From the IMG/VR virus record IMGVR_UViG_3300044835_000075, positions 1 to 64,000 of that record: 64,000 bases of DNA; one strand, written 5' to 3'. Shown here in pieces: positions 1-64,000 of this stretch. The translations under genes were made by a program, and so were the position numbers. Source of the stretch: a virus. The notes beneath the pieces are model-generated. The model worked only from the letters and a program-made list of their open reading frames with translations. It was not told the DNA's origin and did no database searches. Position 1 is the first letter of the stretch. Every line of letters begins with the position of its first letter.

Positions 1-743
1 TCTGCTCGCAGTTTGCGCGCGGTCGGCCCCTTCGGGCGCATGTTCGCCGTGATGGGGGTGCCGGTCGGGTAGCCCCAATACGTCGAGTCCTTGACGGTGC
101 GGGTTTTCTCCTCGATCGCGTCGGGCTCTCCGGACTTCACGGAGTGCTGGCGGGCGGCGTTGTGCGCGCCGTGCAGGACGGGCCCGTACTCGTAGAGGTC
201 GAGGTCGTGGATGTAGCGGGTCTTGCGGCGCTTCTCGTCGAGCCCGATGCGCTTCTGCTTGACGACGTAGCCGATCGAGTAGGCCGTCTTCGGGCCGTAG
301 AACTTGGCGTGCTCGTAGGCGTCGCGGCCGTCTTGGGTGCCGAGAATGTAGCGGTTCTTCGTGTACAGCGCCCCGGCCTCTTTCGGCCACGGCTCGTAGC
401 CGGTGCCGGTCCAGATCTGCTCGGGCAGCCGGGGGTCGCCGGGCATGAGTTCGATGCCGACCTCGGGCATCCCGATCGGCCGGTTCCAGTCGTGGCCGAG
501 TGCCATCTTCGGCTCAAGAGCCTTGAGGGTGCGGGTGAAAGCGCCCGGGACGATGACGTCGCCGACCTCGTCGCGGGTGCCGGTGACGGCGACGAACGCC
601 TCGACCACGCCGACGGTGTCGCCGTTCTCGTCGGTCTCGATGGTGATTGCGGGCGTTTCGGGGGTGGTGATGGTGGTGGTCGACTTGTATTCGAGCACCG
701 GCACGCCGATGGTCTTGTACTCCAGCTCGGGCGGCCTGTGCAC
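1..743 (-). CDS. HK97-type prohead protease (3' end outside window)
   Basis: Serine protease expected to process capsid and scaffold during head assembly. I read it from GTG at 743, preceded by GAGGAG. The N-terminal core has EVGDVIVPGAF near residues 59-69, GHDWNRPIG with probable catalytic His84, and AYSIGY with probable catalytic Ser156, in the order and spacing of the HK97 gp4/peptidase U35 family. The reading frame stays open to the window edge, so about 247 residues are visible. It lies downstream of portal, MuF and 2H genes, as expected of a head operon; the major capsid gene should follow outside the window. Function is confident, exact start fairly so. Confidence 0.88.
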   Translation of the reverse strand, partial: MHRPPELEYKTIGVPVLEYKSTTTITTPETPAITIETDENGDTVGVVEAFVAVTGTRDEVGDVIVPGAFTRTLKALEPKMALGHDWNRPIGMPEVGIELMPGDPRLPEQIWTGTGYEPWPKEAGALYTKNRYILGTQDGRDAYEHAKFYGPKTAYSIGYVVKQKRIGLDEKRRKTRYIHDLDLYEYGPVLHGAHNAARQHSVKSGEPDAIEEKTRTVKDSTYWGYPTGTPITANMRPKGPTARKLRA

Positions 744-779
744 TGGGTGTCTCCTCTGTGGGCGCAAGATGGAACGTCT

Positions 780-809
780 AGTATAGCCGCGCTAGCGGCG
801 GTTAATCAA
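780..809 (-). promoter_or_regulatory. promoter cassette for the prohead protease gene
   Basis: TTGATT -35, 18-bp spacer, TATACT -10. The TGA stop of the upstream 2H gene lies inside the -35. It is a variant of the repeated cassette, with the best -10 of the set. Confidence 0.6.
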
Positions 810-2209
810 TCGTCCCAGAGGGAGAACTCCGCGCGCGGCCCCGGCACTGCCGGAGTCGCCACATCGTCGTCCTCGAAGTTCTCCGCGTCGTCGCCGTCCG
901 GCCCGTCGTCCGCACGCCGCAACTCCCCCGCGCCGACCATCGTCCAGTCCACGTCATCGACCAACGCCTGCTCGTAGGCGTCGTCCTCGTCGTTCGGGTC
1001 GTCACTGCCGTCGTCGTCGGCACCCGAGTCGTCGTCGGAGCCCAGGAACGTGCTCAGCGAGTCGTCGTCGATCGAGTCGATGTCGGAGTCCGGATCCGCC
1101 ATGAGCATCGCGGCCTTGAACTCCTCGGCGGAGATCGTCAGCGCCTTGTGCGCGTTCTTCCCCGGCCACACGCCGGTGGCGAGCTTGTGGATGTTCGCGG
1201 TCAGGCCGTCGAGGATGTGCGGGTCCTGGACGAACTTGGCGAGATGCCTGCGCAGCCGCTTGAAGTCCCCCGGCGTGCCCGGCCGCCACTTCGCCGCACC
1301 CTTGCCGTGCGCCCAGTACTCGCGCAGCTTCGCGGCGTTCGGGCTCGGGCTCATGATCTTCTGCTCGATGGCCTTTTTGATCTCGAACTCAGTCAGCCCG
1401 GCGTGCTTCTTCTCCGGCGCCGCCGCGTTCCAGTCCTTCGGGAGCATGTTCGTCGCCTTGAGCCGCTTCGCGGCCGCGTTGATCACCGTCTTGCGCGCGG
1501 CCTTGTCGGCGGCCGGGACCTTCGCGAACGCCTTGATGGCAGCCGCCAGATCGCCAATGCTCTTGATCGTGTCGCCGTCGGTCGCGCCCTGCGGAGGACC
1601 GCCCTTGGCGCCCTTCTTCGGGCCCTTCTTCGCGAAGTGCGCGGCCAGACCGGCGGGCATCTTGCCCTTCGTCTCACCGTCGTCCTCGCCGTCACCGTCC
1701 CCGGAGTCGTCGACATCACCGTCGGCCGCGCCGAACGGGAAGTCGTACACCTGCTCGGGGAACTCCAGGCGCAGCCGGTCGAATGTCACCGGCCCCACCT
1801 TGGCGAGCTTGTCTGCCGACAGGCCGAACCCGGCCGTCATGTGCGGGAAGTACGGCTCATGCTGCGGTTCGTCACAGCACTGGTCGAAATGCTGCTGCAA
1901 CGCCGTGAGCAGGCCGGTGCCGCCGACCAGGTACACCGCGCACGGCTTGCGGTCGGCGAAACCGTCCGGGTTGAACGTCGCCGTGGCGAACAGCCGGGCG
2001 TCTATCGGCCCGAAATGACTCGCCACGTTCGCGACCTCGGCCGCCAGCAGGTTCCGCTGCGATGCCGTCATACCGCTGACGTCGTCGCCCAGGAACGCCA
2101 GGGTGACATGCAGCTCGGTGGGATCGTCGCCGCCGTCGACCGCGTACGTCTGTGCATCCTCCGCGCGCGGGATGAGTGCGATCATGCCGCCGTTCTGCTC
2201 GTCTGCCAT
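806..2209 (-). CDS. 2H phosphoesterase-domain head-operon protein
   Basis: 467 residues from ATG 2209 (an in-frame ATG at 2218 is also possible; neither has a strong RBS). The N-terminal ~150 residues carry the two HxT motifs of the 2H phosphoesterase (LigT / 2'-5' RNA ligase-like) fold: HVT at 34-36 and HMT at 123-125, each followed by hydrophobic residues. The rest is a Lys/Gly-rich linker, a central basic region and a very acidic Asp-rich C-terminus, resembling a scaffold or internal head protein. It sits between MuF and protease. The family includes RNA-end enzymes and the anti-CBASS nuclease Acb1; the substrate here cannot be told. Confidence 0.72.
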   Translation of the reverse strand: MADEQNGGMIALIPRAEDAQTYAVDGGDDPTELHVTLAFLGDDVSGMTASQRNLLAAEVANVASHFGPIDARLFATATFNPDGFADRKPCAVYLVGGTGLLTALQQHFDQCCDEPQHEPYFPHMTAGFGLSADKLAKVGPVTFDRLRLEFPEQVYDFPFGAADGDVDDSGDGDGEDDGETKGKMPAGLAAHFAKKGPKKGAKGGPPQGATDGDTIKSIGDLAAAIKAFAKVPAADKAARKTVINAAAKRLKATNMLPKDWNAAAPEKKHAGLTEFEIKKAIEQKIMSPSPNAAKLREYWAHGKGAAKWRPGTPGDFKRLRRHLAKFVQDPHILDGLTANIHKLATGVWPGKNAHKALTISAEEFKAAMLMADPDSDIDSIDDDSLSTFLGSDDDSGADDDGSDDPNDEDDAYEQALVDDVDWTMVGAGELRRADDGPDGDDAENFEDDDVATPAVPGPRAEFSLWDD

Positions 2210-2337
2210 GCCGCACATCGTTGCAGGAGAGAGCCCCTGCGGGCGGCTGACACGCGCAGCCGGTTTGACCTGGCGCGAATACGCACGCTAAGGTCAGGGC
2301 CTCTTCTCGATCGTGTGTCGAAGAAGCGGAACCGGCC

Positions 2338-2363
2338 AAACCCTCGCACCCCGTGCGGGGGTT
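2338..2363 (-). terminator. hairpin after the MuF gene
   Basis: AAACCC..CGCAC / GTGCG..GGGTTT inverted repeat just downstream of the MuF stop; a U-rich end forms on the minus strand. Confidence 0.55.
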
Positions 2364-2380
2364 TCGTCGTTGTGGGGCAC

Positions 2381-4507
2381 CTATGCCACCACCTGTGCAC
2401 TCACCGTGCCCGCGCCGACGCCGAGCAGCTCGAACGTCGTCCCGGCCGCCAGCACGATCGCGCCCCCGGCCACTCCGATCGCCACCCCCGCCGGAATCAG
2501 CACCGTAAGCACCACGGCCGCGTCCGACGGAATCGCCAGCCCCAGCACCGGCGTCCCCGGCATCGAGATCGACTGACCGGGCAGCGCCGCCAGCGGTGCG
2601 GTCAACGCGCGGTAGGCGATGATCGGCTGCTTGAGCGTCACCAGCGACGCCACCGGCGGCAGTCCATACCCATCCGGGGTAGGGGTAAGGGTCTCGCCCA
2701 TCGAGCGAGCCGCCGACTTCGCCACGGCCGCCGTGAGCATGTCGAGCGTCCTGCCGGGAGCGCCGGAGTCGGTGCGCGCGGACTCGGCCATCTCGTTCAT
2801 CCTGCGGGCCGCGTCGCCCGGCTTGCGGAACAGCAGTCCGCACCGGCAGTTTTTTGTAGGTATACTGTTCGCTAAGAACATCCCCGCCGTCGTCTGGAGC
2901 GTGTACACGTGGCCCCTAAACGCCTTCCTCTCGATCTTGACCACGCGGTCAAGCTCTACAACTCCGGCCAGCCTCTCCGTGAGGTCGCCTCTCATTTCGG
3001 CATGAGCCAAACCACCCTTTTCCTGAGATTTCGTGAAGCCGAAGTCCCTATGCGCATCGGATCGCAGAAGATCCTGCCCCTTCGCGTCTCGATTGATGCC
3101 GAGGAAGTCGCCACTCGTTACCGGAACGGCGAGAGCGAGAAGGCTCTCAGCGAAGCGCTCGGGGTCGACCGGTCCACCATCCGAACCCGCCTTGAGCGCA
3201 GCGGCATACAGCCACGCGGGCGCTCGGAATCCTTGCTTTTGCGTTGGTCCCGGCTCGATGTCGCCGAACGTGAGGCACTCGTTGTCGCTGCCCACATCGC
3301 CGGTCGCGGACGAATCGCCAGCACCGAAGAACTGACCCGCCGGGCTCAGTCCCGCGCCTCGCTCGACTGCTTCACCTCGCCCTGGGAAGTCGTTCTTGCT
3401 GACCTGCTCGCCGACCGAGGCGTGACGGCCGATCCGCAACGCGCTGTCCACCACTACAATGTCGACCTGGCCTGCTGGCCGGTCGCCGTGGAAATTCACC
3501 GCGACCCCGGGCATCCCCTGAACCGGCGCGCGCGTCGCCAGCGCATCGTGGACCTGCTCGATCGTGGCTGGCTTCCCCTCTACGTCTGGCTCAACCCGCG
3601 CACCAGCGCCGTGACCAACGCGTGTGCCGATCACGTAGTCGAACTCATTCAGCTCGCCCAACGTGACCCAGCCGCGTTCGGTGAGTACCGGGTGATTCGG
3701 GGTACCGGTGAGGCTGCGTCCCTGCGCAGTGCGAAGGGTCACGACCTGTCCGACATACGGCGCACGAAATGAACCTTCGACGTCGGGCCCTGCAACCTCC
3801 GTCTCCGGCACAAAGCAGTTCGCGACCTCGCCCCACGACGCGGGTAGATCCGCCGGATCGCCGGGGTGCTTGAGCTGGAACTTGCCGACCGTGAACGTCT
3901 CCCCCACCGGCCGCACCTGCCCGTCGGCGACCACGTGGGTGTGCCGGACGCGGTCGTCCCGCTTTGAGAGCCATTGAGTGTGGGTCACGCCGAGCCGCAC
4001 GGCGGTGCGCAGGGCGGCGTCGTTGACCAGCGCGTTGCCGAGTGTCCGCCCGGCCATCAGAAGCCAATTGCCCCCCCTGTCGTGCGCGGCCTTGATGTTG
4101 TCGAGCACCTCGTCGAGGTCTTCGGCGGTCTTGTCGGAGTCGAGCACGGCCGCCCGGACGACCTTGGCGTGCGCGTCGGCGACCCCGAGGATCCGGCTGA
4201 TGACGTCCTCGACGGCTGCGGTGAGGTCTCCCATGTCGAACGCGGTGAGGTCGGAGCCGCCACCCAGGTTGGACGATGTCTCTTTCGCCGCCTCGGTGGC
4301 GATCCGGAGCACGACGGGGCGGATCTCCTCGCGCAACTCCGCTTCGAGTTTGTCCGGCACCACGTAGGCCGGGTCCAGCGCTTTGAGTTCGCGGGTGAGT
4401 ACGGCCGTGCCGCCGCCCTTGGTCTCGACCTGGTCCCACCACCGGGTGTGCTTGCGCGCCTTGGGGCCCTTGACGCGGGCGGTGACGACGGCCAGCGAGC
4501 GCTGCAA
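2381..4507 (-). CDS. MuF-like minor head protein interrupted by an intein
   Basis: 708-codon frame. Residues 1-230 and 554-708 are the exteins. The first ends KHPGDPADLPASWGEVAN and the second begins CRCGLLF, together giving the NCRCG end of the SPP1 gp7 / Mu gpF head-morphogenesis domain (THTQW, RDDRVRHTH upstream). Residues 231-553 are an intein. The C-terminal extein ends in a hydrophobic Gly/Ala/Val stretch. Role by family: minor capsid protein made next to portal. Start is uncertain: TTG 4507 has no RBS, and protein-like sequence (RLVNAVDARARRAEDALTAV) continues upstream in frame into the portal end with no ATG/GTG/TTG before a stop at 4727-4729. Confidence 0.82.
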   Translation of the reverse strand: MQRSLAVVTARVKGPKARKHTRWWDQVETKGGGTAVLTRELKALDPAYVVPDKLEAELREEIRPVVLRIATEAAKETSSNLGGGSDLTAFDMGDLTAAVEDVISRILGVADAHAKVVRAAVLDSDKTAEDLDEVLDNIKAAHDRGGNWLLMAGRTLGNALVNDAALRTAVRLGVTHTQWLSKRDDRVRHTHVVADGQVRPVGETFTVGKFQLKHPGDPADLPASWGEVANCFVPETEVAGPDVEGSFRAPYVGQVVTLRTAQGRSLTGTPNHPVLTERGWVTLGELNEFDYVIGTRVGHGAGARVEPDVEGKPATIEQVHDALATRAPVQGMPGVAVNFHGDRPAGQVDIVVVDSALRIGRHASVGEQVSKNDFPGRGEAVERGAGLSPAGQFFGAGDSSATGDVGSDNECLTFGDIEPGPTQKQGFRAPAWLYAAALKAGSDGGPVDPERFAESLLALAVPVTSGDFLGINRDAKGQDLLRSDAHRDFGFTKSQEKGGLAHAEMRGDLTERLAGVVELDRVVKIERKAFRGHVYTLQTTAGMFLANSIPTKNCRCGLLFRKPGDAARRMNEMAESARTDSGAPGRTLDMLTAAVAKSAARSMGETLTPTPDGYGLPPVASLVTLKQPIIAYRALTAPLAALPGQSISMPGTPVLGLAIPSDAAVVLTVLIPAGVAIGVAGGAIVLAAGTTFELLGVGAGTVSAQVVA
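2849..3817 (-). other. intein (323 residues) within the MuF gene
   Basis: Begins at Cys1 (codon 3817-3815), has a block-B-like GTPNHPVL (Thr39, His42), a block-F-like VYTLQTTAGMFLANSIPTKN and terminal Asn323 (2851-2849) followed by Cys+1. The usual penultimate His is Lys. No LAGLIDADG motif is seen in this reading frame; the middle ~230 residues are the in-register complement of the endonuclease gene on the other strand. The C-terminal block uses AT-rich codons unlike the exteins, consistent with transfer. Splicing should restore the MuF protein; the Lys substitution leaves activity to be tested. Confidence 0.82.
2909..3772 (+). CDS. antisense Vsr-like homing endonuclease inside the intein
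   Basis: 287 residues from GTG 2909 with GGAG 9 nt upstream; lies wholly inside the intein on the opposite strand. Residues ~8-45 and ~55-105 look like two successive helix-turn-helix segments (PLREVASHFGMSQTTLFLRF and ALSEALGVDRSTIRTRLE). The C-terminal half has PWEVVLADLLADRGV, then NVDLA, PVAVEIHRDPGHP and GWLPLYVWL, the E..D..E.H order of Vsr/EDxHD-type nucleases. Known relatives act as homing endonucleases near inteins and introns. The last ~27 codons run antisense to intein block B and may be dispensable. The assignment rests on motifs read by eye. Confidence 0.75.
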   Translation: MAPKRLPLDLDHAVKLYNSGQPLREVASHFGMSQTTLFLRFREAEVPMRIGSQKILPLRVSIDAEEVATRYRNGESEKALSEALGVDRSTIRTRLERSGIQPRGRSESLLLRWSRLDVAEREALVVAAHIAGRGRIASTEELTRRAQSRASLDCFTSPWEVVLADLLADRGVTADPQRAVHHYNVDLACWPVAVEIHRDPGHPLNRRARRQRIVDLLDRGWLPLYVWLNPRTSAVTNACADHVVELIQLAQRDPAAFGEYRVIRGTGEAASLRSAKGHDLSDIRRTK

Positions 4508-4655
4508 GTAGCTGTCGAGTACGGCGGTGAGGGCGTCCTCGGCGCGCCGGGCGCGGGCGTCTACCGCGTTGACGAGCCGCTGGCGGTCGGGCCCGGGGGC
4601 GGGGCTGGGCGAGGCCTCGGCAATCGTGAGTTGCGGCGTGGCCAGCGGCGGGAAG

Positions 4656-6239
4656 TCATCGCCAGATCGAGGCGTCGGCGCTGCCGACTTCAGCTCGCGC
4701 GCGGGACTGCCTATCCTCCAGCTCGATCATCTCTTCGAGGCTGCGCTGCTCCAGCGCGCCGGGCCGGGAGTCGACCAAGCGCAGCGAGCGGGCGTTGTTG
4801 TCGTTCTCTGCGGCCTGGGCGCCCATCATGCTGCCCTGCTGGGCACCGGCCTCGGCCTCGGCGGCCGGGTCCGGGGGCGGCGGGGTGCCGAGCATTTGCA
4901 GCTTGTTGACTTCGGCGAGGTCGTCGGCCGCACCGGCTGGGACTTTGCCACCGGGGAGCATGACGACGCGGGACCACGGCTGATCGAAGGGCGGTTTGCC
5001 TGCGATGACGCGGTATTCGTCGAGGGTGCAGAGTCCGGCGGCGAAGTCGGCGGCGGCTTGGGTGATGTCACTGCGCTTGTGTCGGTTGAGGACCCATACG
5101 TCGGAGACGTCGTGCCGGAGGAACAGGGTGTCGTCGTAGTCTCCGGTGAGGATGTCCATTTGGTCGTCGAGCATTTCGAGCAGCGGGAGCATCGTCTGCG
5201 CCCAGAAGATCTCGTACTCGGCGTCGGCGTTGTCGAACGTCCGGCCGGACGCGTCGCCCAGGACGGACTCGGGCACGCCGAAGACCATGGCGATCTCGGT
5301 CCGCATCCGGTCCATCGTGTCGGCCCACTGGGTGTCCCGTGGGTTGCCGGACGTGTCGACATACTCCATCGCGTCGGCCTGGATGGCGGTGGTGCGGCCG
5401 ATACCGGCGGGGCCGCCGTTCATGCGGGTTTCGAGGATGTCGATCACGTCGGGCGAGACGTTGCCCTTGACGGCGAGGATGCCGCCAGGACGGCCGTCCT
5501 GATCCATGAAGCGGCGGTTGTACATCCGGGCGGCGCGGTCGAGATCGGCCGACATTCCAGCGGCCTGGGCGGGGCTCATGCCCCGGAACATCAACGTCGG
5601 GTGCGGCGAGCGGACCCACAGGACCGAGTTCGGCTGGTCGGCGAAGTCGGCCTTGGGGTCGTAGCGCGGGAGGTAGTTGTACGGGCCGGACTGGTCGTTC
5701 GTAGTGATGCGGAACGAGCCGAGCGGGTCGACGTACTTCTGCCCGGTCCTGCTCAGGACAGTGGTGGGGATGATCTCCACCATGTCCGGGTCGATCAAGT
5801 TCATCATCGCCACGCGGCCGCTGCGGCTGCGCACGATCTCGATGTAGACCCCGCGTGAGGACAGGAGCCATTGTGCGATGAGGCGGTACTGGAAGACCTT
5901 CGCGCGCTCCCAGCGGTTGGCCTGGATGTTCATCAGGCGCAGCAGGCCGGTGGGGTCGGCTTCGGGCAGGATCGGTTCGCCGTCCGGGGAGCCGTCGCGG
6001 ATGACCACGGTGCGGGCGATGACGGCGCAGGCGATGACGTGGACGGCCCGGTAGATCCACGGGTTGACCTCGAAGCCCTCTTTGACCGCGCGGTCGGTGT
6101 TCCAGGCCTGGTTGTAGGGCTGACCTGGGACGACGTACTGCCGGAAGAACGACCGGGCACGGCCGGACAGGCCCTTGGTCTCGATCGCCTTGCCGGTGAT
6201 CGCGCGTCGTAGAGCCGGGGCGAGCGTGCGCCGAGCCAT
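4656..6239 (-). CDS. phage portal protein
   Basis: 527 residues from ATG 6239, preceded by GAGGGGTGAGG (in-frame GTG at 6245 is the alternative). Features of the HK97-type portal family: YRAVHVIACAVIARTVV near the N-terminus, SRGVYIEIVRSRSGRV in the middle, and MVFGVPESVLGDASG then NADAEYEIFWAQTMLPLLEML towards the end, a hallmark of phage_portal proteins. Forms the dodecameric head vertex through which terminase packages DNA. First visible gene of the minus head operon; its stop overlaps the unclear start region of MuF. Confidence 0.92.
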   Translation of the reverse strand: MARRTLAPALRRAITGKAIETKGLSGRARSFFRQYVVPGQPYNQAWNTDRAVKEGFEVNPWIYRAVHVIACAVIARTVVIRDGSPDGEPILPEADPTGLLRLMNIQANRWERAKVFQYRLIAQWLLSSRGVYIEIVRSRSGRVAMMNLIDPDMVEIIPTTVLSRTGQKYVDPLGSFRITTNDQSGPYNYLPRYDPKADFADQPNSVLWVRSPHPTLMFRGMSPAQAAGMSADLDRAARMYNRRFMDQDGRPGGILAVKGNVSPDVIDILETRMNGGPAGIGRTTAIQADAMEYVDTSGNPRDTQWADTMDRMRTEIAMVFGVPESVLGDASGRTFDNADAEYEIFWAQTMLPLLEMLDDQMDILTGDYDDTLFLRHDVSDVWVLNRHKRSDITQAAADFAAGLCTLDEYRVIAGKPPFDQPWSRVVMLPGGKVPAGAADDLAEVNKLQMLGTPPPPDPAAEAEAGAQQGSMMGAQAAENDNNARSLRLVDSRPGALEQRSLEEMIELEDRQSRARAEVGSADASIWR

Positions 6240-6399
6240 CCTCACCCCTCACGTCTGGACGTTTTGCCTGATCGTGAGGGTATCCGGCGTCGGGGTGCGT
6301 TCTTGCGCAGACGCGCGGCGGAGAGCTGGACGAACTCGACCCGACGGCGTTCGTCAGCTGGGTTTCGCGACGGCATTGGCCGCCGGGTCGAGGGGCCTG

Positions 6400-6549
6400 T
6401 CAGCGGGGTGCGACGACCGTCACGGACTGGACATCCGTCGCGGTGAAGGGCAGGTCTTCGGCGCGACGTGCCTCGTCTTTTGTCATCTTCACGGGTCGAG
6501 ACTTCCCGTCGGTGGTGCGGACGGTGACTGTGTGATCCCTGTTGCCCAT
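6400..6549 (-). CDS. small protein, 49 residues, unknown
   Basis: ATG 6549 after GAAAGGCG about 10 nt upstream and a cassette promoter. Starts MGNRDHTVTVRTTDG and contains VKMTKDEARRAEDLPFTAT; basic, no membrane segment. It reads away from the transfer operon and has its own promoter. No family recognised. Confidence 0.6.
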   Translation of the reverse strand: MGNRDHTVTVRTTDGKSRPVKMTKDEARRAEDLPFTATDVQSVTVVAPR

Positions 6550-6598
6550 CGGGTGGTTCGCCTTTCGTCGGAGCTGCCTGGCGCGGCTCGATGGGAAA

Positions 6599-6628
6599 AA
6601 ACTAGCCGACTTGGTAATGGCTTGTCAA
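6599..6628 (-). promoter_or_regulatory. promoter cassette for the 49-residue gene
   Basis: TTGACA, 18 bp beginning AGCC, TAGTTT. Confidence 0.65.
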
Positions 6629-6689
6629 CCCCTGATCTTGACGGGTTTGGTATCCGACTGGACTCCGGTACCCCTACCCCGCTAGGGTA

Positions 6690-6703
6690 TGCGTAAATAC
6701 GCA
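6690..6703 (+). promoter_or_regulatory. palindrome, probable operator of the transfer operon
   Basis: TGCGTA AA TACGCA, perfect 6-bp arms, 17 bp before the first ATG of the plus-strand operon. A second imperfect repeat TACCC..GGGTA lies directly upstream (6670-6690). The position suits a repressor site for the transfer genes; the repressor itself is not identified. Confidence 0.5.
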
Positions 6704-6720
6704 CAGCTGAGGACCGGTGA

Positions 6721-6999
6721 ATGAACGACACAGCGCTCGGCACGGAGATCACGGCCACGGCCGCGCGGATCCGCGCCCTGCTCGACCTCGACGCCAGCGG
6801 CACACCCGGGGATCTCCTCCCCGAGCTGGCCATCCTGGACGAGGCCGAACGGAACCTGCGTGTCGTCCGCGACTCAGTCCTTGTCCACGTCCGCAGACGC
6901 GGAAGCTCGTGGAACACGATCGAAGCCAGCACCGATGTACCCGCCACCACCTGGCGCGGCCGCTACGTACGACACACAGAGGAGACCAGCCGACCATGA
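6721..6999 (+). CDS. small HTH-like protein heading the transfer operon
   Basis: 92 residues, ATG 6721 with a weak GAGG upstream. Helical N-terminal half (ELAILDEAERNLRVVRDSVL) followed by SSWNTIEASTDVPATTWRGRY, which resembles a helix-turn-helix; similar short proteins precede SpdB/TraB genes on actinobacterial plasmids. Stop overlaps the next start (ATGA), so it is co-translated with the membrane protein. Possibly a regulator of transfer; this is inference from position. Confidence 0.65.
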   Translation: MNDTALGTEITATAARIRALLDLDASGTPGDLLPELAILDEAERNLRVVRDSVLVHVRRRGSSWNTIEASTDVPATTWRGRYVRHTEETSRP

Positions 7000-7892
7000 T
7001 CGCCCAGACGTCGCGCTCCCGACGTTGGAAGGCCCCCAAGACACCGAAGCCGCCCAAGACCCCGCGCGTCCGGCGCAAGCCGATCGCCGCGCTCAAGGGC
7101 AAGCTGACCCCCAAGCGGGCGACGCCGGTGCCGGTGGACCTCCGCAAGCGGGAACTGGTCGCGGTCACCGCGCTGGCCGCGCTGGCAGTGCTCTCCGTCG
7201 CCGCCATCGGGTTCGTAATTAGCTACTCCCACATGCACGATTGGGCCTTGGCGAACCACGAACCGGACTGGCGCGCGAAGCTCTTCCCCCTGTCCGTCGA
7301 TGGCGCGATCCTCGCCGCCACCCTCGTGCTCTACGCCGACTCACGCGCCGGTCGCAAGGCCGACAAGCTGGCGTACTTCATCACCGCGCTGGGCATCGCC
7401 TGGTCGGTCGGGGCGAACATCGGGCACACGTGGGTGAGCGCCGGTGCGGCCATGCTGATCGCGGGCTGGCCGCCGGTGGCGATGGCGCTCTCGGTCGAGC
7501 AGCTGCTCAAGTTCCTGCGCCGGTGGCGCGGGCAGGCCGACGCCGAGGTGCGCAAGGCCGCGAAGCAGCGGACCGACCGGCCCGCCGCCGAGCCGGACAC
7601 CGTCGAGGTCGCGCCGAAGCCGGTTCCCGCGCCGCGCCCGAAGCCGTCGGCACCGAAGCAGGCTGAGGTGATGGCGCCGCACGTGGTGCCGATGGAGGTG
7701 CCGAGCTGGGTGCCCACGATCCTCAAGGCTGGCGACGCGTGCCAGGCCTATCTCACCCAGGTCAATCCGGACGCCGAGGCGCCGGAAGTCGACCGCGAGG
7801 TCGGCAAGTACATCCGCATGTCGGATGGGTACGCCCGCCGCCAGGTGCGGGTATTCAACGAGGCCCGGCAGGCCGCCGGGCAGGGAGGGTAG
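6996..7892 (+). CDS. DUF2637/SpdB-like plasmid-spread membrane protein
   Basis: 298 residues. Pro/Lys-rich basic N-terminus (~50 residues), then four membrane segments: LVAVTALAALAVLSVAAIGF, LSVDGAILAATLVLY, YFITALGIAWSVGANIGH and AAMLIAGWPPVAMALSVEQL. This four-helix pattern with VDGAI and GWPPVA is typical of DUF2637, found in spread proteins and AICE/plasmid transfer loci. The C-terminal half is soluble, Pro/Ala-rich, and ends with a helical domain containing RMSDGYARRQVRVFNEA, probably a DNA-binding HTH. Coupled to the upstream HTH gene and followed by the TraB operon. Confidence 0.8.
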   Translation: MIAQTSRSRRWKAPKTPKPPKTPRVRRKPIAALKGKLTPKRATPVPVDLRKRELVAVTALAALAVLSVAAIGFVISYSHMHDWALANHEPDWRAKLFPLSVDGAILAATLVLYADSRAGRKADKLAYFITALGIAWSVGANIGHTWVSAGAAMLIAGWPPVAMALSVEQLLKFLRRWRGQADAEVRKAAKQRTDRPAAEPDTVEVAPKPVPAPRPKPSAPKQAEVMAPHVVPMEVPSWVPTILKAGDACQAYLTQVNPDAEAPEVDREVGKYIRMSDGYARRQVRVFNEARQAAGQGG

Positions 7893-7894
7893 TC

Positions 7895-8884
7895 ATGGCG
7901 AAGCGCAGGAAGACGCGGGCGAAGCCTCGCGGGAAGGCGAGGGCGCGGACGAAAGCCCCGTCTCGCCGGTCCGTTGACAGGGCGATCCGCAAAGTCACCG
8001 ACGACGGCGGAAGTACCCGCAAGCGCAAGCGGAACGGCAAGGCCCGCAAGCCCATGGGTGACCGCCTGTGGTGGCGAATCGCCAAGGGAACCTCGAAGGG
8101 CACCGTTCGCGGCATCGCGGTCGGCACCCCGAAGGCTGTCAACGGCGTCAAGGCGGCACACGCGAAGTTCAAGGACGGCCGGACGTTCGCAACGGCGTTC
8201 GACGACGAGTACGTGCCCGATTCCGGGGAGATCCCGCCCCGCAAGTTCTCCTGGAAGTCGACTTTCACGTGCTGCGGGCGCCGGTACAAGACGGTCGAGC
8301 ACCTCAATCGGCACCACCTGGCCGAGCACGACGGCGAGTCTCCCGAGGTCGCGGCGCGGGCCCTGCCGACGCTGCATATCTCGAAGACCGCGAAGACCCT
8401 GGACAAGCGGACGGTGACCCCTGTGGCGAACACGCCGACGGGTCGGCACCGGCCGAGCAGTTCGAAACCGAAGGCAACGTCGGTGGCCGACCTGGTCGCC
8501 AAGCACCGCGCCAAGATCACCGAGATCGGAAAGAAGGCAGTCATGGATAACGAGTCCGCGCGGCTGGTTCATAACGGGTTCCTGTCCCTGGACGCCGAGC
8601 GTCCCGGGCCGCTGAGTCACATCGAGGCGACGGCGCTGGGCTTCGAGCAGGCGTTCGCCGTCGGCTCGGAGTCGATCGCGAACTACCGGCGCAAGCTGAT
8701 TCAGGCCGGTTTCGACCCGGCTCACCTTCAGCACTACACGCGTGCCCAGGCGGACCTGGAGAGCGCGGCGACGCACATGTCGTCGGCCATCGCGACCATC
8801 AAGGACGAGATGCGCAGCGACATCGCGGCGGCGAAGGCGCGGCTCAACGGCGAGAAGCCGAACGACAAAACCCTCGCGAACTGA
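7895..8884 (+). CDS. basic C2H2-finger protein of the transfer operon
   Basis: 329 residues, ATG 7895 with GGGAGGG RBS. The first ~60 residues are extremely basic (KRRKTRAKPRGKARARTK). A single C2H2-like finger lies near residues 124-145: FTCCGRRYKTVEHLNRHHLA. The C-terminal half is helical with a coiled-coil-like end. Nothing enzymatic is visible. Its place between SpdB and TraB suggests a DNA- or membrane-associated accessory factor for transfer. Confidence 0.7.
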   Translation: MAKRRKTRAKPRGKARARTKAPSRRSVDRAIRKVTDDGGSTRKRKRNGKARKPMGDRLWWRIAKGTSKGTVRGIAVGTPKAVNGVKAAHAKFKDGRTFATAFDDEYVPDSGEIPPRKFSWKSTFTCCGRRYKTVEHLNRHHLAEHDGESPEVAARALPTLHISKTAKTLDKRTVTPVANTPTGRHRPSSSKPKATSVADLVAKHRAKITEIGKKAVMDNESARLVHNGFLSLDAERPGPLSHIEATALGFEQAFAVGSESIANYRRKLIQAGFDPAHLQHYTRAQADLESAATHMSSAIATIKDEMRSDIAAAKARLNGEKPNDKTLAN

Positions 8885-8914
8885 CCAGTAACAAACTCTG
8901 AAAGGAAGATCAAC

Positions 8915-10969
8915 ATGTCCAAGCCCGAGATCAACTTGTGGGAGGTGCTCTACCGCAAGCGGCTCGGCCTCGGCCCCTTCTACGTCGGGGTCGGTGCCGC
9001 CGCGCTTGCGGGGCTCTCCTCCCTGCTCGGCGACGTCGAAACGATCATCGCCGTCGTGGCGGTAGCTCTCGCGCTCGGCGCTTGGGCACACACCCGCGTG
9101 AAGGACGGCCTGCGCCGTGGCTACGCCTTCACCGTCATCGGCTCGTCGGCGCTCTGGATCATCGTCGCCCACCTGTACTCGACCAGCCTGCTCTCCGCCC
9201 TGATCGTGGCGAACCTGTCCGCCACGCTCGTGCTGGGCATCGGCTGGTGGACCTCGCACCGCCAGCGTGCCCAGGTCCGCATGGCCGAGGCGCTCAAGGA
9301 CTGGCCGGAGCTGGTCAAGCGGATCAACTACGACAAGATCCCCGCGCCGGGTGTCACCATCTCCCCCATCGGCTACGGCGGCAAGCTCAAGTGGGCGCCG
9401 GGCGAGTACGACGTCGCCGACATCATCCGGGACAAGGGCAAGTTCGAGAACATGCTGGGCGCCGACCACGGCCAGATGCGGATGGAGCGCGACGGCAAGT
9501 CGACGAACTCGGTGAAGTTCCAGGTCATCACCAACGACCCGCACTCGCTGGCGCAGGACTGGGCGCCGCCGACGTCGGTCGTCCAGGCGACGGACCCGCT
9601 GGCGATCGGTCCGCGTGAGGACGGGATCGTCGCGACGATCCGCCGATTCGAGCGCAACTCCGGTGTCCGGCACGCCCTGATCGCGGGAGCCACGGAGTCG
9701 GGCAAGTCGAGCCTGGTCAACCTCATGGTCGCCACGGACGTCTGCTCGGATGAGGTGTTCCAGATCGGGTTCGACTTCAAGCAGGTCGAGTTGACCCCGT
9801 GGGAGCGGGCGATGGGGTTCGTGATCACCAAGGTCCCCAGCGCTGTGGAGATGGTGCGCGGGTTCGCCGCGCCGGGCGGCTTGCTGGAGACGCGGGGCGA
9901 CATCCTCGCGGAGCGTGGCCGCCGGGAAGGCAAGGGTGTCCGGATATGGGACACGAAGAAAGACGGCCCGATCATTTCCATTGTCGTCGACGAGGCGAAG
10001 GATTTGCTTGGAACGACTGATTCCAAGACGGTTGATGCCTTTGCCTTGATCGCGACAAAGGGTCGCGCGCTGGGTGTCCGTTTCGTTATCGCTACGCAAT
10101 TCCCGACGCTTGAGGCTATCGGTTCTTCGCAGATCCGCCAGCAGGTCCGGCACCGGTTCTGCTTCCGGATGCAGGACTCGGCCGGGGAGAGCTTCGTGAT
10201 GCCGGGGCACCGCGTGCGGGCCGAGGCGATCGACGCGGAGCGCAAGGGCACGTGCTACATGCTCGACGGCGACCGGCTGGAGTCGATGCCGATCCGGGTC
10301 TACTGGATCGACGACGACATGGTCGCCGCCGTCGTCGCGGCCCGCGCGGGCCGGACGCCGGAACTCGACGCGCGCAGCGCCGAGGCGATCGAGCTGTACT
10401 TCCCGGATTTCGCGAACCGCATGGTGCGCATCCCGGAGCCGACCGGGACGAGTACCGGGACTGACGGCGGGACCGGGACCGGGACTAGTCCCGGGACTGA
10501 TGACGGCGGGACCGGGACTAGTCCCGGGACGACCGGGACCGACGTCGGGACTGTCCCGGCCGGTGATGAGGAGGGCGACGCGATGGCCGGGACTGGCGAC
10601 GAGTGGGTCGACTTGAACAAGGGCCCGCAGGTGGAGATCGAGGACGTCATGGCGTCCCGGGACTCGCACCTGACCGAAGAGGAGCGGGAGCGGCTGGAGC
10701 GGGACCGGCGGGTGGCGTTGGCCGAGGTCCCGGGACAGCGGTTGAACGAGGAGCAGGCCCGGGACGCGTTGATCCGGGCGCTGGAGGCGGCGGGACCGGA
10801 GGGCGCGAAGGCGAAGGATCTTCAGGTTGCGGCTGACCGCTCGTCGAGCTGGTTCTACAAGGTCGCGGCGCAGATGGCCGAGGACGGAATCGTGAAGCGG
10901 ACGACGCGAGGCAAGTGGATGATCCTCAAGCCGAAACTGTCGTTGGTGACTACCGCACCGAAGGGGTAG
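8915..10969 (+). CDS. FtsK/SpoIIIE-type conjugative DNA translocase (TraB-like)
   Basis: 684 residues, ATG 8915 with AAAGGAAG RBS. N-terminal ~120 residues hold three to four membrane segments. The motor has Walker A GATESGKSS (~residue 258) and Walker B ISIVVDEAKDL (~352). A Gly/Thr/Pro linker (~510-548) is written in DNA as repeated ACCGGGAC. A C-terminal winged helix (~617-675, AKDLQVAADRSSSWFYKVAA) matches the FtsK gamma/TraB DNA-reading domain. Streptomyces TraB proteins move double-stranded plasmid DNA between mycelial cells with no relaxase. Family is certain; a conjugative rather than packaging role is inferred from the SpdB neighbour. Confidence 0.88.
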   Translation: MSKPEINLWEVLYRKRLGLGPFYVGVGAAALAGLSSLLGDVETIIAVVAVALALGAWAHTRVKDGLRRGYAFTVIGSSALWIIVAHLYSTSLLSALIVANLSATLVLGIGWWTSHRQRAQVRMAEALKDWPELVKRINYDKIPAPGVTISPIGYGGKLKWAPGEYDVADIIRDKGKFENMLGADHGQMRMERDGKSTNSVKFQVITNDPHSLAQDWAPPTSVVQATDPLAIGPREDGIVATIRRFERNSGVRHALIAGATESGKSSLVNLMVATDVCSDEVFQIGFDFKQVELTPWERAMGFVITKVPSAVEMVRGFAAPGGLLETRGDILAERGRREGKGVRIWDTKKDGPIISIVVDEAKDLLGTTDSKTVDAFALIATKGRALGVRFVIATQFPTLEAIGSSQIRQQVRHRFCFRMQDSAGESFVMPGHRVRAEAIDAERKGTCYMLDGDRLESMPIRVYWIDDDMVAAVVAARAGRTPELDARSAEAIELYFPDFANRMVRIPEPTGTSTGTDGGTGTGTSPGTDDGGTGTSPGTTGTDVGTVPAGDEEGDAMAGTGDEWVDLNKGPQVEIEDVMASRDSHLTEEERERLERDRRVALAEVPGQRLNEEQARDALIRALEAAGPEGAKAKDLQVAADRSSSWFYKVAAQMAEDGIVKRTTRGKWMILKPKLSLVTTAPKG
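10442..10539 (+). repeat. ACCGGGAC octamer cluster within traB-like gene
   Basis: Six copies of ACCGGGAC at 10442, 10454, 10472, 10478, 10511 and 10532, interleaved with ACTAGT-centred CCGGGACTAGTCCCGG palindromes. They encode the Gly-Thr linker. The reverse complement GTCCCGGT resembles the 8-bp TraB recognition sequence of Streptomyces plasmid pSVH1 (GACCCGGA, from memory). Confidence 0.6.
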
Positions 10970-10987
10970 TCGGAGAAGGTTCTACCG

Positions 10988-11020
10988 CGCGGGGTGAGCG
11001 AGTTCGATGCTCACCCCGCG
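10988..11020 (+). terminator. perfect 12-bp hairpin after traB-like gene
   Basis: CGCGGGGTGAGC / GCTCACCCCGCG with a 9-nt loop, 18 bp after the stop; lacks a long U tract. Confidence 0.65.
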
Positions 11021-11022
11021 TA

Positions 11023-11168
11023 ATCGTCCAGTGGACAAACTCGATCGTCCACCGGCCTCGAAATGTCCGTTTTCCATCGTCCAGTGGACAGTGGAAAGTG
11101 ATCGTTTACCTGTAATAACTCCCCCAGCCCCCTCGCTCGCGGGACAGTGGACGATCTGATCGTCCACT
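11023..11168. repeat. iteron-like GTCCAGTGGAC repeats
   Basis: ATCGTCCAGTGGAC at 11023-11036 and 11076-11089, ATCGTCCACC at 11044-11053, and a perfect 11-bp-arm palindrome at 11146-11168 (AGTGGACGATC-T-GATCGTCCACT). The spacing and palindromic core suit a replication/partition iteron array or a multi-site operator. The region is noncoding. Confidence 0.55.
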
Positions 11169-11169
11169 C

Positions 11170-11550
11170 TCACGCTCCGTGAGGCATTGCGCCCGGCTGT
11201 TCACTGTGAGCGCCGGGCGTTTCCGTGCCCGGGAGCGGACGTCTCGGGTGCCGCGCCCGCCACGCGACGCCACGAACGACGTACGCGGCGTGGCTGTCGG
11301 AAAATCCATGCTTCGGCTCGGCGTCGCTCGGTTCGGCGGGCGGCATCTCGGGAAGTCGGCCGGGGTAGCTCGCGGCGGGGTACCCGGCGTCGCGGAGCAA
11401 CTCGTCGAGCACGTCGTAGAGCGGGTCTCCGGCGTCAACCCAGAGGTGACGGTCAGTGGTCCCGCCGTTGGCGATGTAGCGGATCCGTCCCGCCTCGCCC
11501 CGGCGACGCCAGGCGTTGCGGATGACGGGTGTCCCGGTCAGTGCGGGCAT
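11170..11550 (-). CDS. unknown 126-residue protein of plasmid-like block
   Basis: ATG 11550 with AGGAAGG RBS. Contains RIRYIANGGTTDRHLWVDAG and YDVLDELLRDAGYPAASYPG; soluble, with a basic, probably disordered C-terminus. It is translated after the 11685-12044 membrane gene across a 134-bp spacer packed with octamer repeats. No family recognised; possibly an accessory spread or replication protein. Confidence 0.6.
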   Translation of the reverse strand: MPALTGTPVIRNAWRRRGEAGRIRYIANGGTTDRHLWVDAGDPLYDVLDELLRDAGYPAASYPGRLPEMPPAEPSDAEPKHGFSDSHAAYVVRGVAWRARHPRRPLPGTETPGAHSEQPGAMPHGA

Positions 11551-11840
11551 CGGGTGGTCCTTCCTGTCCCGGTGGTCCCGGGACTTCTCTGAGCTGGGAT
11601 TCCATGATGTCCCGGGACTGGTCCCGGTGGTTGTCCCGGTCTGGTCCCGGTGTCCCGGGACCGAGTCCCGGGACTTGTCCCGGTCTAGTCCCGGGTGGAG
11701 TCCCGGGACTGCGGGGGCGGGGTGAAGGTCCCGGGTGCGTCGGGGATGAACGCACCGGGATCGGGGTTGTCGGTGTCGATCTCGATGTCCCGGTCGTCCC
11801 GGTAGGACGTCCCGGTCCCGGTCCCGGGACTAGTCCCGGT
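11531..11840 (-). repeat. dense GTCCCGG(T/G) octamer cluster, candidate clt/TRS
   Basis: About 18 copies on the plus strand of GTCCCGGT or GTCCCGGG, for example at 11566, 11575, 11609, 11621, 11633, 11644, 11652, 11665, 11677, 11688, 11700, 11787, 11796, 11809, 11815 and 11833. The densest part (11551-11684) is noncoding. Orientation is opposite to the cluster inside the TraB-like gene. Directly repeated 8-mers beside a traB gene are the known form of the Streptomyces clt locus. Confidence 0.6.
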
Positions 11841-12044
11841 ACTCGGCTCGTCGGTGGAGGAGGCGAGGAACCATCCCCAGAGGACGAGGGCGAGTCCGGC
11901 GAAGAGGCTGAGCGACCAGGGACCGAATACGACGATGAAGGTGGCGACGATGGCGAGGGAGCCGAGGGCGGCGAGGGCGATGCCGGTCAGTTCGATGCGG
12001 CGGCGGCGCGCTTCGATGGCCCGTCGGTGCTGGGGTTCGGTCAT
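11685..12044 (-). CDS. two-helix membrane protein with Gly-Thr tail (Spd-like)
   Basis: 119 residues from ATG 12044 (MTEPQHRRAIEARRRRI). Two membrane helices follow: LTGIALAALGSLAIVATFIV and LSLFAGLALVLWGWFLA. The tail GTSPGTGTGTS is encoded by the octamer repeats, as in the TraB-like protein. Small hydrophobic proteins beside traB are usually Spd spread proteins; that role is inferred. Confidence 0.62.
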   Translation of the reverse strand: MTEPQHRRAIEARRRRIELTGIALAALGSLAIVATFIVVFGPWSLSLFAGLALVLWGWFLASSTDEPSTGTSPGTGTGTSYRDDRDIEIDTDNPDPGAFIPDAPGTFTPPPQSRDSTRD

Positions 12045-12063
12045 GGCGAGAGTCGTGCCTTCC

Positions 12064-12083
12064 TGTGGATAACCTGTGGATAA
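12064..12083 (-). promoter_or_regulatory. two tandem DnaA boxes
   Basis: TGTGGATAA at 12064-12072 and 12075-12083, i.e. TTATCCACA twice on the minus strand, both perfect matches to the consensus and 11 bp apart. They stand out in this GC-rich context. With the iterons 1 kb away they may mark a plasmid-type origin. Confidence 0.6.
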
Positions 12084-12091
12084 CGTGGTGT

Positions 12092-12132
12092 CGGCTCCCC
12101 GCCCGGCCAATGAGGCAGCGGGTGGGGAGCCG
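12092..12132 (-). terminator. hairpin after 12138-12341 gene
   Basis: CGGCTCCCC / GGGGAGCCG inverted repeat, just past the stop at 12138. Confidence 0.55.
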
Positions 12133-12137
12133 AGGTT

Positions 12138-12341
12138 TCAGGAGACTTTCGCACCCTTGGGGTAGTGGCGAACGGTCTCGATTTCCGCGATCATGTCCGA
12201 CGGGCGATCTGCCTTGTTGTTCTGCTCGTCGCGCAATTCTTTTGCCGTCTCGAATGACTCCGTCGTCGCCAGGGTGAATCGGTCGGAATAGCGGCCGATG
12301 TAGACGATGTAGTTCTCGTTCGCCTTTTTGTTGAGCGCCAT
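12138..12341 (-). CDS. unknown 67-residue protein
   Basis: ATG 12341 with GAGGAGACCCC RBS and a cassette promoter. Contains NYIVYIGRYSDRFTLATTES and a helical middle (KELRDEQNNKADR). Soluble; no family recognised. Confidence 0.65.
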   Translation of the reverse strand: MALNKKANENYIVYIGRYSDRFTLATTESFETAKELRDEQNNKADRPSDMIAEIETVRHYPKGAKVS

Positions 12342-12387
12342 GACGGGGTCTCCTCGGTTCGATTTGGTCGGTTGCGGAACTAGGGAT

Positions 12388-12417
12388 AGACTAGCCGACG
12401 TATAGCCGGTTAGTCAA
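12388..12417 (-). promoter_or_regulatory. promoter cassette for 12138-12341
   Basis: TTGACT, 18 bp, TAGTCT; leader includes GTTCCGCA. The spacer is itself partly palindromic (CCGGCTATACGTCGG). Confidence 0.65.
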
Positions 12418-12449
12418 CACCCGCACTCGAACGAGGAGGAACTCAACGC

Positions 12450-13307
12450 ATGATGGGACACGACCACGCCCGGTCAGGAGTACCGGCCGCCTGCGTCGCC
12501 GTACTGGTGGCGCGCGCGTTCGGCGAGGATCTGTCGGTGTTCATGATCGCGCTCAGCATCGTGCTCACCTGCGGCGCCGCACTGCTGCCCGATCTCGACC
12601 ACCCGTCCGCCACGGCCGCCCACACGTTCGGCCCGATCACGCGCGGCATCGCCGAGGTGCTCAACGGGTTCGGCGAATGGCTGTACTACCGGACGCGGTC
12701 GAACGCGGACAAGCCGCACATCAAGGACGGGCACCGGACGTTCAGCCACACCGTCGTCTTCGCTCTCCTGGCGGGGGTTTTCGTGGCCCTGGCTTGCTCT
12801 CTCGGCGGCAAATGGGCGCTTCTGGTGACCCTGTTCATCCTGGCGTCGCTGGCCCTGCGCGGCGCGGCAGGGCACCACGGGCACGGCCGACGGCGGCACC
12901 GTCTTCTGCCGCGTCTTCCACGCGGCCCGATCGGCATTTCGTTCGCCGCCGCCGCACTGAGCGCGGCCGCGTACTTCCTCATGCCGACCACGGTCAACGG
13001 CGTGTTCATCGGCATCTGCGTCGCGGTCGGCTGCATCACGCACGACCTCGGGGACGCGTGCACCCTGTACGGCGATCCGCTGTTCTGGCCGCTCCCGATC
13101 AAGGGGCAGCGCTGGTACCTGGTCGGCACGCCGCGTGCTCTTCGGTTCCGCACCGGCAACGGGCCGGAGCACGTCGGCGAGCGGCGGTTCCGGGTGCTGC
13201 TCAACATCGTCACGGTGATCCTGCTCGTGACGCTGGCGCCGGGGTCGTGGACGTGGCTGTTCGAGGTGGGGCAGCGCGGTTGGTCGACGGTTGTGGCGTT
13301 GGTCTAG
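12450..13307 (+). CDS. YdjM-type (PF04307) membrane metal-dependent hydrolase
   Basis: 285 residues, ATG 12450 with GAGGAGGAACTC RBS. Signature motifs DLDHP (~residue 50) and HRTFSHT (~93-99) bind metal in the YdjM/DUF457 family. Membrane segments occupy most of the rest, e.g. VVFALLAGVFVALACSL and FAAAALSAAAYFLMPTT, with ITHDLGDA later. The family's biochemical role is poorly defined; phage copies are common. Ends at a bidirectional terminator facing 13417. Confidence 0.75.
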   Translation: MMGHDHARSGVPAACVAVLVARAFGEDLSVFMIALSIVLTCGAALLPDLDHPSATAAHTFGPITRGIAEVLNGFGEWLYYRTRSNADKPHIKDGHRTFSHTVVFALLAGVFVALACSLGGKWALLVTLFILASLALRGAAGHHGHGRRRHRLLPRLPRGPIGISFAAAALSAAAYFLMPTTVNGVFIGICVAVGCITHDLGDACTLYGDPLFWPLPIKGQRWYLVGTPRALRFRTGNGPEHVGERRFRVLLNIVTVILLVTLAPGSWTWLFEVGQRGWSTVVALV

Positions 13308-13373
13308 GCTCGATCCCGGAGTACCCCGGAAGGTCCCTGGCGAGAGCCACATCACCGGGGTTGTGGAGACACA

Positions 13374-13405
13374 AAAGCCCCCGCCGGTCACCCGGCGGGG
13401 GCTTT
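13374..13405. terminator. bidirectional terminator
   Basis: AAAGCCCCCGCCGG / CCGGCGGGGGCTTT between convergent genes. Confidence 0.85.
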
Positions 13406-13416
13406 GTCGTTCCTGG

Positions 13417-13707
13417 CTAGCGGGGCAGGGCCGCCGCGTCTTCGGCGGCCTGGACCGGATTGGCCGACTTCGAGCCGTAGAACACGTTCGCGCCCTCGGG
13501 GGCGTCGGCCAGGATCAGCCGGACGTGGCGCCGGTCGCGGGCCGCCGCGTCGTGCCAGAGCTGCCTGGCCATGGTGAGCGTGGTGCCGGTGAAGCCGCCG
13601 ATGCGGACCCACTGGGAAAACGACTCGTTGAACGCCTGCAACTCGAAGGAGATGTTTTCCTCGACCAGGGAGGCGGTGGCGAAGGCGAAGGTTTCGGCGG
13701 CGTTCAT
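13417..13707 (-). CDS. unknown 96-residue protein
   Basis: ATG 13707 with GAGGAGAACCCC RBS and a cassette promoter of the long-leader class. Reads MNAAETFAFATASLVEENIS; later TLTMARQLWHDAAARDRRHV and VFYGSKSANPVQAAEDA. Soluble and helical; no family recognised. Confidence 0.7.
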   Translation of the reverse strand: MNAAETFAFATASLVEENISFELQAFNESFSQWVRIGGFTGTTLTMARQLWHDAAARDRRHVRLILADAPEGANVFYGSKSANPVQAAEDAAALPR

Positions 13708-13749
13708 GGGGTTCTCCTCGGTTCGGCGGGTCGCTTGCGGTACCTCTAA

Positions 13750-13779
13750 AAGATAGCCTGTTCGGGAGCGGCTTGTCAA
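13750..13779 (-). promoter_or_regulatory. promoter cassette, GGTACCGCAAGCGACC leader class
   Basis: TTGACA, 18 bp, TATCTT; serves 13417-13707. Confidence 0.75.
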
Positions 13780-13790
13780 CCCCCGAGCAG

Positions 13791-13828
13791 CAGAAAACCC
13801 CCGCCGGGTTTCGGCGAGGGCATTTCTG
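13791..13828 (-). terminator. terminator after 13833 gene
   Basis: CAGAAA..CCCCCGCCG / CGGCGAGGG..TTTCTG hairpin just past the stop. Confidence 0.75.
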
Positions 13829-13832
13829 CTGG

Positions 13833-14189
13833 TCAGAGCATACTTCCGATCATCTTCGCGAGTGCGCAACTGGTGTCGGCCATCTCAGCTCGCTTGTACT
13901 TCGCGGCGTCGGCGGCGATCCAGAGCATTTTCGCGGCGTCGGCGTTGGCTTTCGCCATCCCCTCCCGCTCAGCCTGGCGTGCGGCCAGGTGCTCGGGGGC
14001 GAAGTCCTGCGGGACCTTCTCGGCGATGAACACTTCATCGACCATGCCGGTGCGGGTGACGATCTCGCCGTTGCTCATGAGCACGGTGACCTGAGTGCCG
14101 CTGGTGCGGGCGACGACCAGGCCGTGGGCGTTCTTCTCGGGGATGTGCAGGAAGTCGCCGACGATGACGGCGGCGGGGGCGACGAGCAT
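13833..14189 (-). CDS. unknown 118-residue protein
   Basis: ATG 14189 with GAAAGAGG RBS. N-terminal beta-rich part resembles a small barrel (VIVGDFLHIPEKNAHGLVVA, TQVTVLMSNGEIVTRTG), followed by Ala-rich helices (APEHLAARQAEREGMAKANA). Second gene of a unit starting at 14616. No family recognised. Confidence 0.7.
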   Translation of the reverse strand: MLVAPAAVIVGDFLHIPEKNAHGLVVARTSGTQVTVLMSNGEIVTRTGMVDEVFIAEKVPQDFAPEHLAARQAEREGMAKANADAAKMLWIAADAAKYKRAEMADTSCALAKMIGSML

Positions 14190-14229
14190 GACGGGCCTCT
14201 TTCTCGGGGTGTGAAGTAGAGGGTGAAGT

Positions 14230-14253
14230 GGGGCCCGCGCGGCGGCGGGCCCC
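14230..14253 (-). terminator. hairpin between two co-directional genes
   Basis: GGGGCCCGC / GCGGGCCCC, no U tract; may attenuate rather than stop transcription into 14189. Confidence 0.45.
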
Positions 14254-14259
14254 GGTCGA

Positions 14260-14616
14260 CTAGGCGTTGGTGACGGGGGTGAGCAGGTAGTCGAGGAAGG
14301 TCATGCCCTCGGGCAGGACGAACGCGGGGCGGGCCGCGTCCTCGGCGGCGCGGATGGCAGCGTCGCGGTCACGATTGGCCTTGGCGGCGGCGAGGATGCG
14401 CACGGCGTAGCGGCGGACGAGGCCGGGGTTAGTGGCGGGGGTGATGGTGCCGATGTGGCCCATGGCGAAGCCGAAGACCTCGCGGCCGTACACGGTGACG
14501 GTGCCGATGGTGGTCTCGATGACCACGCCATCGCGGCCCTGGTGGCAGACGGTGTAGACGTCGACGAGGTGTGCGTCACCGATGACGGTGGCGATGGTCT
14601 GCGGGGTGAAGTGCAT
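14260..14616 (-). CDS. unknown 118-residue protein
   Basis: ATG 14616 with GAGGAGATCACG RBS. N-terminal half beta-rich (VYTVCHQGRDGVVIETTIGT, VTVYGREVFGFAMG), then RRYAVRILAAAKANRDRDAA helix and a conserved-looking end (FVLPEGMTFLDYLLTP). Soluble. No family recognised. Confidence 0.7.
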   Translation of the reverse strand: MHFTPQTIATVIGDAHLVDVYTVCHQGRDGVVIETTIGTVTVYGREVFGFAMGHIGTITPATNPGLVRRYAVRILAAAKANRDRDAAIRAAEDAARPAFVLPEGMTFLDYLLTPVTNA

Positions 14617-14653
14617 CGTGATCTCCTCGGCTGGTCGCTTGCGGTACCTCTAA

Positions 14654-14683
14654 AAGATAGCCTGTCCGGGAGCGGCTTGTCAA
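14654..14683 (-). promoter_or_regulatory. promoter cassette, GGTACCGCAAGCGACC leader class
   Basis: TTGACA, 18 bp, TATCTT; serves 14260-14616. Nearly identical to the copy at 13750. Confidence 0.75.
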
Positions 14684-14696
14684 CCCCTGGGCAGAA

Positions 14697-14725
14697 GAAA
14701 GCCCCCGCCGGGTTCCGGCGAGGGC
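14697..14725 (-). terminator. terminator after 14737 gene
   Basis: GCCCCCGCCGG / CCGGCGAGGGC hairpin with a U-rich minus-strand end. Confidence 0.75.
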
Positions 14726-14736
14726 GTCTCTGCTGG

Positions 14737-15057
14737 TCAGGCTTTCGGTTCGTACAGCGGCAGATCCTTGTCCTCCACCACCAACGCGTAGCCCCGGTAC
14801 CCGAGCATCTCGGAGGCCTTGAGGAAGCGCCAGTTCGAGACGTCGTCGTTCTCCCGGTAGACGCCGCTGGTCAGATCCAGTTCCGAGAACAGGCGGGTCT
14901 CCCCCGTCTTGCGGTGCCGGTAGAGGCTGGTCCGCATACGCATCGCCTCGGTGACCGCCTCCGTGTGGTCCTCGGTGTTGAGGAAGATCCGCTCGTGGGT
15001 CGGCAGGTCGGTGAGCAGCTTGCCGTCGTTGTCAACGGTGCGCAGAACGTGGTACAT
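14737..15057 (-). CDS. unknown 106-residue protein
   Basis: ATG 15057 with AGGAGGACCCC RBS. Mixed alpha/beta: MYHVLRTVDNDGKLLTDLPT, a helix (TEAVTEAMRMRTSLYRHRKT) and SNWRFLKASEMLGYRGYALV. Follows the leaderless gene 15092-15433 in one unit. No family recognised. Confidence 0.7.
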   Translation of the reverse strand: MYHVLRTVDNDGKLLTDLPTHERIFLNTEDHTEAVTEAMRMRTSLYRHRKTGETRLFSELDLTSGVYRENDDVSNWRFLKASEMLGYRGYALVVEDKDLPLYEPKA

Positions 15058-15091
15058 GGGGTCCTCCTGGTTGTGTGCGGAACGGGATGGG

Positions 15092-15433
15092 TCAGCGGAT
15101 GGCGAGAGTGTCGAGGATGTCCAGCTCGGCGCGGCGGGCGTCGAGGCCGGACTGCCTGCGGAAGTGCGCGAGACTGATGCGCAGGTCGGCCTCGGGCACG
15201 CCGGTCAGGGTGGCGAGTCGCTCGGCGCGCGGCGCCGGGAGGGGCAGCTTGCCGTCGACGTAGGCGAAGACGTCGTCCCATGCGGCGGCGAAGGTGTCGT
15301 AGCGGCCGACGGTGTCGCCGTCGTCGAGGCGGGCGACGGTGTAGCGGCCGCCGATCTCGGCGACGACACCGAAGTTGCCGTGTCGGGCGACTGTCAGAGG
15401 GGCTTTGCGTGTGGGGGCTGCTGTCGCGGTCAT
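15092..15433 (-). CDS. unknown 113-residue protein, leaderless
   Basis: ATG 15433 lies exactly 5 nt after a TTACTT -10 and has no RBS, so its mRNA should start at the ATG. Sequence: beta-rich start (ARHGNFGVVAEIGGRYTVAR), then AAWDDVFAYVDGKLPLPAP and a helical C-terminus. No family recognised. Confidence 0.72.
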   Translation of the reverse strand: MTATAAPTRKAPLTVARHGNFGVVAEIGGRYTVARLDDGDTVGRYDTFAAAWDDVFAYVDGKLPLPAPRAERLATLTGVPEADLRISLAHFRRQSGLDARRAELDILDTLAIR

Positions 15434-15438
15434 GAGAT

Positions 15439-15468
15439 AAGTAAACCGCGATGACAGCGGCTTGTCAA
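15439..15468 (-). promoter_or_regulatory. promoter cassette, leaderless class
   Basis: TTGACA, 18 bp, TTACTT; ATG 5 nt downstream. Confidence 0.8.
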
Positions 15469-15482
15469 CCCATGGACAGAAG

Positions 15483-15505
15483 AAAACCCCCACCGTGGCG
15501 GGGGC
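15483..15505 (-). terminator. terminator after 15521 gene
   Basis: CCCCC / GGGGG-based hairpin with AAAA on the plus strand (UUUU on minus). Confidence 0.65.
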
Positions 15506-15520
15506 TCTCCTGTCAGGTGG

Positions 15521-15772
15521 TCAGCCCGCGAAGGTCATGATCCAGATGACGGCCTCGCGGAACTGGATGATCTCGAAGTCCTGCTTCTCGCCGTCCCACG
15601 TCCGGGCGGCGAAGCCGGAGCCTGCGGCGTTGAGGACGACGTAACCCTCGGACATGCTCAGCCGTGCGGCGTCGCGGATCTTCCACTCGCCCGACTTGAC
15701 CAGGGTGACGTTGGCGACCTTGCCGTTGCCGCGTTCGCCGGTGATCTGAACTTCGAACTCGGTGTGCACCAC
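15521..15772 (-). CDS. unknown 83-residue protein
   Basis: GTG 15772 chosen because GAGGAG lies 6 nt upstream; GTG 15769 follows, and the leader ATG (15805) is in frame and could add MFRTTSAEEKP. Beta-rich: HTEFEVQITGERGNGKVANV, EGYVVLNAAGSGFAART, DFEIIQFREAVIWIMTFAG. No family recognised. Confidence 0.68.
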   Translation of the reverse strand: MVHTEFEVQITGERGNGKVANVTLVKSGEWKIRDAARLSMSEGYVVLNAAGSGFAARTWDGEKQDFEIIQFREAVIWIMTFAG

Positions 15773-15808
15773 GGGTTTCTCCTCTGCGCTCGTCGTGCGG
15801 AACATGGA

Positions 15809-15838
15809 TAGCTAACCATGCTGAGCGCGGCTTGTCAA
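15809..15838 (-). promoter_or_regulatory. promoter cassette, TTCCGCA leader class
   Basis: TTGACA, 18 bp, TAGCTA; its -35 contains the TGA stop of the upstream gene 15835-16026. Confidence 0.8.
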
Positions 15839-16026
15839 CCCTGGTGACGTTGCGAGTTCCAGCGAGTGGACTCAGAGCTGCGGGAGCACGCGCGGACGTC
15901 GTCGACGCTGGCGTGCCTGCCGTGGCAGTGCCCGCACGCGATGCGGCCGCGCTGGGGCGGCGGACTCGGGACGGGCCGCGCCGGTGGCGGGCCGGGTACG
16001 GGGCGATTGACGGCGGGTGCGGACAT
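15835..16026 (-). CDS. Pro-rich zinc-knuckle protein, 63 residues
   Basis: ATG 16026. Pro-rich N-terminus (VPGPPPARPVPSPPP) then IACGHCHGRHASVDDVRACS, a C-x2-C-x-G-x-H-x8-C pattern also seen in the 40920-41267 protein (CAHCKATHTAVEAVRRCH). The stop is embedded in the next promoter. A small zinc-binding protein of unknown role. Confidence 0.65.
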   Translation of the reverse strand: MSAPAVNRPVPGPPPARPVPSPPPQRGRIACGHCHGRHASVDDVRACSRSSESTRWNSQRHQG

Positions 16027-16034
16027 GGCGGGGC

Positions 16035-16457
16035 CTACCCGTTCTCTGCGGTGATGCGGCGGGAGAAGTCGACAGCAGTGACGTGGCCATCCTCGTCGAC
16101 ACGGACCCAGGTCTGGTAGTCGTGCGAGTCGGCGTACATGCCAGCCCAGCGCTGGATCACAGCGTCGGCTTCCTCGGCGGAGCGCCTGCCTGCCAGGATC
16201 ATCGCGGGAACTTCCACGCGGACCGTCTCGATTCGGGAATCCACCGGCCACACCTGGACGTCGTCGGGCGTGGTGACGCTCTGCGGCTCCCACTCCCCCG
16301 ACTCGTCGACGCGCGCGTCACCGAAGGCCTGGTGGCAGATCCGGCCGGGCATGTCGTCGTGGTTCTCGAAGTCCTCCAGAGCTTCCTCGGGAGACTCGGC
16401 CTCGATCCTCAAGACCGCGCTCACGGTCTGGGTGATGTGGACCAGGTAGGTGGGCAT
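16035..16457 (-). CDS. unknown 140-residue protein
   Basis: ATG 16457 with GAGGAGCCCGCG RBS. N-terminal MPTYLVHITQTVSAVLRIEA then ESPEEALEDFENHDDMPGRI, a ferredoxin-like beta/alpha arrangement common in small phage proteins. Acidic, soluble. First gene of its unit. Confidence 0.7.
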   Translation of the reverse strand: MPTYLVHITQTVSAVLRIEAESPEEALEDFENHDDMPGRICHQAFGDARVDESGEWEPQSVTTPDDVQVWPVDSRIETVRVEVPAMILAGRRSAEEADAVIQRWAGMYADSHDYQTWVRVDEDGHVTAVDFSRRITAENG

Positions 16458-16492
16458 CGCGGGCTCCTCGGGTTGTCGATGCGGAACAACCT

Positions 16493-16522
16493 AAGTAAAC
16501 CATTCTGAGAGCGGCTAGTCAA
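16493..16522 (-). promoter_or_regulatory. promoter cassette
   Basis: TTGACT, 18 bp, TTACTT; leader contains GTTCCGCA. Serves 16035-16457. Confidence 0.75.
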
Positions 16523-16608
16523 CTACCCCGGCGCGTCGAGCGCCCAACTCCCCCGCCCGGCTGGATACTGGCCAGGCATCCGGATGCCACTACCAGGGAG
16601 AACGCACC

Positions 16609-17076
16609 ATGAGCTCACTTCGGGACGCCAGCGGCAACGTCCTCAACAAGACCCAGCTGCTGGCGCTGATGACGGCCCAGACGGCCCAGACGGTCTACAC
16701 CGCGAACGCCAACGTCGACCAGCGCTTCACCTACGACGGCGGCGCGTTTGAAGACGGCGACCGGTCGCTGTTCTACGCCGGTCAGACGGGCATCACGCAG
16801 GCCTTCATCGACGGCCTCTTCCTGACGGCGACCGCCGACGCCATCGCCCCCGCGACCGGCCTCGCCGCCGGTGGCACGAACGTCGTCATCACCGGTACGA
16901 ACCTCGCCGGTTCGGCGGGCGTCACGTTCGGCGGCGTCGCGGCGACCAACTTCGTGGTCACCTCGAACACCACCATCACGTGCACCGCCCCCGCGCACGC
17001 GGCCGGTGCCGTCTCCGTGGTCGTCAAGGACGACGCGGGCGACATCACCAAGGCGGCCTTCTATACCTACACCTGA
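16609..17076 (+). CDS. IPT/TIG-domain protein, probable virion decoration
   Basis: 155 residues, ATG 16609 with AGGGAGAACGCACC RBS. N-terminal ~75 residues include TQLLALMTAQTAQTVYTANA. C-terminal ~80 residues form one IPT/TIG Ig-like domain: GGTNVVITGTNLAGSAGVTF and NTTITCTAPAHAAGAVSVVV. Such domains decorate phage heads or tails and bind surfaces. It stands alone, has no cassette promoter and ends at a strong terminator, all consistent with separate late expression. Confidence 0.75.
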   Translation: MSSLRDASGNVLNKTQLLALMTAQTAQTVYTANANVDQRFTYDGGAFEDGDRSLFYAGQTGITQAFIDGLFLTATADAIAPATGLAAGGTNVVITGTNLAGSAGVTFGGVAATNFVVTSNTTITCTAPAHAAGAVSVVVKDDAGDITKAAFYTYT

Positions 17077-17105
17077 CAGGCGGCCAGCGGACGCGCTGGC
17101 GCAGA

Positions 17106-17144
17106 AAAAAGCCCCGACCAGGTGCGCCCTGGTCGGGGCTTTTT
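17106..17144. terminator. strong bidirectional terminator
   Basis: 17-bp perfect stem AAAAAGCCCCGACCAGG with U run, between convergent genes. Confidence 0.92.
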
Positions 17145-17155
17145 CGTGCTGTCGG

Positions 17156-17317
17156 TCAGCCGCGCCGACCACTCTCGCGACGCTCGTTGATCCCGTCCGC
17201 GACCTCCTTCACGTGCGCGGACGCGCCCGACTGCTGGGCGGCCTTCCGTACGGCGTTCTCGTTGGCGATGACGGCGCGACGGTTGGCCGCGTCCTTCTCG
17301 TCGGTGCGCTGGCTCAT
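17156..17317 (-). CDS. small basic/helical protein, 53 residues
   Basis: ATG 17317 with GAAAGTGAG RBS. Starts MSQRTDEKDAANRRAVIANE and ends HVKEVADGINERRESGRRG; wholly hydrophilic. Unknown. Confidence 0.6.
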   Translation of the reverse strand: MSQRTDEKDAANRRAVIANENAVRKAAQQSGASAHVKEVADGINERRESGRRG

Positions 17318-17362
17318 GTTGATCTCACTTTCGGTTGAGGGGTTGAACTCTGGGGGCGCCGG

Positions 17363-17680
17363 TCAGCGCAGGTGCGGGAAGGTGTCCCCGACTTTGTACG
17401 TCTTGTAGTCCTGTTCGGACAGGCAGGCGTCGCCGTCCTTGTCGTCCTTGGCGTTGTGGAATTCGACGTGCCAGCATTCCGGGACGGACGTGTAGACCGG
17501 GATGCTCACGCGGCACACACCGTTGGAGCCGTAGGAAACGCACTGGCTGGAGTCGCTCTCGTCGTGCCGGGCGACGAACTTCATGCCGGTGATGGTGCCG
17601 GTCGTGGCGTCGTCGCACGCGGTAAGCGTGAGCAGTGCGGCACCGGCGAGCGCGGCCAGGGCGACAGTTCGGCGGATCAT
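17363..17680 (-). CDS. secreted lipoprotein, 105 residues
   Basis: ATG 17680 with GAGGAGAGAC RBS. Signal peptide MIRRTVALAALAGAALL with lipobox LTAC (Cys22). The mature part has four further cysteines (QCVSYGSNGVC, PECW, DACLSEQD), so probably two disulfides. Anchored outside the membrane; a role in superinfection or surface change is possible but unproven. Confidence 0.75.
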   Translation of the reverse strand: MIRRTVALAALAGAALLTLTACDDATTGTITGMKFVARHDESDSSQCVSYGSNGVCRVSIPVYTSVPECWHVEFHNAKDDKDGDACLSEQDYKTYKVGDTFPHLR

Positions 17681-17713
17681 GTCTCTCCTCGGATTGGCGG
17701 GCGGGGAATCCTG

Positions 17714-18445
17714 CTAGCGCAGGACGTTGATGCGGAACGGCGGCTCACCTTCGGCGAGGGTGCCCGGGGCGACCGGATACGGGTGGTTGGGATCGCTGGC
17801 CGGGAACACGAAATGCTCCCCGTCGCGGAACTGGTACGCGCCGGTGGCGTACTTCCCCGCGCCGACATGGCCGGTGACGACTTCGCCCCACACCGTTTTG
17901 TCGGCGTAGCGGGCGGTCATCAGCTGGCCGACGGCCCAGCGGCCGCCGGGGCCGTCGATGTCGATCGCGCGCCTGTCGTGCGGGTAGGCGAACCGGATCA
18001 CCCAGCCCTTCTCGTCGGCGGCGTCGCGCACGACGCGGGACTCGTCCTCGGTGAGCGGGAAGTACCGCAGGGTGGACTTGTAGGGCACATCGTTTCCTCT
18101 CTGTGCGAGCTGGTCGAGGTGGGCGTTTTCGATCGCGCGGATCGCCGCACCGTGAACCGGGCAGCCGTAGCGCGCGCGCCACATCAGGCAGGTGCAGCGG
18201 GGGTCGCGCGGGTAGCCGAATGCCGGGGTGATCAGTTCGTACGGACGGCACGTCTTGCACTGCGAAGTACGGCGATCGGGGGCGCCGATGCCGGTGATCC
18301 GCTGCGCCTCTTCCAGGCTGATGGGCAGCGAGTGCTTCGCGTGTCCGGCGTGGACGCAGGTGACGAGGTGGATCATGCGCCGGGTCGTGATGGACCCGAC
18401 GCATGATCCACTGTCGCGCACGACGTGGACGACGAACGCGCTCAC
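17714..18445 (-). CDS. unknown 243-residue protein coupled to WhiB
   Basis: GTG 18445 overlaps the whiB stop (GTGA). N-terminal half has several Cys/His pairs (VTCVHAGHAKH, QCKTCRPYELI, CTCLMWRARYGCPVHG), suggesting metal binding. C-terminal half (from MPYKSTLRYFPLTEDE) has RFAYPHDRRAIDIDGPGGRW and KTVWGEVVTGHVGAGKYATG. An internal ATG at about 18090 could give the C-terminal half alone. Unknown function. Confidence 0.65.
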   Translation of the reverse strand: MSAFVVHVVRDSGSCVGSITTRRMIHLVTCVHAGHAKHSLPISLEEAQRITGIGAPDRRTSQCKTCRPYELITPAFGYPRDPRCTCLMWRARYGCPVHGAAIRAIENAHLDQLAQRGNDVPYKSTLRYFPLTEDESRVVRDAADEKGWVIRFAYPHDRRAIDIDGPGGRWAVGQLMTARYADKTVWGEVVTGHVGAGKYATGAYQFRDGEHFVFPASDPNHPYPVAPGTLAEGEPPFRINVLR

Positions 18446-18735
18446 GGGTGTGTGCGCTTGCGCTTGAGGGCGCGCCGCTCGTCCTCGTCCATGCCGCCCC
18501 AGACTCCGGCGTCCTGGCCGGTGTCGAGGGCCCACTTGCGGCAGTCTTCGAGCACCGGGCAGCCCTGGCAGACGCTCTTGGCCAGCGCGGTTTGCGCCAG
18601 CGCGGGGCCGGAGATGCCGACGGGGAAGAACAGCTCGGGGTCCTCGGTGGCGCAGGCGGCGTCGAAGCGCCAGTCGGCGGGGCGGGTGACGTCGGCGAGC
18701 ACGTCGCCGAGCAGTTCGTGGGTGGACGTGGACAT
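18442..18735 (-). CDS. whiB: WhiB-family Fe-S transcription factor
   Basis: 97 residues, ATG 18735 with GAGGAGGTACC RBS. Four cluster-binding cysteines: Cys28, Cys56, Cys59 and Cys65 (CQGCPVLEDC), then GVWGG and a basic tail (RRALKRKRTHP), the full WhiB pattern. WhiB proteins bind 4Fe-4S and sigma factor; phage copies (e.g. TM4 WhiB) can act against the host paralogue. Heads a two-gene coupled unit. Confidence 0.92.
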   Translation of the reverse strand: MSTSTHELLGDVLADVTRPADWRFDAACATEDPELFFPVGISGPALAQTALAKSVCQGCPVLEDCRKWALDTGQDAGVWGGMDEDERRALKRKRTHP

Positions 18736-18770
18736 GGCGGTACCTCCTCGGTATGCGTGCGGGAAAGTGC

Positions 18771-18794
18771 GCCCCGGCCGGTGGCGGCCGGGGC
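18771..18794 (-). terminator. hairpin between 18810 gene and whiB
   Basis: GCCCCGGCCG / CGGCCGGGGC, 4-nt loop. Confidence 0.6.
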
Positions 18795-18809
18795 GGTCGA
18801 GCGGAACGG

Positions 18810-19019
18810 TTACGGGGTGACGTCGACGGTGACGTTGGTGGCGACCTCGACGGTGAAAGCCTCGGTGACCGCGACGATCGCGCCGCCGCAGTGGGTGCAG
18901 GCGATCAGGTCACCGACGGCCCGGAAGCCCATGATCTGGGCGCCGTGGCCGCAGGCGTAGTCGACCAGGGTGGCGGTCTCAGTGACGATGCCGGTGGCGG
19001 CGGTGAGCTGGGCGTTCAT
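18810..19019 (-). CDS. zinc-ribbon-like protein, 69 residues
   Basis: ATG 19019 with GAGGAGATCACG RBS. DYACGHGAQIMG and ACTHCGGAIVAV give a C-x-H ... C-x2-C site; C-terminus Val/Thr-rich. Unknown. Confidence 0.65.
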   Translation of the reverse strand: MNAQLTAATGIVTETATLVDYACGHGAQIMGFRAVGDLIACTHCGGAIVAVTEAFTVEVATNVTVDVTP

Positions 19020-19053
19020 CGTGATCTCCTCGGGGTCGCTTGCGGAACATGAT

Positions 19054-19083
19054 TAGCAAACCATGTACCGGGCGGCTTGTCAA
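19054..19083 (-). promoter_or_regulatory. promoter cassette
   Basis: TTGACA, 18 bp, TTGCTA; leader mixes both classes (TTCCGCAAGCGACC). Serves 18810-19019. Confidence 0.75.
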
Positions 19084-19086
19084 CCC

Positions 19087-19425
19087 CTAGCAGAGGTGGA
19101 TGTCAGCGAGCTGCACGACCTGGGTGGCCTGCGCCAGCGACCACACGCCCATGCTCGCAAGGCCGGTGGCGAGCTGGTCCGGATTCGCACCGGCGGCAAG
19201 TTGCTGGCACACTCCCCGGCCGGTCAACCGCTCACCCTCACCGCTCGTCGACACCGGGACACCGGCGGCCCGCAGGGCGTCCAGAAACTCGGTCATGTTG
19301 TCCACGGTCGCATCCGCGTGCGAGGGCGTCACCGACGGCGCTGGGCGCGGCGCAGGGGCGTTCTGCGCGCAGCCGGATACGGCGGCGAGCACGGCGACGG
19401 CGAGCAGGATGCGCAGACGGATCAT
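19087..19425 (-). CDS. DUF732-type lipoprotein
   Basis: 112 residues, ATG 19425. Signal peptide MIRLRILLAVAVLAAV with lipobox SGC (Cys19). Mature domain FLDALRAAGVPVS ... GRGVCQQLAAGANPDQLATG matches the DUF732 layout found in mycobacteria and relatives (F..L...G ... C..L..G). Cell-surface protein, function unknown. Confidence 0.75.
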   Translation of the reverse strand: MIRLRILLAVAVLAAVSGCAQNAPAPRPAPSVTPSHADATVDNMTEFLDALRAAGVPVSTSGEGERLTGRGVCQQLAAGANPDQLATGLASMGVWSLAQATQVVQLADIHLC

Positions 19426-19453
19426 GCGCCGATGGTAGACCCCGGACGCGACG

Positions 19454-19480
19454 AAACCCCGGCCGTTTCAGGCCGGGGTC
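19454..19480 (-). terminator. terminator after 19490 gene
   Basis: ACCCCGGCC / GGCCGGGGT, 6-nt loop. Confidence 0.75.
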
Positions 19481-19489
19481 TCGCGGGTG

Positions 19490-19624
19490 CTACCTGCCCT
19501 TGATCGCGTCGCGGAGGGCCTTGTTGGAATCCGTATTCGTGCTGGCCCTGTCGACCGCCTTGTCGGTCGCCTTGGTGGCCTTGTTGTCGCCGGAGGGATT
19601 GGTGGACTTGCCGCCGCGTGCCAT
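19490..19624 (-). CDS. small hydrophilic protein, 44 residues
   Basis: ATG 19624 with GAAAGAAG RBS. Starts MARGGKSTNPSGDNKATKA; resembles the 62575-62724 protein in composition (GGKSTNPSG versus RGSSKPSKG). Unknown. Confidence 0.55.
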   Translation of the reverse strand: MARGGKSTNPSGDNKATKATDKAVDRASTNTDSNKALRDAIKGR

Positions 19625-19650
19625 GGTGATCTTCTTTCTTCGAGGGATTT

Positions 19651-19674
19651 CGGGGGCCGGACAACCGGCCCCCG
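19651..19674 (-). terminator. hairpin between 19687 and 19490 genes
   Basis: CGGGGGCCGG / CCGGCCCCCG, 4-nt loop; weak U run. Confidence 0.55.
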
Positions 19675-19686
19675 CGTCTGTGGGGG

Positions 19687-20565
19687 TTAGCGCGTCTCGC
19701 GGACGAACTTGGTCTCGACCCGCTTCGCCAGCGCCGCGCGCTCGGCCTCGACGTCCGTGCCGCGCTTGTGGGCGAGGGCCGTCAGGCAGAGGGTGATCGT
19801 CTTTTCCCACTCCGGAGTGGCGGGGTGGGCGGTGCTGTAGTGGGCGGTGTCGTTGTACCAGCGGATGCTGAACGCTGCCTCGCTGGCGGCGCGCTGGGCG
19901 GCGATCTCGGTCTTGATCGTGCGTCCCTGCGTGCCGTCGGGGATGACCAGCGTCGAGCCGTCCGGGTTGGTGATGGCCTTCGCGGCGGCGGCGGCGCGCT
20001 TGTCCGCCTTCGCCTTGGCGTCGGCCTCGCGCTGCTCGCGGGTCCTGGTCATGCGCGGAGTCTCGACGCGGCAGGGGCGACCGGCCTCGATTTCGGCGCG
20101 CTGGCCGGGGAAGCAGGTGAGGCACGAGAGTTCACCGGCCTGCTCGACGGCCTCGTCGGCGGTCAGGCCCGACAGTCCGGTCATCCAGTACCACTCGGTG
20201 GTCGGGTAGGTGTTGCGGCATTCGGTGTGCGTGTGCAGGTGGCCATTGTTGTTGTCGACCATGTAGTAGCGGGTCCAGCCGCCGCGACGGTTGTACTCGG
20301 CGTTGAGCGGCATGAGCTGCTCGGTGCGGATGCGGTTGGCCTTGGCGTAGGCGGTCTCGGCGTCGCGGTTGGCCCCGGCCCTCTTCTCGCGGTAGTAGAC
20401 CAGCGTCTCCTCGTCGAGGTTCTCCCCGAGCTTCTCCAGATCCTTGACGAGGCTCACGATGAGCCTCTCGGCGCGGGCAGCGTTGGCGCTCCAGTAGGCG
20501 ATCTCTCCGCCGATGCGGGCGATCTCGGTGTCGATCTCGGCGGGGGTGGCGGTGGTGAGCTGCAT
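19687..20565 (-). CDS. coiled-coil/metal-binding protein, 292 residues
   Basis: ATG 20565 with GGGAGATCGAG RBS (a leader GTG, reading VFRKRDTREIE, is in frame). Residues 1-75 coiled coil. Middle HLHTHTECRNTYPTTEWYW and LSCLTCFPGQRAEIEAG form a probable zinc site. Then a Lys/Ala helix and a C-terminal domain SIRWYNDTAHYSTAHPATPE. This layout is familiar from unassigned actinophage proteins; no function known to me. Confidence 0.7.
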   Translation of the reverse strand: MQLTTATPAEIDTEIARIGGEIAYWSANAARAERLIVSLVKDLEKLGENLDEETLVYYREKRAGANRDAETAYAKANRIRTEQLMPLNAEYNRRGGWTRYYMVDNNNGHLHTHTECRNTYPTTEWYWMTGLSGLTADEAVEQAGELSCLTCFPGQRAEIEAGRPCRVETPRMTRTREQREADAKAKADKRAAAAAKAITNPDGSTLVIPDGTQGRTIKTEIAAQRAASEAAFSIRWYNDTAHYSTAHPATPEWEKTITLCLTALAHKRGTDVEAERAALAKRVETKFVRETR

Positions 20566-20601
20566 CTCGATCTCCCTGGTGTCTCTCTTGCGGAACACCA
20601 T

Positions 20602-20631
20602 TAGCTAACCATGCTGACAGCGGCTTGTCAA
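20602..20631 (-). promoter_or_regulatory. promoter cassette, TTCCGCA leader class
   Basis: TTGACA, 18 bp, TAGCTA; serves 19687-20565. Confidence 0.8.
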
Positions 20632-20696
20632 CTATCTGGCCAGAAAAGATCCCGGCGCCGCGTGCCGACGAGCACGCGGGACCGGGAAATCGCAGG

Positions 20697-20873
20697 TCAC
20701 TCCCGGTCGCGGTGGCAGCCGTGGATGTGCAGCTCGGCGGGGCAGGTGCCGGATCCGTCGCAGGTGGACAAAGCGGTGACCTCGTCAGGGGTCGCGGTGC
20801 CGGGCGTGTCGTCGCGGTGGACGGTTCGCCCGGTCTCCAGGTCGATTCCGAGTGGGCGTTGCGTGGTGCGCAT
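20697..20873 (-). CDS. small Cys/His protein, 58 residues
   Basis: ATG 20873 with GGAAGGGACGCGCCC RBS. Ends STCDGSGTCPAELHIHGCH, a probable metal site. Unknown. Confidence 0.6.
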   Translation of the reverse strand: MRTTQRPLGIDLETGRTVHRDDTPGTATPDEVTALSTCDGSGTCPAELHIHGCHRDRE

Positions 20874-20901
20874 GGGCGCGTCCCTTCCTTGTTCGTACCG
20901 T

Positions 20902-20931
20902 AAGTAAACCAGTGTCGGCGCGGCTAGTCAA
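20902..20931 (-). promoter_or_regulatory. promoter cassette
   Basis: TTGACT, 18 bp, TTACTT; serves 20697-20873. Back to back with the plus-strand cassette 16 bp away. Confidence 0.75.
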
Positions 20932-20946
20932 CCCGTGGACAGATAG

Positions 20947-20976
20947 TTGACAAGCCTCGCTGGCCATGGTTAGCTA
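20947..20976 (+). promoter_or_regulatory. promoter cassette, TTCCGCA leader class
   Basis: TTGACA, 18 bp, TAGCTA; serves 21011-21466. Marks the switch from minus to plus transcription. Confidence 0.8.
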
Positions 20977-21010
20977 TCCATGTTCCGCACCGATACCCCG
21001 AGGAGACCCC

Positions 21011-21466
21011 GTGACCGAGCTGCTGACCACCCGGGCCATCGACCACGCGAACCTGCTGCGCCGCCTGGCTTTCGTCGCCCGGCACCCCGAGCCGGAGCAG
21101 ATCTACGGCCCGGCGCCGATCACCGACCCGGTCGTCGGCGACCTCGCGCTCGTCGATGTCCGGGGCAAGTGGCGCTACGGCATCGTGACCGCGATCGGCG
21201 ACACGGAGGCGACGATCACCTACGTCACCGTCGCCGGTCTGAACAAGGCCCGTCGGGACGCGCACTACCACCAGAACGTCAAGCTGGACGGTTACCCGGA
21301 GCAGATGCGCGACCGGGCGCCGGAGGCCAAGCGTGACGCCGTGTTCGCGGCCGCACTGATCGAGCAGTACGCGACCCGCATCGTCACCACCGAACCGTGG
21401 GTCGCGTGGACTCCGCTGGCCACGAAGATCGTCGAGCTGGACGAACTGATCGTCATCCGGGGCTAG
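21011..21466 (+). CDS. unknown 151-residue protein
   Basis: GTG 21011 with GAGGAGACCCC RBS. Core VVGDLALVDVRGKWRYGIVT and EATITYVTVAGLNKARRDAH looks like a small beta-barrel (SH3/KOW-like) domain, then helices. Soluble. No family recognised. Confidence 0.7.
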   Translation: MTELLTTRAIDHANLLRRLAFVARHPEPEQIYGPAPITDPVVGDLALVDVRGKWRYGIVTAIGDTEATITYVTVAGLNKARRDAHYHQNVKLDGYPEQMRDRAPEAKRDAVFAAALIEQYATRIVTTEPWVAWTPLATKIVELDELIVIRG

Positions 21467-21469
21467 GGG

Positions 21470-21499
21470 TTGACAAGCCGCGCTCATAGCGGCTATCTT
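21470..21499 (+). promoter_or_regulatory. promoter cassette, GGTACCGCAAGCGACC leader class
   Basis: TTGACA, 18 bp, TATCTT; abuts the upstream stop; serves 21546-21911. Confidence 0.78.
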
Positions 21500-21545
21500 T
21501 CAGAGGTACCGCAAGCGACCCACCCACCACCTCCCGGAGGTCACC

Positions 21546-21911
21546 ATGAACAAGCGCCCCGCCCCCGCCGCTTTCGCCCGGATCGTCGCCAACGTCGCGA
21601 CCTACCCAGTCGGAATCGAGACCTACTTCGGGATGGGCGCCGCGTTCGTCGAGGTGTGGCGCCCCACCGAAGGCGTGTGGGTCTTCCACCTCGTCGAGGT
21701 GACCGACGACCTCGAAGAGATCAACCGCCTCAAGACGGTCGCCGTCACCCCCAGCGAGTACCGGGGCCACGACGTCATCGGCGGCGACGGCACCTTCGCC
21801 TACGCCACCGACTTCCGGGGCATCGAGACGGCGATCGGCTACGCGTTCGACGAGCTGGCCGCCGAGGTGTGGCGCGGCTCGCAGAACGAGCACGACCCCG
21901 TCGCCGTCTAG
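21546..21911 (+). CDS. unknown 121-residue protein
   Basis: ATG 21546 with CCCGGAGGTCACC RBS. Contains YPVGIETYFGMGAAFVEVWR and EEINRLKTVAVTPSEYRGHD, then GGDGTFAYATDFRGIETAIG. Soluble alpha/beta. No family recognised. Confidence 0.7.
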   Translation: MNKRPAPAAFARIVANVATYPVGIETYFGMGAAFVEVWRPTEGVWVFHLVEVTDDLEEINRLKTVAVTPSEYRGHDVIGGDGTFAYATDFRGIETAIGYAFDELAAEVWRGSQNEHDPVAV

Positions 21912-21920
21912 GCGACACCA

Positions 21921-21946
21921 GCCGGGCGCACACGCGCCCGGCTTTT
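21921..21946 (+). terminator. intrinsic terminator
   Basis: GCCGGGCGC / GCGCCCGGC followed by TTTT. The next gene has no visible promoter, so read-through is likely partial. Confidence 0.75.
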
Positions 21947-21967
21947 GTGGACCGAGAGGAGAAACCC

Positions 21968-22456
21968 TTGCCCGCCAAGACGATTTACCCCTGCCCCGAA
22001 TGCGAGACCGGAGACTGCGTCTGCGGCGTCGGCTGCGCGGACTGCGGCTACACCCGGATGTGCTCGAACTGCGCGGGCACCGGCGACGTCGAGATCCCGG
22101 TTATGGTCCCGAAGCAGCCGAAGGCGCCCGGGATCACGTTCAACGTCCCGTCCGACCTCGTGGACCGGCGGGGCGGCGGCAAGCCTCGCAAGCATCCCCG
22201 CTGCGTCGAGTGCAACCGGTTCATCTCGGCCCGTCCGGACAGGGATCCGATGGCGCTCATGACGATCGAAGAGCGGCACAAGCATGTCGGCGGAGACCCG
22301 CGCCAGCGGCACCTGCCGCGCTGCTCGGGGTGCGCCAGGCCGTTCCGCCTGATGGTGTCGGAGCACGCGCGGCAGGCTCGTACGCGCGGCGCGGTGCAGC
22401 TCTGGTCGTACTACAGCAACGGCAAGACCAGTGTGCGCACCATGAGCCGTAATTGA
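21968..22456 (+). CDS. multi-zinc-finger protein, 162 residues
   Basis: TTG 21968 after GAGGAGAAACCC. N-terminus has a DnaJ-like run of C-x2-C pairs (CPECETGDC, CGVGCADCGY, CSNCAGTGDV). Two further sites, HPRCVECNRFI and RCSGCARPFRL. Nucleic-acid or protein binding is likely. Stop lies next to the following promoter. Confidence 0.68.
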   Translation: MPAKTIYPCPECETGDCVCGVGCADCGYTRMCSNCAGTGDVEIPVMVPKQPKAPGITFNVPSDLVDRRGGGKPRKHPRCVECNRFISARPDRDPMALMTIEERHKHVGGDPRQRHLPRCSGCARPFRLMVSEHARQARTRGAVQLWSYYSNGKTSVRTMSRN

Positions 22457-22482
22457 CAAGCCGCTTTGAGAGTGGTTCACTT
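22453..22482 (+). promoter_or_regulatory. promoter cassette
   Basis: TTGACA, 18 bp, TCACTT; leader with GTTCCGCA; serves 22520-23275. Confidence 0.75.
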
Positions 22483-22519
22483 ATCTAGTACGACGTTCCG
22501 CACGACCGAGAGGCACACC

Positions 22520-23275
22520 GTGACCGACCAGGACGACAAGATCCGCGAACGCGTCCGCAAGATGCTCGCACTCGCCGAAGACGAGGGCACCACCCAGGGA
22601 GAGCGCGACAGCGCCTTCGCCCGCGCGACCCAGCTCATGGCGCGCCACCAGATCGAGCGCCAGATGCTCGACGACACCGCCCCGCGCAAAGAGGCCGTCG
22701 GTCAGCGCGATTTCACCTTCGATGCCCCCTACACGCGGCAGAAGTGCGACCTGCTCTGCTGGACGGCGAACGCCATGGGGATGCGCTCAATCGTCTACCG
22801 CCGAGGCGCCGAGGTCACCCGGACAATCATCTACGGGTTCGAGTCGGACTTGGAAATTCTCGACATGCTCTACACATCCCTGCTGTTGCAGCAGGTAAGC
22901 GGACTACGCAAAGCCGCCGTACCCGAATACCTGTCCGGAAGCTCGGTCGCCATGTGGCGCCGCGACTGGCAGAGCGCCTTCGCCAACACCGTGCACTTCC
23001 GGATCAAGTCGGCCCGGGAGAGCGAAGTGAAAACCTACGACCGGGAGCACACCGGCGGCGGCGGCGGCGGCGCGGCTCTCGTACTGGTCGATCGGTCCAA
23101 GGCAGTCGAGTTGCGTGTCGCCGAACTTCACCCGAATCTCGGGAAACCGCTCAAGTCGCGCTCGATCGGCCACCAGAGCGCGAGAATCTCCGGCCAGGAA
23201 GCCGGACGCAACGCCGACATCGGCGGCGGCAACCGCGTCCGCAACGTCGACCGCACCCAGATCGGGAGCCGGTGA
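22520..23275 (+). CDS. DUF2786-domain protein
   Basis: 251 residues, GTG 22520 with GAGAGGCACACC RBS. N-terminal DUF2786 domain: RERVRKMLALAEDEGTTQGE and ARATQLMARHQIERQML. The larger C-terminal domain (FTFDAPYTRQKCDLLCWTAN ... LDMLYTSLLLQQVSGLRKAA) is the one usually following it. Ends in a Gly-rich loop and SGQEAGRNADIGGGNRV. Common in phages; function unknown. Coupled to the next gene (TGATG). Confidence 0.85.
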   Translation: MTDQDDKIRERVRKMLALAEDEGTTQGERDSAFARATQLMARHQIERQMLDDTAPRKEAVGQRDFTFDAPYTRQKCDLLCWTANAMGMRSIVYRRGAEVTRTIIYGFESDLEILDMLYTSLLLQQVSGLRKAAVPEYLSGSSVAMWRRDWQSAFANTVHFRIKSARESEVKTYDREHTGGGGGGAALVLVDRSKAVELRVAELHPNLGKPLKSRSIGHQSARISGQEAGRNADIGGGNRVRNVDRTQIGSR

Positions 23276-23517
23276 TGAACGAGACCGCGAACGGCGTCCA
23301 GGTGCGCCAGAGCTACGGCACCCGAATCGCCGAGGCCGAGATCTTCATGGCCGCGTGGACCGGGCGCGACGAAGACGAGCGCAACCCGGACGCCGGTCTG
23401 ACCGACTTGCGCGCGCAGCTGGCCGAGTCGAACGACCGGGAACTCGCCGAACTGCGCGACGCGGCCGATGCGTTGCACCGGGAGGTGGAGAACGAGCAGA
23501 TGCGGCGTCGCCTGTAG
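23275..23517 (+). CDS. small coiled-coil protein, 80 residues
   Basis: ATG 23275 overlaps the preceding stop. LTDLRAQLAESNDRELAEL and DAADALHREVENEQMRRR form a coiled coil. Probably acts with the DUF2786 protein. Unknown. Confidence 0.65.
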   Translation: MNETANGVQVRQSYGTRIAEAEIFMAAWTGRDEDERNPDAGLTDLRAQLAESNDRELAELRDAADALHREVENEQMRRRL

Positions 23518-23554
23518 TCAGAATAGTTGAACACCAACGAAAAAGGAGCACAGC

Positions 23555-23695
23555 ATGTCGGTAATCAAGGACGCGATCGACGCGGCCAAGGAACTCACGA
23601 AGTTGACCGTTCGGGACTTCCGGGAGACGCAGCCGCGAAGTCCTGGATCGGCCCGGAAGCTCGAAGGCACCAAGGCGCCTCGCCGGAAGGCGTAG
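23555..23695 (+). CDS. small basic protein, 46 residues
   Basis: ATG 23555 with AAAAAGGAGCACAGC RBS. MSVIKDAIDAAKELTKLTV amphipathic helix then a Lys/Arg-rich tail ending KAPRRKA. Unknown; possibly nucleic-acid binding. Confidence 0.6.
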   Translation: MSVIKDAIDAAKELTKLTVRDFRETQPRSPGSARKLEGTKAPRRKA

Positions 23696-23704
23696 TCGGA
23701 CGCG

Positions 23705-23739
23705 AAAAGCCCCCGCCGAAGAATCCGGCGGGGGCTTTT
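23705..23739. terminator. bidirectional terminator
   Basis: AAAAGCCCCCGCCG / CGGCGGGGGCTTTT between convergent genes. Confidence 0.9.
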
Positions 23740-23753
23740 CTGTCGTGTGTGGA

Positions 23754-23942
23754 CTAGTGGAAAATGCCCCAGGTCTGAATCCAGCCGACGAACTTGTTCA
23801 GATTGGTGGTGATCCACACACCGGCGGGCGTTGCAGCGCAGAGAATACCGGCGACGAACACCACGGCGCCGGTGATCCATTCCTTGTTGCGGACGGTGAG
23901 GATGATCGCCGCGACGATGGCAATCAGTGCGAGAGGAACCAT
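23754..23942 (-). CDS. small membrane protein, 62 residues
   Basis: ATG 23942. Two membrane helices: LALIAIVAAIILTV and GAVVFVAGILCAATPAGVW. Isolated minus-strand gene; no clear promoter. Unknown. Confidence 0.6.
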   Translation of the reverse strand: MVPLALIAIVAAIILTVRNKEWITGAVVFVAGILCAATPAGVWITTNLNKFVGWIQTWGIFH

Positions 23943-24043
23943 GCTGGTCGTTGTCTCCAAAGGTCGAGGGGTAGGCGGAACCTGACTGAGTGTAGCCGGT
24001 CCGGGCCCGGTGATCAAAATGACCCCTCGACCTGCGGTTCTCT

Positions 24044-24072
24044 TTGTGATCCGGCCCCAGCGCGGCTAGTAT
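24044..24072 (+). promoter_or_regulatory. divergent promoter, not cassette type
   Basis: TTGTGA, 17 bp, TAGTAT; serves 24105-24545. Confidence 0.5.
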
Positions 24073-24104
24073 AGAGGCAAGCCTCACCGACCACAGGAGA
24101 CTCA

Positions 24105-24545
24105 GTGACCACGGAAACCGACTACGCCACGGGCATCCAGTCCCGCATCCGGGCGGCGCTCAAAGACGTCGCCGACGAGGTGGCCGTCAAGAGCACCCGC
24201 ATCGCCATCGCCGTTCCGGGCCAGGAGATCGCCGCCGCCATGTGGAAGATCTTCAACGACGTTCCCCACATTCCCGACTACGACCCCGAGAACGGCAAGC
24301 GCACCTGGTCGTCCGCCGTCGAGTTCGCCAGCGACGAGATCCCTGAGGACCCGGCGGAGGTCAGCGTGCGCGCGACCACCGGCGATCTCTACGAGCAGCG
24401 GGTCACCATCACCCTCAAGACCGCCGACGGCGTCCATGAGGTCGAACTGGACCGAGCGCAGGCCGAGGAATTCTTCCTCACCGGGTTGTCCGCGACCACG
24501 TTCCTACTCTCCCTCGGGGGACGCGGCGCACCCGAAGTTGACTAA
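24105..24545 (+). CDS. unknown 146-residue protein
   Basis: GTG 24105 with AGGAGACTCA RBS. N-terminal helix (SRIRAALKDVADEVAVKSTR), IAAAMWKIFNDVP, then a beta-rich part (DLYEQRVTITLKTADGVHEV). Acidic. The stop TAA is inside the next promoter. Confidence 0.68.
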   Translation: MTTETDYATGIQSRIRAALKDVADEVAVKSTRIAIAVPGQEIAAAMWKIFNDVPHIPDYDPENGKRTWSSAVEFASDEIPEDPAEVSVRATTGDLYEQRVTITLKTADGVHEVELDRAQAEEFFLTGLSATTFLLSLGGRGAPEVD

Positions 24546-24567
24546 CCACGCCGGTATCGGCTATTCT
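24538..24567 (+). promoter_or_regulatory. promoter cassette overlapping upstream stop
   Basis: TTGACT, 18 bp, TATTCT; serves 24615-25187. Confidence 0.7.
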
Positions 24568-24614
24568 TTCCAGTAAGGCGCATCCCGCGCACACGAAAGG
24601 AAGTGAACACCCAG

Positions 24615-25187
24615 ATGAAGAGCCGAGCACGATGGGCAGAAGACGCCATCGACCTGAGCACCAACCTCGCCAAGGCCGCCGAGCAACTCCACATCGGGAT
24701 GCTTGCCGACAAGACCGGCCTGAGCGTCCGCACGATCGAGGACTCCCTCACCCGGGAGAAGATCACCGCACCCGACAACCCGCGCGGCGCGCTCGACCGG
24801 CCCGCCTACATGGTCGGCGGCGACCCGCTGTGGAGCCACGAACAGCTGACCGAGTACTACCGGCGGATGTCCGCCACCGCCGACCGCAAGGACGTCAAGG
24901 TCGACCTCCCGCTCGTCACTCCCGAGGAGGCGCGTGAGCGCGGCCTCGTGACCACCAGCGCCGTCGGCAAGCTGCTCAAGGTCCACGACCAGACCGTCCG
25001 CCGGTGGGAGGCCAACTACCAGAACTACCCGCCCAAGGTCGCCCGCCAGTCCCGCAACGGCCTGCCCGGCGTGCCGGAGCACATCCGCGAACTGGCGAAG
25101 ATCATCGAGTGGGCCATCGCGCGCAACGAAGAGCGGCGCGGAACCGACGTGCCGCTGATCGAGATCCCGGCCGACGCGACCGCATGA
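24615..25187 (+). CDS. DNA-binding HTH protein, 190 residues
   Basis: ATG 24615 preferred; GTG 24603 overlaps the AGGAAG site. Two candidate HTH units: IGMLADKTGLSVRTIEDSLT and VTTSAVGKLLKVHDQTVRRW, the latter MerR/excisionase-like and followed by EANYQNYPPKV. Likely regulator or DNA-organising protein; coupled (ATGA) to the next gene. Confidence 0.7.
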   Translation: MKSRARWAEDAIDLSTNLAKAAEQLHIGMLADKTGLSVRTIEDSLTREKITAPDNPRGALDRPAYMVGGDPLWSHEQLTEYYRRMSATADRKDVKVDLPLVTPEEARERGLVTTSAVGKLLKVHDQTVRRWEANYQNYPPKVARQSRNGLPGVPEHIRELAKIIEWAIARNEERRGTDVPLIEIPADATA

Positions 25188-25885
25188 AAATCGTAGGAAG
25201 TCCGCTCATCCCGCTGGGTAGGGCGTTCATCGCGCTCGACCCGGCGGGATCGGACCCCGAAAATGAAGGGATCGTTTTCGTGAACGACGTCGACGAACCG
25301 ACTGCCGGAAAGCGGCTGGACTTCCAGGATCTCGCCCGGCGCGCCCGAGTGGGCGAAATTATCGACCCGCTTCCGGGGCCGCCGATCGCCATGGTCATCG
25401 ACGAGGCACGGGCATTGCTGCCCCACCCCGGGGGCTACACGGAGGACTTCCGCAGAATGCTCAAGGGCATCCGCAAGCCCGGTGTCGCCGCCCTGCCCGC
25501 CCTGCCGTCGACGACTCAGTTCGGCAACCTGGCCGCCCTGATGGCCTCGATCGGCGAGACGTTCCGGGACTTCGCCGTCTCGATCACCCCGCCGCCGCCC
25601 GCCTACGTGCGGCCGGTGCCGCCCCTGGCGTGCCGGTACGCGTTCCCCGAGCATGTCGGCTGCCCCCTGCTGGACTGCGACGCGAACTGCCAGCACTCGC
25701 CTGCCGACCACGCGCACCTGCGCGCGGCCCGGACGGCGAAGCTGCGCGAGCGGCGCCGCGCGATCCGGCGCAACGCCAAGCATGTCCGCAAGTTCGGTCG
25801 GCCCCGCCGACTTCCGAAGATCAAGATCAGCAGTGTCGACGACCGCGCCGACGCGCTGATGTACGCGTTCGACCCCAAGTCCTGA
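25184..25885 (+). CDS. unknown 233-residue protein
   Basis: ATG overlaps the HTH gene stop. N-terminal half: LIPLGRAFIALDPAGSDPEN and PIAMVIDEARALLPHPGGYT. C-terminal half has Cys/His pairs (YAFPEHVGCPLLDCDANCQH), and a strongly basic tail (RERRRAIRRNAKHVRKFGRP). Possibly nucleic-acid binding. No family recognised. Confidence 0.66.
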   Translation: MKIVGSPLIPLGRAFIALDPAGSDPENEGIVFVNDVDEPTAGKRLDFQDLARRARVGEIIDPLPGPPIAMVIDEARALLPHPGGYTEDFRRMLKGIRKPGVAALPALPSTTQFGNLAALMASIGETFRDFAVSITPPPPAYVRPVPPLACRYAFPEHVGCPLLDCDANCQHSPADHAHLRAARTAKLRERRRAIRRNAKHVRKFGRPRRLPKIKISSVDDRADALMYAFDPKS

Positions 25886-25920
25886 CCAGAGCACCAACCC
25901 GAGAGGATCCTTTACCCGCC

Positions 25921-26028
25921 ATGGCAAATCAGGCCAAGTCCGAGTATCACTGCAACGCGTGTGGCCACGTCTCCCGGTCGGCCAGCGAGGCCGATGCCCA
26001 CAACGACACGGTGCACGGCGACGAGTAG
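25921..26028 (+). CDS. single C2H2 zinc-finger microprotein, 35 residues
   Basis: ATG 25921 with AGAGGA upstream. YHCNACGHVSRSASEADAHN then DTVHGDE: one complete C-x2-C-x12-H-x4-H finger makes up nearly the whole protein. Likely DNA/protein binding. Confidence 0.68.
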   Translation: MANQAKSEYHCNACGHVSRSASEADAHNDTVHGDE

Positions 26029-26038
26029 CGAGACCTTG

Positions 26039-26085
26039 CCCGGCCCCTCTGACCTGCGTGGTTAGGTGGGGCCGGGTTTCTTTTG
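26039..26085 (+). terminator. intrinsic terminator
   Basis: CCCGGCCCC / GGGGCCGGG, long loop, followed by TTTCTTTT. Confidence 0.65.
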
Positions 26086-26094
26086 CCCAGATAG

Positions 26095-26124
26095 TTGACA
26101 AGCCGCTGCCAGAGAGGCTATCTT
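26095..26124 (+). promoter_or_regulatory. promoter cassette, GGTACCGCAAGCGACC leader class
   Basis: TTGACA, 18 bp, TATCTT; serves 26163-26924. Confidence 0.78.
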
Positions 26125-26162
26125 TCAGAGGTACCGCAAGCGACCAGCCCGAGGAGATCCCC

Positions 26163-26924
26163 GTGAACGACACGATCACCGCCCCCGCCGTCCCGAAGGA
26201 CCTGGAAACCCGCACCAACGCCAACGGCGTCGAGGTCATCTTCGAGGCCTGCGGCCGCTGCGGTGGCACCGGCGCCTTCGGCCCCATGGTCGTCTTCGGC
26301 GGGCAGTGCTTCGACTGCCAGGGAAAATGCGGCACCTGGGTCACTCTCGCCGACCACAACCGGCGCAAGCACAATCGCGAACTCGCCGCCGCCCGCCGGG
26401 CTCGCAAGGCCGCCGCGTTCGCCCAGGACGCCGCCGCGCGCCAGGCCGACCTGGTCGCCGCTCACCCGCTGCTGGCCGACATGTTCGCCGAGGGCCGCAA
26501 CTACGCGGGCATCGTCGGGGAGATGCGCGGTACCTTCGAGCGCCTGGGCAAGCTCACCGAAAAGCAGATCGCGTTCGCCGAAAAGTTGATCACCAGGGAG
26601 CGCGCGTTCGCCGAGTCGGAGGAGGTCAGGAAAGCCGCCAAAGTGGAGAAGATCGTCGCGTCGGGCCCGATCGGCGAAGTTGGCCAGCGCCGCGACTTCA
26701 CCGGCACTGTCCGATGGACCGGGCAGTACAGCAACGCTTTCAATGGCTACACGGTCGTCGTCTTCGAGACCGCCGAGGGCACCGTGAAGCTCACGCTTTC
26801 GCGGCTCGTCCGGTTTGAAAAGGATGCGACGATCACCTTCAAGGCGACGATCAAGGCGCACACGGAGTACGCCCGTGACGAATCGATCACCACCGAGGTC
26901 TTCCGCGCCAAGTTCGCGGACTGA
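26163..26924 (+). CDS. zinc-ribbon protein with beta-rich C-terminus, 253 residues
   Basis: GTG 26163 with GAGGAGATCCCC RBS. Zinc site CGRCGGTGAFG ... CFDCQGKCGTW near residues 31-58. Helical middle with RNYAGIVGEMRGTFERLGKL and KQIAFAEKLITRE. C-terminal ~75 residues look like an OB-type barrel (RRDFTGTVRWTGQY, YTVVVFETAEGTVKLTLSR). Possibly nucleic-acid binding. Confidence 0.7.
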   Translation: MNDTITAPAVPKDLETRTNANGVEVIFEACGRCGGTGAFGPMVVFGGQCFDCQGKCGTWVTLADHNRRKHNRELAAARRARKAAAFAQDAAARQADLVAAHPLLADMFAEGRNYAGIVGEMRGTFERLGKLTEKQIAFAEKLITRERAFAESEEVRKAAKVEKIVASGPIGEVGQRRDFTGTVRWTGQYSNAFNGYTVVVFETAEGTVKLTLSRLVRFEKDATITFKATIKAHTEYARDESITTEVFRAKFAD

Positions 26925-26937
26925 CCTTCCCCACGCA

Positions 26938-26967
26938 CCCCGGCCGGGATCGCCCCGGCCGGGGCTT
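26938..26967 (+). terminator. GC hairpin between genes
   Basis: CCCCGGCC / GGCCGGGG; no U run, so it may be an attenuator before 26989. Confidence 0.5.
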
Positions 26968-26988
26968 CCCCATAGAGAGGACCCCGCC

Positions 26989-27531
26989 ATGGGTTTCAGG
27001 GATTGGCTGCGCAAGAGAATCGGGACGTTCGACCAGCAGGTCGAGTCGCACAACGCGCCGGTGAGCGACCCCGCGTTCGACCGGCCGACCGAGGTCCGCG
27101 CGCGCGGATACGGCAAAAGCCAGGCACCGATCGGCCGTCAGTCCGCGTCGCCGCGCCAGCCGCGCCACCGGCTCGGAGAGCCGCCCGCGCGCCAGGCTCC
27201 GACACCGCGCACCCTGCGCCGGTTGCGGGACGAGGACGACGGCCTGGGCGGCCTGGACGTGTACGCCTCGCCGTTCGGCGTCTCCCCGTTCGGTGAGCCG
27301 TCGGCGTTCGGCGTCGGTTCGTGGACGGATCCGTTCTACTCGGAGCCGGAGCAGCCTGCCGCGCCGGTGGATCCGGCGCCGTCCAGTGACGGGCAGTGCT
27401 TCGCCGACAGCAGCGGCACCGTGGACACCGGCCCGGCGTACGACCCGCCGAGCTATGACCCGGGGCCGAGTTGCGACCCGTCGCCGAGCTACGACTCCTC
27501 GTCGGATTCGGGCAGCTACAGCGGCGAGTGA
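26989..27531 (+). CDS. low-complexity Pro/Ser protein, 180 residues
   Basis: ATG 26989 with AGAGAGGACCCC RBS. Amphipathic start MGFRDWLRKRIGTFDQQVES, basic middle, and disordered tail with repeated DPSYD/DPPSYDPGPS-type units ending SGSYSGE. Unknown. Confidence 0.62.
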   Translation: MGFRDWLRKRIGTFDQQVESHNAPVSDPAFDRPTEVRARGYGKSQAPIGRQSASPRQPRHRLGEPPARQAPTPRTLRRLRDEDDGLGGLDVYASPFGVSPFGEPSAFGVGSWTDPFYSEPEQPAAPVDPAPSSDGQCFADSSGTVDTGPAYDPPSYDPGPSCDPSPSYDSSSDSGSYSGE

Positions 27532-27548
27532 ACGCCGTTTACTGATCA

Positions 27549-27580
27549 GGGCCGGGCGGCCGCGACGGCGCCCGGCCCTT
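27549..27580 (+). terminator. intrinsic terminator-like hairpin
   Basis: GGGCCGGGC / GCCCGGCCC. Confidence 0.6.
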
Positions 27581-27596
27581 GCCGTACGATCCGTAG

Positions 27597-27626
27597 TTGA
27601 CAAGCCGCTCTGAACGTGGTTAGCTA
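27597..27626 (+). promoter_or_regulatory. promoter cassette, TTCCGCA leader class; operon promoter
   Basis: TTGACA, 18 bp, TAGCTA; the only recognised promoter before a seven-gene chain ending at 31480. Confidence 0.8.
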
Positions 27627-27668
27627 TCCATGTTCCGCACGACGACACGAACCCGAAGGGCCCCCGCC

Positions 27669-28358
27669 ATGACGACGCTCAAGATCTACACCGCCACCGA
27701 CCTCTACGTCTCCCACGACATCGTCGGCATGGTCGGACACGCCAGCATCGGCGCGACCGTCGGCTCCCACCAGGTTTTCGTGGCCGCCGAGTCCAAGGCC
27801 GCCGCCGCGTGCGCCATCGCCGACGCGACCATGAACCCCACCGCTGCGGGCACCGCGCGGAAGGTGCTCAGGATCGCCACCAACACCTACTCCAAAGTCC
27901 TCATCGCCGCCGGTCTGCTCAGTGACGCGGACGACGTCGTCATCATCCACCGCGATGGACACGGCAACGTCGTCCAGGCGAAGGGCCTGCCCGGCCGCGA
28001 CCCCGAGATCGTCGGCCGCTGGGACAGCCGCAGGGACGAGGACGGTTACCTCACTCGCACGCTCGTCACCCTCGACGGCACCGTGCGCGACCTGCCCGAC
28101 CTTGGCGCCAAAGCGTTCTACCTGAAAACGAAAGCGCAGGAAGCCGCCGAGCGCGCCGCCAAGCTGGCCCTGACCAACGCTATCGACCGGGTCACCGCCT
28201 ACGTCCAGGAGTACGAGCAGCGCGCGGCCGTGCACGGCACCACCCTCGACCCGGATTCGGTGCACGCGTTCGCCCCCGTCGACACCGGCCACAACGCCTT
28301 CATCGAACTGACCGTCACCGACCTGCGGGCCCTGCTGGCCGCCGCCCAGAAGGACTGA
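27669..28358 (+). CDS. unknown 229-residue protein, operon gene 1
   Basis: ATG 27669 with AAGGGCCCCCGCC upstream; leader ATG (27630) is in frame. N-terminal VSHDIVGMVGHASIGATVGS and QVFVAAESKAAAACAIADAT, middle VVIIHRDGHGNVVQAKGLPG, then a long helix and AFIELTVTDLRALLAAAQKD. No family recognised. Confidence 0.7.
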   Translation: MTTLKIYTATDLYVSHDIVGMVGHASIGATVGSHQVFVAAESKAAAACAIADATMNPTAAGTARKVLRIATNTYSKVLIAAGLLSDADDVVIIHRDGHGNVVQAKGLPGRDPEIVGRWDSRRDEDGYLTRTLVTLDGTVRDLPDLGAKAFYLKTKAQEAAERAAKLALTNAIDRVTAYVQEYEQRAAVHGTTLDPDSVHAFAPVDTGHNAFIELTVTDLRALLAAAQKD

Positions 28359-28363
28359 AAGCC

Positions 28364-28681
28364 GTGCGCGTCAGCGTGTTCAACGGCGAGGAATGGGTCG
28401 AGATCCCGCCCTTCGCCCAAGCCGCCGAACTTGCACTGGTCGTCGCCAGCAGCGAACACCCGCCCGGGTGGAACGTCATCGGCGCCGACCAGCGCGAGTT
28501 CGACCGCATCGCGGCCGCGCTCTCGGAACTATCTCCCGGGCAGCTCAAGACCGTGGCCACCGCCGCGCACATCCTCGAATACACCGCCGAGAAGCTCGCA
28601 GCCGAGAAGCACCACGCCGAGATGGGCGCCGGACTTGCCGAGATCCTCGCAGAACGCCGAGCGAAAGGTTTAGACCAGTGA
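28364..28681 (+). CDS. unknown 105-residue protein, operon gene 2
   Basis: GTG 28364, 5 nt after the preceding stop. MRVSVFNGEEWVEIPPFAQA start; SPGQLKTVATAAHILEYTAE helix. Shares the LxxLLAAA/VASSEHPPG style of short operon proteins. Unknown. Confidence 0.68.
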   Translation: MRVSVFNGEEWVEIPPFAQAAELALVVASSEHPPGWNVIGADQREFDRIAAALSELSPGQLKTVATAAHILEYTAEKLAAEKHHAEMGAGLAEILAERRAKGLDQ

Positions 28682-29325
28682 GCAGGCACTTCCCCAAGGT
28701 CCGCATCTCCCCCGACGGCAAGATCGCCGCCGTCCACGACGGCACCGACCACCCTTACCCGTGGGACGGCACCAGCGCCGAGAACTACAGCGACGCCGGA
28801 GTCGCCAATTGGCTGCCCGCGTTCGGCTCACCCGTTCACGGCGACGAGGGCGGCCCGGTCGCCGCCGCCGCCGGTCACGCCTTCGATGCCTGGGCGGCCG
28901 TCTACCCGCCGAGCACCGGCAACGGTGAGCCGGACATGGGCAAGGTCCGCGCTGTGCTCGCCGGTCTGCCGCCCGCTGATCTCGAACTGTTCGCGCTGGC
29001 CATGTCCGACGCGAAAGACATCGCCTGGGACCTGCGCAAAGAGAAGCTGATCGCCGAGATGAAAGTCGAGCGCGAATCGAAGTTGATCATCGCCGAGGTG
29101 ACCGTCAACGCCAAAGGCCAGGTCACCGACTTCAGCACCGTCACCGTGCACGGCGTATCCGAACCGCTGCCCCTGGTGTCCGACAACGGCATCCGCATGG
29201 CCGCCGTCCGGATCGGCCAAGCACTGGCGAAACTCGGCTACCGGGCAGTGCCGTCCGCCCCCACCGTCGACAACGTCGACGGCTCCGGCGTTTACCGCAT
29301 GGCCGTCGAGGCACTCGATGCCTGA
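28678..29325 (+). CDS. unknown 215-residue protein, operon gene 3
   Basis: GTG overlaps the upstream stop. FPKVRISPDGKIAAVHDGTD beta hairpin, a helical section (PADLELFALAMSDAKDIAWD), then IIAEVTVNAKGQVTDFSTVT. Unknown. Confidence 0.66.
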   Translation: MSRHFPKVRISPDGKIAAVHDGTDHPYPWDGTSAENYSDAGVANWLPAFGSPVHGDEGGPVAAAAGHAFDAWAAVYPPSTGNGEPDMGKVRAVLAGLPPADLELFALAMSDAKDIAWDLRKEKLIAEMKVERESKLIIAEVTVNAKGQVTDFSTVTVHGVSEPLPLVSDNGIRMAAVRIGQALAKLGYRAVPSAPTVDNVDGSGVYRMAVEALDA

Positions 29326-29956
29326 ATCCGTGGTGATGATCCGTCTGTCCTGCCAATTCCGGCCATGCAGGCACACTTTCGACCTACCCGACGACGTGTT
29401 CGACGCCCCAGACTTCGCCGAGCGGTCATGCTGCCCGCAGTGCGGCGGCAACCGCGTCACTCTCGCCGACATCCAGCCGCGTCCGGCACTGTGGTGGTCC
29501 GAAACCTACGGCCTGATCACCCAGCAGGCCCGTCGTCACGGACTCGACTCGCGACACCTCACCTGGCACGAAGCTGGAATCGGCGTACGGATCCTCGCCC
29601 AACTGCCCACCGACGCCATCGCGCTGGCACCGATCCCCGCCCGGCACGACGCCGAGCGGATCGTGCGTGACGAGTACTCGATGGTGTTCGAGAACTCCCA
29701 CAGGACACGGGGCGACCACGATCGGGCGATCCGGCACGCCGTGAGCGTGCTCTACGGCGCCGCCCCGCCGCTCGAACACGGACCGTTGCAGCAGTGGACC
29801 GTGCGGCACCCCGATGTCGACCCGGTCGCGCACTGCTCGCTGGCGTCGGCGGAGTTCACTCTCTCGCAACTGCCCGGCGGGAAGATCCTCACCCGCACCA
29901 GGAAATCCGCAAGCGACCCGTGGCCGGACTGGCCCACGACCGAAGGAGAGTCATGA
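29318..29956 (+). CDS. zinc-binding protein, 212 residues, operon gene 4
   Basis: ATG 29318 overlaps the previous gene by 8 nt. Cys/His sites near the N-terminus (SCQFRPCRH, CCPQCGGNRVTL). Then RHLTWHEAGIGVRILAQLPT and IRHAVSVLYGAAPPLEHGPL. Unknown. Confidence 0.66.
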   Translation: MPESVVMIRLSCQFRPCRHTFDLPDDVFDAPDFAERSCCPQCGGNRVTLADIQPRPALWWSETYGLITQQARRHGLDSRHLTWHEAGIGVRILAQLPTDAIALAPIPARHDAERIVRDEYSMVFENSHRTRGDHDRAIRHAVSVLYGAAPPLEHGPLQQWTVRHPDVDPVAHCSLASAEFTLSQLPGGKILTRTRKSASDPWPDWPTTEGES

Positions 29957-30507
29957 CCTTGACCGAAGCGGGCGCGGAGGTGCTCGACCTCGCGAAGGCG
30001 GCCGCCGAGCGCGGCGGGCACGACGATGACGTGGCGACGCTGGCGCTGCGCAACGCCGTCGAGGCGAAGTTCTTCCCGTCGGAGGCGGGCAAGCTCGCCG
30101 CCGCCGCTGAGCTGCTCGCCAAGGTGGCCCGGTCCATCGCCAGCAGCGAACCGCCGCCGCCCGGCTCTGCGGACCGCCAGCGCGCCGCTGACCGGCTCAC
30201 GGCCTACCTCGACGAGTACGAGGAGCACGCCAGCGGCTCGGAGGTTCTCGATCCGGGCACGATGCAGATGCTCCCGGACCTTGATCCGATCCGGCTCCCC
30301 GACCTGCGCCTGCTGACCGAGGCCGCGCCGCCGCTGGACCCGAAGTGGTCGGCGCCGCTGGCGTCCGCCGCCGGGTGCGTCGTGATCGTGGTGAGCGACC
30401 AGGACACAGGCGTGCTCTACGCGTCCAGCAGCGAGGACAAAGTCGCCGACTTCCGGCTCGACCACGGTCGCAAGACCGACGTCACGCACATCGTGGTGGA
30501 CGGATGA
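29953..30507 (+). CDS. unknown 184-residue protein, operon gene 5
   Basis: ATG 29953 (ATGA overlap, GGAGAG RBS). Helical N-terminal half (EAGAEVLDLAKAAAERGGHD), C-terminal beta-rich GCVVIVVSDQDTGVLYASSS. Unknown. Confidence 0.66.
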   Translation: MTLTEAGAEVLDLAKAAAERGGHDDDVATLALRNAVEAKFFPSEAGKLAAAAELLAKVARSIASSEPPPPGSADRQRAADRLTAYLDEYEEHASGSEVLDPGTMQMLPDLDPIRLPDLRLLTEAAPPLDPKWSAPLASAAGCVVIVVSDQDTGVLYASSSEDKVADFRLDHGRKTDVTHIVVDG

Positions 30508-31229
30508 ACGCGCCGGACGCCGACGAGACGGTGTATCTCGCACTCAACCGGGCCAACTTCGCCGAGTTGACCGAGGCGACACGCAACTACCTGGACTCGA
30601 ACGCCGATCCGGAGGCGTTGCTGCGCCGGTGGTTGTCGATCCAGGCAGCGAGCACTGAACTTGCCGTGACGCCGGGGTCCACAAAGGACTCACAGGCCGA
30701 AATCACGGGGCTGCTCAAGGCGATCGAGAAACTGCAACACCTCGTCGAGGGTCCCGAAACACGTCACGTGACGTGGACCGGACCGGATGGCGCGACGATT
30801 CACCCGACGTGGTGCCGGGAGTGCCGGGTCACTCGGATCATGAATGGTGTCCAGCTGGCGCTGGCCGAACTGCGGAAGCACACTGACCGGCCGCAGTGGG
30901 AGTCGCAGCCTGAGACGGCGAACATCTGCCGCCGCGTCGAGCGGTATCTGACGAGCTTCAATCAGCAGCCCGGTCCGGTCGAGCCGGAGAACGTCGGATT
31001 GAGTGAGATTCGTGCGCTGATCGGTTCCCGGGTAAAGGTCGGCAAGGGCTACGACGACAAATACCCATGGATTCCGACCATCGAAGCGGTGCATGAACTG
31101 CTGGGTGTCATGGACGCCATGGACAGGACGATCAAACGTCGGGGGGCGTGGCGACTGGCTGCTGAACGGAAGCTCGCCATGCTCGGACACCCGATGACGG
31201 ACGCGGACAGGAAGAAGTACTCGTCATGA
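30504..31229 (+). CDS. unknown 241-residue protein, operon gene 6
   Basis: ATGA overlap. Helical throughout; TWCRECRVTRIMNGVQLALA in the middle and KYPWIPTIEAVHELLGVMDA near the end. Unknown. Confidence 0.66.
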   Translation: MNAPDADETVYLALNRANFAELTEATRNYLDSNADPEALLRRWLSIQAASTELAVTPGSTKDSQAEITGLLKAIEKLQHLVEGPETRHVTWTGPDGATIHPTWCRECRVTRIMNGVQLALAELRKHTDRPQWESQPETANICRRVERYLTSFNQQPGPVEPENVGLSEIRALIGSRVKVGKGYDDKYPWIPTIEAVHELLGVMDAMDRTIKRRGAWRLAAERKLAMLGHPMTDADRKKYSS

Positions 31230-31480
31230 TTTTTGGTAAGCGCAAGGTCAAGGTTGAGCCGGTGTCGGTGCTTGTCGATGCTCCTGGGCTGGTGAAGTTG
31301 ATCAAAGCTGTGTGGGATTCGTCGTCGCATTTGTCGGAACTCTCACGCGGCAAGGTGTTCCTCATCCGGCCGTCGATGCAGGATGAGGGCTACTGGGTGG
31401 TGAACTTGTCCAGTTGGCAGGTCAAGGGGTTGATGGCGATGGTGCCGGAGATCAGTATCAAGGACCGTTTCGGCGCCTAG
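31226..31480 (+). CDS. unknown 84-residue protein, operon gene 7
   Basis: ATGA overlap. VSVLVDAPGLVKLIKAVWDS and KVFLIRPSMQDEGYWVVNLS; soluble. Codons here are less GC-rich than in neighbours. Ends 6 nt before a new promoter. Confidence 0.66.
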   Translation: MIFGKRKVKVEPVSVLVDAPGLVKLIKAVWDSSSHLSELSRGKVFLIRPSMQDEGYWVVNLSSWQVKGLMAMVPEISIKDRFGA

Positions 31481-31486
31481 GTCAGT

Positions 31487-31516
31487 TTGACTAGCCGGTG
31501 TGGACATGGTTTAATA
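31487..31516 (+). promoter_or_regulatory. promoter cassette, TTCCGCA leader class
   Basis: TTGACT, 18 bp, TTAATA; serves 31561-32729. Confidence 0.78.
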
Positions 31517-31560
31517 ACCGTGTTCCGCACCGGCTTTCGCCACCAACAGAAAGAGAAGTC

Positions 31561-31830
31561 GTGAATCCCAAAGAGGCCGTCGGACTCGTGTTCGTCGCCA
31601 TTCTGGCGCTGTCTTTAGTCATCGGATTGGTATACCTCGCGATCTCCCGCAACGCGGGTATTCGGCGCAAGGAATATCACGCGATGCTCGATGAACGAGA
31701 CGTTGTACTGGACGCTCTCTACTCCATCGAAAAAGAATGCGACGACAACCCCGGTGACATGTTTGTCATCGGGACACTCCGACCCATTATCCGTGATTAC
31801 AAAGAGAAGCGAAGGGCACTCCGCATATGA
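31561..31830 (+). CDS. single-pass membrane protein, 89 residues
   Basis: GTG 31561 with AAAGAGAAGTC upstream. One membrane helix (VGLVFVAILALSLVIGLVYL) then a cytoplasmic helical tail. Coupled (ATGA) to the SPFH lipoprotein, so probably a partner. Confidence 0.68.
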   Translation: MNPKEAVGLVFVAILALSLVIGLVYLAISRNAGIRRKEYHAMLDERDVVLDALYSIEKECDDNPGDMFVIGTLRPIIRDYKEKRRALRI

Positions 31831-32729
31831 ACCGTAAGCGCACCGTCGGAATCGCCGCACTGGCATTGGCGACCCTCACCGTCGTCACCGGCTGCTCGGT
31901 CGGCAACACCACCGCCAGCGAGGTCGCACTCCAGTACGGCGGCGGCCCGTTCGACTCCAAGGCGTTCGTGCAGTGCATCGGCGAAGGGCAGCACACCTTC
32001 AACGATGTCAACGACGTGCACTACTACTACCCCGCCGGGCAGCGCGATTTCACCTTCTCCCCCGACAAGAGCGCCGACTCGGCGCCGCTGACCTCGACCA
32101 CGAGCGACGCGCAGGAAGTCCAGGTGACCGGCACGGTCAAGTTCACCCTGAACACCAGCTGCGCCGACTTCAAGGACTCGACCGGCAAGGACTGGCCGGG
32201 TGGCCATTTGCAGATGTTCCACGAGCTGATCGCCAGCAAGTACAACGCCGCGCCGACCGACGGCGGGCAGAACATGAACGACGGCTGGGACACGCTGCTG
32301 CGGAACTACCTCGGGGCGGCAGTCGACCGGGCCACGGACAACGAGGCGCTCAAGTACACCTGGGAAGACCTCTACACGAACACCGCGAAAAAGGCCCAGT
32401 GGGAGAAGGACGTGCTCGGCCAGCTGCCGAGCATCCTCAAGACCCTGACTCAGGGCGAGGACATGCTCACGATCAACGCGGTGCTCTTGCAGAAGCCCGG
32501 GATCTCTCCGGCGTTGCAGTCCGGGCTGACCGACAAGCAGGCTGCCGAGTTGCGCAGTCAGGCCGCCGACGTCGACAAGCAGGCCGCGCAGAGCTTCCCC
32601 GGCGGCATCGTGGGCTACCAGGCCTACCAGCAGCAGCAGGCGCTCAACCAGGCCATCAAGGATGGCAAGGTGCCGATCATCCCGGTTCCAATGGGGTCTG
32701 GCCTGAACATCCAGGTGCCGAACAAGTAG
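31827..32729 (+). CDS. SPFH/Band-7-like lipoprotein
   Basis: 300 residues. Signal peptide with lipobox VTGC (Cys23). Residues ~70-200 fit an SPFH domain (VQVTGTVKFTLNTSCADF; LRNYLGAAVDRATDNEALKY), ending MLTINAVLLQKPGISPALQS, then the typical DKQAAELRSQAADVDKQAAQ helix. SPFH proteins organise membranes; band-7-like genes occur in actinophages. A lipid anchor instead of a membrane helix is unusual. Confidence 0.72.
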   Translation: MNRKRTVGIAALALATLTVVTGCSVGNTTASEVALQYGGGPFDSKAFVQCIGEGQHTFNDVNDVHYYYPAGQRDFTFSPDKSADSAPLTSTTSDAQEVQVTGTVKFTLNTSCADFKDSTGKDWPGGHLQMFHELIASKYNAAPTDGGQNMNDGWDTLLRNYLGAAVDRATDNEALKYTWEDLYTNTAKKAQWEKDVLGQLPSILKTLTQGEDMLTINAVLLQKPGISPALQSGLTDKQAAELRSQAADVDKQAAQSFPGGIVGYQAYQQQQALNQAIKDGKVPIIPVPMGSGLNIQVPNK

Positions 32730-32744
32730 TACCCGAGTGAAGCG

Positions 32745-32778
32745 CGGCCCGGCCGGGAATCTCCTGGTCGGGCCGTTC
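32745..32778 (+). terminator. intrinsic terminator-like hairpin
   Basis: CGGCCCGGCC / GGTCGGGCCG followed by TTCTC. Confidence 0.6.
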
Positions 32779-32790
32779 TCGGTTCCGAGG

Positions 32791-32820
32791 TTGACTAGCC
32801 GCTGCGAGCGTGGTTTACTT
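32791..32820 (+). promoter_or_regulatory. promoter cassette
   Basis: TTGACT, 18 bp, TTACTT; short leader with GGAGAAAGG; serves 32849-33347. Confidence 0.75.
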
Positions 32821-32848
32821 ACGTGGTTCCCGGAGAAAGGGGCACGCG

Positions 32849-33043
32849 ATGGAAGACGAGTGGACCCGCGACCCGGACGGGAGCTACGTCAACGCCACCA
32901 AGTGGCGGATCAAGCTGATCGGCCGCGACTGCTGGCAGATCACCCGGCCCAACGGCTTCCGCGCCGACGCCTACGTCTACCCCACCCTGGCCGCCGCACA
33001 AGCCCGCGTCACCACCGTCTACGCCGTCCAGAACGTCGCCTAG
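32849..33043 (+). CDS. unknown 64-residue protein
   Basis: ATG 32849 with GAAAGGGGC RBS. KWRIKLIGRDCWQITRPNGF then AYVYPTLAAAQARVTTVYAV; small alpha/beta. Unknown. Confidence 0.65.
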   Translation: MEDEWTRDPDGSYVNATKWRIKLIGRDCWQITRPNGFRADAYVYPTLAAAQARVTTVYAVQNVA

Positions 33044-33056
33044 AAAGGACCACGTC

Positions 33057-33347
33057 GTGAGCAAATCCCTGGCGTACACCAAAAACCGGCACCTCGTGCT
33101 CCGCAAACTCGCCAATGAGGGTGCGACCCTGCAACGCAACGGCGCGCTTGAGCCGAGCTGGCTCGACCGCAAAATGAGCTTCCACAACAAGAACTTCACC
33201 AACACCGCGCACGACCTCGAAGTCGCCGGACTGCTGGTCTTCCCGCAGCGTGCGATGTACGGGCTGAGCCTCGGCAAGCCGAAGCTCTCCGAGGCCGGTT
33301 CGGCGCTGCTGGCGAAGTGGGACGCTGCCCGACCGTTAGTTGACTAG
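33057..33347 (+). CDS. winged-helix-like protein, 96 residues
   Basis: GTG 33057 with AGAAAGGACC RBS. HLVLRKLANEGATLQRNG, then FTNTAHDLEVAGLLVFPQRA and GLSLGKPKLSEAGSALLAKW fit a winged helix (regulator-like). The stop TAG is inside the next promoter. Confidence 0.62.
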   Translation: MSKSLAYTKNRHLVLRKLANEGATLQRNGALEPSWLDRKMSFHNKNFTNTAHDLEVAGLLVFPQRAMYGLSLGKPKLSEAGSALLAKWDAARPLVD

Positions 33348-33369
33348 CCGCGCCCAGCGTGGTTTAATT
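33340..33369 (+). promoter_or_regulatory. promoter cassette, leaderless class
   Basis: TTGACT, 18 bp, TTAATT; contains the upstream stop; ATG 5 nt after the -10. Confidence 0.8.
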
Positions 33370-33374
33370 ACCGA

Positions 33375-33569
33375 ATGAACTTCTCCCCGCGCCACCGCCG
33401 GTCCCTCTACCGCCTCGCCGCCGTCTCGTTCCTGCTGGCCGCTCTGCTCTGCTTCGCAGGCTGGGTGATCCACGGTCACGACCTGTACAGGCTGGTCGCG
33501 GCCGTCCTGTTCGTCATCAGCGCCCTCGGCACCAACCGGGCCGCCAAGGCCTCGCCCCAGGTCAAGTGA
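33375..33569 (+). CDS. two-helix membrane protein, leaderless, 64 residues
   Basis: ATG 33375 is 5 nt past the -10; no RBS. LAAVSFLLAALLCFAGWVI and LYRLVAAVLFVISALG membrane helices with a basic start. Coupled to the next membrane gene. Confidence 0.7.
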   Translation: MNFSPRHRRSLYRLAAVSFLLAALLCFAGWVIHGHDLYRLVAAVLFVISALGTNRAAKASPQVK

Positions 33570-33730
33570 GGATCACGCGGCGCCTGCTCTGGCGCCACGC
33601 GACCGTCACCGTCCTCGTGCTCGCCCTCCTGTCCGCGCTCGCCGCGACCGGCGGGCACCCGATCTACGCCGGACTCGCCGTCGCGTTCGGCATCCTCACC
33701 ATCACCTTCGGAAGGAGGGCGTTTCGATGA
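33566..33730 (+). CDS. small membrane protein, 54 residues
   Basis: GTG 33566 overlaps the previous stop (GTGA). TVTVLVLALLSALAAT and YAGLAVAFGILTITFG helices. Its 3' end supplies the GGAAGGAGG RBS for 33727. Confidence 0.65.
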   Translation: MRITRRLLWRHATVTVLVLALLSALAATGGHPIYAGLAVAFGILTITFGRRAFR

Positions 33731-34608
33731 CACTCACCGATGTCGGCATGTACTTCCTCGACAAGAGGGTCGAGCGCCACCGCCTCGTGACCGTGGCCGA
33801 CTCCGCGCCGGTCCGGCTGCGCAGCGGCCGGGGCAAGAGCGAGAAAGTCCACGTCGTCCCCGCCGAAGAGCAGGAAGGCGATACGTGCTCCGCGCTGTGC
33901 GGCGGCAGGACCGAACGCCAGAACTACCCGCCAGTAGTGAAACCGTGGCGCTGGACCAGCGACGACGTCGATTGCGGTGCCTGCCTGAAAGTCATCCGGG
34001 ATGCCGTCGGCCGGGGCAAGATCGCCTTTGCCACCGACGAGATGATGACCACGCGCCGCAAAGAGGCCGTCGACGCGATGTACGCCCGCCTGCGAGAGAT
34101 CTCGCCGGTCGTCCCCAGCGACATGCTGGGCCGCCTCGCAGCATCTCGGCGCCCCGCTCGCGTCGGCACTTCCGGCGCGACGTGCGTCCATCTGGTCGAG
34201 CACGCCGAATGTGGCCGGTCGGCGTGCGGGGTGCGGCCGGATCGCGGCGGAAACCAGTGGCGATGGACTGATGAGGGCCTGTCGTGCGCGAACTGCCTGT
34301 ACTTCCTGGTCGCCGACCTGTCCGACAAGGCTCGCCGCGCCGCCCTGGTCCGTACTCGTGGGGTGATCCCGTCCGGTACCGGCGGTTCGTTCGCCGCGAA
34401 CGGCGCCAGTGAGGCAGCCGGTGACGCCTGGTATGCCGCCGGGTGTCCGTCGGTGGCGTCGATGGCGCTGGAAGAGCTGAAGCCCCGGGAGCACTACCCG
34501 CAATGCGTGCTCGACGGCAACCCGTACCGGCTCGATCTGGCCACCGCGCGGTGCTCTTGCTATGACGATGACGAGCAGGACGAGGTCGACACCGACGTCG
34601 AACCGTGA
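33727..34608 (+). CDS. Cys-rich protein, 293 residues
   Basis: ATG 33727 (ATGA overlap). Two similar modules, each with a Cys/His cluster followed by a W-rich strand and C-x2-C: DTCSALCGG ... WRWTSDDVDCGACLKVI and TCVHLVEHAECGRSACG ... WRWTDEGLSCANCLYFL. The internal duplication suggests two zinc-binding domains. Function unknown. Confidence 0.68.
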   Translation: MTLTDVGMYFLDKRVERHRLVTVADSAPVRLRSGRGKSEKVHVVPAEEQEGDTCSALCGGRTERQNYPPVVKPWRWTSDDVDCGACLKVIRDAVGRGKIAFATDEMMTTRRKEAVDAMYARLREISPVVPSDMLGRLAASRRPARVGTSGATCVHLVEHAECGRSACGVRPDRGGNQWRWTDEGLSCANCLYFLVADLSDKARRAALVRTRGVIPSGTGGSFAANGASEAAGDAWYAAGCPSVASMALEELKPREHYPQCVLDGNPYRLDLATARCSCYDDDEQDEVDTDVEP

Positions 34609-34638
34609 TTGACAATCCGCCCTCACAATGGTTAGATA
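34609..34638 (+). promoter_or_regulatory. promoter cassette adjoining upstream stop
   Basis: TTGACA, 18 bp, TAGATA; long leader to 34706; serves the sortase pair. Confidence 0.75.
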
Positions 34639-34705
34639 ACCGGCGAACCCCCTGTTTCTCCGCCGCGTTCGCGGCCGGAGTTTCCCCGAAAAAAGGACAC
34701 CCGCA

Positions 34706-35434
34706 ATGCGCCCTGTTCGCCTGATCGCGGCCACCCTGGCCGCCTTCCTCCTCGCGGTCCTCGCGCTGGCGCTCCCCGCCACCGCGACGGCCGCCACCGC
34801 GCCGGTCTGCTCGCCGACCGCCGTCGTGGCCACCTTCCACACCGCCGTCTCCGCCGACCAGGACAGCGGCAACCACGGCGATTGGGCCGTCGACGCGTTC
34901 GTCCGCACCACCGAGATCTACAACCTCTGCGACGGCACCTACCGCGTCAACGTCTCCGACTCCGGCGCCTTCACCACCAAAGCCGGTGCCCTGTCGCCGA
35001 CCGCCGGTCTCCCGCTGCCCTCGACCCCGGTCGTCGGCAAGTTCGCGGGCACCGACACGTTCCTCGTCACCAGCGAAACCGCACCCGTCCTCACCGCACC
35101 GGCCGCCGTCGTCGGCAGCCCGAGCACCTCGACGTGGCCGAGCCGGTTCTTCGCCGGTAACAACGGTGTCGGTGGCGCGTGGGGCTGGACGTACACCACC
35201 GCGTGCGAGAAGTGGGTCAACGCTGCCAGCGGGAACACCGGTGACATCACCGGCAAGGTCTGCCCGACCAAGCCCGCGCCGCCGACCAGCACCACCCCGG
35301 CGCCGCCGACGACCGTGACGAAGCCCGCCCCGGCGCCGGTGACGAAGGTCGTCACCGTCACCAACCCGGGTCAGTTCGCCACGGTCCCGAACGTCGCCAA
35401 GGGCGTCGACACCGGTGACGGCTCGCTCGCATGA
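34706..35434 (+). CDS. secreted protein, probable partner of the sortase
   Basis: 242 residues, ATG 34706 with AAAAAGGACACCCGC RBS. Signal peptide (LIAATLAAFLLAVLALALPA, cut after ATA). Globular part with three Cys, then a PT-rich linker (PAPPTSTTPAPPTTVTKPAP) and a short C-terminal PNVAKGVDTGDGSLA. No LPxTG and no C-terminal membrane helix. The TGDGS end directly before a class F-like sortase suggests it may be the substrate. Overlaps the sortase start (ATGA). Confidence 0.7.
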   Translation: MRPVRLIAATLAAFLLAVLALALPATATAATAPVCSPTAVVATFHTAVSADQDSGNHGDWAVDAFVRTTEIYNLCDGTYRVNVSDSGAFTTKAGALSPTAGLPLPSTPVVGKFAGTDTFLVTSETAPVLTAPAAVVGSPSTSTWPSRFFAGNNGVGGAWGWTYTTACEKWVNAASGNTGDITGKVCPTKPAPPTSTTPAPPTTVTKPAPAPVTKVVTVTNPGQFATVPNVAKGVDTGDGSLA

Positions 35435-36030
35435 GTAAGCGGCTGATCGCCCTCATCGCGGTCGGCCTGGTAACCCTGGTCGGGTGCGGCACCACTGCCG
35501 CGCCCGACCGGGCCCCGGTGCCCGACCAGGCTGCGCCCGTCGCCGCTCCCGCCACTCCCGCAGTCACACCCGCGTACACCGTGGACGTGCCGCCGTCGCA
35601 CCTGTCGATCCCGAGCATCGGGGCCGAGTCGAGTTTCGTGCCGGTTGGCACGAACGCCGACGGCAGTCTCGCGGTCCCGTCGGTGCACACCCCGAAGCAA
35701 GCGGCGTGGTTCGAGCCGGGCCCTGAGCCCGGCCAGAACGGCCCGGCCGTGATCGTCGGACACATCGACGGCGACCACATCGAAGGCGTCTTCTGGAAGC
35801 TCAAGGACGTGAAGGACGGCGACGCGGTGAACGTCACCCGCGCCGACGGCAAGGCGCTGCACTTCGTGGTCTACCGCACTGAGCTGGTTGCGAAGGACGC
35901 CTTCCCGGCGTCCGACGTGTTCGGCTACGCGGCCGACCCTGAGTTGCGGTTGATCACGTGCGGCGGGTCGTTCGACGCGGCCGCGCATTCGTATCGTGGG
36001 AACACGATCGTCTTCGCGAAGCTCGTCTAG
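35431..36030 (+). CDS. lipoprotein sortase (class E/F-like)
   Basis: 199 residues. N-terminus carries lipobox LVGC (Cys19) instead of a plain membrane helix, then a Pro/Ala linker. Sortase fold LSIPSIGAESSFVPVG; catalytic His111 (VGHIDGD), Cys177 (LITCGG) and Arg189 (SYRGN). It should catalyse transpeptidation of a surface substrate, most likely the upstream secreted protein. Sortase pairs of this form are known in actinobacterial chromosomes; on a phage they are unusual. Confidence 0.85.
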   Translation: MSKRLIALIAVGLVTLVGCGTTAAPDRAPVPDQAAPVAAPATPAVTPAYTVDVPPSHLSIPSIGAESSFVPVGTNADGSLAVPSVHTPKQAAWFEPGPEPGQNGPAVIVGHIDGDHIEGVFWKLKDVKDGDAVNVTRADGKALHFVVYRTELVAKDAFPASDVFGYAADPELRLITCGGSFDAAAHSYRGNTIVFAKLV

Positions 36031-36040
36031 CGTCTGCGCT

Positions 36041-36074
36041 AGAAAGCCCCTGACCTGCTGGTCGGGGGCTTTCT
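36041..36074 (+). terminator. intrinsic terminator
   Basis: AGAAAGCCCCTGACC / GGTCGGGGGCTTTCT. Confidence 0.88.
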
Positions 36075-36086
36075 CCGGTCCCGGGG

Positions 36087-36116
36087 TTGACAAGCCGGGC
36101 CGAGAGTGGTTAGCTA
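36087..36116 (+). promoter_or_regulatory. promoter cassette, leaderless class
   Basis: TTGACA, 18 bp, TAGCTA; ATG 5 nt downstream; heads the eight-gene chain to 38966. Confidence 0.8.
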
Positions 36117-36121
36117 TCTAC

Positions 36122-36538
36122 ATGCGCAACAACGTCCAGCTCAAGCGCCAGCCCACCGGCTGCCCCGTGTGCGGTCACACCGAGCACCACCGCACCAAGA
36201 CCGGCAAATGGGCCTCCTACAACCCCGGCATCGACGTCCTCACCGGAGTCGTCGCCACCTACACGAAATGCCCCGCATCCGGGCTGAACGACGCTGGCGT
36301 CGACGAACTCTTCCGCACCTTCGAGTCCTGGGACAACCCCGGCTCCGCCACCGGCGAGACCTACCACGAACAGCTGATCGTCAAGGACAACGCCGACTCG
36401 ATCGTCCTGGCCACTGAGCTGCGACTCGGCCGGAACCTGCCCACGACGACCCTTGAGGTCCGCATCGCCCCGAAAGACGTCCCCCGGCTGCTCGCCGAGC
36501 TGACCGCCATCGCCCAAGAACGAGGCCTGATCGCATGA
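36122..36538 (+). CDS. zinc-binding protein, paralogue A, 138 residues
   Basis: Leaderless ATG 36122. TGCPVCGHTEHH and a distant CPASG, then DELFRTFESWDNPGSATGET and PRLLAELTAIAQERGLIA. The next gene repeats this plan, indicating tandem duplication. Confidence 0.7.
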   Translation: MRNNVQLKRQPTGCPVCGHTEHHRTKTGKWASYNPGIDVLTGVVATYTKCPASGLNDAGVDELFRTFESWDNPGSATGETYHEQLIVKDNADSIVLATELRLGRNLPTTTLEVRIAPKDVPRLLAELTAIAQERGLIA

Positions 36539-36960
36539 CAACGAAGCCGCTCACGCGCCACTTCACCGGCTGCCCGGTCTGCGCGCTCCACATCCCGCTC
36601 ACCAAATCCAGCCGGTGGCCGAAGCACTTCCTCGGACACGGCACCGACGTCCACGTCCGGCAGAAATGGGGCAACGTCTGCCCCGCGTCCGGCAAGACCG
36701 ACACCGAAGTCGACGACCTGCTGCGCACCTTCGACAGCTGCGACGACCTGAGCACCGGCATCAAGGGCGAGAGCTACCAGCGCACCGTGACAATCCACGA
36801 CACCGGCGACGAACTCACCCTCGTGTCGTCGATGTTCATCGGAAGCATCGACGTCGGCGGTCAACTCGTATCCCGCGTGGCCGTGCGCATCGACGCGCAA
36901 GACACCTACCGCCTGATCTCGGAACTGACCCGCGTTGCGGAAAAGAGGGGCCTGCTATGA
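36535..36960 (+). CDS. zinc-binding protein, paralogue B, 141 residues
   Basis: ATGA overlap with A. TGCPVCALHIPL, CPASGKTDTEVDDLLRTFDS and RLISELTRVAEKRGLL align end to end with paralogue A. Function unknown; coupled also to the DUF262 gene. Confidence 0.7.
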   Translation: MTTKPLTRHFTGCPVCALHIPLTKSSRWPKHFLGHGTDVHVRQKWGNVCPASGKTDTEVDDLLRTFDSCDDLSTGIKGESYQRTVTIHDTGDELTLVSSMFIGSIDVGGQLVSRVAVRIDAQDTYRLISELTRVAEKRGLL

Positions 36961-37526
36961 CCCGCCAGACCACCCGCCCACTGCGCGAGTACAGCATGAA
37001 CGTGCTCGCCGGAGTCCCCTACGAGATCGTCAACTCGATGCGCGAGTTCCTCATCCTCGACCCGCCCTACCAGCGCGGCACCGTGTGGACCGAAGACCAG
37101 CGCATCGCCCTGGTCAAGTCGTGGCTGATGGGCACGCCGATCCAGGCCGTCATCATGAACGACCGGCGGCGGCAGGCGTGGACCGGCGAGGCGCCGGGAC
37201 TCGACCACATCGCCGTCATCGACGGCAAGCAGCGGATCGAGACCGCCATCGCCTGGTTCGACGGCCAGCTCGCCGTACCGGCATCCTGGTTCGACGCCGA
37301 ATGGTATGAGTCCACCGTGGACACCGACGACGGCCCATACCTGACGTACGACAACCTCACCCCGGCGGGCAAGCGGTTCTGCAAGTTCCAGTGGAAGCTG
37401 CCCCGCATCGAAACCGAGCTGGGCACGGAAGCCGACGAGGCCGAGCTGTACCTGCTCGTCAACGGCGGCGGCACCGCACAGACAGCGGCCGACATGGCGA
37501 ACGCGGCAAGGGTGGCAGGACGATGA
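36957..37526 (+). CDS. DUF262/GmrS-N-type protein
   Basis: 189 residues, ATGA overlap. Motifs DPPYQRGTVWTEDQRIALV, LMGTPIQAVIMNDRR and VIDGKQRIETAIAWFDGQL are diagnostic of DUF262 (ParB-like nucleotide-binding/nuclease domain of GmrSD-type systems). Only the N-terminal domain is present; no HNH half follows. The ELYLLVNGGGTAQT end is also conserved in the family. May act as a small nucleotide-dependent switch or defence-related factor. Confidence 0.8.
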   Translation: MTRQTTRPLREYSMNVLAGVPYEIVNSMREFLILDPPYQRGTVWTEDQRIALVKSWLMGTPIQAVIMNDRRRQAWTGEAPGLDHIAVIDGKQRIETAIAWFDGQLAVPASWFDAEWYESTVDTDDGPYLTYDNLTPAGKRFCKFQWKLPRIETELGTEADEAELYLLVNGGGTAQTAADMANAARVAGR

Positions 37527-37951
37527 CCGAACCGATGCGCCTTGTCGAGATCTGCTCCGCCGACGGCGACGCACTGGACTACCCGAGCATCCACCTGCTT
37601 CGCCTGCCCGCCGTGCCGCGCGTCGGCGACGACGTCGTCGTCAAGGGCGCGACGCGACGGGTAACCCGCGTTCTGCTGGGCAATTCGGGCATCGGGGTCG
37701 GGATACAGGCCTGGACAGAGTCGTTACCGGCTCGGCAGGCGTGCCCGAACTGCGGTTCGCAGGACCTGACGTGGTCGGCGTTCGTGAAGTCCACGGCGCC
37801 GGTCGCGGTCAACCGGCTCAACACCGGTGACGTGTCCGCCCAGTTCGCGCTGGGCTGCGAGGAGTGCTCGGAGACCGTCAAGATCGTGTCCGCCCAGGCG
37901 GTCGCGGCGGTGCTCAACGAGCAGGGGATCGACGTCTCGGAGGTGGAGTAG
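37523..37951 (+). CDS. unknown 142-residue zinc-ribbon protein
   Basis: ATGA overlap. Barrel-like start (PRVGDDVVVKGATRRVTRVL) then ACPNCGSQDLTWSAF ... LGCEECSETVKIV, a complete four-Cys zinc ribbon. Unknown. Confidence 0.68.
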   Translation: MTEPMRLVEICSADGDALDYPSIHLLRLPAVPRVGDDVVVKGATRRVTRVLLGNSGIGVGIQAWTESLPARQACPNCGSQDLTWSAFVKSTAPVAVNRLNTGDVSAQFALGCEECSETVKIVSAQAVAAVLNEQGIDVSEVE

Positions 37952-38548
37952 ATGGCCGACTCGCATGACCTGTTCACCGTTAACGGCACCCGGTTCGCTT
38001 TCCCGAAACTGCCTGAGCCGCTGGAGGACTACGGACCGGCCGCCTACAAGATGCGCGACAGGCGGGACAGATTGCTCGCCGAGGCGCGTACGACACGATT
38101 CGTGAAACCCCGCGAGGTGCGGCCGCTGCCCTGCCCGAAGCCGGGCATCGGCGACTTCGCCCCGAAGCCGGGAGCGCCGGGCGCCGCGATCGAGCTGGAC
38201 GACGGCACGGTCGGGGAGGTCTGGGCGCTGGCTCCGAAAGGGCGCCGGTGGGTGGTGCGTGGCGGCGAGTACGTCGAGATCACCCCGAGCGGCCGGGTGC
38301 TGATGACGCACACCGGCGAGGGGCAGCGGCAGGCGATCGTCGCGGAGTTGCAGCGGCGCTACATCAACGCCGTGATGCGGCAGGTCATGCCGGTCACCCC
38401 GCCGATGCCATGGCGGACCGATGAGATGGCCGCATGGTTGGCGGCCACCGAACCGGCGCGCCGCTGGGCGTGTGCGTACTTGGCGAACAAGCTGTACCCG
38501 GCGGTGTATCCGCACCCCGGTGACTTCGAGCTCAAGGAAGCCTCATGA
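37952..38548 (+). CDS. unknown 198-residue protein
   Basis: ATG follows the previous stop directly, GGAGG upstream. Beta-rich AAIELDDGTVGEVWALAPKG, RRWVVRGGEYVEITPSGRVL, then a helical C-terminus (RRWACAYLANKLYPAVYPHP). Unknown. Confidence 0.66.
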   Translation: MADSHDLFTVNGTRFAFPKLPEPLEDYGPAAYKMRDRRDRLLAEARTTRFVKPREVRPLPCPKPGIGDFAPKPGAPGAAIELDDGTVGEVWALAPKGRRWVVRGGEYVEITPSGRVLMTHTGEGQRQAIVAELQRRYINAVMRQVMPVTPPMPWRTDEMAAWLAATEPARRWACAYLANKLYPAVYPHPGDFELKEAS

Positions 38549-38808
38549 TCAGCGAACGGACGTTGCTGTTGACGTTGCAGACGATGCCGACAGTGTTTCC
38601 CGAGGCGCCTGCCGGTGACGTCCGCGACCACGTCGAGCACCGCGCGAAGGACCAGGTGCATCTGTGCGTGCGGTGCGGCCGCCGGTCGCAGTGCGCGCAG
38701 GTGGCCGGGACGGCGGCGGGGCCGCGCTGGCTCGACCTGTGCGCCAGCTGCAAGAACGACTTCCTGGCCTACCTGGCCACCCAGGAGCAGCCGAGCGTGT
38801 GGGAATGA
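38545..38808 (+). CDS. zinc-binding protein, 87 residues
   Basis: ATGA overlap. HLCVRCGRRSQCAQVAG and LDLCASCKNDFLAYL form a four-Cys site. Unknown. Confidence 0.66.
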   Translation: MISERTLLLTLQTMPTVFPEAPAGDVRDHVEHRAKDQVHLCVRCGRRSQCAQVAGTAAGPRWLDLCASCKNDFLAYLATQEQPSVWE

Positions 38809-38966
38809 GCGGCGACGCGGTGGAGTTCGTCGATGACGACGGCATGGCCGGGTGGTTCCAGATCTTGACCGGCGCCGCCCGGCAGGGTGCCGACAGTGTC
38901 CGGGGGCCGGACGGGGTGCGCGGTCCGGCTGGTGACCAGCGGCCGGACGGGGTGCGCGGAGACTAG
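38805..38966 (+). CDS. small protein with duplicated tail, 53 residues
   Basis: ATGA overlap. Starts MSGDAVEFVDDDGMAGWFQI; C-terminus GPDGVRGPAGDQRPDGVRGD arises from a 19-bp direct repeat (38905-38923 and 38941-38959). TAG stop abuts the next promoter. Unknown. Confidence 0.58.
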   Translation: MSGDAVEFVDDDGMAGWFQILTGAARQGADSVRGPDGVRGPAGDQRPDGVRGD

Positions 38967-38996
38967 TTGACAAGCCGCTGCCAGCGTGGTTGACTA
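38967..38996 (+). promoter_or_regulatory. promoter cassette abutting upstream stop
   Basis: TTGACA, 18 bp, TGACTA; leader with GTTCCGC; serves the helicase. Confidence 0.78.
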
Positions 38997-39033
38997 ATGG
39001 TGTTCCGCCCGAAGAGCACCGAGAGGACACCAC

Positions 39034-40443
39034 ATGCGCCGCACCGCTGAGCAGCAGGCCGTCGTCGACGCCCGCATCGCCAACCACGCCAACCTGATCG
39101 TCGAGGCCGGAGCAGGAAGCGGCAAGACCACCACTCTCAAAGAGGCCGCGAACGCCAGCCCCAACGCCAAAGGCCTCTACATCGCGTTCAACAAGTCCAC
39201 CCAGGTCGAGGCCGCCGCGTCGTTCCCGAAGACCGTCCAGTGCCGCACCGGCCACTCGCTGGCCTACGCCACCCACGGCCGCCTCTACCGCGAGAAAATG
39301 GACTTCGCGCCGCAGAGCTACGAGACCACGGCGAACATCCTGCGCCTGCGGCCGCTCGACCTGGGCCGCGACGAGGATATCCAGCCGGACATGCTGGCCC
39401 GCCTCGCGCAGACCACCGTCCAGCGCTACGCCCGCTCCGCCGACCCCGTCATCGGCCGCGAACACGCCGCCTACCACCCGGCCCTGCGCACCGACGACGA
39501 GAAGGACGAGATCGTCCGCATCGCCAACCTGATGTGGGCCGACCTCACCGCCGTCGGCAAGGGCAAGCTCCGCTTCGCCCACGACTACTACCGCAAGCTC
39601 TGGGCGCTCACCGAGCCGAAGCTGCGCGTCGACTACGTCATGCTCGACGAGGCGCAGGACACCGCGCCGGTCCTCGCGCACGTAGTGCGCAGCCAGATCC
39701 ACGCGCAGCAGATCGCCGTCGGCGACTCCGCCCAGCAGATCTATCGGTGGGCCGGTGCCGTCGACGCCCTGAAGAACTGGGGTGATGACGCGGAGCGGCT
39801 GTTCCTCACCAAGTCGTGGCGCTTCGGCCCGGCCGTCGCCGACGAGGCGAACAAGTGGCTGGCGCAGCTGGACACCGAGATGCGGATCACCGGCAACGAG
39901 GCGCTCCCCACGGTGCTGGGCGACGTCGACGAGCCGGACGCGATCCTGTGCCGGACGAACATGGGCGCGTTCTCCGACGTGCTCTCGCAGCTGGCGCAAG
40001 GCCGCCGGGTCGCGCTCAAAGGCGGCGGCAAGGCGATGATGATGCTCGCCAAAGGCGCGCAAGACCTCATCGACGGCCGCCGGACCACGATCACCGAGCT
40101 GTCGACATTCCGCTCGTGGGGCGAGGTTCAGGCCTACGCGGAGGGCGACGGCGCGGAGGCCTCGATCAAGCAGATCGTGCGGCTGGTCAACGACTTCGGC
40201 GCGGCGGCGATTGGCGAGACGATGCGCCGCCTGGTCGACGAGCGCGACGCGGACGTCGTCGTCTCGACAGCCCACAAGGCGAAGGGCGGCGAGTGGGCGA
40301 AAGTCCGTGTCGGCAACGACTTCCCGACCCCCGATGAGGGGCAGGCCATCCCGACCGAGGACGCGAACCTGGCGTACGTGTCGGTGACGCGGGCGATGCT
40401 GGAGCTGGAGCGGGGGCCGCTGAGCTACATCGACGAGTACTGA
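39034..40443 (+). CDS. UvrD/Rep-like superfamily 1 helicase
   Basis: 469 residues, ATG 39034 with GAGAGGACACCAC RBS. Motif I EAGAGSGKTTTL (~24-35), Ia YIAFNKSTQVEA, II YVMLDEAQDTAP, III GDSAQQIYRWAGA, IV LTKSWRFGPAVA, V VVSTAHKAKGGEWAKV and VI YVSVTRAMLELE, all in order. Shorter than cellular UvrD and without 1B/2B-sized insertions. Likely 3'-5' helicase in phage replication or recombination. Monocistronic. Confidence 0.9.
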   Translation: MRRTAEQQAVVDARIANHANLIVEAGAGSGKTTTLKEAANASPNAKGLYIAFNKSTQVEAAASFPKTVQCRTGHSLAYATHGRLYREKMDFAPQSYETTANILRLRPLDLGRDEDIQPDMLARLAQTTVQRYARSADPVIGREHAAYHPALRTDDEKDEIVRIANLMWADLTAVGKGKLRFAHDYYRKLWALTEPKLRVDYVMLDEAQDTAPVLAHVVRSQIHAQQIAVGDSAQQIYRWAGAVDALKNWGDDAERLFLTKSWRFGPAVADEANKWLAQLDTEMRITGNEALPTVLGDVDEPDAILCRTNMGAFSDVLSQLAQGRRVALKGGGKAMMMLAKGAQDLIDGRRTTITELSTFRSWGEVQAYAEGDGAEASIKQIVRLVNDFGAAAIGETMRRLVDERDADVVVSTAHKAKGGEWAKVRVGNDFPTPDEGQAIPTEDANLAYVSVTRAMLELERGPLSYIDEY

Positions 40444-40453
40444 GAGGACAGTC

Positions 40454-40484
40454 GCCCCCGCCGGATGCACCGGCGGGGGCTCAC
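40454..40484 (+). terminator. intrinsic terminator
   Basis: GCCCCCGCCGG / CCGGCGGGGGC after the helicase. Confidence 0.8.
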
Positions 40485-40501
40485 TCGTGGAAAGGGTTGC
40501 T

Positions 40502-40870
40502 GTGGAACGAAATGAGACGTTCGACATCCTGGCCGGGCAGGTCGGGCGGGACGTGAAACTGACGGATGCGCTGGGTGCGACGATGCGCGGCGTGCTGCTG
40601 TACGTGTCGGCGCCAGGCTGGGATGGCCGGGTTGGTGCCTCGATCGAGGGTCCGCAGGTGGAGGTGATGTTCGGCGCGTCGGTGGCGGGTTCGGCTGGCC
40701 GCCGGTCGGGGCCGGTGGCTGACGCGGTGTCGGCCAGCGATTGGCGGATGACGCTGAGCACCGACGGCGGCGAGTTCGAGGATGTGGAGGGGTTGCAGGG
40801 GTCGTCGAACCACGGGCGGACGTGGTTCTCCGTGGCGGTCCCTCCGCAGATAGTTGACAAGCCGCTCTGA
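40502..40870 (+). CDS. unknown 122-residue protein
   Basis: GTG 40502 chosen (GGAAAGGG upstream); GTG 40487 is in frame. Beta-rich: VKLTDALGATMRGVLLYVSA, ASIEGPQVEVMFGASVAGSA. The last codons (VDKPL, stop) are the -35 and spacer of the next promoter, so the gene end and promoter share DNA. Confidence 0.6.
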   Translation: MERNETFDILAGQVGRDVKLTDALGATMRGVLLYVSAPGWDGRVGASIEGPQVEVMFGASVAGSAGRRSGPVADAVSASDWRMTLSTDGGEFEDVEGLQGSSNHGRTWFSVAVPPQIVDKPL

Positions 40871-40883
40871 GCGTGGTTGACTA
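40854..40883 (+). promoter_or_regulatory. promoter cassette overlapping upstream CDS
   Basis: TTGACA, 18 bp, TGACTA; serves 40920-41267. Confidence 0.78.
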
Positions 40884-40919
40884 ACGGTGTTTCGCACGAG
40901 AGACACCGAGGAGAACCCC

Positions 40920-41267
40920 ATGGCCACCATCACCTGCGCCCACTGCAAGGCCACCCACACCGCCGTCGAAGCCGTCCGCCGCTGTCACGCCGACGAGACC
41001 TTCACCTGCGGCTGGCAGTACCAGGCCCGTGACCGCTACGGCGTCCTGCGCGACGAAGACGGCCAGGAAATCATCCTCGAATGCGACGCCCTCGCCTGGG
41101 ACAACGGCCGCGCGATCGTCTGCGAAAACGGCCACGAACACGTCAACGCCGAAGCCCGCCACCGCGAAGGCTGGGACTACGCCGACGAAGAAGAAGGACC
41201 CGGACTCATGCGGGCCGGAGTTTTCCCCATCGCCATGGACGGCACCGGCCTCGCCTGCACCGTCTGA
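40920..41267 (+). CDS. zinc-knuckle protein, 115 residues
   Basis: ATG 40920 with GAGGAGAACCCC RBS. ITCAHCKATHTAVEAVRRCH matches the motif of the 15835-16026 protein; a second site ILECDALAWDNG ... IVCENGHEH follows. Ends with VFPIAMDGTGLACTV. Unknown. Confidence 0.7.
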   Translation: MATITCAHCKATHTAVEAVRRCHADETFTCGWQYQARDRYGVLRDEDGQEIILECDALAWDNGRAIVCENGHEHVNAEARHREGWDYADEEEGPGLMRAGVFPIAMDGTGLACTV

Positions 41268-41280
41268 GACCCGCCAGCAC

Positions 41281-41309
41281 CCGGCCGCCGGACACCCGGC
41301 GGCCGGTTT
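41281..41309 (+). terminator. intrinsic terminator
   Basis: CCGGCCGCCGG / CCGGCGGCCGG, 4-nt loop, TTT. Confidence 0.75.
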
Positions 41310-41334
41310 CGTACCCACCGAAAGGATCCGCCCC

Positions 41335-41610
41335 GTGGAACTCAAGTCGATCACGTTCACCAAGGACGAGCAGGACGGCGACGTCGTGCCCGAATCCGCC
41401 GTCTTCGAGCTGACCATCCAGGAGATCGCCTACCTCGCGACCCTGCTCGGCCAGCAGACCGGCATCACCGCCAGTGCCGTCATGCCCGGCGGCGACGGCG
41501 TCAACTCCAGCATCTGGAACTCGCTCAACGGCGATGTCATCAACCGCTACTACGACGACGGCATCGACGACTGGAAGCTCGCCAAGTTCCTCACGCGCGC
41601 CGATAGTTGA
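41335..41610 (+). CDS. unknown 91-residue protein
   Basis: GTG 41335 with GAAAGGATCCGCCCC RBS. SAVFELTIQEIAYLATLLGQ and NSSIWNSLNGDVINRYYDDG; stop is inside the next -35. Unknown. Confidence 0.66.
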   Translation: MELKSITFTKDEQDGDVVPESAVFELTIQEIAYLATLLGQQTGITASAVMPGGDGVNSSIWNSLNGDVINRYYDDGIDDWKLAKFLTRADS

Positions 41611-41636
41611 CAAGCCGCTCCCGGCATGGTTAGCTA
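41607..41636 (+). promoter_or_regulatory. promoter cassette overlapping upstream stop
   Basis: TTGACA, 18 bp, TAGCTA; serves 41670-41981. Confidence 0.8.
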
Positions 41637-41669
41637 TCCATGTACCGCGCACAACACGAGGAGCCCGCC

Positions 41670-41981
41670 ATGACGACCGTCCGCCACGCCCCCAACGCCA
41701 AGGCCAACGCCGAATTGCGCACCGCCAACAAGGTCGCCGAAGCCATCGCCGCGTTCTACTCGACCATCGGCTACGACGTCGCCTGCTCGGACCTCTTCGC
41801 CGCCGACCACACCCACGAGCAGCTGGCGCCCGGCGGCGCGTCGGTCGCCTGGGAAGGCGGAGTCGAGGACTGGGTCTTCAACTGGCCGCGCACCAACGCG
41901 GGCAAGAGCTGGGGCGCCAAACTCGGCGTCTGGTTCGAGCCGGTCAACGCCTGCACTCTCGCGATCTACCCGGTCAACTGA
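41670..41981 (+). CDS. unknown 103-residue protein
   Basis: ATG 41670 with GAGGAGCCCGCC RBS. NKVAEAIAAFYSTIGYDVAC helix, then FNWPRTNAGKSWGAKLGVWF. Unknown. Confidence 0.68.
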   Translation: MTTVRHAPNAKANAELRTANKVAEAIAAFYSTIGYDVACSDLFAADHTHEQLAPGGASVAWEGGVEDWVFNWPRTNAGKSWGAKLGVWFEPVNACTLAIYPVN

Positions 41982-41991
41982 CCGAAACGTG

Positions 41992-42021
41992 AAGCCCCCG
42001 CCGGACACCGGCGGGGGCTTT
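41992..42021. terminator. bidirectional terminator
   Basis: AAGCCCCCGCCGG / CCGGCGGGGGCTT between 41981 and the terminase stop. Confidence 0.88.
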
Positions 42022-42026
42022 GTCGT

Positions 42027-43526
42027 CTACGCAATCAGCCGGACCTCGGTTCCGGACTTGATCCCCAAGTTGGGCATCAACTCGACACCTGCCCACACGC
42101 TGGCGTCGAGCCGGTCGGGGCTCGTCTGCCCGGACCCCGGCACCCAGGCCTGCCATTGGTCTTCGAGGTGCTTGAGCGACCCGACGACGTGCGCCCGGTG
42201 CTGCTGCCACACGCCGCCGACCGGCTCGGCGCGGGTCCGCTTCCCAACGCTGGCGTGCACGTTCTTCAAGTGCGGGACCTTGTGCCCCTCGGCGCGCGCG
42301 ACCATCTGAGCCATCGTAAAAACGAGGTCTCCGCCCTGGTTTACCTCGGCGGTGATGCAGTCCGCCCCCCAGTCCTCGGCGGCGACCAGCGCGCGGCGCG
42401 CCCACGTCTCCGGCGTCGCCCGCAGCGAGCAGTCCTCAAGCCAGTAGATGTGTGCCGAGTTCGCCAGCGACTTCGGCGCGGTGTGCGGCGGCTCCCAGTC
42501 GATCGGCGCAGGCCCGATCCCGGCGACCATGATGCCGCACTCGTCTGAGTCCTCGGTCGAGGTGACGGCCGGGTCGACGGCGACGACGACACGCCAGAAA
42601 TCCGGCACCTGGGGCGCCAGCAGGCGCGTGTGCTCGATGATGTCGAGCGTGATCAGCGCGCCCGGGACCGCGCGCAGCAGCTCCCCGTCGAGTTCCTGGC
42701 GCCCGAGGGCGGTGCCTTCGAACTCCTCCTCGATCTCCTGCAACCACTCGGCCGAGAGGTTGGCCGCGTTGTCGCGGGTCCGGCCGCGCGTGAGGTGGGT
42801 GTTCGCGGCAAGGCCGCCGAGGATCGAGCCCCCGGCGAGCAGGAAGGCGTCGAGCAGCTTGACGAGAACCTTGTTGCCGCGCGTCGGCGTAGTGGTGATG
42901 ACGATGCGGGGGTCGCCGATTCGGGTGGCGAACTTGATGCCCTCGTTCCACACCTTGGGGTCGCGCCACGAGCCGACCTCGTCGCACCACACGCCGCGCA
43001 GGTTCCAGCCTCGGATGCGGTCGGGCGCGTCGGCGGAGCCGAGCACGATGCGCGACCCGTTCTTCAGGGTGATGACGTACTCGGACCGGTTGTAGTCGCG
43101 GATCTCGGAGTCCGGGCCGGTCTCGCCGCCGAGCGCGACGAGCAGGCCTGACGGGCCCTCGACGCAGATCTTCTTCGCGTCGCCGAGTGTGGGGGCGACG
43201 ACCGCGTAGTCGCCGACTTCGGTCAGCGCCCATTCGGCGACGACGTTGGCGCCGGTGAACGTCTTGCCCCATCCTCGACCGGCCATGATCAGCCAGTGCC
43301 GCCAGCGGCCGCACGGCGGGATCTGCTCGGGGCGGGCGGTCTTGCGCCAGGGCCGGGGGATGGGCGGCACGAGTTCGTGCAGCGCCATCTTCTGGATGCC
43401 TGCCCAGATCTCGTCTTCGAGGTCGTAGAGCAGGGGGTCGGCAAGGTCGACGTAGCCGGACAGCGTGACGGGGTCCATGCGGGGCGCATCGGCCCATAGC
43501 TGGGCGAGTTCGCTATCGGTGAGCAT
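42027..43526 (-). CDS. terL: terminase large subunit
   Basis: 499 residues from ATG 43526 (TGATG overlap with the upstream gene). Packaging ATPase: Walker A AGRGWGKT (82-89), Walker B GVWCDE with Glu183, motif III ITTTPTRG (~211-217). Nuclease: Asp318 (VAVDPAVTS), Glu394 (TAEVNQGG) and Asp474 (DRLDASVWAG). Length and motifs are normal, so it should be functional. It lies 36 kb from the portal gene in this window, an unusual separation. Confidence 0.95.
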   Translation of the reverse strand: MLTDSELAQLWADAPRMDPVTLSGYVDLADPLLYDLEDEIWAGIQKMALHELVPPIPRPWRKTARPEQIPPCGRWRHWLIMAGRGWGKTFTGANVVAEWALTEVGDYAVVAPTLGDAKKICVEGPSGLLVALGGETGPDSEIRDYNRSEYVITLKNGSRIVLGSADAPDRIRGWNLRGVWCDEVGSWRDPKVWNEGIKFATRIGDPRIVITTTPTRGNKVLVKLLDAFLLAGGSILGGLAANTHLTRGRTRDNAANLSAEWLQEIEEEFEGTALGRQELDGELLRAVPGALITLDIIEHTRLLAPQVPDFWRVVVAVDPAVTSTEDSDECGIMVAGIGPAPIDWEPPHTAPKSLANSAHIYWLEDCSLRATPETWARRALVAAEDWGADCITAEVNQGGDLVFTMAQMVARAEGHKVPHLKNVHASVGKRTRAEPVGGVWQQHRAHVVGSLKHLEDQWQAWVPGSGQTSPDRLDASVWAGVELMPNLGIKSGTEVRLIA

Positions 43527-44191
43527 CAGGTGCCGCCGATGATGCGGGAGCGCTCCGTGTCGCTCAGGGCCGGGCCGACGCGTTCCATGCTGGCGACCAT
43601 CTCGCCGCCGCCGGTGCGGGCGGCGACGATCGCGCGGGACGCGGCGCGGCGGGTGGCCTCGTCGTCCCACGGGATGCCGAGCTGCTGGCAGAGCATCTTG
43701 AGGGAGGCGACGACGGTGTGGCCGTAGCCGCGCATGACGTCGACGTGCTTGGCTTCGATACCGATGCGCAGGCCGTCTTTGATGAGGCGGGCGGCGCGGT
43801 CGCGTTCGCGCTCTTCCATCGCGGCGAGGCCGCGTGTCTCCTCGGAGACCTCGTAGATCTCGCCGAACTTGTCGGAGTCGTACTTGTGGCCGACCAGGGA
43901 GCCGAGTCCTTCGTTCTCGTAGGCCTGGGCGAGCTTCTCCCCGAGGAACTCGGCGCGGGCCATGGACACGGCGACGAGCCGGGCGTAGGCCTCGGCGAAC
44001 TGGATGGGCCGGATGCCTTCGGATCCGAGGTGAGGCAGGCTGGCGGCGAGAGCTTTGACAGTGCGCTTCTCGACGTCGTCGGCGGCACCGGGCGGCGGGA
44101 GGGTGGGGTCGTCGTAGGCCGCGTACGCGGAGACGCCCGAGAGGCCTCGGGGCCACTCGTCCGGGTCGTGTTCGTCGTCGTTCTCGGCCAT
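43526..44191 (-). CDS. probable terminase small subunit
   Basis: 221 residues, ATG 44191. Directly upstream of and overlapping terL. Acidic N-terminus (MAENDDEHDPDEWPRG), then helical: IQFAEAYARLVAVSMARAEF and YGHTVVASLKMLCQQLGIPW. No clear HTH by eye; call rests mainly on position, size and helical character. Confidence 0.65.
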   Translation of the reverse strand: MAENDDEHDPDEWPRGLSGVSAYAAYDDPTLPPPGAADDVEKRTVKALAASLPHLGSEGIRPIQFAEAYARLVAVSMARAEFLGEKLAQAYENEGLGSLVGHKYDSDKFGEIYEVSEETRGLAAMEERERDRAARLIKDGLRIGIEAKHVDVMRGYGHTVVASLKMLCQQLGIPWDDEATRRAASRAIVAARTGGGEMVASMERVGPALSDTERSRIIGGT

Positions 44192-44222
44192 GGCGCCAGC
44201 ATAAGCGGGGTGCGCATACAGG

Positions 44223-44256
44223 CACGCCCGCCGCGCTGGTCGGCGTGGCGGGCGTG
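44223..44256 (-). terminator. hairpin after 44262 gene
   Basis: CACGCCCGCC / GGCGGGCGTG. Confidence 0.6.
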
Positions 44257-44261
44257 AGCGG

Positions 44262-44813
44262 CTAGTAGGTGACGTCGTATTCGACGCGGGTGCCGCCGTC
44301 GAGGCAGCGGGCGGCGACGATCTTGCCGTCCTGGTCGCCGCACTCGGAGACCGTGACCCGGTCGCCTCTGGTCACGATGGGGACGATGGCGCCGACGGCG
44401 GCGGCGACGTCGTCGGCGTTGAACGTCTCGCCGGGCTCGGCGTGCACGGTGATGGTGGCCTGTTCGGCGGCGGGCCGGGCCCTGCGGGTGTTGGGGATGC
44501 GGCGGGTGACGGCGAGGTGGGTCGTGCCGAAGAATTCACCGTACTCGGGGTGGGGGGCAGTGGTGCATTCGACGTGGTAGCCGCCGGTTTCGAGGATCTC
44601 CTGGGCGCGCTGGGCGAGGCGTTCGCGGTGGGCGGGGGCGTCGATGGAGACAATCACGCTGACGAGGGTGGTCCTGCGGCCGCCGCCGCTGATGTAGATG
44701 CCTTCGGGCATCGCTCGGCGGTGCCGGTGGGTGGTCATGAGACCGTTTTCCTTGAGCAGGCGGGAGACGCCGGAGGCGGTGATGGGGATGGGGGCGTTCG
44801 GGGTTTCGGTCAC
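44262..44813 (-). CDS. unknown 183-residue protein
   Basis: GTG 44813 with GGAGGACACC RBS. GVSRLLKENGLMTTHRHRRA, then a beta-alpha module (RRTTLVSVIVSIDAPAHRER; LETGGYHVECTTAPH) and VAAAVGAIVPIVTRGDRVTV. First segment may be an HTH. Unknown. Confidence 0.68.
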   Translation of the reverse strand: MTETPNAPIPITASGVSRLLKENGLMTTHRHRRAMPEGIYISGGGRRTTLVSVIVSIDAPAHRERLAQRAQEILETGGYHVECTTAPHPEYGEFFGTTHLAVTRRIPNTRRARPAAEQATITVHAEPGETFNADDVAAAVGAIVPIVTRGDRVTVSECGDQDGKIVAARCLDGGTRVEYDVTY

Positions 44814-44845
44814 GGTGTCCTCCGGGTTGCTGGGCGGAACAACGT

Positions 44846-44875
44846 AAGTAAACCACTCTGGGCGCGGCTAGTCAA
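44846..44875 (-). promoter_or_regulatory. promoter cassette within a large palindrome
   Basis: TTGACT, 18 bp, TTACTT; serves 44262-44813. Its -35 and spacer form half of the hairpin 44856-44891. Confidence 0.78.
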
Positions 44876-44891
44876 CTAGCCGCGCCCAGAG
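44856..44891 (-). terminator. 16-bp perfect inverted repeat fused to promoter
   Basis: CTCTGGGCGCGGCTAG and its exact complement flank TTGA; begins 3 bp after the stop of 44894-45001. Probably terminator and next promoter built from the same DNA. Confidence 0.7.
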
Positions 44892-44893
44892 CC

Positions 44894-45001
44894 CTACTCC
44901 TCCAGCGCGTCGGCGAGGCGCTGCGCCTCCTCGGCCTCCGAGGCCTGCTTGTCCGTCGCGGCCTTCGCCGCCTCGCGGATCTCCTTCTCCGTGAACGTCA
45001 C
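44894..45001 (-). CDS. small acidic helical protein, 35 residues
   Basis: GTG 45001 overlaps the upstream stop (GTGA). TFTEKEIREAAKAATDKQAS then EAEEAQRLADALEE: one continuous helix. Unknown. Confidence 0.6.
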   Translation of the reverse strand: MTFTEKEIREAAKAATDKQASEAEEAQRLADALEE

Positions 45002-45633
45002 GTGATCACCTCCCCTGCTGCCTTGCGCACGACCAGGGCTTCGAGGTCGGCGAGAGTGAGCTGGATCATCGGCTCCGGCGAGTCCGAATACATCAGGCGA
45101 CCGAGGCGCACGCCGACCTCTTCCGCGACCCGCTCGATCGCCTCATAGCGCCTGAGGGCCTCCAGCTGCCTGTCCCGCTTCTCCTGCGCGGCGGCGCGGG
45201 CGGCCAACGACTCCTCGGCTCGCTTGATCGCGGCGGGCTGGTAGGCGCCGACGACCTTGCGGGCAGAGAGGGTCTTCCACACCCAGCCCTCGGGGGCGGG
45301 CTCACGGGGCAGGTCGACCTCCTCCCCGTTCTCGATCCGCTCCCCCAGCGCGAAGGCCACCCTGCGGTGCTCGTCGGTGACGGGGTCGTTCGCCGTGGTC
45401 TCCAGCACCGCCCAGTGCGCGATGTCCTTGACCATCTCGCCGGTCGCGGCGAGCAGGAGGAATTCCGCGTAGTTCCCGACATCGGTGCGGTGGTGGTAGA
45501 CGCGCTTCTCCTTGAGCCTTGTCGACACCCACAGCGGCCCGATGGCTAATGCGGGCATGAGCTTGGGCTTGATGGCCCAGCCGTTTTCCTCGTAGCCGAC
45601 CAGGAGGCCGGGCAGAACGTCCTTTTTGCGCAT
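44998..45633 (-). CDS. unknown 211-residue protein
   Basis: ATG 45633 with CTAGGAGGCACACC RBS. MRKKDVLPGLLVGYEENGWA, RVYHHRTDVGNYAEFLLLAA, then a helical C-terminus (KRAEESLAARAAAQEKRDRQ) and MIQLTLADLEALVVRKAAGE. Unknown. Confidence 0.68.
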   Translation of the reverse strand: MRKKDVLPGLLVGYEENGWAIKPKLMPALAIGPLWVSTRLKEKRVYHHRTDVGNYAEFLLLAATGEMVKDIAHWAVLETTANDPVTDEHRRVAFALGERIENGEEVDLPREPAPEGWVWKTLSARKVVGAYQPAAIKRAEESLAARAAAQEKRDRQLEALRRYEAIERVAEEVGVRLGRLMYSDSPEPMIQLTLADLEALVVRKAAGEVIT

Positions 45634-45643
45634 GGTGTGCCTC

Positions 45644-45994
45644 CTAGGCGTGGATGGGAGTGAGGTCGGTGATCTGTCCGTTTCGGACGATGACGTAGCG
45701 GTTGCGTCCAGCGGCGGATCCGGCTTCGAGGGCGGGGATCCCGGCGGCGGCAAGGGCTTTGTTGCACTCGTCGAGCTGGGCGTTCCCGTGTCGCATGTAG
45801 ACCAGCGTGGCGGGGTCGGTGGCGACGATGAGGGTGTTCCAGGTGTAGCGGCCCCGGGTGCGCGTCTGAGTGAGGTGGACGTAGCCGGGCCGATTTCCGG
45901 TGGGCGGGACGACCTCGTCCACTACCCAGGTGCCGCCTCGGCCGGTCACGGTCACGGTGTCGTCGGCGGCGATGTCGGGGCCTCGGAAGGCCAT
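45644..45994 (-). CDS. unknown 116-residue protein
   Basis: ATG 45994 with GAGGAGAAGACC RBS. Beta-rich start DDTVTVTGRGGTWVVDEVVP resembling an SH3-like barrel, end AGRNRYVIVRNGQITDLTPI. Unknown. Confidence 0.68.
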   Translation of the reverse strand: MAFRGPDIAADDTVTVTGRGGTWVVDEVVPPTGNRPGYVHLTQTRTRGRYTWNTLIVATDPATLVYMRHGNAQLDECNKALAAAGIPALEAGSAAGRNRYVIVRNGQITDLTPIHA

Positions 45995-46029
45995 GGTCTT
46001 CTCCTCGGGTTCGTCGGGCGGAACGTAGT

Positions 46030-46059
46030 TAGCTAACCACGCTCCGCCCGGCTTGTCAA
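46030..46059 (-). promoter_or_regulatory. promoter cassette, TTCCGC leader class
   Basis: TTGACA, 18 bp, TAGCTA; serves 45644 and the coupled genes to 44894. Confidence 0.8.
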
Positions 46060-46069
46060 CCCGGTGGTG

Positions 46070-46387
46070 CTAGTGGAAGGCGGGGACTTCCTCGTCGGCC
46101 GAGTAACCCTCGACCGGCGAGGCATCCACGGCGTCGGTATCGACGTCGGGCTGCCCGTCCTCGTCGTCGCCCTCGGTCGCGGCGACGTCGACACCCTGCG
46201 CGGCCTGGACGGCCTTCGAGATGTGCGAGACGCGGCACGCGTAGAACTCCGCATTGCCGCCGTCGGGCAGGTTCACCAGGCCGCTGGTGCCCTTGGACGG
46301 CGGACGGCCGTCCTCGTCCGGCCGGGCGACGTCGCACTCGGGTGCGTCGCATCCGTACATGACGACCTCTTTGGTCGATGTGGCCAT
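46070..46387 (-). CDS. acidic protein with Cys pair, 105 residues
   Basis: ATG 46387 with GAGAGGAATATTCC RBS. MYGCDAPECDVARPDEDGRP near the start; Asp/Glu-rich tail (EGDDEDGQPDVDTDAVDASP). Unknown. Confidence 0.65.
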   Translation of the reverse strand: MATSTKEVVMYGCDAPECDVARPDEDGRPPSKGTSGLVNLPDGGNAEFYACRVSHISKAVQAAQGVDVAATEGDDEDGQPDVDTDAVDASPVEGYSADEEVPAFH

Positions 46388-46443
46388 GGAATATTCCTCT
46401 CATCGTTGCCCGTCCGCGCGGTGCGGACGGCGCGGGACCCCGA

Positions 46444-46473
46444 TAGTTAACCACGTCGGGCGCGGCTTGCGAA
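46444..46473 (-). promoter_or_regulatory. degenerate promoter cassette
   Basis: TTCGCA in place of TTGACA, 18 bp with AGCCGCG intact, TAACTA; leader TCCCGC. Serves 46070-46387; likely weak. Confidence 0.65.
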
Positions 46474-46475
46474 AC

Positions 46476-47504
46476 TCAGCCGACGCGGTAGACCCGGTGG
46501 GGCGGCCGGTAGTCCGGCGGATCCTCCGGCCCGTACTCGTAGGACTCGATCGTCACCGTCTTGCGCAGGCTCCGACCGGGCCCGTACGCCTGCTGGCGGG
46601 TGTGTTCGCGAACGTGCACCCGGTGTTCCACCGGCGCCCGCGTGCCCGGCGTGCGATCGGGATCCGGTTCCACGCGGCGACGCGGCGAATGCAGCGCGAC
46701 CTCGCACACGGTGGGCGACGTGAGGCCCTCGTTGCGGGCCCGGCGGGCGGCGGTCTTGCGGACATGCTCCTGGCCCGGCAAGGCACCGGGCGCCTCGGGG
46801 ATGCGACCCATGAGGTCCCACAGGCCCATGATCATGCGGCCGATGGAGACCACCAGGTCTTGCGGGACCTCGCCGCGTGCGCGGATCTGGGCCTTGTTCA
46901 CTTCTTTCACCTCGATAATCATCTGTCCGGCGGGGAGTTCGTTGAAGTAGTGGACGAACTGGATCGGGAAGTACAGGCCTCCTCGGCGCAGGCGGGGCAG
47001 GTCGCCGCGCTTCTCCGCGTCACGCAGGATGACCTTGCTGTAGTAGTCCGGTTCACGGTTCGCGTCGTTCCACAGCAGTGCCATGGTCCCGAAGCGGGGT
47101 TCGCTGTCGCTGGTGCTGTCGATGTAGGCCAGCGGCACCCAGGTGATCACGTGCACGAGCTGCTCACGGCCACTGTTCTCGGTGAACGCGAAGGGCTTTT
47201 CCAGCACCGCGACACCCATCGGGTGCGGGGGTGGAAAGTGTCCGGCGACCATGTCGTCGGAGTGGGACTCGGCGGTCGGCCGGATCGCGTCGGTGACGGA
47301 TTCACGGACGCGGTAGGTGGTGGCTTCGCCCAGGACGGCGCGGAACGACTCGGAGGCGGAGACGGTTCCGTGCTCGGCGTTCTCGGCGGTCGGCAATCCT
47401 GCCTCGACAGCGGCGTTGTCGACGAGCCGGGTGATGATGTTGCCGGGCTCGTTGAACCGCGCGAACAGGTCGAGGTGGATGTCGAGCACCTCTTCCGCGC
47501 GCAT
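46476..47504 (-). CDS. unknown 342-residue protein
   Basis: ATG 47504 overlaps the upstream stop (TGATG). N-terminal LDIHLDLFARFNEPGNIITR; middle AGHFPPPHPMGVAVLEKPFA and PVQFVHYFN-like GLYFPIQFVHYFNELPAGQM; C-terminal basic part KTAARRARNEGL ... VEHRVHVREHTRQQAYG. Similar C-termini occur in actinophage proteins of unknown function. I see no catalytic motif. Confidence 0.68.
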   Translation of the reverse strand: MRAEEVLDIHLDLFARFNEPGNIITRLVDNAAVEAGLPTAENAEHGTVSASESFRAVLGEATTYRVRESVTDAIRPTAESHSDDMVAGHFPPPHPMGVAVLEKPFAFTENSGREQLVHVITWVPLAYIDSTSDSEPRFGTMALLWNDANREPDYYSKVILRDAEKRGDLPRLRRGGLYFPIQFVHYFNELPAGQMIIEVKEVNKAQIRARGEVPQDLVVSIGRMIMGLWDLMGRIPEAPGALPGQEHVRKTAARRARNEGLTSPTVCEVALHSPRRRVEPDPDRTPGTRAPVEHRVHVREHTRQQAYGPGRSLRKTVTIESYEYGPEDPPDYRPPHRVYRVG

Positions 47505-48151
47505 CAGCGGGCGCCGAACGCGGCCGCGAAGCCGCCGGGGAGGTACTTGTCGGCGGCCTCGCCGGGGGTGAGCGGCTCACCGGCGACGATGTAGGCGGTG
47601 CGGCCCTGGTGCTGGCCGATCTCCCAGGCGATGCCGTGGGCGGCGAAGAACTCACGGAGCTGGGTGGCGATCGACCGGCGGGTCCGCGTGACGGTGACGC
47701 CGGGGGTCGGCCGGTCGGCGGCGAGGATCGCGGCGCACTCGGCGTCGACGATCTCCTCGTAGCCCTTCTGGAAGGCGAGCATGATCTCTGTGCCGCCGCC
47801 GCCGACGGGGATGCCGTCGAGCGCGGCCATGACGACCGGGTTGAGGGCGGGCGCGCCGTGCTGGCCGTCGCGGCGGGCTTGGCGGCCGACCTCGACGAAG
47901 TCGGTGACCGGCGCGGCGACGGGCTCGGTGTGCAGGACGAACCAGCGGTTGCCGTGGATGTTGATGTTGTAGGTGCCGTTCTCGTTGTCTACGAGCCGGG
48001 CGAAGTCGTAGGTAGCGAGGTCATGCCACGCGCCTTCGGTGTTGACGATGGGGACCATCGCGCCCCGGTTCTGGTCGTACATGGTGATGTGGTCGATCGT
48101 GGCCTTGAGGGCGGCGATCTTGCGGGTGGCGGTGCGGGCGATGGTCTTCAC
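47504..48151 (-). CDS. unknown 215-residue protein
   Basis: GTG 48151 with GAAGGAGTTACC RBS. MYDQNRGAMVPIVNTEGAWH, then TEIMLAFQKGYEEIVDAECA helix and FFAAHGIAWEIGQHQGRTAY. Coupled to 46476 gene. Unknown. Confidence 0.68.
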   Translation of the reverse strand: MKTIARTATRKIAALKATIDHITMYDQNRGAMVPIVNTEGAWHDLATYDFARLVDNENGTYNINIHGNRWFVLHTEPVAAPVTDFVEVGRQARRDGQHGAPALNPVVMAALDGIPVGGGGTEIMLAFQKGYEEIVDAECAAILAADRPTPGVTVTRTRRSIATQLREFFAAHGIAWEIGQHQGRTAYIVAGEPLTPGEAADKYLPGGFAAAFGAR

Positions 48152-48185
48152 GGTAACTCCTTCGGGCTGTCGAGCGGAACACCAA

Positions 48186-48215
48186 TAGATAACCATGCTC
48201 AGCGGGGCTTGTCAA
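48186..48215 (-). promoter_or_regulatory. promoter cassette, TTCCGC leader class
   Basis: TTGACA, 18 bp, TATCTA; serves 47504 and 46476 genes. Confidence 0.78.
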
Positions 48216-48232
48216 CTGTGTTACCGTGAGCC

Positions 48233-48856
48233 ATGCGAATTTACGCACCCCTGGTGCTCATAGCCCTCGCCCTCGCCGGATGCACACCGACCGGCGTCGC
48301 CGACACCCTCACCGCCCCGCCGACCGGCACCCTCTCCCAGCTGACCGTCAACGACGGTCACGCGCCGAGCGGCTACGTCCGCAGCCTGTTCGGCACCGCG
48401 TGGGCCGACACCGACCACAACGGGTGCGACCAGCGCGAAGACGTCCTCATCCGCGACACCGGCGCGGTCAAGACCACGCGCAAGGGCAGCTGCTACGCCG
48501 ACGCCTCCGCGATCCACTACGCGAGTCCGTACACGGGGCAAGTCCTCACCGTGCGGGCCACGATCCAGATCGACCACATCGTGCCGCTGGGCGACGCGTG
48601 GAAGTCCGGCGCGAATGCCTGGACTCCGGCGCAGCGTCTCGCGTTCGCGACCGACGAGACGAACCTGTGGGCCGTGGACGGGAAGTCGAACGAGGCCAAG
48701 AGCGACAAGACGCCGGATGCGTGGAAGCCGCCGCTGCACGCGACGTGGTGCGCCTACGCCCAGCGCTACATCGCCAGCAAGGTCAAGTACCACCTGAGCG
48801 TGACGTCGGCGTCGCGCGACGCGCTGGGCTCGATGCTCGGGACCTGCTCGGGATAG
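48233..48856 (+). CDS. secreted HNH nuclease lipoprotein (DUF1524 type)
   Basis: 207 residues, ATG 48233. Signal peptide with lipobox LAGC (Cys17). The mature domain has ATIQIDHIVPLGDAWKSGA (~108-126), AFATDETNLWAVDGKSNEAK and KTPDAWKPP, the HNH signature of the DUF1524/GmrSD C-terminal family in its secreted actinobacterial form; flanking Cys may form disulfides. Expected to cut DNA at the outer cell surface. The start is only 17 nt from the divergent promoter's -35 and no RBS is evident. Confidence 0.82.
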   Translation: MRIYAPLVLIALALAGCTPTGVADTLTAPPTGTLSQLTVNDGHAPSGYVRSLFGTAWADTDHNGCDQREDVLIRDTGAVKTTRKGSCYADASAIHYASPYTGQVLTVRATIQIDHIVPLGDAWKSGANAWTPAQRLAFATDETNLWAVDGKSNEAKSDKTPDAWKPPLHATWCAYAQRYIASKVKYHLSVTSASRDALGSMLGTCSG

Positions 48857-48886
48857 TTGACAAGCCGGGGCGGGCATGGTTTACTT
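48857..48886 (+). promoter_or_regulatory. promoter cassette, leaderless class
   Basis: TTGACA, 18 bp, TTACTT; TAG of the nuclease gene directly precedes it. Confidence 0.8.
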
Positions 48887-48891
48887 ATCTC

Positions 48892-49125
48892 ATGACCACG
48901 AACGAGACCCCCGCCCCGGCCCGCACCGTCCGCAACGACCTCCCCGTCATCGCCGCCGCCCTCGTCATCCTGGCCCTCGTCTTCATCTTCCCGGCCACCC
49001 GCCACATCGTCGTCCCCGCACTCACCACCGCCTGGACCGTCCTGTTCAACTACCTCGTCACCGCCGTCGGCACCGTCATCGGCGGCGTGGTCCTCCTGTT
49101 CGACGCCGTCACCGGACTGCTCTGA
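48892..49125 (+). CDS. two-helix membrane protein, leaderless, 77 residues
   Basis: ATG 5 nt past the -10. VIAAALVILALVFIFPA and YLVTAVGTVIGGVVLLFDAV helices. First of five short genes. Unknown; holin-like size, but not placed with a lysin. Confidence 0.7.
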   Translation: MTTNETPAPARTVRNDLPVIAAALVILALVFIFPATRHIVVPALTTAWTVLFNYLVTAVGTVIGGVVLLFDAVTGLL

Positions 49126-49610
49126 TGCGCCGGTGGGTGCTCGGCAAACTCGGCGCACTCGCCTGGCTCGACGACCTGACCGAGTTCGGCCGCCGCGTGC
49201 TGGAGGCAGAAGACCGCCGCGACCGGTGGCGCGCCCGCGCCGAGGAAGCCGAAGCACGGGTCGCTCTCACCGAACAGGACACAGCCGCCGCGATCCGGCT
49301 GCTCGTCGAGCCTCCGCCGACGCTGAAATGCATCAAGATCCGGTGCTACAGCCAGGACATCGCCGACAAACTCGCACGCAGCGTCGAACGGCAATCCCGC
49401 TGGGAGCCGAACGCGATGCACGCCTACAAGTGCGACCGGTGCCCGCTGCAACCCGTCACCGGCGAACGCTGGTGGCACATCGCGATGACCGACCCTTCGA
49501 TGCGCGGGAACGGCAAGTTCGAGCACTGGAACCGGCCCCTGCACCAGCACCCGATCCAGTCCGAGCAAGGCGATGCGCTGCGCGCCCGGCTGTTCGGCGA
49601 AGCCGGATGA
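49125..49610 (+). CDS. unknown 161-residue protein
   Basis: ATG 49125 (TGATG overlap). Helical start (RRVLEAEDRRDRWRARAEEA), then LKCIKIRCYSQDIADKLARS and CDRCPLQPVTGERWWHIAMT with a Cys pair. Unknown. Confidence 0.68.
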   Translation: MRRWVLGKLGALAWLDDLTEFGRRVLEAEDRRDRWRARAEEAEARVALTEQDTAAAIRLLVEPPPTLKCIKIRCYSQDIADKLARSVERQSRWEPNAMHAYKCDRCPLQPVTGERWWHIAMTDPSMRGNGKFEHWNRPLHQHPIQSEQGDALRARLFGEAG

Positions 49611-49810
49611 GTCGCCGCGTCCAGCTGGTCAACCCGTTCACCTCGCCACCCCGGGTGCTCGTCCTCATCCTGCTCTTCCCCGCCGTCGCCTTCACCCTGG
49701 CCGTGGTCATCATGGCGATCAACCCGGTCGCCGGGTACGACTACCCCGTCACCCCGCTCGCCCCGCCGACCGTCACCCGGACGATCGTGCACTCCCCCGT
49801 GGACCGCTAG
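49607..49810 (+). CDS. single-pass membrane protein, 67 residues
   Basis: ATGA overlap. LVLILLFPAVAFTLAVVIMA helix, short outer tail. Unknown. Confidence 0.66.
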   Translation: MSRRVQLVNPFTSPPRVLVLILLFPAVAFTLAVVIMAINPVAGYDYPVTPLAPPTVTRTIVHSPVDR

Positions 49811-49819
49811 GAGCCCGCC

Positions 49820-49969
49820 ATGAAGGAAGTACCCCCCGAGATCGCCGAACTGGTGAAGTCGCTCGGCGCCGCCATCGCGGCCGCGACCGAGGAATTCGAC
49901 GCGCTCTGCGAGAAGCTCGACGAGATAGACCCGCGCTGGGACAGCGCCGAAGCGTCCGAAGGGAACTAG
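49820..49969 (+). CDS. small helical protein, 49 residues
   Basis: ATG 49820 with TAGGAGCCCGCC upstream. PEIAELVKSLGAAIAAATEE helix. Unknown. Confidence 0.6.
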   Translation: MKEVPPEIAELVKSLGAAIAAATEEFDALCEKLDEIDPRWDSAEASEGN

Positions 49970-49972
49970 GCG

Positions 49973-50302
49973 ATGCACCTCGACAAAAAGCCCACCGTCA
50001 CCCTGACTCCCGGTACCTACGTCAAGCACATGCGCTGCTGGTACCTGCTCACCGGCGTCCTCGCGCACGGCGAAGGCGAGCACCGGTTCCAGGCGCTCAC
50101 GCCGGAAGGTGTGGTCGTGGCGATCAGCATCTACCAGGGCATGACCGAAGTCGGCGCGCCGAACTGGCTGCCCGGCCCGTTCACCCCCGCGACGCTGCGC
50201 TTGCGGGCCCGCAAGGATGACGAGAAAGCGGTGATGTACGCCGAGGCCGCGCGGTCGCGGCGCACGTTGGCCGACCGGCTGGACCCGCTCGGCCGATCGT
50301 AA
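49973..50302 (+). CDS. unknown 109-residue protein
   Basis: ATG 3 nt after the previous stop. CWYLLTGVLAHGEGEHRFQA and GVVVAISIYQGMTEVGAPNW beta-rich, helical end. Unknown. Confidence 0.66.
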   Translation: MHLDKKPTVTLTPGTYVKHMRCWYLLTGVLAHGEGEHRFQALTPEGVVVAISIYQGMTEVGAPNWLPGPFTPATLRLRARKDDEKAVMYAEAARSRRTLADRLDPLGRS

Positions 50303-50313
50303 TCCGGATACGA

Positions 50314-50352
50314 CAGAAGCCCCTCCCGACTGCTGCACGGGAGGGGCTTCTG
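50314..50352. terminator. strong bidirectional terminator
   Basis: 15-bp stem CAGAAGCCCCTCCCG with complement. Confidence 0.9.
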
Positions 50353-50362
50353 TGCGTCGAGG

Positions 50363-51106
50363 CTACGCCCTAGGGACGGGGCAGGTCACATCCCCGTTTT
50401 GTTTAAGCAGGTAGGTAAACTGCTTAACCGTCATCCGGAACCGGCCCTTGTCGCCCCAGGTGTCCGACCACGAGTTGTCGAACGTGAGCACCCCGGCCGA
50501 CAGGGTCTTGCCGGGCTCGTACTCGCGACACATGATCTCGTGGCCACCCTCGACCTTGCCGGACAGGGAGACGAATCCCTTCGAGTCGGGCTGGTCCATG
50601 CCGGAGAGCCACACCGTGCCGAAGATGAACGGGGCGCGTTCGAGCGCGGCCAGCGCGGCCGAGACGCTGAACGCGTGCTCGTAGCGGTCAATGATGCCTC
50701 GGTTTTTCAGGACCGTAGCGATGGCCAGACCGTTCGATCCGGTGTCCATCGGGGGATAACTTCCCGGCTGGTCGTCGGCCTTGGTGGCGTCGCTGTAGAG
50801 CTTGACGGCGTAGGCCTCATTGAGTGAGAGCCCGCGTACCGGGGTCGTATCGAAGAACGGTTCGCAGCCGAGCATCCCGGTGCCCGCGTTGCCGGTGCAG
50901 GATCCGAGGTTGCCCTGGTCGAGGATCGGGGTGCGGCGCTCGTGCAGGATGGCGACCGGCTTCGGCGCGGACGCGTGCATGACGGGGTAGGCGAGTGATC
51001 GGGGGTCGTGTCTGACGTAGCGGCCGAGGGCCATTCCTTCGGGGCGCGGACGGCCCGGGATCAATGCGACAATTGGGTCGTGACCTGGGATTTCTTCGAG
51101 GTTCAT
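50363..51106 (-). CDS. papain-like (C1 family) cysteine protease
   Basis: 247 residues, ATG 51106. Oxyanion Gln64 and nucleophile Cys70 (LDQGNLGSCTGNAG), His189 (VEGGHEIMC) and Asn211 (FDNSWSDTWGDKGRF) give a complete C1 catalytic set. No signal peptide. Such soluble C1 peptidases occur in phages and bacteria; targets unknown. Single gene between plus-strand units, without a clear RBS or cassette promoter. Confidence 0.82.
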   Translation of the reverse strand: MNLEEIPGHDPIVALIPGRPRPEGMALGRYVRHDPRSLAYPVMHASAPKPVAILHERRTPILDQGNLGSCTGNAGTGMLGCEPFFDTTPVRGLSLNEAYAVKLYSDATKADDQPGSYPPMDTGSNGLAIATVLKNRGIIDRYEHAFSVSAALAALERAPFIFGTVWLSGMDQPDSKGFVSLSGKVEGGHEIMCREYEPGKTLSAGVLTFDNSWSDTWGDKGRFRMTVKQFTYLLKQNGDVTCPVPRA

Positions 51107-51158
51107 GGGTTCAGCGTCGCATCGGTTGCGGGCATCTGGTCGGCGGCGCGCCGGTGAG

Positions 51159-51188
51159 TTGACTAGCCGCCGTCATGGTGGTTTACTT
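51159..51188 (+). promoter_or_regulatory. promoter cassette, TTCCGCA leader class
   Basis: TTGACT, 18 bp, TTACTT; serves 51231-51665. Confidence 0.78.
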
Positions 51189-51230
51189 ACCATCCTACCC
51201 GTTCCGCATCCCGAGCCCGAAAGGTCCGCA

Positions 51231-51665
51231 ATGGACGCCTTCTTCAAGTTCATCACCGACAACCTCGGATGGATCATCGTCCTCCTGTTCGTGTTCGGCG
51301 GCGCCATCCTGGAGGTCTTCTCCGACTGGATCGGCGCACTCGTCAAAAGCCTGTCCGGGCGCGGGAAGAACCGGCAACTCAAGGCCTCGATCAAAGCCAA
51401 GGACGCCGAACTGGCGCGGGCGCACGACCTGCTCACCGCCATGGGGCCGGGGCGGGCGATCGTGATGCCGCCGCCGGATCCCCGCATCGAGACGGCCGCG
51501 CGGATGGCTCGTCTGCTCGACAAGGTGCAGGAGGCCGACACCGCGCTACCGCAGCTGAACAGCGAGTTGCGCGCGCAGATCGACGCCGAGCTTGAGCAGT
51601 TCCACGTCCAGCCTGACCCGCTGGTCATGCCCGACTGGTCCGCCCGGAAGCATCGGCGCCGGTAG
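51231..51665 (+). CDS. membrane-anchored coiled protein, 144 residues
   Basis: ATG 51231 with GAAAGGTCCGCA RBS. One helix LGWIIVLLFVFGGAILEVFS, then a long cytoplasmic helix (RQLKASIKAKDAELARAHDL) and a soluble tail. Unknown. Confidence 0.7.
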   Translation: MDAFFKFITDNLGWIIVLLFVFGGAILEVFSDWIGALVKSLSGRGKNRQLKASIKAKDAELARAHDLLTAMGPGRAIVMPPPDPRIETAARMARLLDKVQEADTALPQLNSELRAQIDAELEQFHVQPDPLVMPDWSARKHRRR

Positions 51666-51695
51666 TTGACAAGCCGGGCTCACGGTGGTTTACTT
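51666..51695 (+). promoter_or_regulatory. promoter cassette, leaderless class
   Basis: TTGACA, 18 bp, TTACTT; abuts the upstream TAG; ATG 5 nt downstream. Confidence 0.82.
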
Positions 51696-51700
51696 ACCTC

Positions 51701-52195
51701 ATGACCGAGACGCGCACCGCCCCCGCCACCGCCCCTCGATTCCGCTACATCGGAACGACAGACGAGTGCGTGGATTGCGAGCGCCCCGGCTGCCCGAAGG
51801 TCAACCTCAAGGCCACCATCGTGCTGATGATGCTCGACGCGGAAGGCAACGACGACGACGTCACCTACTACGGCTCGACCTGCGCGGCCAAAGTGCTCGG
51901 CATGACCGGCCGGGGGCAGGGCGCGAAGGTGCTCGACAAGGCCCGCTTCGCCCACCAGAAGACCATTGAGGCCGCGAAAGACGCGCGCCGGATGCTCGGC
52001 CACTACGGCCTTCCGGAGACCGGTCAGCCGGACGTCGAGGCCATGATGACCGCCGTCGACCGCTTCCAGGACGCGCACCGAGTGGCCATCTGGTTCAACG
52101 AGAAGACGCGCGGCGACTGGTTCGACATGGTCCGCGACATGCTCGCGCGGCGACAGGCGCAGATCGCGGACGCGAAGCTGATCGGCTTCGCCTGA
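51701..52195 (+). CDS. unknown 164-residue protein, leaderless
   Basis: ATG 51701, no RBS. TTDECVDCERPGC Cys cluster, beta part KATIVLMMLDAEGNDDDVTY, YYGSTCAAKVLGMTGRGQGA, then long helices. Metal binding likely. Unknown. Confidence 0.7.
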   Translation: MTETRTAPATAPRFRYIGTTDECVDCERPGCPKVNLKATIVLMMLDAEGNDDDVTYYGSTCAAKVLGMTGRGQGAKVLDKARFAHQKTIEAAKDARRMLGHYGLPETGQPDVEAMMTAVDRFQDAHRVAIWFNEKTRGDWFDMVRDMLARRQAQIADAKLIGFA

Positions 52196-52252
52196 TCCAC
52201 CCGGCCGGGGGCATCCGCCTCCGGCCTCGCTTCCCCAAACCCGGAGGGCATC

Positions 52253-52528
52253 ATGCACACCGCTTATATCAACGTCTCCCGGCACTACAGTCTGCGCGGC
52301 GACATCCGCACCAACCGGGAAATCCAGGTCGAGTCCGGTCCCGACGAGGGCCGCACCCAGACCGATGACGCCGCAACGTCGATCCAGGTTTTCAGCTGCA
52401 CCACCGGTGCCCCGATCGGCGGGCAGAGTGTGCTCGACCTTGCGCAGCTGACCGAGTTGCGCGACGCGCTGAGTGCGCGAATCGCCGAGTTGGCTCCAGC
52501 TGCCGAACCCGCCCGCGACGCCGACTGA
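52253..52528 (+). CDS. unknown 91-residue protein
   Basis: ATG 52253 with CCGGAGGGCATC RBS. Beta-rich N-terminal half, SVLDLAQLTELRDALSARIA helix. Coupled (TGATG) onward. Confidence 0.66.
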   Translation: MHTAYINVSRHYSLRGDIRTNREIQVESGPDEGRTQTDDAATSIQVFSCTTGAPIGGQSVLDLAQLTELRDALSARIAELAPAAEPARDAD

Positions 52529-52749
52529 TGGGCGCGCTCAACCGCCGCCACCGAACAGCCGACATCGACAAGATCACGTTGAGCGCGGAGACGCTACTGG
52601 TGCTGCCCGCCGTCGCCGACTTCCTCGACGAGACAGGCAAGGGGATGCGGCTCAAGGCTGAACGGGAAGGCCTCTCGCTGGCCGCCGACATCCTGCGCGC
52701 CGAGTTGCTCGGCCCCGCGCTCGGCCTGTCTGCCCCGGGCGCCGACTGA
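52528..52749 (+). CDS. unknown 73-residue protein
   Basis: TGATG overlaps both sides. ITLSAETLLVLPAVADFLDE and LSLAADILRAELLGPALGLS. Helical. Unknown. Confidence 0.64.
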   Translation: MGALNRRHRTADIDKITLSAETLLVLPAVADFLDETGKGMRLKAEREGLSLAADILRAELLGPALGLSAPGAD

Positions 52750-53153
52750 TGGCCGTGACGTTCGCCGCGTTCATGCTCGCGATGCTCACCGCCCACCAGC
52801 TCGGCGACCACTGGGTGCAGACCGACCACCAGGCCAACGGGAAGGGCGCCCGGGACTTCACCGGCGCCGTCCTGTGCGCGCGTCACGTCGGCACCTACAC
52901 GGCCACGACGGCCGTGTTCGGGGCGCTGGCGTGGTGGGTGCTCGACCTCGACATCACCGTCGTCGGATTCGTCGCCGGGCAGGCCGTGTCGGCGCTCACG
53001 CACTACTGGGCTGACCGGCGCTTCACGCTCAAGTGGCTTGCCCGCAAGACTCGGCACGGCGCGTACTACGACCGGGGCGGCGCATACCAGCTCGACCAGG
53101 CCTACCACTGGTCGTGGCTGTTCGTCGCGGCCCTGCTGACCGCTGCCCTGTGA
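52749..53153 (+). CDS. DUF3307-like membrane protein
   Basis: 134 residues. AHQLGDHWVQTDHQANGKG is the DUF3307 signature; membrane helices TTAVFGALAWWVLDLDI and VGFVAGQAVSALTHYWADRR follow. Function of the family is not established. Confidence 0.72.
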   Translation: MAVTFAAFMLAMLTAHQLGDHWVQTDHQANGKGARDFTGAVLCARHVGTYTATTAVFGALAWWVLDLDITVVGFVAGQAVSALTHYWADRRFTLKWLARKTRHGAYYDRGGAYQLDQAYHWSWLFVAALLTAAL

Positions 53154-53160
53154 ATGCGGC

Positions 53161-53196
53161 AAACCCCCCTCGACCGAGACCAGGTGAGGGGGGTTT
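53161..53196. terminator. bidirectional terminator
   Basis: AAACCCCCCTC / GAGGGGGGTTT. Confidence 0.85.
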
Positions 53197-53207
53197 GTCG
53201 TCGGGTG

Positions 53208-53471
53208 TTACGCGTCGGGGGAGTCCGGCGCGTCGGGGGTGGGGTTCGCCGCAGGCGCGAGGCCGGAGAGCTTCGCGGTCTCCGCGCGGATCGCGTCGGC
53301 GGTCTCGCTGTCGATATTCTCGTCGGCTGCGACGATGGCGTCGATGCGCTGCCCGAGGGCGACGATGGCGGTGTCCTGCTCGGCAATGGCGTCCTGGGCT
53401 TCGGACATGTGGCGCTCCAGTCTGTCGATACGGTGGAAGATCCTGATTTTGCTGAGCAATCGCTCGAACAC
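53208..53471 (-). CDS. small coiled-coil protein, 87 residues
   Basis: GTG 53471 with GGAG upstream. FHRIDRLERHMSEAQDAIAE then DTAIVALGQRIDAIVAADEN form a trimer-type coiled coil; Pro/Asp-rich tail. Start uncertain because the frame is open further upstream. Confidence 0.6.
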   Translation of the reverse strand: MFERLLSKIRIFHRIDRLERHMSEAQDAIAEQDTAIVALGQRIDAIVAADENIDSETADAIRAETAKLSGLAPAANPTPDAPDSPDA

Positions 53472-53522
53472 GGTGCCACGATACTCCGCCCTGGCCTGCG
53501 GGAAAGCCTTCGACGCGCCGAG

Positions 53523-53552
53523 TTGACAAGCCGCTGCCAGCATGGTTGAATA
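53523..53552 (+). promoter_or_regulatory. promoter cassette, TTCCGCA leader class
   Basis: TTGACA, 18 bp, TGAATA; serves 53587 onward. Confidence 0.78.
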
Positions 53553-53586
53553 ATGATGTTCCGCAGACAACCCGAGGAGAACCGCC

Positions 53587-53844
53587 GTGGCCACCGAAAC
53601 CGCCCAGTACCTGACCATCGACGCCACCACCACCGTCAACGACGTCGGCCCCGAGACCATGGACGCCCTCGAAAAGGCCACCCTCGACATCGTCGACGGC
53701 TGGTACGAGGGCGTACAGATCGACTGGGAAGACGTCTGGGACCGCCTCGACAACGCCGACCTCCCCGACGACCGCAAACTCGACCTGATCGTCATCCACG
53801 GCCCCGTCGTCAACGCCCTCAAGCGCCGAATCTACGGCCGCTGA
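53587..53844 (+). CDS. unknown acidic 85-residue protein
   Basis: GTG 53587 with GAGGAGAACCGCC RBS. ETMDALEKATLDIVDGWYEG and DLIVIHGPVVNALKRRIYGR. Unknown. Confidence 0.66.
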   Translation: MATETAQYLTIDATTTVNDVGPETMDALEKATLDIVDGWYEGVQIDWEDVWDRLDNADLPDDRKLDLIVIHGPVVNALKRRIYGR

Positions 53845-53876
53845 ACAGCACCCGACCTCGACCGAAAGAGACCGTC

Positions 53877-54125
53877 GTGACCACCTGCTTGTGGCACCGC
53901 GCCGTGCCCGCCGTCGTCATCTGGGAGACCCAGGCCTGCCAGCGGGTGCCGCTCTGCGGCGACTGCCTCACCGAATGGCGCAAGCGGTCCGCGACCACGC
54001 CGGAGACCGCGAAGATCTTCGGCTACCGCAAGCTCACCCATCTCAACCAGGACAACGAGGTGTCCGGCCAGATCGGCCGCCCCGTCCCGCTCACCTCCGC
54101 GCGCAAGCGCCGACCCCGAAAGTGA
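53877..54125 (+). CDS. zinc-binding protein, 82 residues
   Basis: GTG 53877 with GAAAGAGACC RBS. CLWHRAVPAVVIWETQAC and VPLCGDCLTEW: C/H ... C-x2-C site as in phage small zinc proteins. Unknown. Confidence 0.66.
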   Translation: MTTCLWHRAVPAVVIWETQACQRVPLCGDCLTEWRKRSATTPETAKIFGYRKLTHLNQDNEVSGQIGRPVPLTSARKRRPRK

Positions 54126-54133
54126 ACCCCGCC

Positions 54134-54379
54134 ATGCTCCGCGCCGTCATCATGTTCACCACCGCAGCCGCCGCCGTCCTCGCGCTCACGGCCTGCCAGC
54201 CGAACGCCCGCGACAACTCCGACTCTGTGATCGGCCAGGTCAATGGCGGCCCCGGGCTCAAAGGCGACGCCTACGTCGAATGCGTCAACCCGGTGAACGT
54301 CTTCCACGTCTCCGTGGACCCGTCCCGCATCCACCTCATGCACGAGGGCGGCGTCTGCCCGGACGGACGGCACTGGTGA
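54134..54379 (+). CDS. secreted lipoprotein, 81 residues
   Basis: ATG 54134. Signal peptide MFTTAAAAVLALTAC with Cys21. Mature part has two more Cys (YVECVNPVN, GGVCPDGRHW). Unknown. Confidence 0.68.
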   Translation: MLRAVIMFTTAAAAVLALTACQPNARDNSDSVIGQVNGGPGLKGDAYVECVNPVNVFHVSVDPSRIHLMHEGGVCPDGRHW

Positions 54380-54546
54380 GCCTGCCCATCACGCTCACCC
54401 AAGAGCAGATGGACATCGTGAACGACGTCGTGATCCTCGACCCGGACCCGCCGTGGCGCGACAAGGTGCTCTCGATCCCCGGCCGCCACATCGTGCGCGT
54501 CGACACCGTCGAGGAGTCGACGCCCTACCTCGAAGGCCTGCTCTAG
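54376..54546 (+). CDS. unknown 56-residue protein
   Basis: GTGA overlap. TLTQEQMDIVNDVVILDPDP then HIVRVDTVEESTPYLEGLL. Its stop overlaps the convergent fibre gene stop by 4 nt. Confidence 0.62.
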   Translation: MSLPITLTQEQMDIVNDVVILDPDPPWRDKVLSIPGRHIVRVDTVEESTPYLEGLL

Positions 54547-56270
54547 GGAGCGAGGGAGAACCAGGCCAGACGGCCGGACGCGACGAACGACGCGGACACG
54601 TCGAGCGTTGTCGCGGGCAGTGCCGTCTGGCCTGACCGGCCGCCGGTGATCGTCTGCGCCGCCGTCGGGTTGAGCAGGTCCGGAGTCGGCGGCCCGGCCA
54701 GCGTGGAGACCGCCGGGTCCGTGCCCGCGTTGGTGTGGATGAACCCGAGGTAGACAAACTCGCCCTTGACGACCGTGAGCGCCGAGATCACCAGCTCTTT
54801 GAGCCCCACCGCGCCGAACGACGAGGTGACGACGGTGTCGGCGATGACCTTGGTCAGCGCCGCCCGGTTCGTGCCCTTCCACAGGGCCATGGTCACGATT
54901 CCCGGCGAGCCGACCGCACCCCGGCAGTGGAAGCGCAGCTTGGTCGCGGTGAACGTCGACCGGAGCGCGAGCCCGCCGTAGATCGTCGACCAGCCGTTGC
55001 TCAGTGAGTCCTGGCTGGTCGCCGCGTAGCGCGGCATGGACTCGAAGAAGTCACCGAGGATCGCCGAGTCCGTCGAGGCGATGGCCTCGTCGTCGAGGTT
55101 GGTCTGAAGGTTCGTGACATCGGCGATCGTGTGCACGTGGGCGAGGGGCGTCCGCGCGTCGGACAGGCGCGAGTCATTGCCGATCGCCACCGTGCTCGAC
55201 GTCGCGCCGGTCGGGATCTGCGCGATCGGGATCTTGGTCGAGCCGTCCAGCGTCGCCACCCCGGACGCGGCGGCACGCTGGGTGAGCGGGATCTGCAACG
55301 CGATGGCCGTGGCCTGCGCGGTGCTGACCGGCTTCGCGGTGTCGGCGGTGTTGTCGACGCTGCCCAGGCCGACGTTCGACTTGGCGAGCACGACCACGCC
55401 GGTCTGCCCGTTCACCGAGGTGACCGCGTCCGGCGGGGTGGGCAGGAGTTTCCAGTTCGCCAGCGTCGAGGCGGGTGCGGCGGCAAGGATGTAGGTGACC
55501 GACGTGTCAGTCCGCACCGCGACATCGCCGCGCTCCGCAGTCAGCGCCAGCATGGCCGTCTGGCTGGCCACCGTGAACACGTCCGTGATCGACAGCGACG
55601 GCAGGGCCGAGGTCGCGATCAGGCCCGACGCGTCGAGTCCCGCCACCCCGTTGACCGCGTTGATCCGCGCGTTCGAAACGTATGAGCCGTCGATCGGATC
55701 CGCACCGCCCGGCGCGTGCCTGCTGGCGTGCGCGGGCGGGTGGTTCTCCAACGTCACCGTGCGCGCTGTGAGCGCGTCGAGGGCGACCTGGGTGGCGTAC
55801 CCGGCGCCGATCTCCGTGAGGTCGTCGGCGGTGAGCGCCACGTTGCCGTCCAGACCCGGGAACACCCCGGCCACCGAGCGGACCCGGAACTGCGACTCGC
55901 CGACGGTGTCGACGCGGGTCAACGCGCGCAGCGTGACCGCCGGTACGGCCGCGTCCAGCACGACACTCCAGGTATCGCGCACCCACGCGTCGACACCGAG
56001 CGCGCCGGAGGATCCGGGCGGACCGAGGATGAGGGTGACCTCGTAGGTCCAGCCCTGCGGGGTGACGCCGGTGGAGTTGGGCGCGATCAGGACGACAGTC
56101 AGGTTGCCGCCGCTGATGCGCGCCACGACCGGGTTCCTCGTGATCGTTCCGTCCGGCGTCTTCGACGTCACCGACGGCCGGAACTCGGCGCGCCCGTCGA
56201 GGGGTGCACCGCCGCTGTCGGTGAAGTAGTCGGTGATGGTGACGGTCTGCGGAACGAACGGCGAGGGCAC
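54543..56270 (-). CDS. tail fibre / receptor-binding protein
   Basis: 575 residues, ATG 56270 with AGGAGACCCC RBS. N-terminal beta domain (VTITDYFTDSGGAPLDGRAE). Middle has fibre features: HASRHAPGGADPIDGSYVS, VTSVNGQTGVVVLAKSNVGL, LGSVDNTADTAKPVSTAQAT and HVHTIADVTNLQTNLDD, repeated in many phage side-tail fibres. C-terminal ~180 residues are a beta-rich tip, the probable receptor contact. Last of the minus tail block. Confidence 0.82.
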   Translation of the reverse strand: MPSPFVPQTVTITDYFTDSGGAPLDGRAEFRPSVTSKTPDGTITRNPVVARISGGNLTVVLIAPNSTGVTPQGWTYEVTLILGPPGSSGALGVDAWVRDTWSVVLDAAVPAVTLRALTRVDTVGESQFRVRSVAGVFPGLDGNVALTADDLTEIGAGYATQVALDALTARTVTLENHPPAHASRHAPGGADPIDGSYVSNARINAVNGVAGLDASGLIATSALPSLSITDVFTVASQTAMLALTAERGDVAVRTDTSVTYILAAAPASTLANWKLLPTPPDAVTSVNGQTGVVVLAKSNVGLGSVDNTADTAKPVSTAQATAIALQIPLTQRAAASGVATLDGSTKIPIAQIPTGATSSTVAIGNDSRLSDARTPLAHVHTIADVTNLQTNLDDEAIASTDSAILGDFFESMPRYAATSQDSLSNGWSTIYGGLALRSTFTATKLRFHCRGAVGSPGIVTMALWKGTNRAALTKVIADTVVTSSFGAVGLKELVISALTVVKGEFVYLGFIHTNAGTDPAVSTLAGPPTPDLLNPTAAQTITGGRSGQTALPATTLDVSASFVASGRLAWFSLAP

Positions 56271-56282
56271 GGGGTCTCCTGC

Positions 56283-56492
56283 TTACGGCTCGGGGTCGGG
56301 TTCCGGCGTGACGATGTTCAACTCGACACCGTACGGAACGGTGCGGGTGGTGACGCCCTGGTCGAGTGCCCACCTCACCATGAGGTCGACATGAGTGGGG
56401 CCGAACTGGGTTTCGGTGACGGTGTAGACGAGGTTGTCGTCGGCGTCGAGCAGCTGGTCGCCGACCAGGAAGTCCTCAGTGAGTTTCGACAT
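56283..56492 (-). CDS. small tail-block protein, 69 residues
   Basis: ATG 56492. LTEDFLVGDQLLDADDNLVY and PTHVDLMVRWALDQGVTTRT; acidic Pro tail. Lies between fibre and LamG genes, so likely a virion or assembly protein. Confidence 0.64.
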   Translation of the reverse strand: MSKLTEDFLVGDQLLDADDNLVYTVTETQFGPTHVDLMVRWALDQGVTTRTVPYGVELNIVTPEPDPEP

Positions 56493-56541
56493 GGGCTCAT
56501 CATCAAGTACGCCAGGTCAGCGGCCGCATTCGGCGCGCCGG

Positions 56542-57234
56542 TCACGCGGCGAAGAAGAACGACGACGGTCGGAACGTCGGTCCGTTCGGCGGCTCGGCTT
56601 CCGTCGCCGGAGTGGTGGCGTTGGCGACCAGGTGGTGCACGTTGCCGGAGTGGTCGGTGAGGTCTGTCGCGACCGTGAGTGGCCAGTTCGCGAACAAGGC
56701 CGCTGTGACAACCGGCGTCGTCGACGCCCATTCGGCCTCGATCTGCGCTTGCGTGAGCACACTGGACCAGATACGGGCCTGCGACAGCCGCATGTCGCAG
56801 TACTCGGTCGCGTCCGTCGGCGAACGGGCGCCGAAAGTGCAGCCGGTCGGCGTCCCGCCGGGGGTGATCGTCGCCGTGTAGAGGACGGTCGTGCCGGTGG
56901 CGCCGATCATGTACAGCTTGCCGGACGTGCCGGTCAGCGTGTAGCCGACGCGGTACCAGTTGCCTGCCGTCATCGTCGGACCCGTCGCGGTACCCGAGGC
57001 CGAGTAGAGGCCCATCGCGGTGCCGGAGGCCAGCGCGCCTAGGGTCAGCGTGGTGTTCGCGCCCGCCCCGTTGTGAATGCGGAGCAGGTCGGACCAGCCG
57101 TTGGGGCTGGCCTGCGCGCCGGTGACGAAGTAGACCCACGCGGTGAAGGTGATGCCCGATCCGGGCGGCGGGATGGCGGCCGTACACGTGAGCCGGTTCG
57201 CGCCGCTGGTTGCCTTGTCGAATCGGACGCTCAT
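56542..57234 (-). CDS. LamG/concanavalin-like virion protein
   Basis: 230 residues, ATG 57234. One laminin-G-type jelly roll: FTAWVYFVTGAQASPNGWSD, NWYRVGYTLTGTSGKLYMIG and RIWSSVLTQAQIEAEWAST, then GPTFRPSSFFFAA end. Such proteins bind glycans; likely a receptor-binding component beside the tailspike. Confidence 0.8.
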   Translation of the reverse strand: MSVRFDKATSGANRLTCTAAIPPPGSGITFTAWVYFVTGAQASPNGWSDLLRIHNGAGANTTLTLGALASGTAMGLYSASGTATGPTMTAGNWYRVGYTLTGTSGKLYMIGATGTTVLYTATITPGGTPTGCTFGARSPTDATEYCDMRLSQARIWSSVLTQAQIEAEWASTTPVVTAALFANWPLTVATDLTDHSGNVHHLVANATTPATEAEPPNGPTFRPSSFFFAA

Positions 57235-57235
57235 G

Positions 57236-60200
57236 TCACACGCTCGGCTCGAAGGCGATGACGCACCACCGCGCGCCGCCGGTGTAGCTGGCGTCGTAGA
57301 TGGCGGTCATATAGCAGACCTTGCTGGCCGTAGTGACCGGCGTGGTGTTCGCGATCTGCGAGCCGAGCACGAAGCCGCCGGTGCCTGTGGCCAGGGTGAA
57401 CGACCGGCCGCCGGTGGCGTCCTGGCGGAAGCGCCATGTTCTGCGCATACCGTCGCGGGCGTTCGTCGGGGCGCCGAGTATCCGGGTGTTGCCGATCGCC
57501 GAGGTCGCGTCGAGCGCGAAGACATCGGCCGCGCTGGCGTCGGTGGCGACGGTCGCCGCGTCGACCAGCGCGCCCGGTGTCGGGGCGGTCAGCGGTCGAG
57601 CGGCTCCGGCGGTGCCGAGCCAGAGCAGATCGCCGCCGCTGGCGTAGAGCACGCCGCCGCCGGTCGGGTTGCCGGTGGGCGGTGTGGTGGCGTTGGCCAG
57701 CGCGACGACACCGACGCCGCCGGACAACTGCGAAGTCTTGAGCCGGAGGTCGCCCTGCACGTGGGCGGTGCTGTCGAGGACGATCGTCTGCCCGGCCGAC
57801 GTGGTTCCGGCGGCGGGCCCGAGGTTGTGGGACCAGACGCCGCCGGTGATGGCCGAGGCGGATTGGAACAGCGCCCCGGTGAGGTTGCCGTTCAGGTTGT
57901 TGTCGAGCACGGTGCCGGTGGCGATGGTGCCCGGCGAGGTGACGTAAATGCCGTAGGTCTGCGTCTTGGTGGTCTGGTTGTCCCACAGGCGGTTGCCGAC
58001 GATGGTCGGGGAGTTGCATGGGCTGGCTATGGACAGGCCTGCGCGAAGGTCGGTGGTCTGCGCGGTCGCGGTGCCGTTGTTGCGGATGCGGTTGCTGATG
58101 ATCGAGCTGTCGGTGAAGGTCGATCCGATGTGGATTCCGGCTTGGCCGTTGGCGAAGATCTCGTTGTCGGCGAGGGTGATCTCCTGCGCGACGGCGGCGG
58201 AGGTGATGGGGTTGGCGAAGTTGATGCCGTGGCGGACGTTGTCGTGGATCTGGTTGCCCTGGACCACGTAGCGGCTGATGCCGTCGCCGATGGTGAGACC
58301 GTCGGTTCCGTTGCCGTTGATGACGCATCCGTTGATGACGCCGCCCTTGCCGACGGTGGTGCCGACGCCGTTTTTGGAGACGTCGAATCCGGCGGCGGTG
58401 TTGTTGATCATCGTGCAGCCTTGCACGATAAGGCCGTCCGCGCCCCAGTCGGAGATGCCCCGCACATTGGCCTCGACGTGGCAGCCGATGATCCGGATGC
58501 CGCGCGGCGGAGTCCACGCTGCGTTCTGGAGTTCGACGAAGATGCCGGATGTCCCGTTGCTCTTCGCGATGCAGTCGATGACGGTGGTGCGCTCGATGTC
58601 ACCCCAGCCGCCGATGCCGATCCCGATTCCGGCGCCGCCTGCCTGGGTGCCGTTGTTCAGCCGTCCGTTGCTGTTGGCGACGACGCGCTCGATGATGCTG
58701 TCTTGCAGGAAGTCGCAGCCGAGTCCGGTCGCGCCGCATCCGTGGATGTAGAGGTTCGAGAACCTCGCACGGACCATGTATTGCAGCACGAACGCCTTGG
58801 CGCCGGTGGAGTAGCTGGCCAACGAGACGCCGGATCCGTCGACCTCGAAGTCGGCAAAAACGCAGTCGGTGAGAGGCGCGGAAGTGCTGGCGCCGTCGAA
58901 CGCGGCGGTGTAACTGGCGAAAGGTGTGGGATTGGCAGTGGCTACGGGGTTGCTCAGCAGGATCCGGCTTGTGCCCGGCCCGGCGCCGCGTACGCCGACG
59001 CCGGATTTCCAAACGATGCCGCCGTCCTTCACCGCGTAGTTACCAGCCGGTAGGTAGATCATGCGGGGACGGCCGTCTGCCGCGTACGCCGTGCCGAGCG
59101 TGTTGACCAGCGTCTGAAACGCAGCCTTGTTGTTCGTCGTCCCATCGCCCACGATGCCGTAATCGGTGGCGTTGTACTCCACGGCCGCGCTGCCCGCCGG
59201 GCCGGTCGCCCCCGTAGCGCCCGTCGCCCCGGTCGCACCGACGGCCCCGCCGAGCCCCATCGCCCCGACCCACGGGACAGCGCCGAGCACAGCCGCCCCC
59301 TCGCGGACCGGGTGAGTGTTGTCGGTCGAGACGAGATCGGCCAGCATAGTCGACGGCGCGGCCGGGTTGCGGATCGCGAGATCGAAGTCGAACACGGCTT
59401 CCAAGCCGTCTGGAACAGCGCGCATGAACGCGTTGAACGCGACCCGGTTCGTCTCCGGCGTGCCGGTCAGGGAGCGCGGCGGAATGGTGCACCCGAAGAT
59501 CCGCTTGATGCCCAGTCCGCGCAGGTTGGTGACCATGGTGGCGTAGTTCGCGATGATCGTCGACAGGCTCGTGCCGAGGTTCAGGTCGTTGCTGGCCATG
59601 CTGCCGATGATCGCGACGTCCGGCACGGTGGTGGCGAGGTCGAAACGGGCGAACGGACGGGCCGTGGTGGACGTCCAGTCGGTGGTGGCGGAGCCGTTGA
59701 GCCCGGCATTGATGACGTGGAAGCCCTGCCGTGTCGCCCACTTCGAGGGCCACGCGTCGAGTGGGTCGTTCAGGGCGCGCGGCGCGGCGGAGAGGTCGCC
59801 GGTGGGCGTGTATCCGGACTCGCCGGACGCCCCGATGACGAGCGCCACGAGGTCGTCGGTGTTGGCCTGGAATTCGTATTCGAGCCGGATGTCGAACATG
59901 AATCCGGAGTAGTTGTAGCCGCTGCCCGGGACGCCGACCCCGGCCTGTCCGGCCGAGGCGCCGCCGTACTGGATGCCGCCGTAGCAGTCGGACATGAGGA
60001 CGCCGGACCCACCGGCGCCGGGGGTGGCGCCGAGAGACAGGACGAACGGGGTGAGTTCCTTGATCTCTCCGGCGTTGGTGATCCAGCCGGTGGTGAGGTC
60101 GGGGGTGGCGCCGGAGGTGGGGAGCGCGCCGCCGCCGCTGTAGACCTGCACGGGGCTGGCCATGTTCCCGAGCCACTTGCCGTTGTGCGCGGTGTCGTCG

Positions 60201-60529
60201 TAGAGAGGTGTGCCGATCCAGAGCGAGTTGAGGGTAATCGGGGTACCCGCGTAGGCGCCGTTCTGCGCGCCGACGTTGGCGATCTTGAACCGGTAGCGGG
60301 TCGGCGTGGCGTTGATGACGTTGAGCGCGCGGGCGGTGATCTGGTTGGAACCGATCGCCAGCGGCGGCTGATTCGCGGACCCGAACGTCAGGTCGACGCG
60401 TTTGGTGACCGTGGCCACCGGCGTACCCGGCGCGCCCGGCGTACCCGGCGCGCCGGTCGCCCCCGCAGCGCCCGCCGCGCCGGTGGCGCCAGTCGGCCCC
60501 CGGAGATTGCCGCTTATCGTCCACGTCAT
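57236..60529 (-). CDS. tailspike with collagen, SGNH hydrolase and beta-helix domains
   Basis: 1,097 residues, ATG 60529. Collagen-like GPTGATGAAGAAGATGAPG near residue 12. SGNH esterase/lipase: block I LVIGASGESG (~230), block III IGSMASNDLN (~310) and block V DNTHPVREG (~405). A second collagen stretch GATGATGATGATGPAG (~430) joins a right-handed beta-helix (~450-880) of the pectate-lyase-3 type beginning YGIVGDGTTNNKAAFQTLVN. The C-terminus has a further beta domain. Likely deacetylates and/or cuts host cell-surface polysaccharide at adsorption. Confidence 0.88.
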   Translation of the reverse strand: MTWTISGNLRGPTGATGAAGAAGATGAPGTPGAPGTPVATVTKRVDLTFGSANQPPLAIGSNQITARALNVINATPTRYRFKIANVGAQNGAYAGTPITLNSLWIGTPLYDDTAHNGKWLGNMASPVQVYSGGGALPTSGATPDLTTGWITNAGEIKELTPFVLSLGATPGAGGSGVLMSDCYGGIQYGGASAGQAGVGVPGSGYNYSGFMFDIRLEYEFQANTDDLVALVIGASGESGYTPTGDLSAAPRALNDPLDAWPSKWATRQGFHVINAGLNGSATTDWTSTTARPFARFDLATTVPDVAIIGSMASNDLNLGTSLSTIIANYATMVTNLRGLGIKRIFGCTIPPRSLTGTPETNRVAFNAFMRAVPDGLEAVFDFDLAIRNPAAPSTMLADLVSTDNTHPVREGAAVLGAVPWVGAMGLGGAVGATGATGATGATGPAGSAAVEYNATDYGIVGDGTTNNKAAFQTLVNTLGTAYAADGRPRMIYLPAGNYAVKDGGIVWKSGVGVRGAGPGTSRILLSNPVATANPTPFASYTAAFDGASTSAPLTDCVFADFEVDGSGVSLASYSTGAKAFVLQYMVRARFSNLYIHGCGATGLGCDFLQDSIIERVVANSNGRLNNGTQAGGAGIGIGIGGWGDIERTTVIDCIAKSNGTSGIFVELQNAAWTPPRGIRIIGCHVEANVRGISDWGADGLIVQGCTMINNTAAGFDVSKNGVGTTVGKGGVINGCVINGNGTDGLTIGDGISRYVVQGNQIHDNVRHGINFANPITSAAVAQEITLADNEIFANGQAGIHIGSTFTDSSIISNRIRNNGTATAQTTDLRAGLSIASPCNSPTIVGNRLWDNQTTKTQTYGIYVTSPGTIATGTVLDNNLNGNLTGALFQSASAITGGVWSHNLGPAAGTTSAGQTIVLDSTAHVQGDLRLKTSQLSGGVGVVALANATTPPTGNPTGGGVLYASGGDLLWLGTAGAARPLTAPTPGALVDAATVATDASAADVFALDATSAIGNTRILGAPTNARDGMRRTWRFRQDATGGRSFTLATGTGGFVLGSQIANTTPVTTASKVCYMTAIYDASYTGGARWCVIAFEPSV

Positions 60530-60574
60530 GCGCGGAAGACTACGGGCGGCCGGGGGCCGAGAGGGTGAGGCGCG

Positions 60575-60940
60575 CTAGCTGACCGGCGTCTTCGCCGCCT
60601 CCGTCGGCTTGTGCGGGTCGCCGTACTGCGGTGTCCGGTCGTCGACGTAGTAGTACGTCTTGCCGCCGTCGTGCGACATCGCGGCCGAGTCCCGCGTCGA
60701 CTGCCACAGCGGGGTGCTGCTCATCTCGCTTCGGTCCTGCCACTCCTCCGGATCGGCAGTCAGCGGAGTGAGCGGCCGGAATGCCAGCAGGTCAGCGAGC
60801 TGTTCGGTGGCGACCATCATGGATCCGCCGGAGTGCCCGAAGGAGGTGAGCGCGGCGATGGCCGCGACCAGTGAGGCCGAGTAGGCCGGGTCCTCGCCGA
60901 GCAGTTCGAGTTCGCGGCGGGCGTGGTCAACGAGGCTCAC
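60575..60940 (-). CDS. unknown 121-residue tail-block protein
   Basis: GTG 60940 (GTGA overlap). VDHARRELELLGEDPAYSAS helix and GHSGGSMMVATEQLADLLAF are features of a widespread actinophage protein of unknown role; C-terminal TYYYVDDRTPQYG. Confidence 0.7.
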   Translation of the reverse strand: MSLVDHARRELELLGEDPAYSASLVAAIAALTSFGHSGGSMMVATEQLADLLAFRPLTPLTADPEEWQDRSEMSSTPLWQSTRDSAAMSHDGGKTYYYVDDRTPQYGDPHKPTEAAKTPVS

Positions 60941-61164
60941 GGGGTGTCGCCTTTCAGGGTCGGGAAGTCCTCGCACTGGTGTGCCTGGAACGCTTCTTCG
61001 AGGGCCGCGAGGGCGCGGTCCTGTTCGGTGTCCCCTTCCGCTTCGGTGAGCTGTTCGGCGTCGACAAGGTGCGTCCACGCGCAGTCTGCGCAGCGGGCGC
61101 CGGTCGAGTCCTTGTCGACGACGTAGGAGCCGTGCCGCCGGGGCTGCTTCTCGGGTTCCGTCAT
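60937..61164 (-). CDS. zinc-binding protein, 75 residues
   Basis: ATG 61164. ARCADCAWTHLVDAEQL, helix AALEEAFQAHQCEDF: C-x2-C ... H-x-C site. Unknown. Confidence 0.66.
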   Translation of the reverse strand: MTEPEKQPRRHGSYVVDKDSTGARCADCAWTHLVDAEQLTEAEGDTEQDRALAALEEAFQAHQCEDFPTLKGDTP

Positions 61165-61346
61165 AGGCCCATCCCTTCGATGTCCTTCGCCGTGATCCGG
61201 ATGGACCACAGGCCGGTCTTGGGGTCGGCGGGCGCGGTGGTGCCGATGTTGACGCTCTCGCCGTCGTCGTTCTCGACCTCGACGAACACCGAGTCGGGAT
61301 TGTCCTCGTTCGCGCGGAAGATGATGTTGATCGCGGGCTCGGTCAC
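61161..61346 (-). CDS. unknown 61-residue protein
   Basis: GTG 61346 (GTGA overlap). INIIFRANEDNPDSVFVEVE and GLWSIRITAKDIEGMGL. Small beta protein. Unknown. Confidence 0.64.
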   Translation of the reverse strand: MTEPAINIIFRANEDNPDSVFVEVENDDGESVNIGTTAPADPKTGLWSIRITAKDIEGMGL

Positions 61347-62533
61347 AGCAGCGGCTCCGCCGGTGCGGGCATCTCGGAAAGCTCCTTCATGACCCACGAC
61401 GCGCGCGTCGCGTCGGCCATGCTGTGGCGGCCCAGGCCGCACGCGGTGGCGACCGCGACGGCCTGCCGACCGGCGGCCTCCTCGAACAGAGTGAGCGCCT
61501 TGCGCGAGGCCTCGGGGTTGTTCTCGTCGACGACCCCGGCGACCAGGTCGTAGGAGTCCGAGAGGCGCGCGAGGCCCTCGTAGAACGCGGGGTCGAGCGG
61601 CGGCGGCTGGTGGCCGAACGCGGCCGGGATGTGCGTCCTCGGGGTCTTCGCGCCGACGGCCTTCAACTCCACTTCGAGCGGGTTGAGGAACATCGTGACC
61701 TCATCCATCGACGACGGGTCGATGACCTGCTCGTCGTCGAGGTTGCCGTAGCACAGGTGCAGCCAGAGGGCGGGCACCCAGAGGGTCGAGATGAACGACG
61801 CGACCTGCTTGGCCAGCAGCTTCGCCAGCGTCGGGCGCATCCAGCGCGGGACCAGGTTGAGCGCGTAGAGCACGGCGGGGCTTTCGAGGTTCCACACGAT
61901 CGGCACTTCGGCGTCGGAACCGTCCATGGGCAGCGGCACGCCGGAGTCCGTGGAGTACACCTCGTTGTCGGCGAACGCCTGCACTTTGGCGGTGTCGTTG
62001 ACGGCGGCGGTGATGAACTTCCGCAGGTGGCGCAGCGCGAGGTAGGCGCCGCGCAGGGTGCGGATCGGGTGGCGCTTGAAATCGACCTTGCCGCAGAAGA
62101 CGAACAGCGCGAGGTCGAGCGGGTTGGGCAGGCTCAGTTGCAGCGGCGGCAGGGCGCCGTCGGTGGTCTCCGACCGGAGTTCGCGGTAGGCGTTGATGAC
62201 GCCGACGAGCTTGTAGTAGCGGTCCATCGAGACGTCGAGGGCGTTGAGCTTGTGGCCTTTGGCGACGCGGTAGATGGGCATCTGGTCGTAGTTCGACGAG
62301 TCACCGGCGCGCAGGGTGCGGAAGGCGTGGCCTTCGCGGGTGTCGGCGCCGAGGTGGTCGAGGTAGTCGATGATCCACCGGGTGTCGATGTCGCATGGGA
62401 CGGAGTCGAAACTGCGGTCGTACTCGTCGGCGTACTCGTCGATGCTGATGGCCCAGGCCATGGCGGCCTTCGGTCCCTGGTCGGTGAGTTCGGCGGGCAG
62501 GCTGCCGACGTAGTGGAGTTGGCGCGGGGGCAC
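61343..62533 (-). CDS. unknown 396-residue protein heading the tail block
   Basis: GTG 62533 with GGAAGGACGCCA RBS. N-terminus RQLHYVGSLPAELTDQGPKA then AMAWAISIDEYADEYDRSFD; long helical middle (YLALRHLRKFITAAVNDTAK) and WMRPTLAKLLAKQVASFIST; C-terminus VAVATACGLGRHSMADATRA. Found, to my knowledge, only as an unassigned actinophage family. GTGA couples it to the next genes. Confidence 0.7.
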   Translation of the reverse strand: MPPRQLHYVGSLPAELTDQGPKAAMAWAISIDEYADEYDRSFDSVPCDIDTRWIIDYLDHLGADTREGHAFRTLRAGDSSNYDQMPIYRVAKGHKLNALDVSMDRYYKLVGVINAYRELRSETTDGALPPLQLSLPNPLDLALFVFCGKVDFKRHPIRTLRGAYLALRHLRKFITAAVNDTAKVQAFADNEVYSTDSGVPLPMDGSDAEVPIVWNLESPAVLYALNLVPRWMRPTLAKLLAKQVASFISTLWVPALWLHLCYGNLDDEQVIDPSSMDEVTMFLNPLEVELKAVGAKTPRTHIPAAFGHQPPPLDPAFYEGLARLSDSYDLVAGVVDENNPEASRKALTLFEEAAGRQAVAVATACGLGRHSMADATRASWVMKELSEMPAPAEPLL

Positions 62534-62574
62534 TGGCGTCCTTCCGGTCGTGATTCGCGAATCGCGATTCGTGG

Positions 62575-62724
62575 CTAGTTGGGGTGGCGGGGCGGCTTGC
62601 CCTTGGCCTGGTCCTGGACGTTCTCGAACCACTTTTTGGTGTTGGCGGGCGGTCCCTGGCGGGGGGCTTCCTTGCCGGTGGGCTGGACGCCCTTGGACGG
62701 CTTCGAGCTGCCTCGGTTGACCAT
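62575..62724 (-). CDS. small basic protein, 49 residues
   Basis: ATG 62724 with GAGAGGACCGACACC RBS. RGSSKPSKGVQPTGKEAPRQ; disordered and basic. Unknown. Confidence 0.58.
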   Translation of the reverse strand: MVNRGSSKPSKGVQPTGKEAPRQGPPANTKKWFENVQDQAKGKPPRHPN

Positions 62725-62973
62725 GGTGTCGGTCCTCTCGTCTCGTGTGTGCCGGTGGTGCGGAACGGGGCGGAACCGGGCCCGGGGTTGCGGCAAGAGT
62801 GGCTGACGGCTCGGGGCACCGGCGCCGTCGGTGTGCGTCCTGCACTCCGGGTCGTGTAGTTCCTGGTCGGCGCGCCGTGCCCGTTTCCTGGGGCGCGTCG
62901 GCCTGCGGGCGGGTTATCGCCGCTCGCGCCCGGTTGGTTCTCAGGGCGGCCGGGCGCCACCACGTGCGGGGGT
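62725..62973. other. intergenic stretch without a supported gene
   Basis: About 250 bp, very GC-rich. A GTTCCGCAC leader fragment lies near 62757 on the minus strand but no -35/-10 pair precedes it. I see no other signal. Confidence 0.5.
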
Positions 62974-63300
62974 CTAGCGGACGGGCAGGTGCAGGACCAG
63001 CTCCCAGGGGTCGGTCATGCGTTCGAGGTCGATGGGGGTTCCGTAGACGCGGGTGAGGTTGCAGACCTGACCGATGATCTTGATCTGGCGCTGCTCGGCG
63101 TCGGTGAAGCGGACGTCGAGGGTGGGCACGGAGATCCGGATCGAGTCGTGGCCTCCGGGGGTGATGCTGCATTTGGCCTTGATGCCGTAGTGCTTGAGGC
63201 GGCCCCGGACGTGCGCGGCGAGCTGCTTGGCGTTCATCGCGTAGCCGAGCTGGCCGTCGATGACGGCTTGGACTTCGGCGGTGGGTGTGGTGTGCAGCAT
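62974..63300 (-). CDS. unknown 108-residue protein
   Basis: ATG 63300 with CCGGAGGCCGCGCCC RBS; leader ATG (63333) is in frame. VRGRLKHYGIKAKCSITPGG and DSIRISVPTLDVRFTDAEQR resemble a small alpha/beta domain seen in phage and plasmid proteins. Unknown. Confidence 0.68.
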   Translation of the reverse strand: MLHTTPTAEVQAVIDGQLGYAMNAKQLAAHVRGRLKHYGIKAKCSITPGGHDSIRISVPTLDVRFTDAEQRQIKIIGQVCNLTRVYGTPIDLERMTDPWELVLHLPVR

Positions 63301-63336
63301 GGGCGCGGCCTCCGGGGTGTCGGTGCGGAACATGTT

Positions 63337-63366
63337 TAGTAAACCACGTTCGGCGCGGCTAGTCAA
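63337..63366 (-). promoter_or_regulatory. promoter cassette, TTCCGCA leader class
   Basis: TTGACT, 18 bp, TTACTA; serves 62974-63300; back to back with the next. Confidence 0.78.
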
Positions 63367-63382
63367 CTGGGCATCTGGGTGA

Positions 63383-63412
63383 TTGACAAGCCGCGCTCAG
63401 AGTGGTTGACTT
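63383..63412 (+). promoter_or_regulatory. promoter cassette, leaderless class
   Basis: TTGACA, 18 bp, TGACTT; ATG 5 nt downstream. Confidence 0.8.
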
Positions 63413-63417
63413 ACATC

Positions 63418-63654
63418 ATGAACGAAACGCGCACCGCCACCCGGGCCACCGCCGAGTACCTCGGACGCAAGCTCACCGCCAAGCCCGTGAAGAACAAGAC
63501 CACCGGCGCCCGCCACTTCGAGATCCGCTGCAACGGACGCTTCTGCTGGAACGGCACCGAAACCACCGCCGACGCCGCGCTCGACATGGCCAAGAGGTAC
63601 GTCGACGAGGCCGAGCTTCGCCCCGCTGCCTACCCGGACCTCCGCGCGGCTTGA
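63418..63654 (+). CDS. unknown 78-residue protein, leaderless
   Basis: ATG 63418, no RBS. RATAEYLGRKLTAKPVKNKT, HFEIRCNGRFCWNGTETTAD with two Cys, then helix. Unknown. Confidence 0.68.
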   Translation: MNETRTATRATAEYLGRKLTAKPVKNKTTGARHFEIRCNGRFCWNGTETTADAALDMAKRYVDEAELRPAAYPDLRAA

Positions 63655-63659
63655 TCACC

Positions 63660-63833
63660 ATGGCCGAGACGCGCACCGCTGAAGTCGTACGCACTGCGAT
63701 CACGACCCATGGGCCACCTGCTCCCGTCATCTACGCACCGCGCTGGCCCGCCGACCACCACCCGTGGACCATTCAGCCGGGCACCATCCGGTACGCGAAC
63801 TATGAGGTGAGGGAAACGACGCCCGCTCAGTGA
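63660..63833 (+). CDS. unknown 57-residue protein
   Basis: ATG 63660, 5 nt after the previous stop, no clear RBS. APRWPADHHPWTIQPGTIRY near the end. Unknown. Confidence 0.58.
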   Translation: MAETRTAEVVRTAITTHGPPAPVIYAPRWPADHHPWTIQPGTIRYANYEVRETTPAQ

Positions 63834-63845
63834 CCGCCACACGAC

Positions 63846-63876
63846 AACGCCCCCGCCGGATACCGGCGGGGGCGTT
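63846..63876. terminator. bidirectional terminator
   Basis: AACGCCCCCGCCGG / CCGGCGGGGGCGTT. Confidence 0.85.
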
Positions 63877-63887
63877 CGACGTACGAA

Positions 63888-63940
63888 GGCCCGGAGTCTC
63901 CCCCGGGCCCGCGCTGCTCTACCAATTGAGCTACACGACC
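63888..63940 (-). tRNA. tRNA-like sequence lacking a normal 3' half
   Basis: Minus strand starts GGTCGTG-TA and a perfect D arm (GCTCAATTGGTAGAGC, 63931-63916). It then has a hairpin GGCCCGG / CCGGGCC whose loop does not give a standard anticodon arm. No T arm and no acceptor partner (CACGACC) follow before the terminator. Either a degraded tRNA or a tRNA-like RNA. Confidence 0.4.
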
Positions 63941-63949
63941 GGCTGCCGC

Positions 63950-64000
63950 TGGCCGCGCCCGGACTTGAACCAGGAACCACCGGCGACACTACCGGACGCG
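63950..64000 (-). tRNA. 3' part of a tRNA-like gene (5' part outside window)
   Basis: T arm CCTGG-TTCAAGT-CCGGG (63974-63958), acceptor CGCGGCC and discriminator A at 63950. The upstream stem CCGGT / GCCGG closes on a 6-nt loop AGTGTC rather than the usual 7, so the anticodon cannot be assigned. No encoded CCA. Confidence 0.5.

Follow-up and report, generated by a model that had tools for sequence, protein, structure and literature searches.

What reads the short repeats that are packed into the 3' part of a traB-like gene in a phage genome, and again on the far side of the gene's end? To our knowledge, few guide sequences of TraB or FtsK motors have been described, and how such a motor selects DNA without a nicking enzyme is poorly understood. 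The literature searched, which lay mostly outside subscription journals, contained no account of arrays of this kind in phages. The DNA analysed here (the window) is a stretch of 64,000 nucleotides, positions 1 to 64,000 of IMG/VR virus record IMGVR_UViG_3300044835_000075, which has 107,374 bp and was used as a whole for the counts of CCGGGAC.

The initial annotation had proposed two opposed clusters of candidate TraB recognition sequences, with six copies of the octamer ACCGGGAC in the traB-like gene and about 18 copies of its complement, GTCCCGG(T/G), at 11531-11840. These counts were reproduced. The window contained 18 exact matches of ACCGGGAC against a mean of 5.6 in dinucleotide shuffles, of which 0 of 100 reached 18. 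Six matches lay on the plus strand at 10442-10539, 11 on the minus strand at 11531-11840, and one elsewhere, while GTCCCGG(T/G) occurred 19 times (11 with T, 8 with G) on the plus strand in 11500-11850. The octamer is thus not equally dense across the window, 17 of its 18 copies being in the clusters. As the unit, it was replaced by CCGGGAC and then by CGGGA, the core that is common to the relatives described below. CCGGGAC was counted 72 times over the full record; 42 copies fell in 10430-10770 and 11500-11850 (692 bp) and 30 in the remaining ~106.7 kb, which makes the clusters roughly 200-fold denser. No other 7-mer or 8-mer cluster approaching this density was found in the whole record. The 10-bp palindrome GTCCCGGGAC was present in 10 copies in the record, all of them inside the two clusters.

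The left array (10442-10765, plus strand) lies in linker codons of TraB and contains 12 CCGGGAC on the plus strand and five on the minus strand. The right array consists of a spacer (11551-11684, minus strand), with nine copies on the minus strand, which is the transcribed sense, and four on the plus strand, and of a coding part that is the tail of the gene g11 (11685-11840, minus strand). The spacer of 134 bp is bounded by the end of g11 at 11685 and the start of g10 at 11550, and is noncoding, as had been supposed. One further copy, at 11531-11538, is in the start region of g10 (11170-11550, minus strand, 126 aa), for which no family match was found. Helical phasing of the copies was weak, with a best combined period of 11.1 bp and 6 of 1000 random placements equally strong, and cumulative GC skew gave no pointer to the locus. 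A repeat family spread over host genomes was also considered and rejected: the exact tandem palindrome pattern was found in only eight stretches of genome contigs, which is about our rough estimate for chance, so nothing pointed to a genome-wide element.

The clusters look as if they were kept for the DNA itself and not for the encoded protein. In TraB, CCGGGAC falls in three reading frames (encoding TGT/PGT, SRD/ARD and VPG), and in g11 in two. The repeats had been described as doubling as Gly-Thr linker codons, which is true of some copies, but others encode SRD, VPG, ARD, YRD or DRD. When codons were replaced by synonymous ones according to the phage's own codon usage, the 18 CCGGGAC of the whole traB gene compared with a mean of 2.2 and were reached in 0 of 5000 randomizations; under the synonymous-codon null, the 11 copies of g11 (both strands) compared with a mean of 1.3 (0/5000). 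In the spacer, the nine sense copies compared with a mean of 0.26 in dinucleotide shuffles (0/2000). No copies with one or two mismatches were present on the sense strand of the spacer, and the letters flanking the exact copies were close to random. In the arrays a DNA signal has apparently shaped protein linkers, which is unusual.

The gene that contains the left array, g9 (8915-10969, plus strand, 684 aa), encodes an FtsK/SpoIIIE motor with an N-terminal membrane part, seen by inspection. The motor domain matched PF01580 with an E-value of 1.9e-8 and 34.5 bits against a gathering score of 24, and the PDB profile matches of g9 were FtsK/SpoIIIE-type motors. Residues 41-675 aligned to positions 36-636 of the 639 of the plasmid TraB model NF041214, but with 102.5 bits, under the curated cut-off of 800. 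Because the match is near full length but far under the cut-off, we named the protein TraB-like; judged by sequence, it is a distant homologue of plasmid TraB and not a member by NF041214.

A winged helix following a flexible linker is predicted at the C-terminus of TraB, at residues about 612-670 (codons 10748-10924, plus strand), in agreement with the earlier placement at about 610-684. Its recognition-helix region reads RSSSWFY. AlphaFold2, run with four sequences, gave pLDDT of 81-90 for the winged-helix core blocks. For the last 86 residues, helices were predicted at 14-31, 35-42 and 46-58 together with a two-strand wing, and in the numbering of this fragment R44 and S46-Y50 are invariant across the clade. 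By structural comparison the model was similar to many winged-helix chains (Z 8-10). FtsK gamma (2ve8) ranked 32nd, with E 0.042, in the structure search with the first model, which returned no match at E <= 0.001, and was absent among the 50 entries listed in the VIA-align table; many regulators match the model better than FtsK gamma does.

The rest of the cassette (6721-8884, plus strand) comprises g6 (92 aa), g7 (298 aa) and g8 (329 aa). A longer ORF of g7 matched PF10935 (DUF2637) with an E-value of 9.6e-17, and no Pfam family match was found for g6 and g8. On the opposite side of the repeats, g11 (11685-12044, minus strand, 119 aa) has two hydrophobic segments by inspection, and its relatives have in common a DP-D/E-A-IP-like C-terminal end after the linker. 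A gene for a YdjM-like membrane protein comes after g11 in the window (12450-13307), and a gene that starts with MM(G/A)xGHA and is similar to it by inspection follows in the relatives L027, L144 and L145. Portal, MuF-like and protease genes are found upstream of the cassette on the other strand, and terminase, Baseplate_J and Tail_P2_I proteins are encoded elsewhere in the record, which makes this a tailed phage. Among named records, related portal and FtsK proteins occur in Streptomyces phage Gilgamesh and in Streptomyces plasmids of 125-132 kb with phage genes.

The relatives (L026/L027, L144 and L145) were obtained by profile searches of viral contigs; single-protein searches with TraB and portal against genome and viral contigs returned none, and a third profile scan added none beyond these. 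L026 differs from L027 at two positions over 7,595 bp and ends before the right array, and it was left out of the lineage counts. L146/L147, which are the same records as L026/L027, and L148, which has the N-terminal end of TraB only, were dropped before counting. TraB of L027, L144 and L145 is about 46-48% identical to that of the window; L027 and L145, whose TraB proteins share 74% identity, were counted as one lineage, which gives three lineages in all.

In L027, L144 and L145, sense-strand copies of CGGGA are present in the TraB linker, and a second set is present in the opposite-strand g11 homologue and in the spacer after it. The letters around the core are lineage-specific (CCGGGAC in the window, CGGGAAC in L144, mainly [G/A]CGGGA[A/G] in L027 and L145), and both arrays of one genome use the same ones, suggesting either one reader that acts on both or conversion between them. 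In L027, the synonymous-codon null reached the observed count in 0 of 5000 for GCGGGA in the linker, 0 of 5000 for CGGGA in g11 and 1 of 5000 for CGGGA in the linker, and shuffles reached that of CGGGA in the spacer in 0 of 2000; CGGGAA alone was unexceptional in the linker (278/5000). In the L144 record (101 kb), 12 of the 25 copies of CGGGAACG lie in the two arrays, whereas GCGGGAA is less specific, with 27 copies and an equal number of control matches in the record.

Alignment of L027 with L145 showed that the core columns are identical at a fraction of 0.89 in the spacer (0.52 outside the core), 0.95 in g11 (0.65 outside) and 0.96 in the TraB linker (0.78 outside). Because an aligner may favour the motif, all five-mers were run in the same way. 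CGGGA, which had been chosen before this test, was the best preserved of the 22 five-mers seen at least 10 times, with 52 of 64 copies intact against a median of 0.38. When 88 loci were examined, the five with an in-frame SSWFY helix also ranked highest in CGGGA density (27, 23, 22, 13 and 12 copies; the next had 9). L026 repeats L027 in this comparison, and an SSWFH match of L083, in a frame with stops, was not counted. As the five loci belong to one clade, common ancestry explains the co-occurrence of helix and array as well. Five Streptomyces phage or phage-plasmid loci (L011-L013, L024 and L025) have no such arrays at their FtsK genes.

The repeats might have no function, being GC-rich linkers and a spacer that grew by slippage or gene conversion, with both arrays of a genome homogenised. 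Tandem Repeats Finder gives period-12 and other units at the arrays, and stretches of 20-23 bp are common to the left and right arrays in the window and in L144, so that conversion between arrays is possible; similar words are also found in Pro/Gly-rich linkers of two unrelated viral contigs. Such growth, however, does not readily explain the exactness of the nine spacer copies amid near-random flanks, the preservation of the core between diverged relatives, or the same layout in three lineages whose TraB proteins are about 48% identical, and we consider this origin unlikely.

Sense:antisense counts were 36:13 in the window, 26:6 in L027, 18:4 in L144 and 25:8 in L145, and because traB and g11 converge, their sense arrays are directed at one another, which is the KOPS-like element of the initial proposal. 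The opposed orientation claimed at first thus holds for the non-palindromic copies, but not for the palindromic ones, which read both ways. Array orientation follows transcription in every case, so DNA polarity is inseparable from transcription in these data, and the opposed layout may be a by-product of the convergent genes; the polarity of the arrays may not concern DNA. The sense-strand bias of all arrays would also suit a word that acts in RNA, where the traB and g11 transcripts would carry it as a sense motif or hairpin for a binding protein, attenuation or stability. Predicted folding is strong in the spacer (z -5.2) and linker (z -8.0) of the window, and the spacers of L027 and L145 gave z -3.8 and -3.5, but the spacer of L144 folds in an ordinary way (z +0.15), as do the linkers of L027 and L144 (z +0.6 and +1.0). 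As stable folding is confined to part of the arrays, RNA hairpins are unsupported as a conserved feature, and a role in RNA seems very improbable.

We tentatively favour, with a little less than even confidence, the explanation that the arrays are DNA-level sites to which a transfer-cassette protein binds, TraB with its C-terminal winged helix being the likeliest, for loading or steering the motor. We infer all three parts of this explanation: that a protein binds, that TraB is the binder, and that loading or steering is the outcome. In the proposed mechanism, the binding unit would be a polar core, CGGGA (within CCGGGAC in this phage), in both arrays, which point at each other across a repeat block directly after traB. 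A trans-acting cassette protein, most probably TraB, would bind both arrays with its winged helix, and the arrays would serve to load the hexameric double-stranded-DNA motor onto the phage genome or to give it a direction there, a role modelled on clt/TRS of Streptomyces plasmids and on KOPS/SRS of FtsK/SpoIIIE. The idea that these are TraB recognition arrays gained from the locus-specific excess at the DNA level and its conservation beside a TraB with a predicted winged helix. It lost its link to the exact TRS: GACCCGGA, the pSVH1 TRS in the letters given by the initial annotation, occurs 13 times in the record but never in the clusters, and the resemblance of the octamer to it is loose, the conserved core being CGGGA. 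If TraB reads the arrays, three lineages with differing flanks and a near-identical helix would be a natural set for deriving a recognition code, and plasmid-style transfer of double-stranded DNA would be placed inside tailed phages.

A fuller form of the TraB explanation is possible but doubtful. The locus would be a two-sided docking array, half of it in the motor's own linker codons and half in the gene of a small membrane protein and its spacer, in which the word changes in step at both sites in each lineage while neither CGGGA nor the reading helix varies. In a clade of tailed phages of actinobacterial type, the motor would grip the phage genome from the two flanks of a clt-like locus and transport it, as double-stranded DNA, from one cell or compartment to another.

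Binding by a different protein, such as a Rep protein on iterons at an origin, a partition protein, or g6 or g8 as a regulator or stability factor, is a less probable but real alternative. Two reports lend it some ground: the RepA-bound iterons of pWTY27, GTGGGAAC and TTCCCAC, are one base from GCGGGAAC of L027 and L144 (PMC3583192), and SpdA2 of pIJ101 binds a palindrome within its own gene (PMC4170104). The right arrays contain inverted pairs, TCCCG-N-CGGGA, which suit a dimeric binder, and three of the four g8 homologues have a CX2C...H...H pattern by inspection. No Rep or Par gene, however, was identified among the proteins scanned, which were part of the record's genes; g6 and g8 lack a Pfam family match, and the 3' part of traB is in every case flanked by the arrays, one of which lies inside it. 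Rep iterons of theta plasmids such as pWTY27 resemble the arrays as direct and inverted short repeats with similar letters, but no Rep gene was found beside the arrays, many copies of which are inside traB and g11.

If TraB is the reader, the block between the left and right arrays also has to be weighed. These noncoding repeats directly 3' of traB (10970-11169) comprise a perfect hairpin (10988-11020), five copies of ATCGTCCA and a box around CTCCCCCAGCCCCC, and are a clt-like candidate. Five of the eight copies of ATCGTCCA in the record are in this block. All four phages have GTCCA repeats and the CTCCCCCAGCCCCC box after traB, at 6942-7110 in L027, 8002-8200 in L144 and 7984-8145 in L145. 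In L144, 10 copies of ACCGTCCA are packed into 400 bp. The clt of pWTY27 takes in the final 16 bp of traA and the 159 bp that follow (PMC3583192). The left array and the block both lie at the 3' end of a tra gene or directly after it; by analogy of position, the block is the better candidate for a classical clt, and the region of ATCGTCCA could be the real TraB site.

The arrays can be compared with several known systems. The clt/TRS loci of the Streptomyces plasmids pSVH1, pIJ101 and pJV1, and that of TraA of pWTY27, are likewise short repeats at a tra gene, and pSVH1 TraB reportedly reads its sites with a C-terminal winged helix (PMC3583192). The phage arrays differ in their word, with its CGGGA core, in forming two opposed arrays instead of one locus, in having one array deep in linker codons, and in belonging to a tailed phage; directly behind the phage traB, the noncoding locus bears other repeats. 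KOPS of FtsK (GGGNAGGG) and SRS of SpoIIIE (GAGAAGGG) are polar words, rich in G, by which a double-stranded-DNA motor is oriented (PMC2680272, PMC5869595). The phage word is G-rich and polar too, and the motors belong to the same superfamily, but KOPS/SRS are spread along chromosome arms, whereas the phage has two local dense arrays, and no dif-like recombination site was identified. As a candidate polar guide of the KOPS/SRS type, the word had a strand bias in four contigs, which coincided with the direction of transcription. The sps of SpdA from pIJ101, CGTCACGTGACG, is a palindrome in one to three copies (PMC4170104); it resembles the phage arrays in being a short palindromic word that lies both in genes and in noncoding DNA of a cassette for transfer or stability. 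Identity with sps had been considered because of the SRDD-type codons, and was ruled out since the clustered palindrome is GTCCCGGGAC.

Short repeated words were seen in other contigs too. The viral contigs L022 and L023, unrelated by their proteins, are enriched in GTCCCGG (with GTCCTGG in L022 and GGACCAG in L023), partly in Pro/Gly linkers. Dense, short palindromic words (CTGCCAG, CGGTACC, TGTACA) occur near FtsK-like genes of other phages, in L028 (3782-4087), L031 (3731-3989), L055 (3237-3412), L079 (2994-3124) and L072 (7037-7301). In the Streptomyces phage-plasmids L012 (8264-8313), L013 (8424-8622) and L024 (4266-4315), TCACGTCA is present three to four times, at the start of the FtsK gene or a short way upstream of it. 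L012, the MBT27 phage-plasmid, also has a cluster of AGCGGGA(T) at 1319-1625, away from its FtsK gene, with nine CGGGA in 350 bp.
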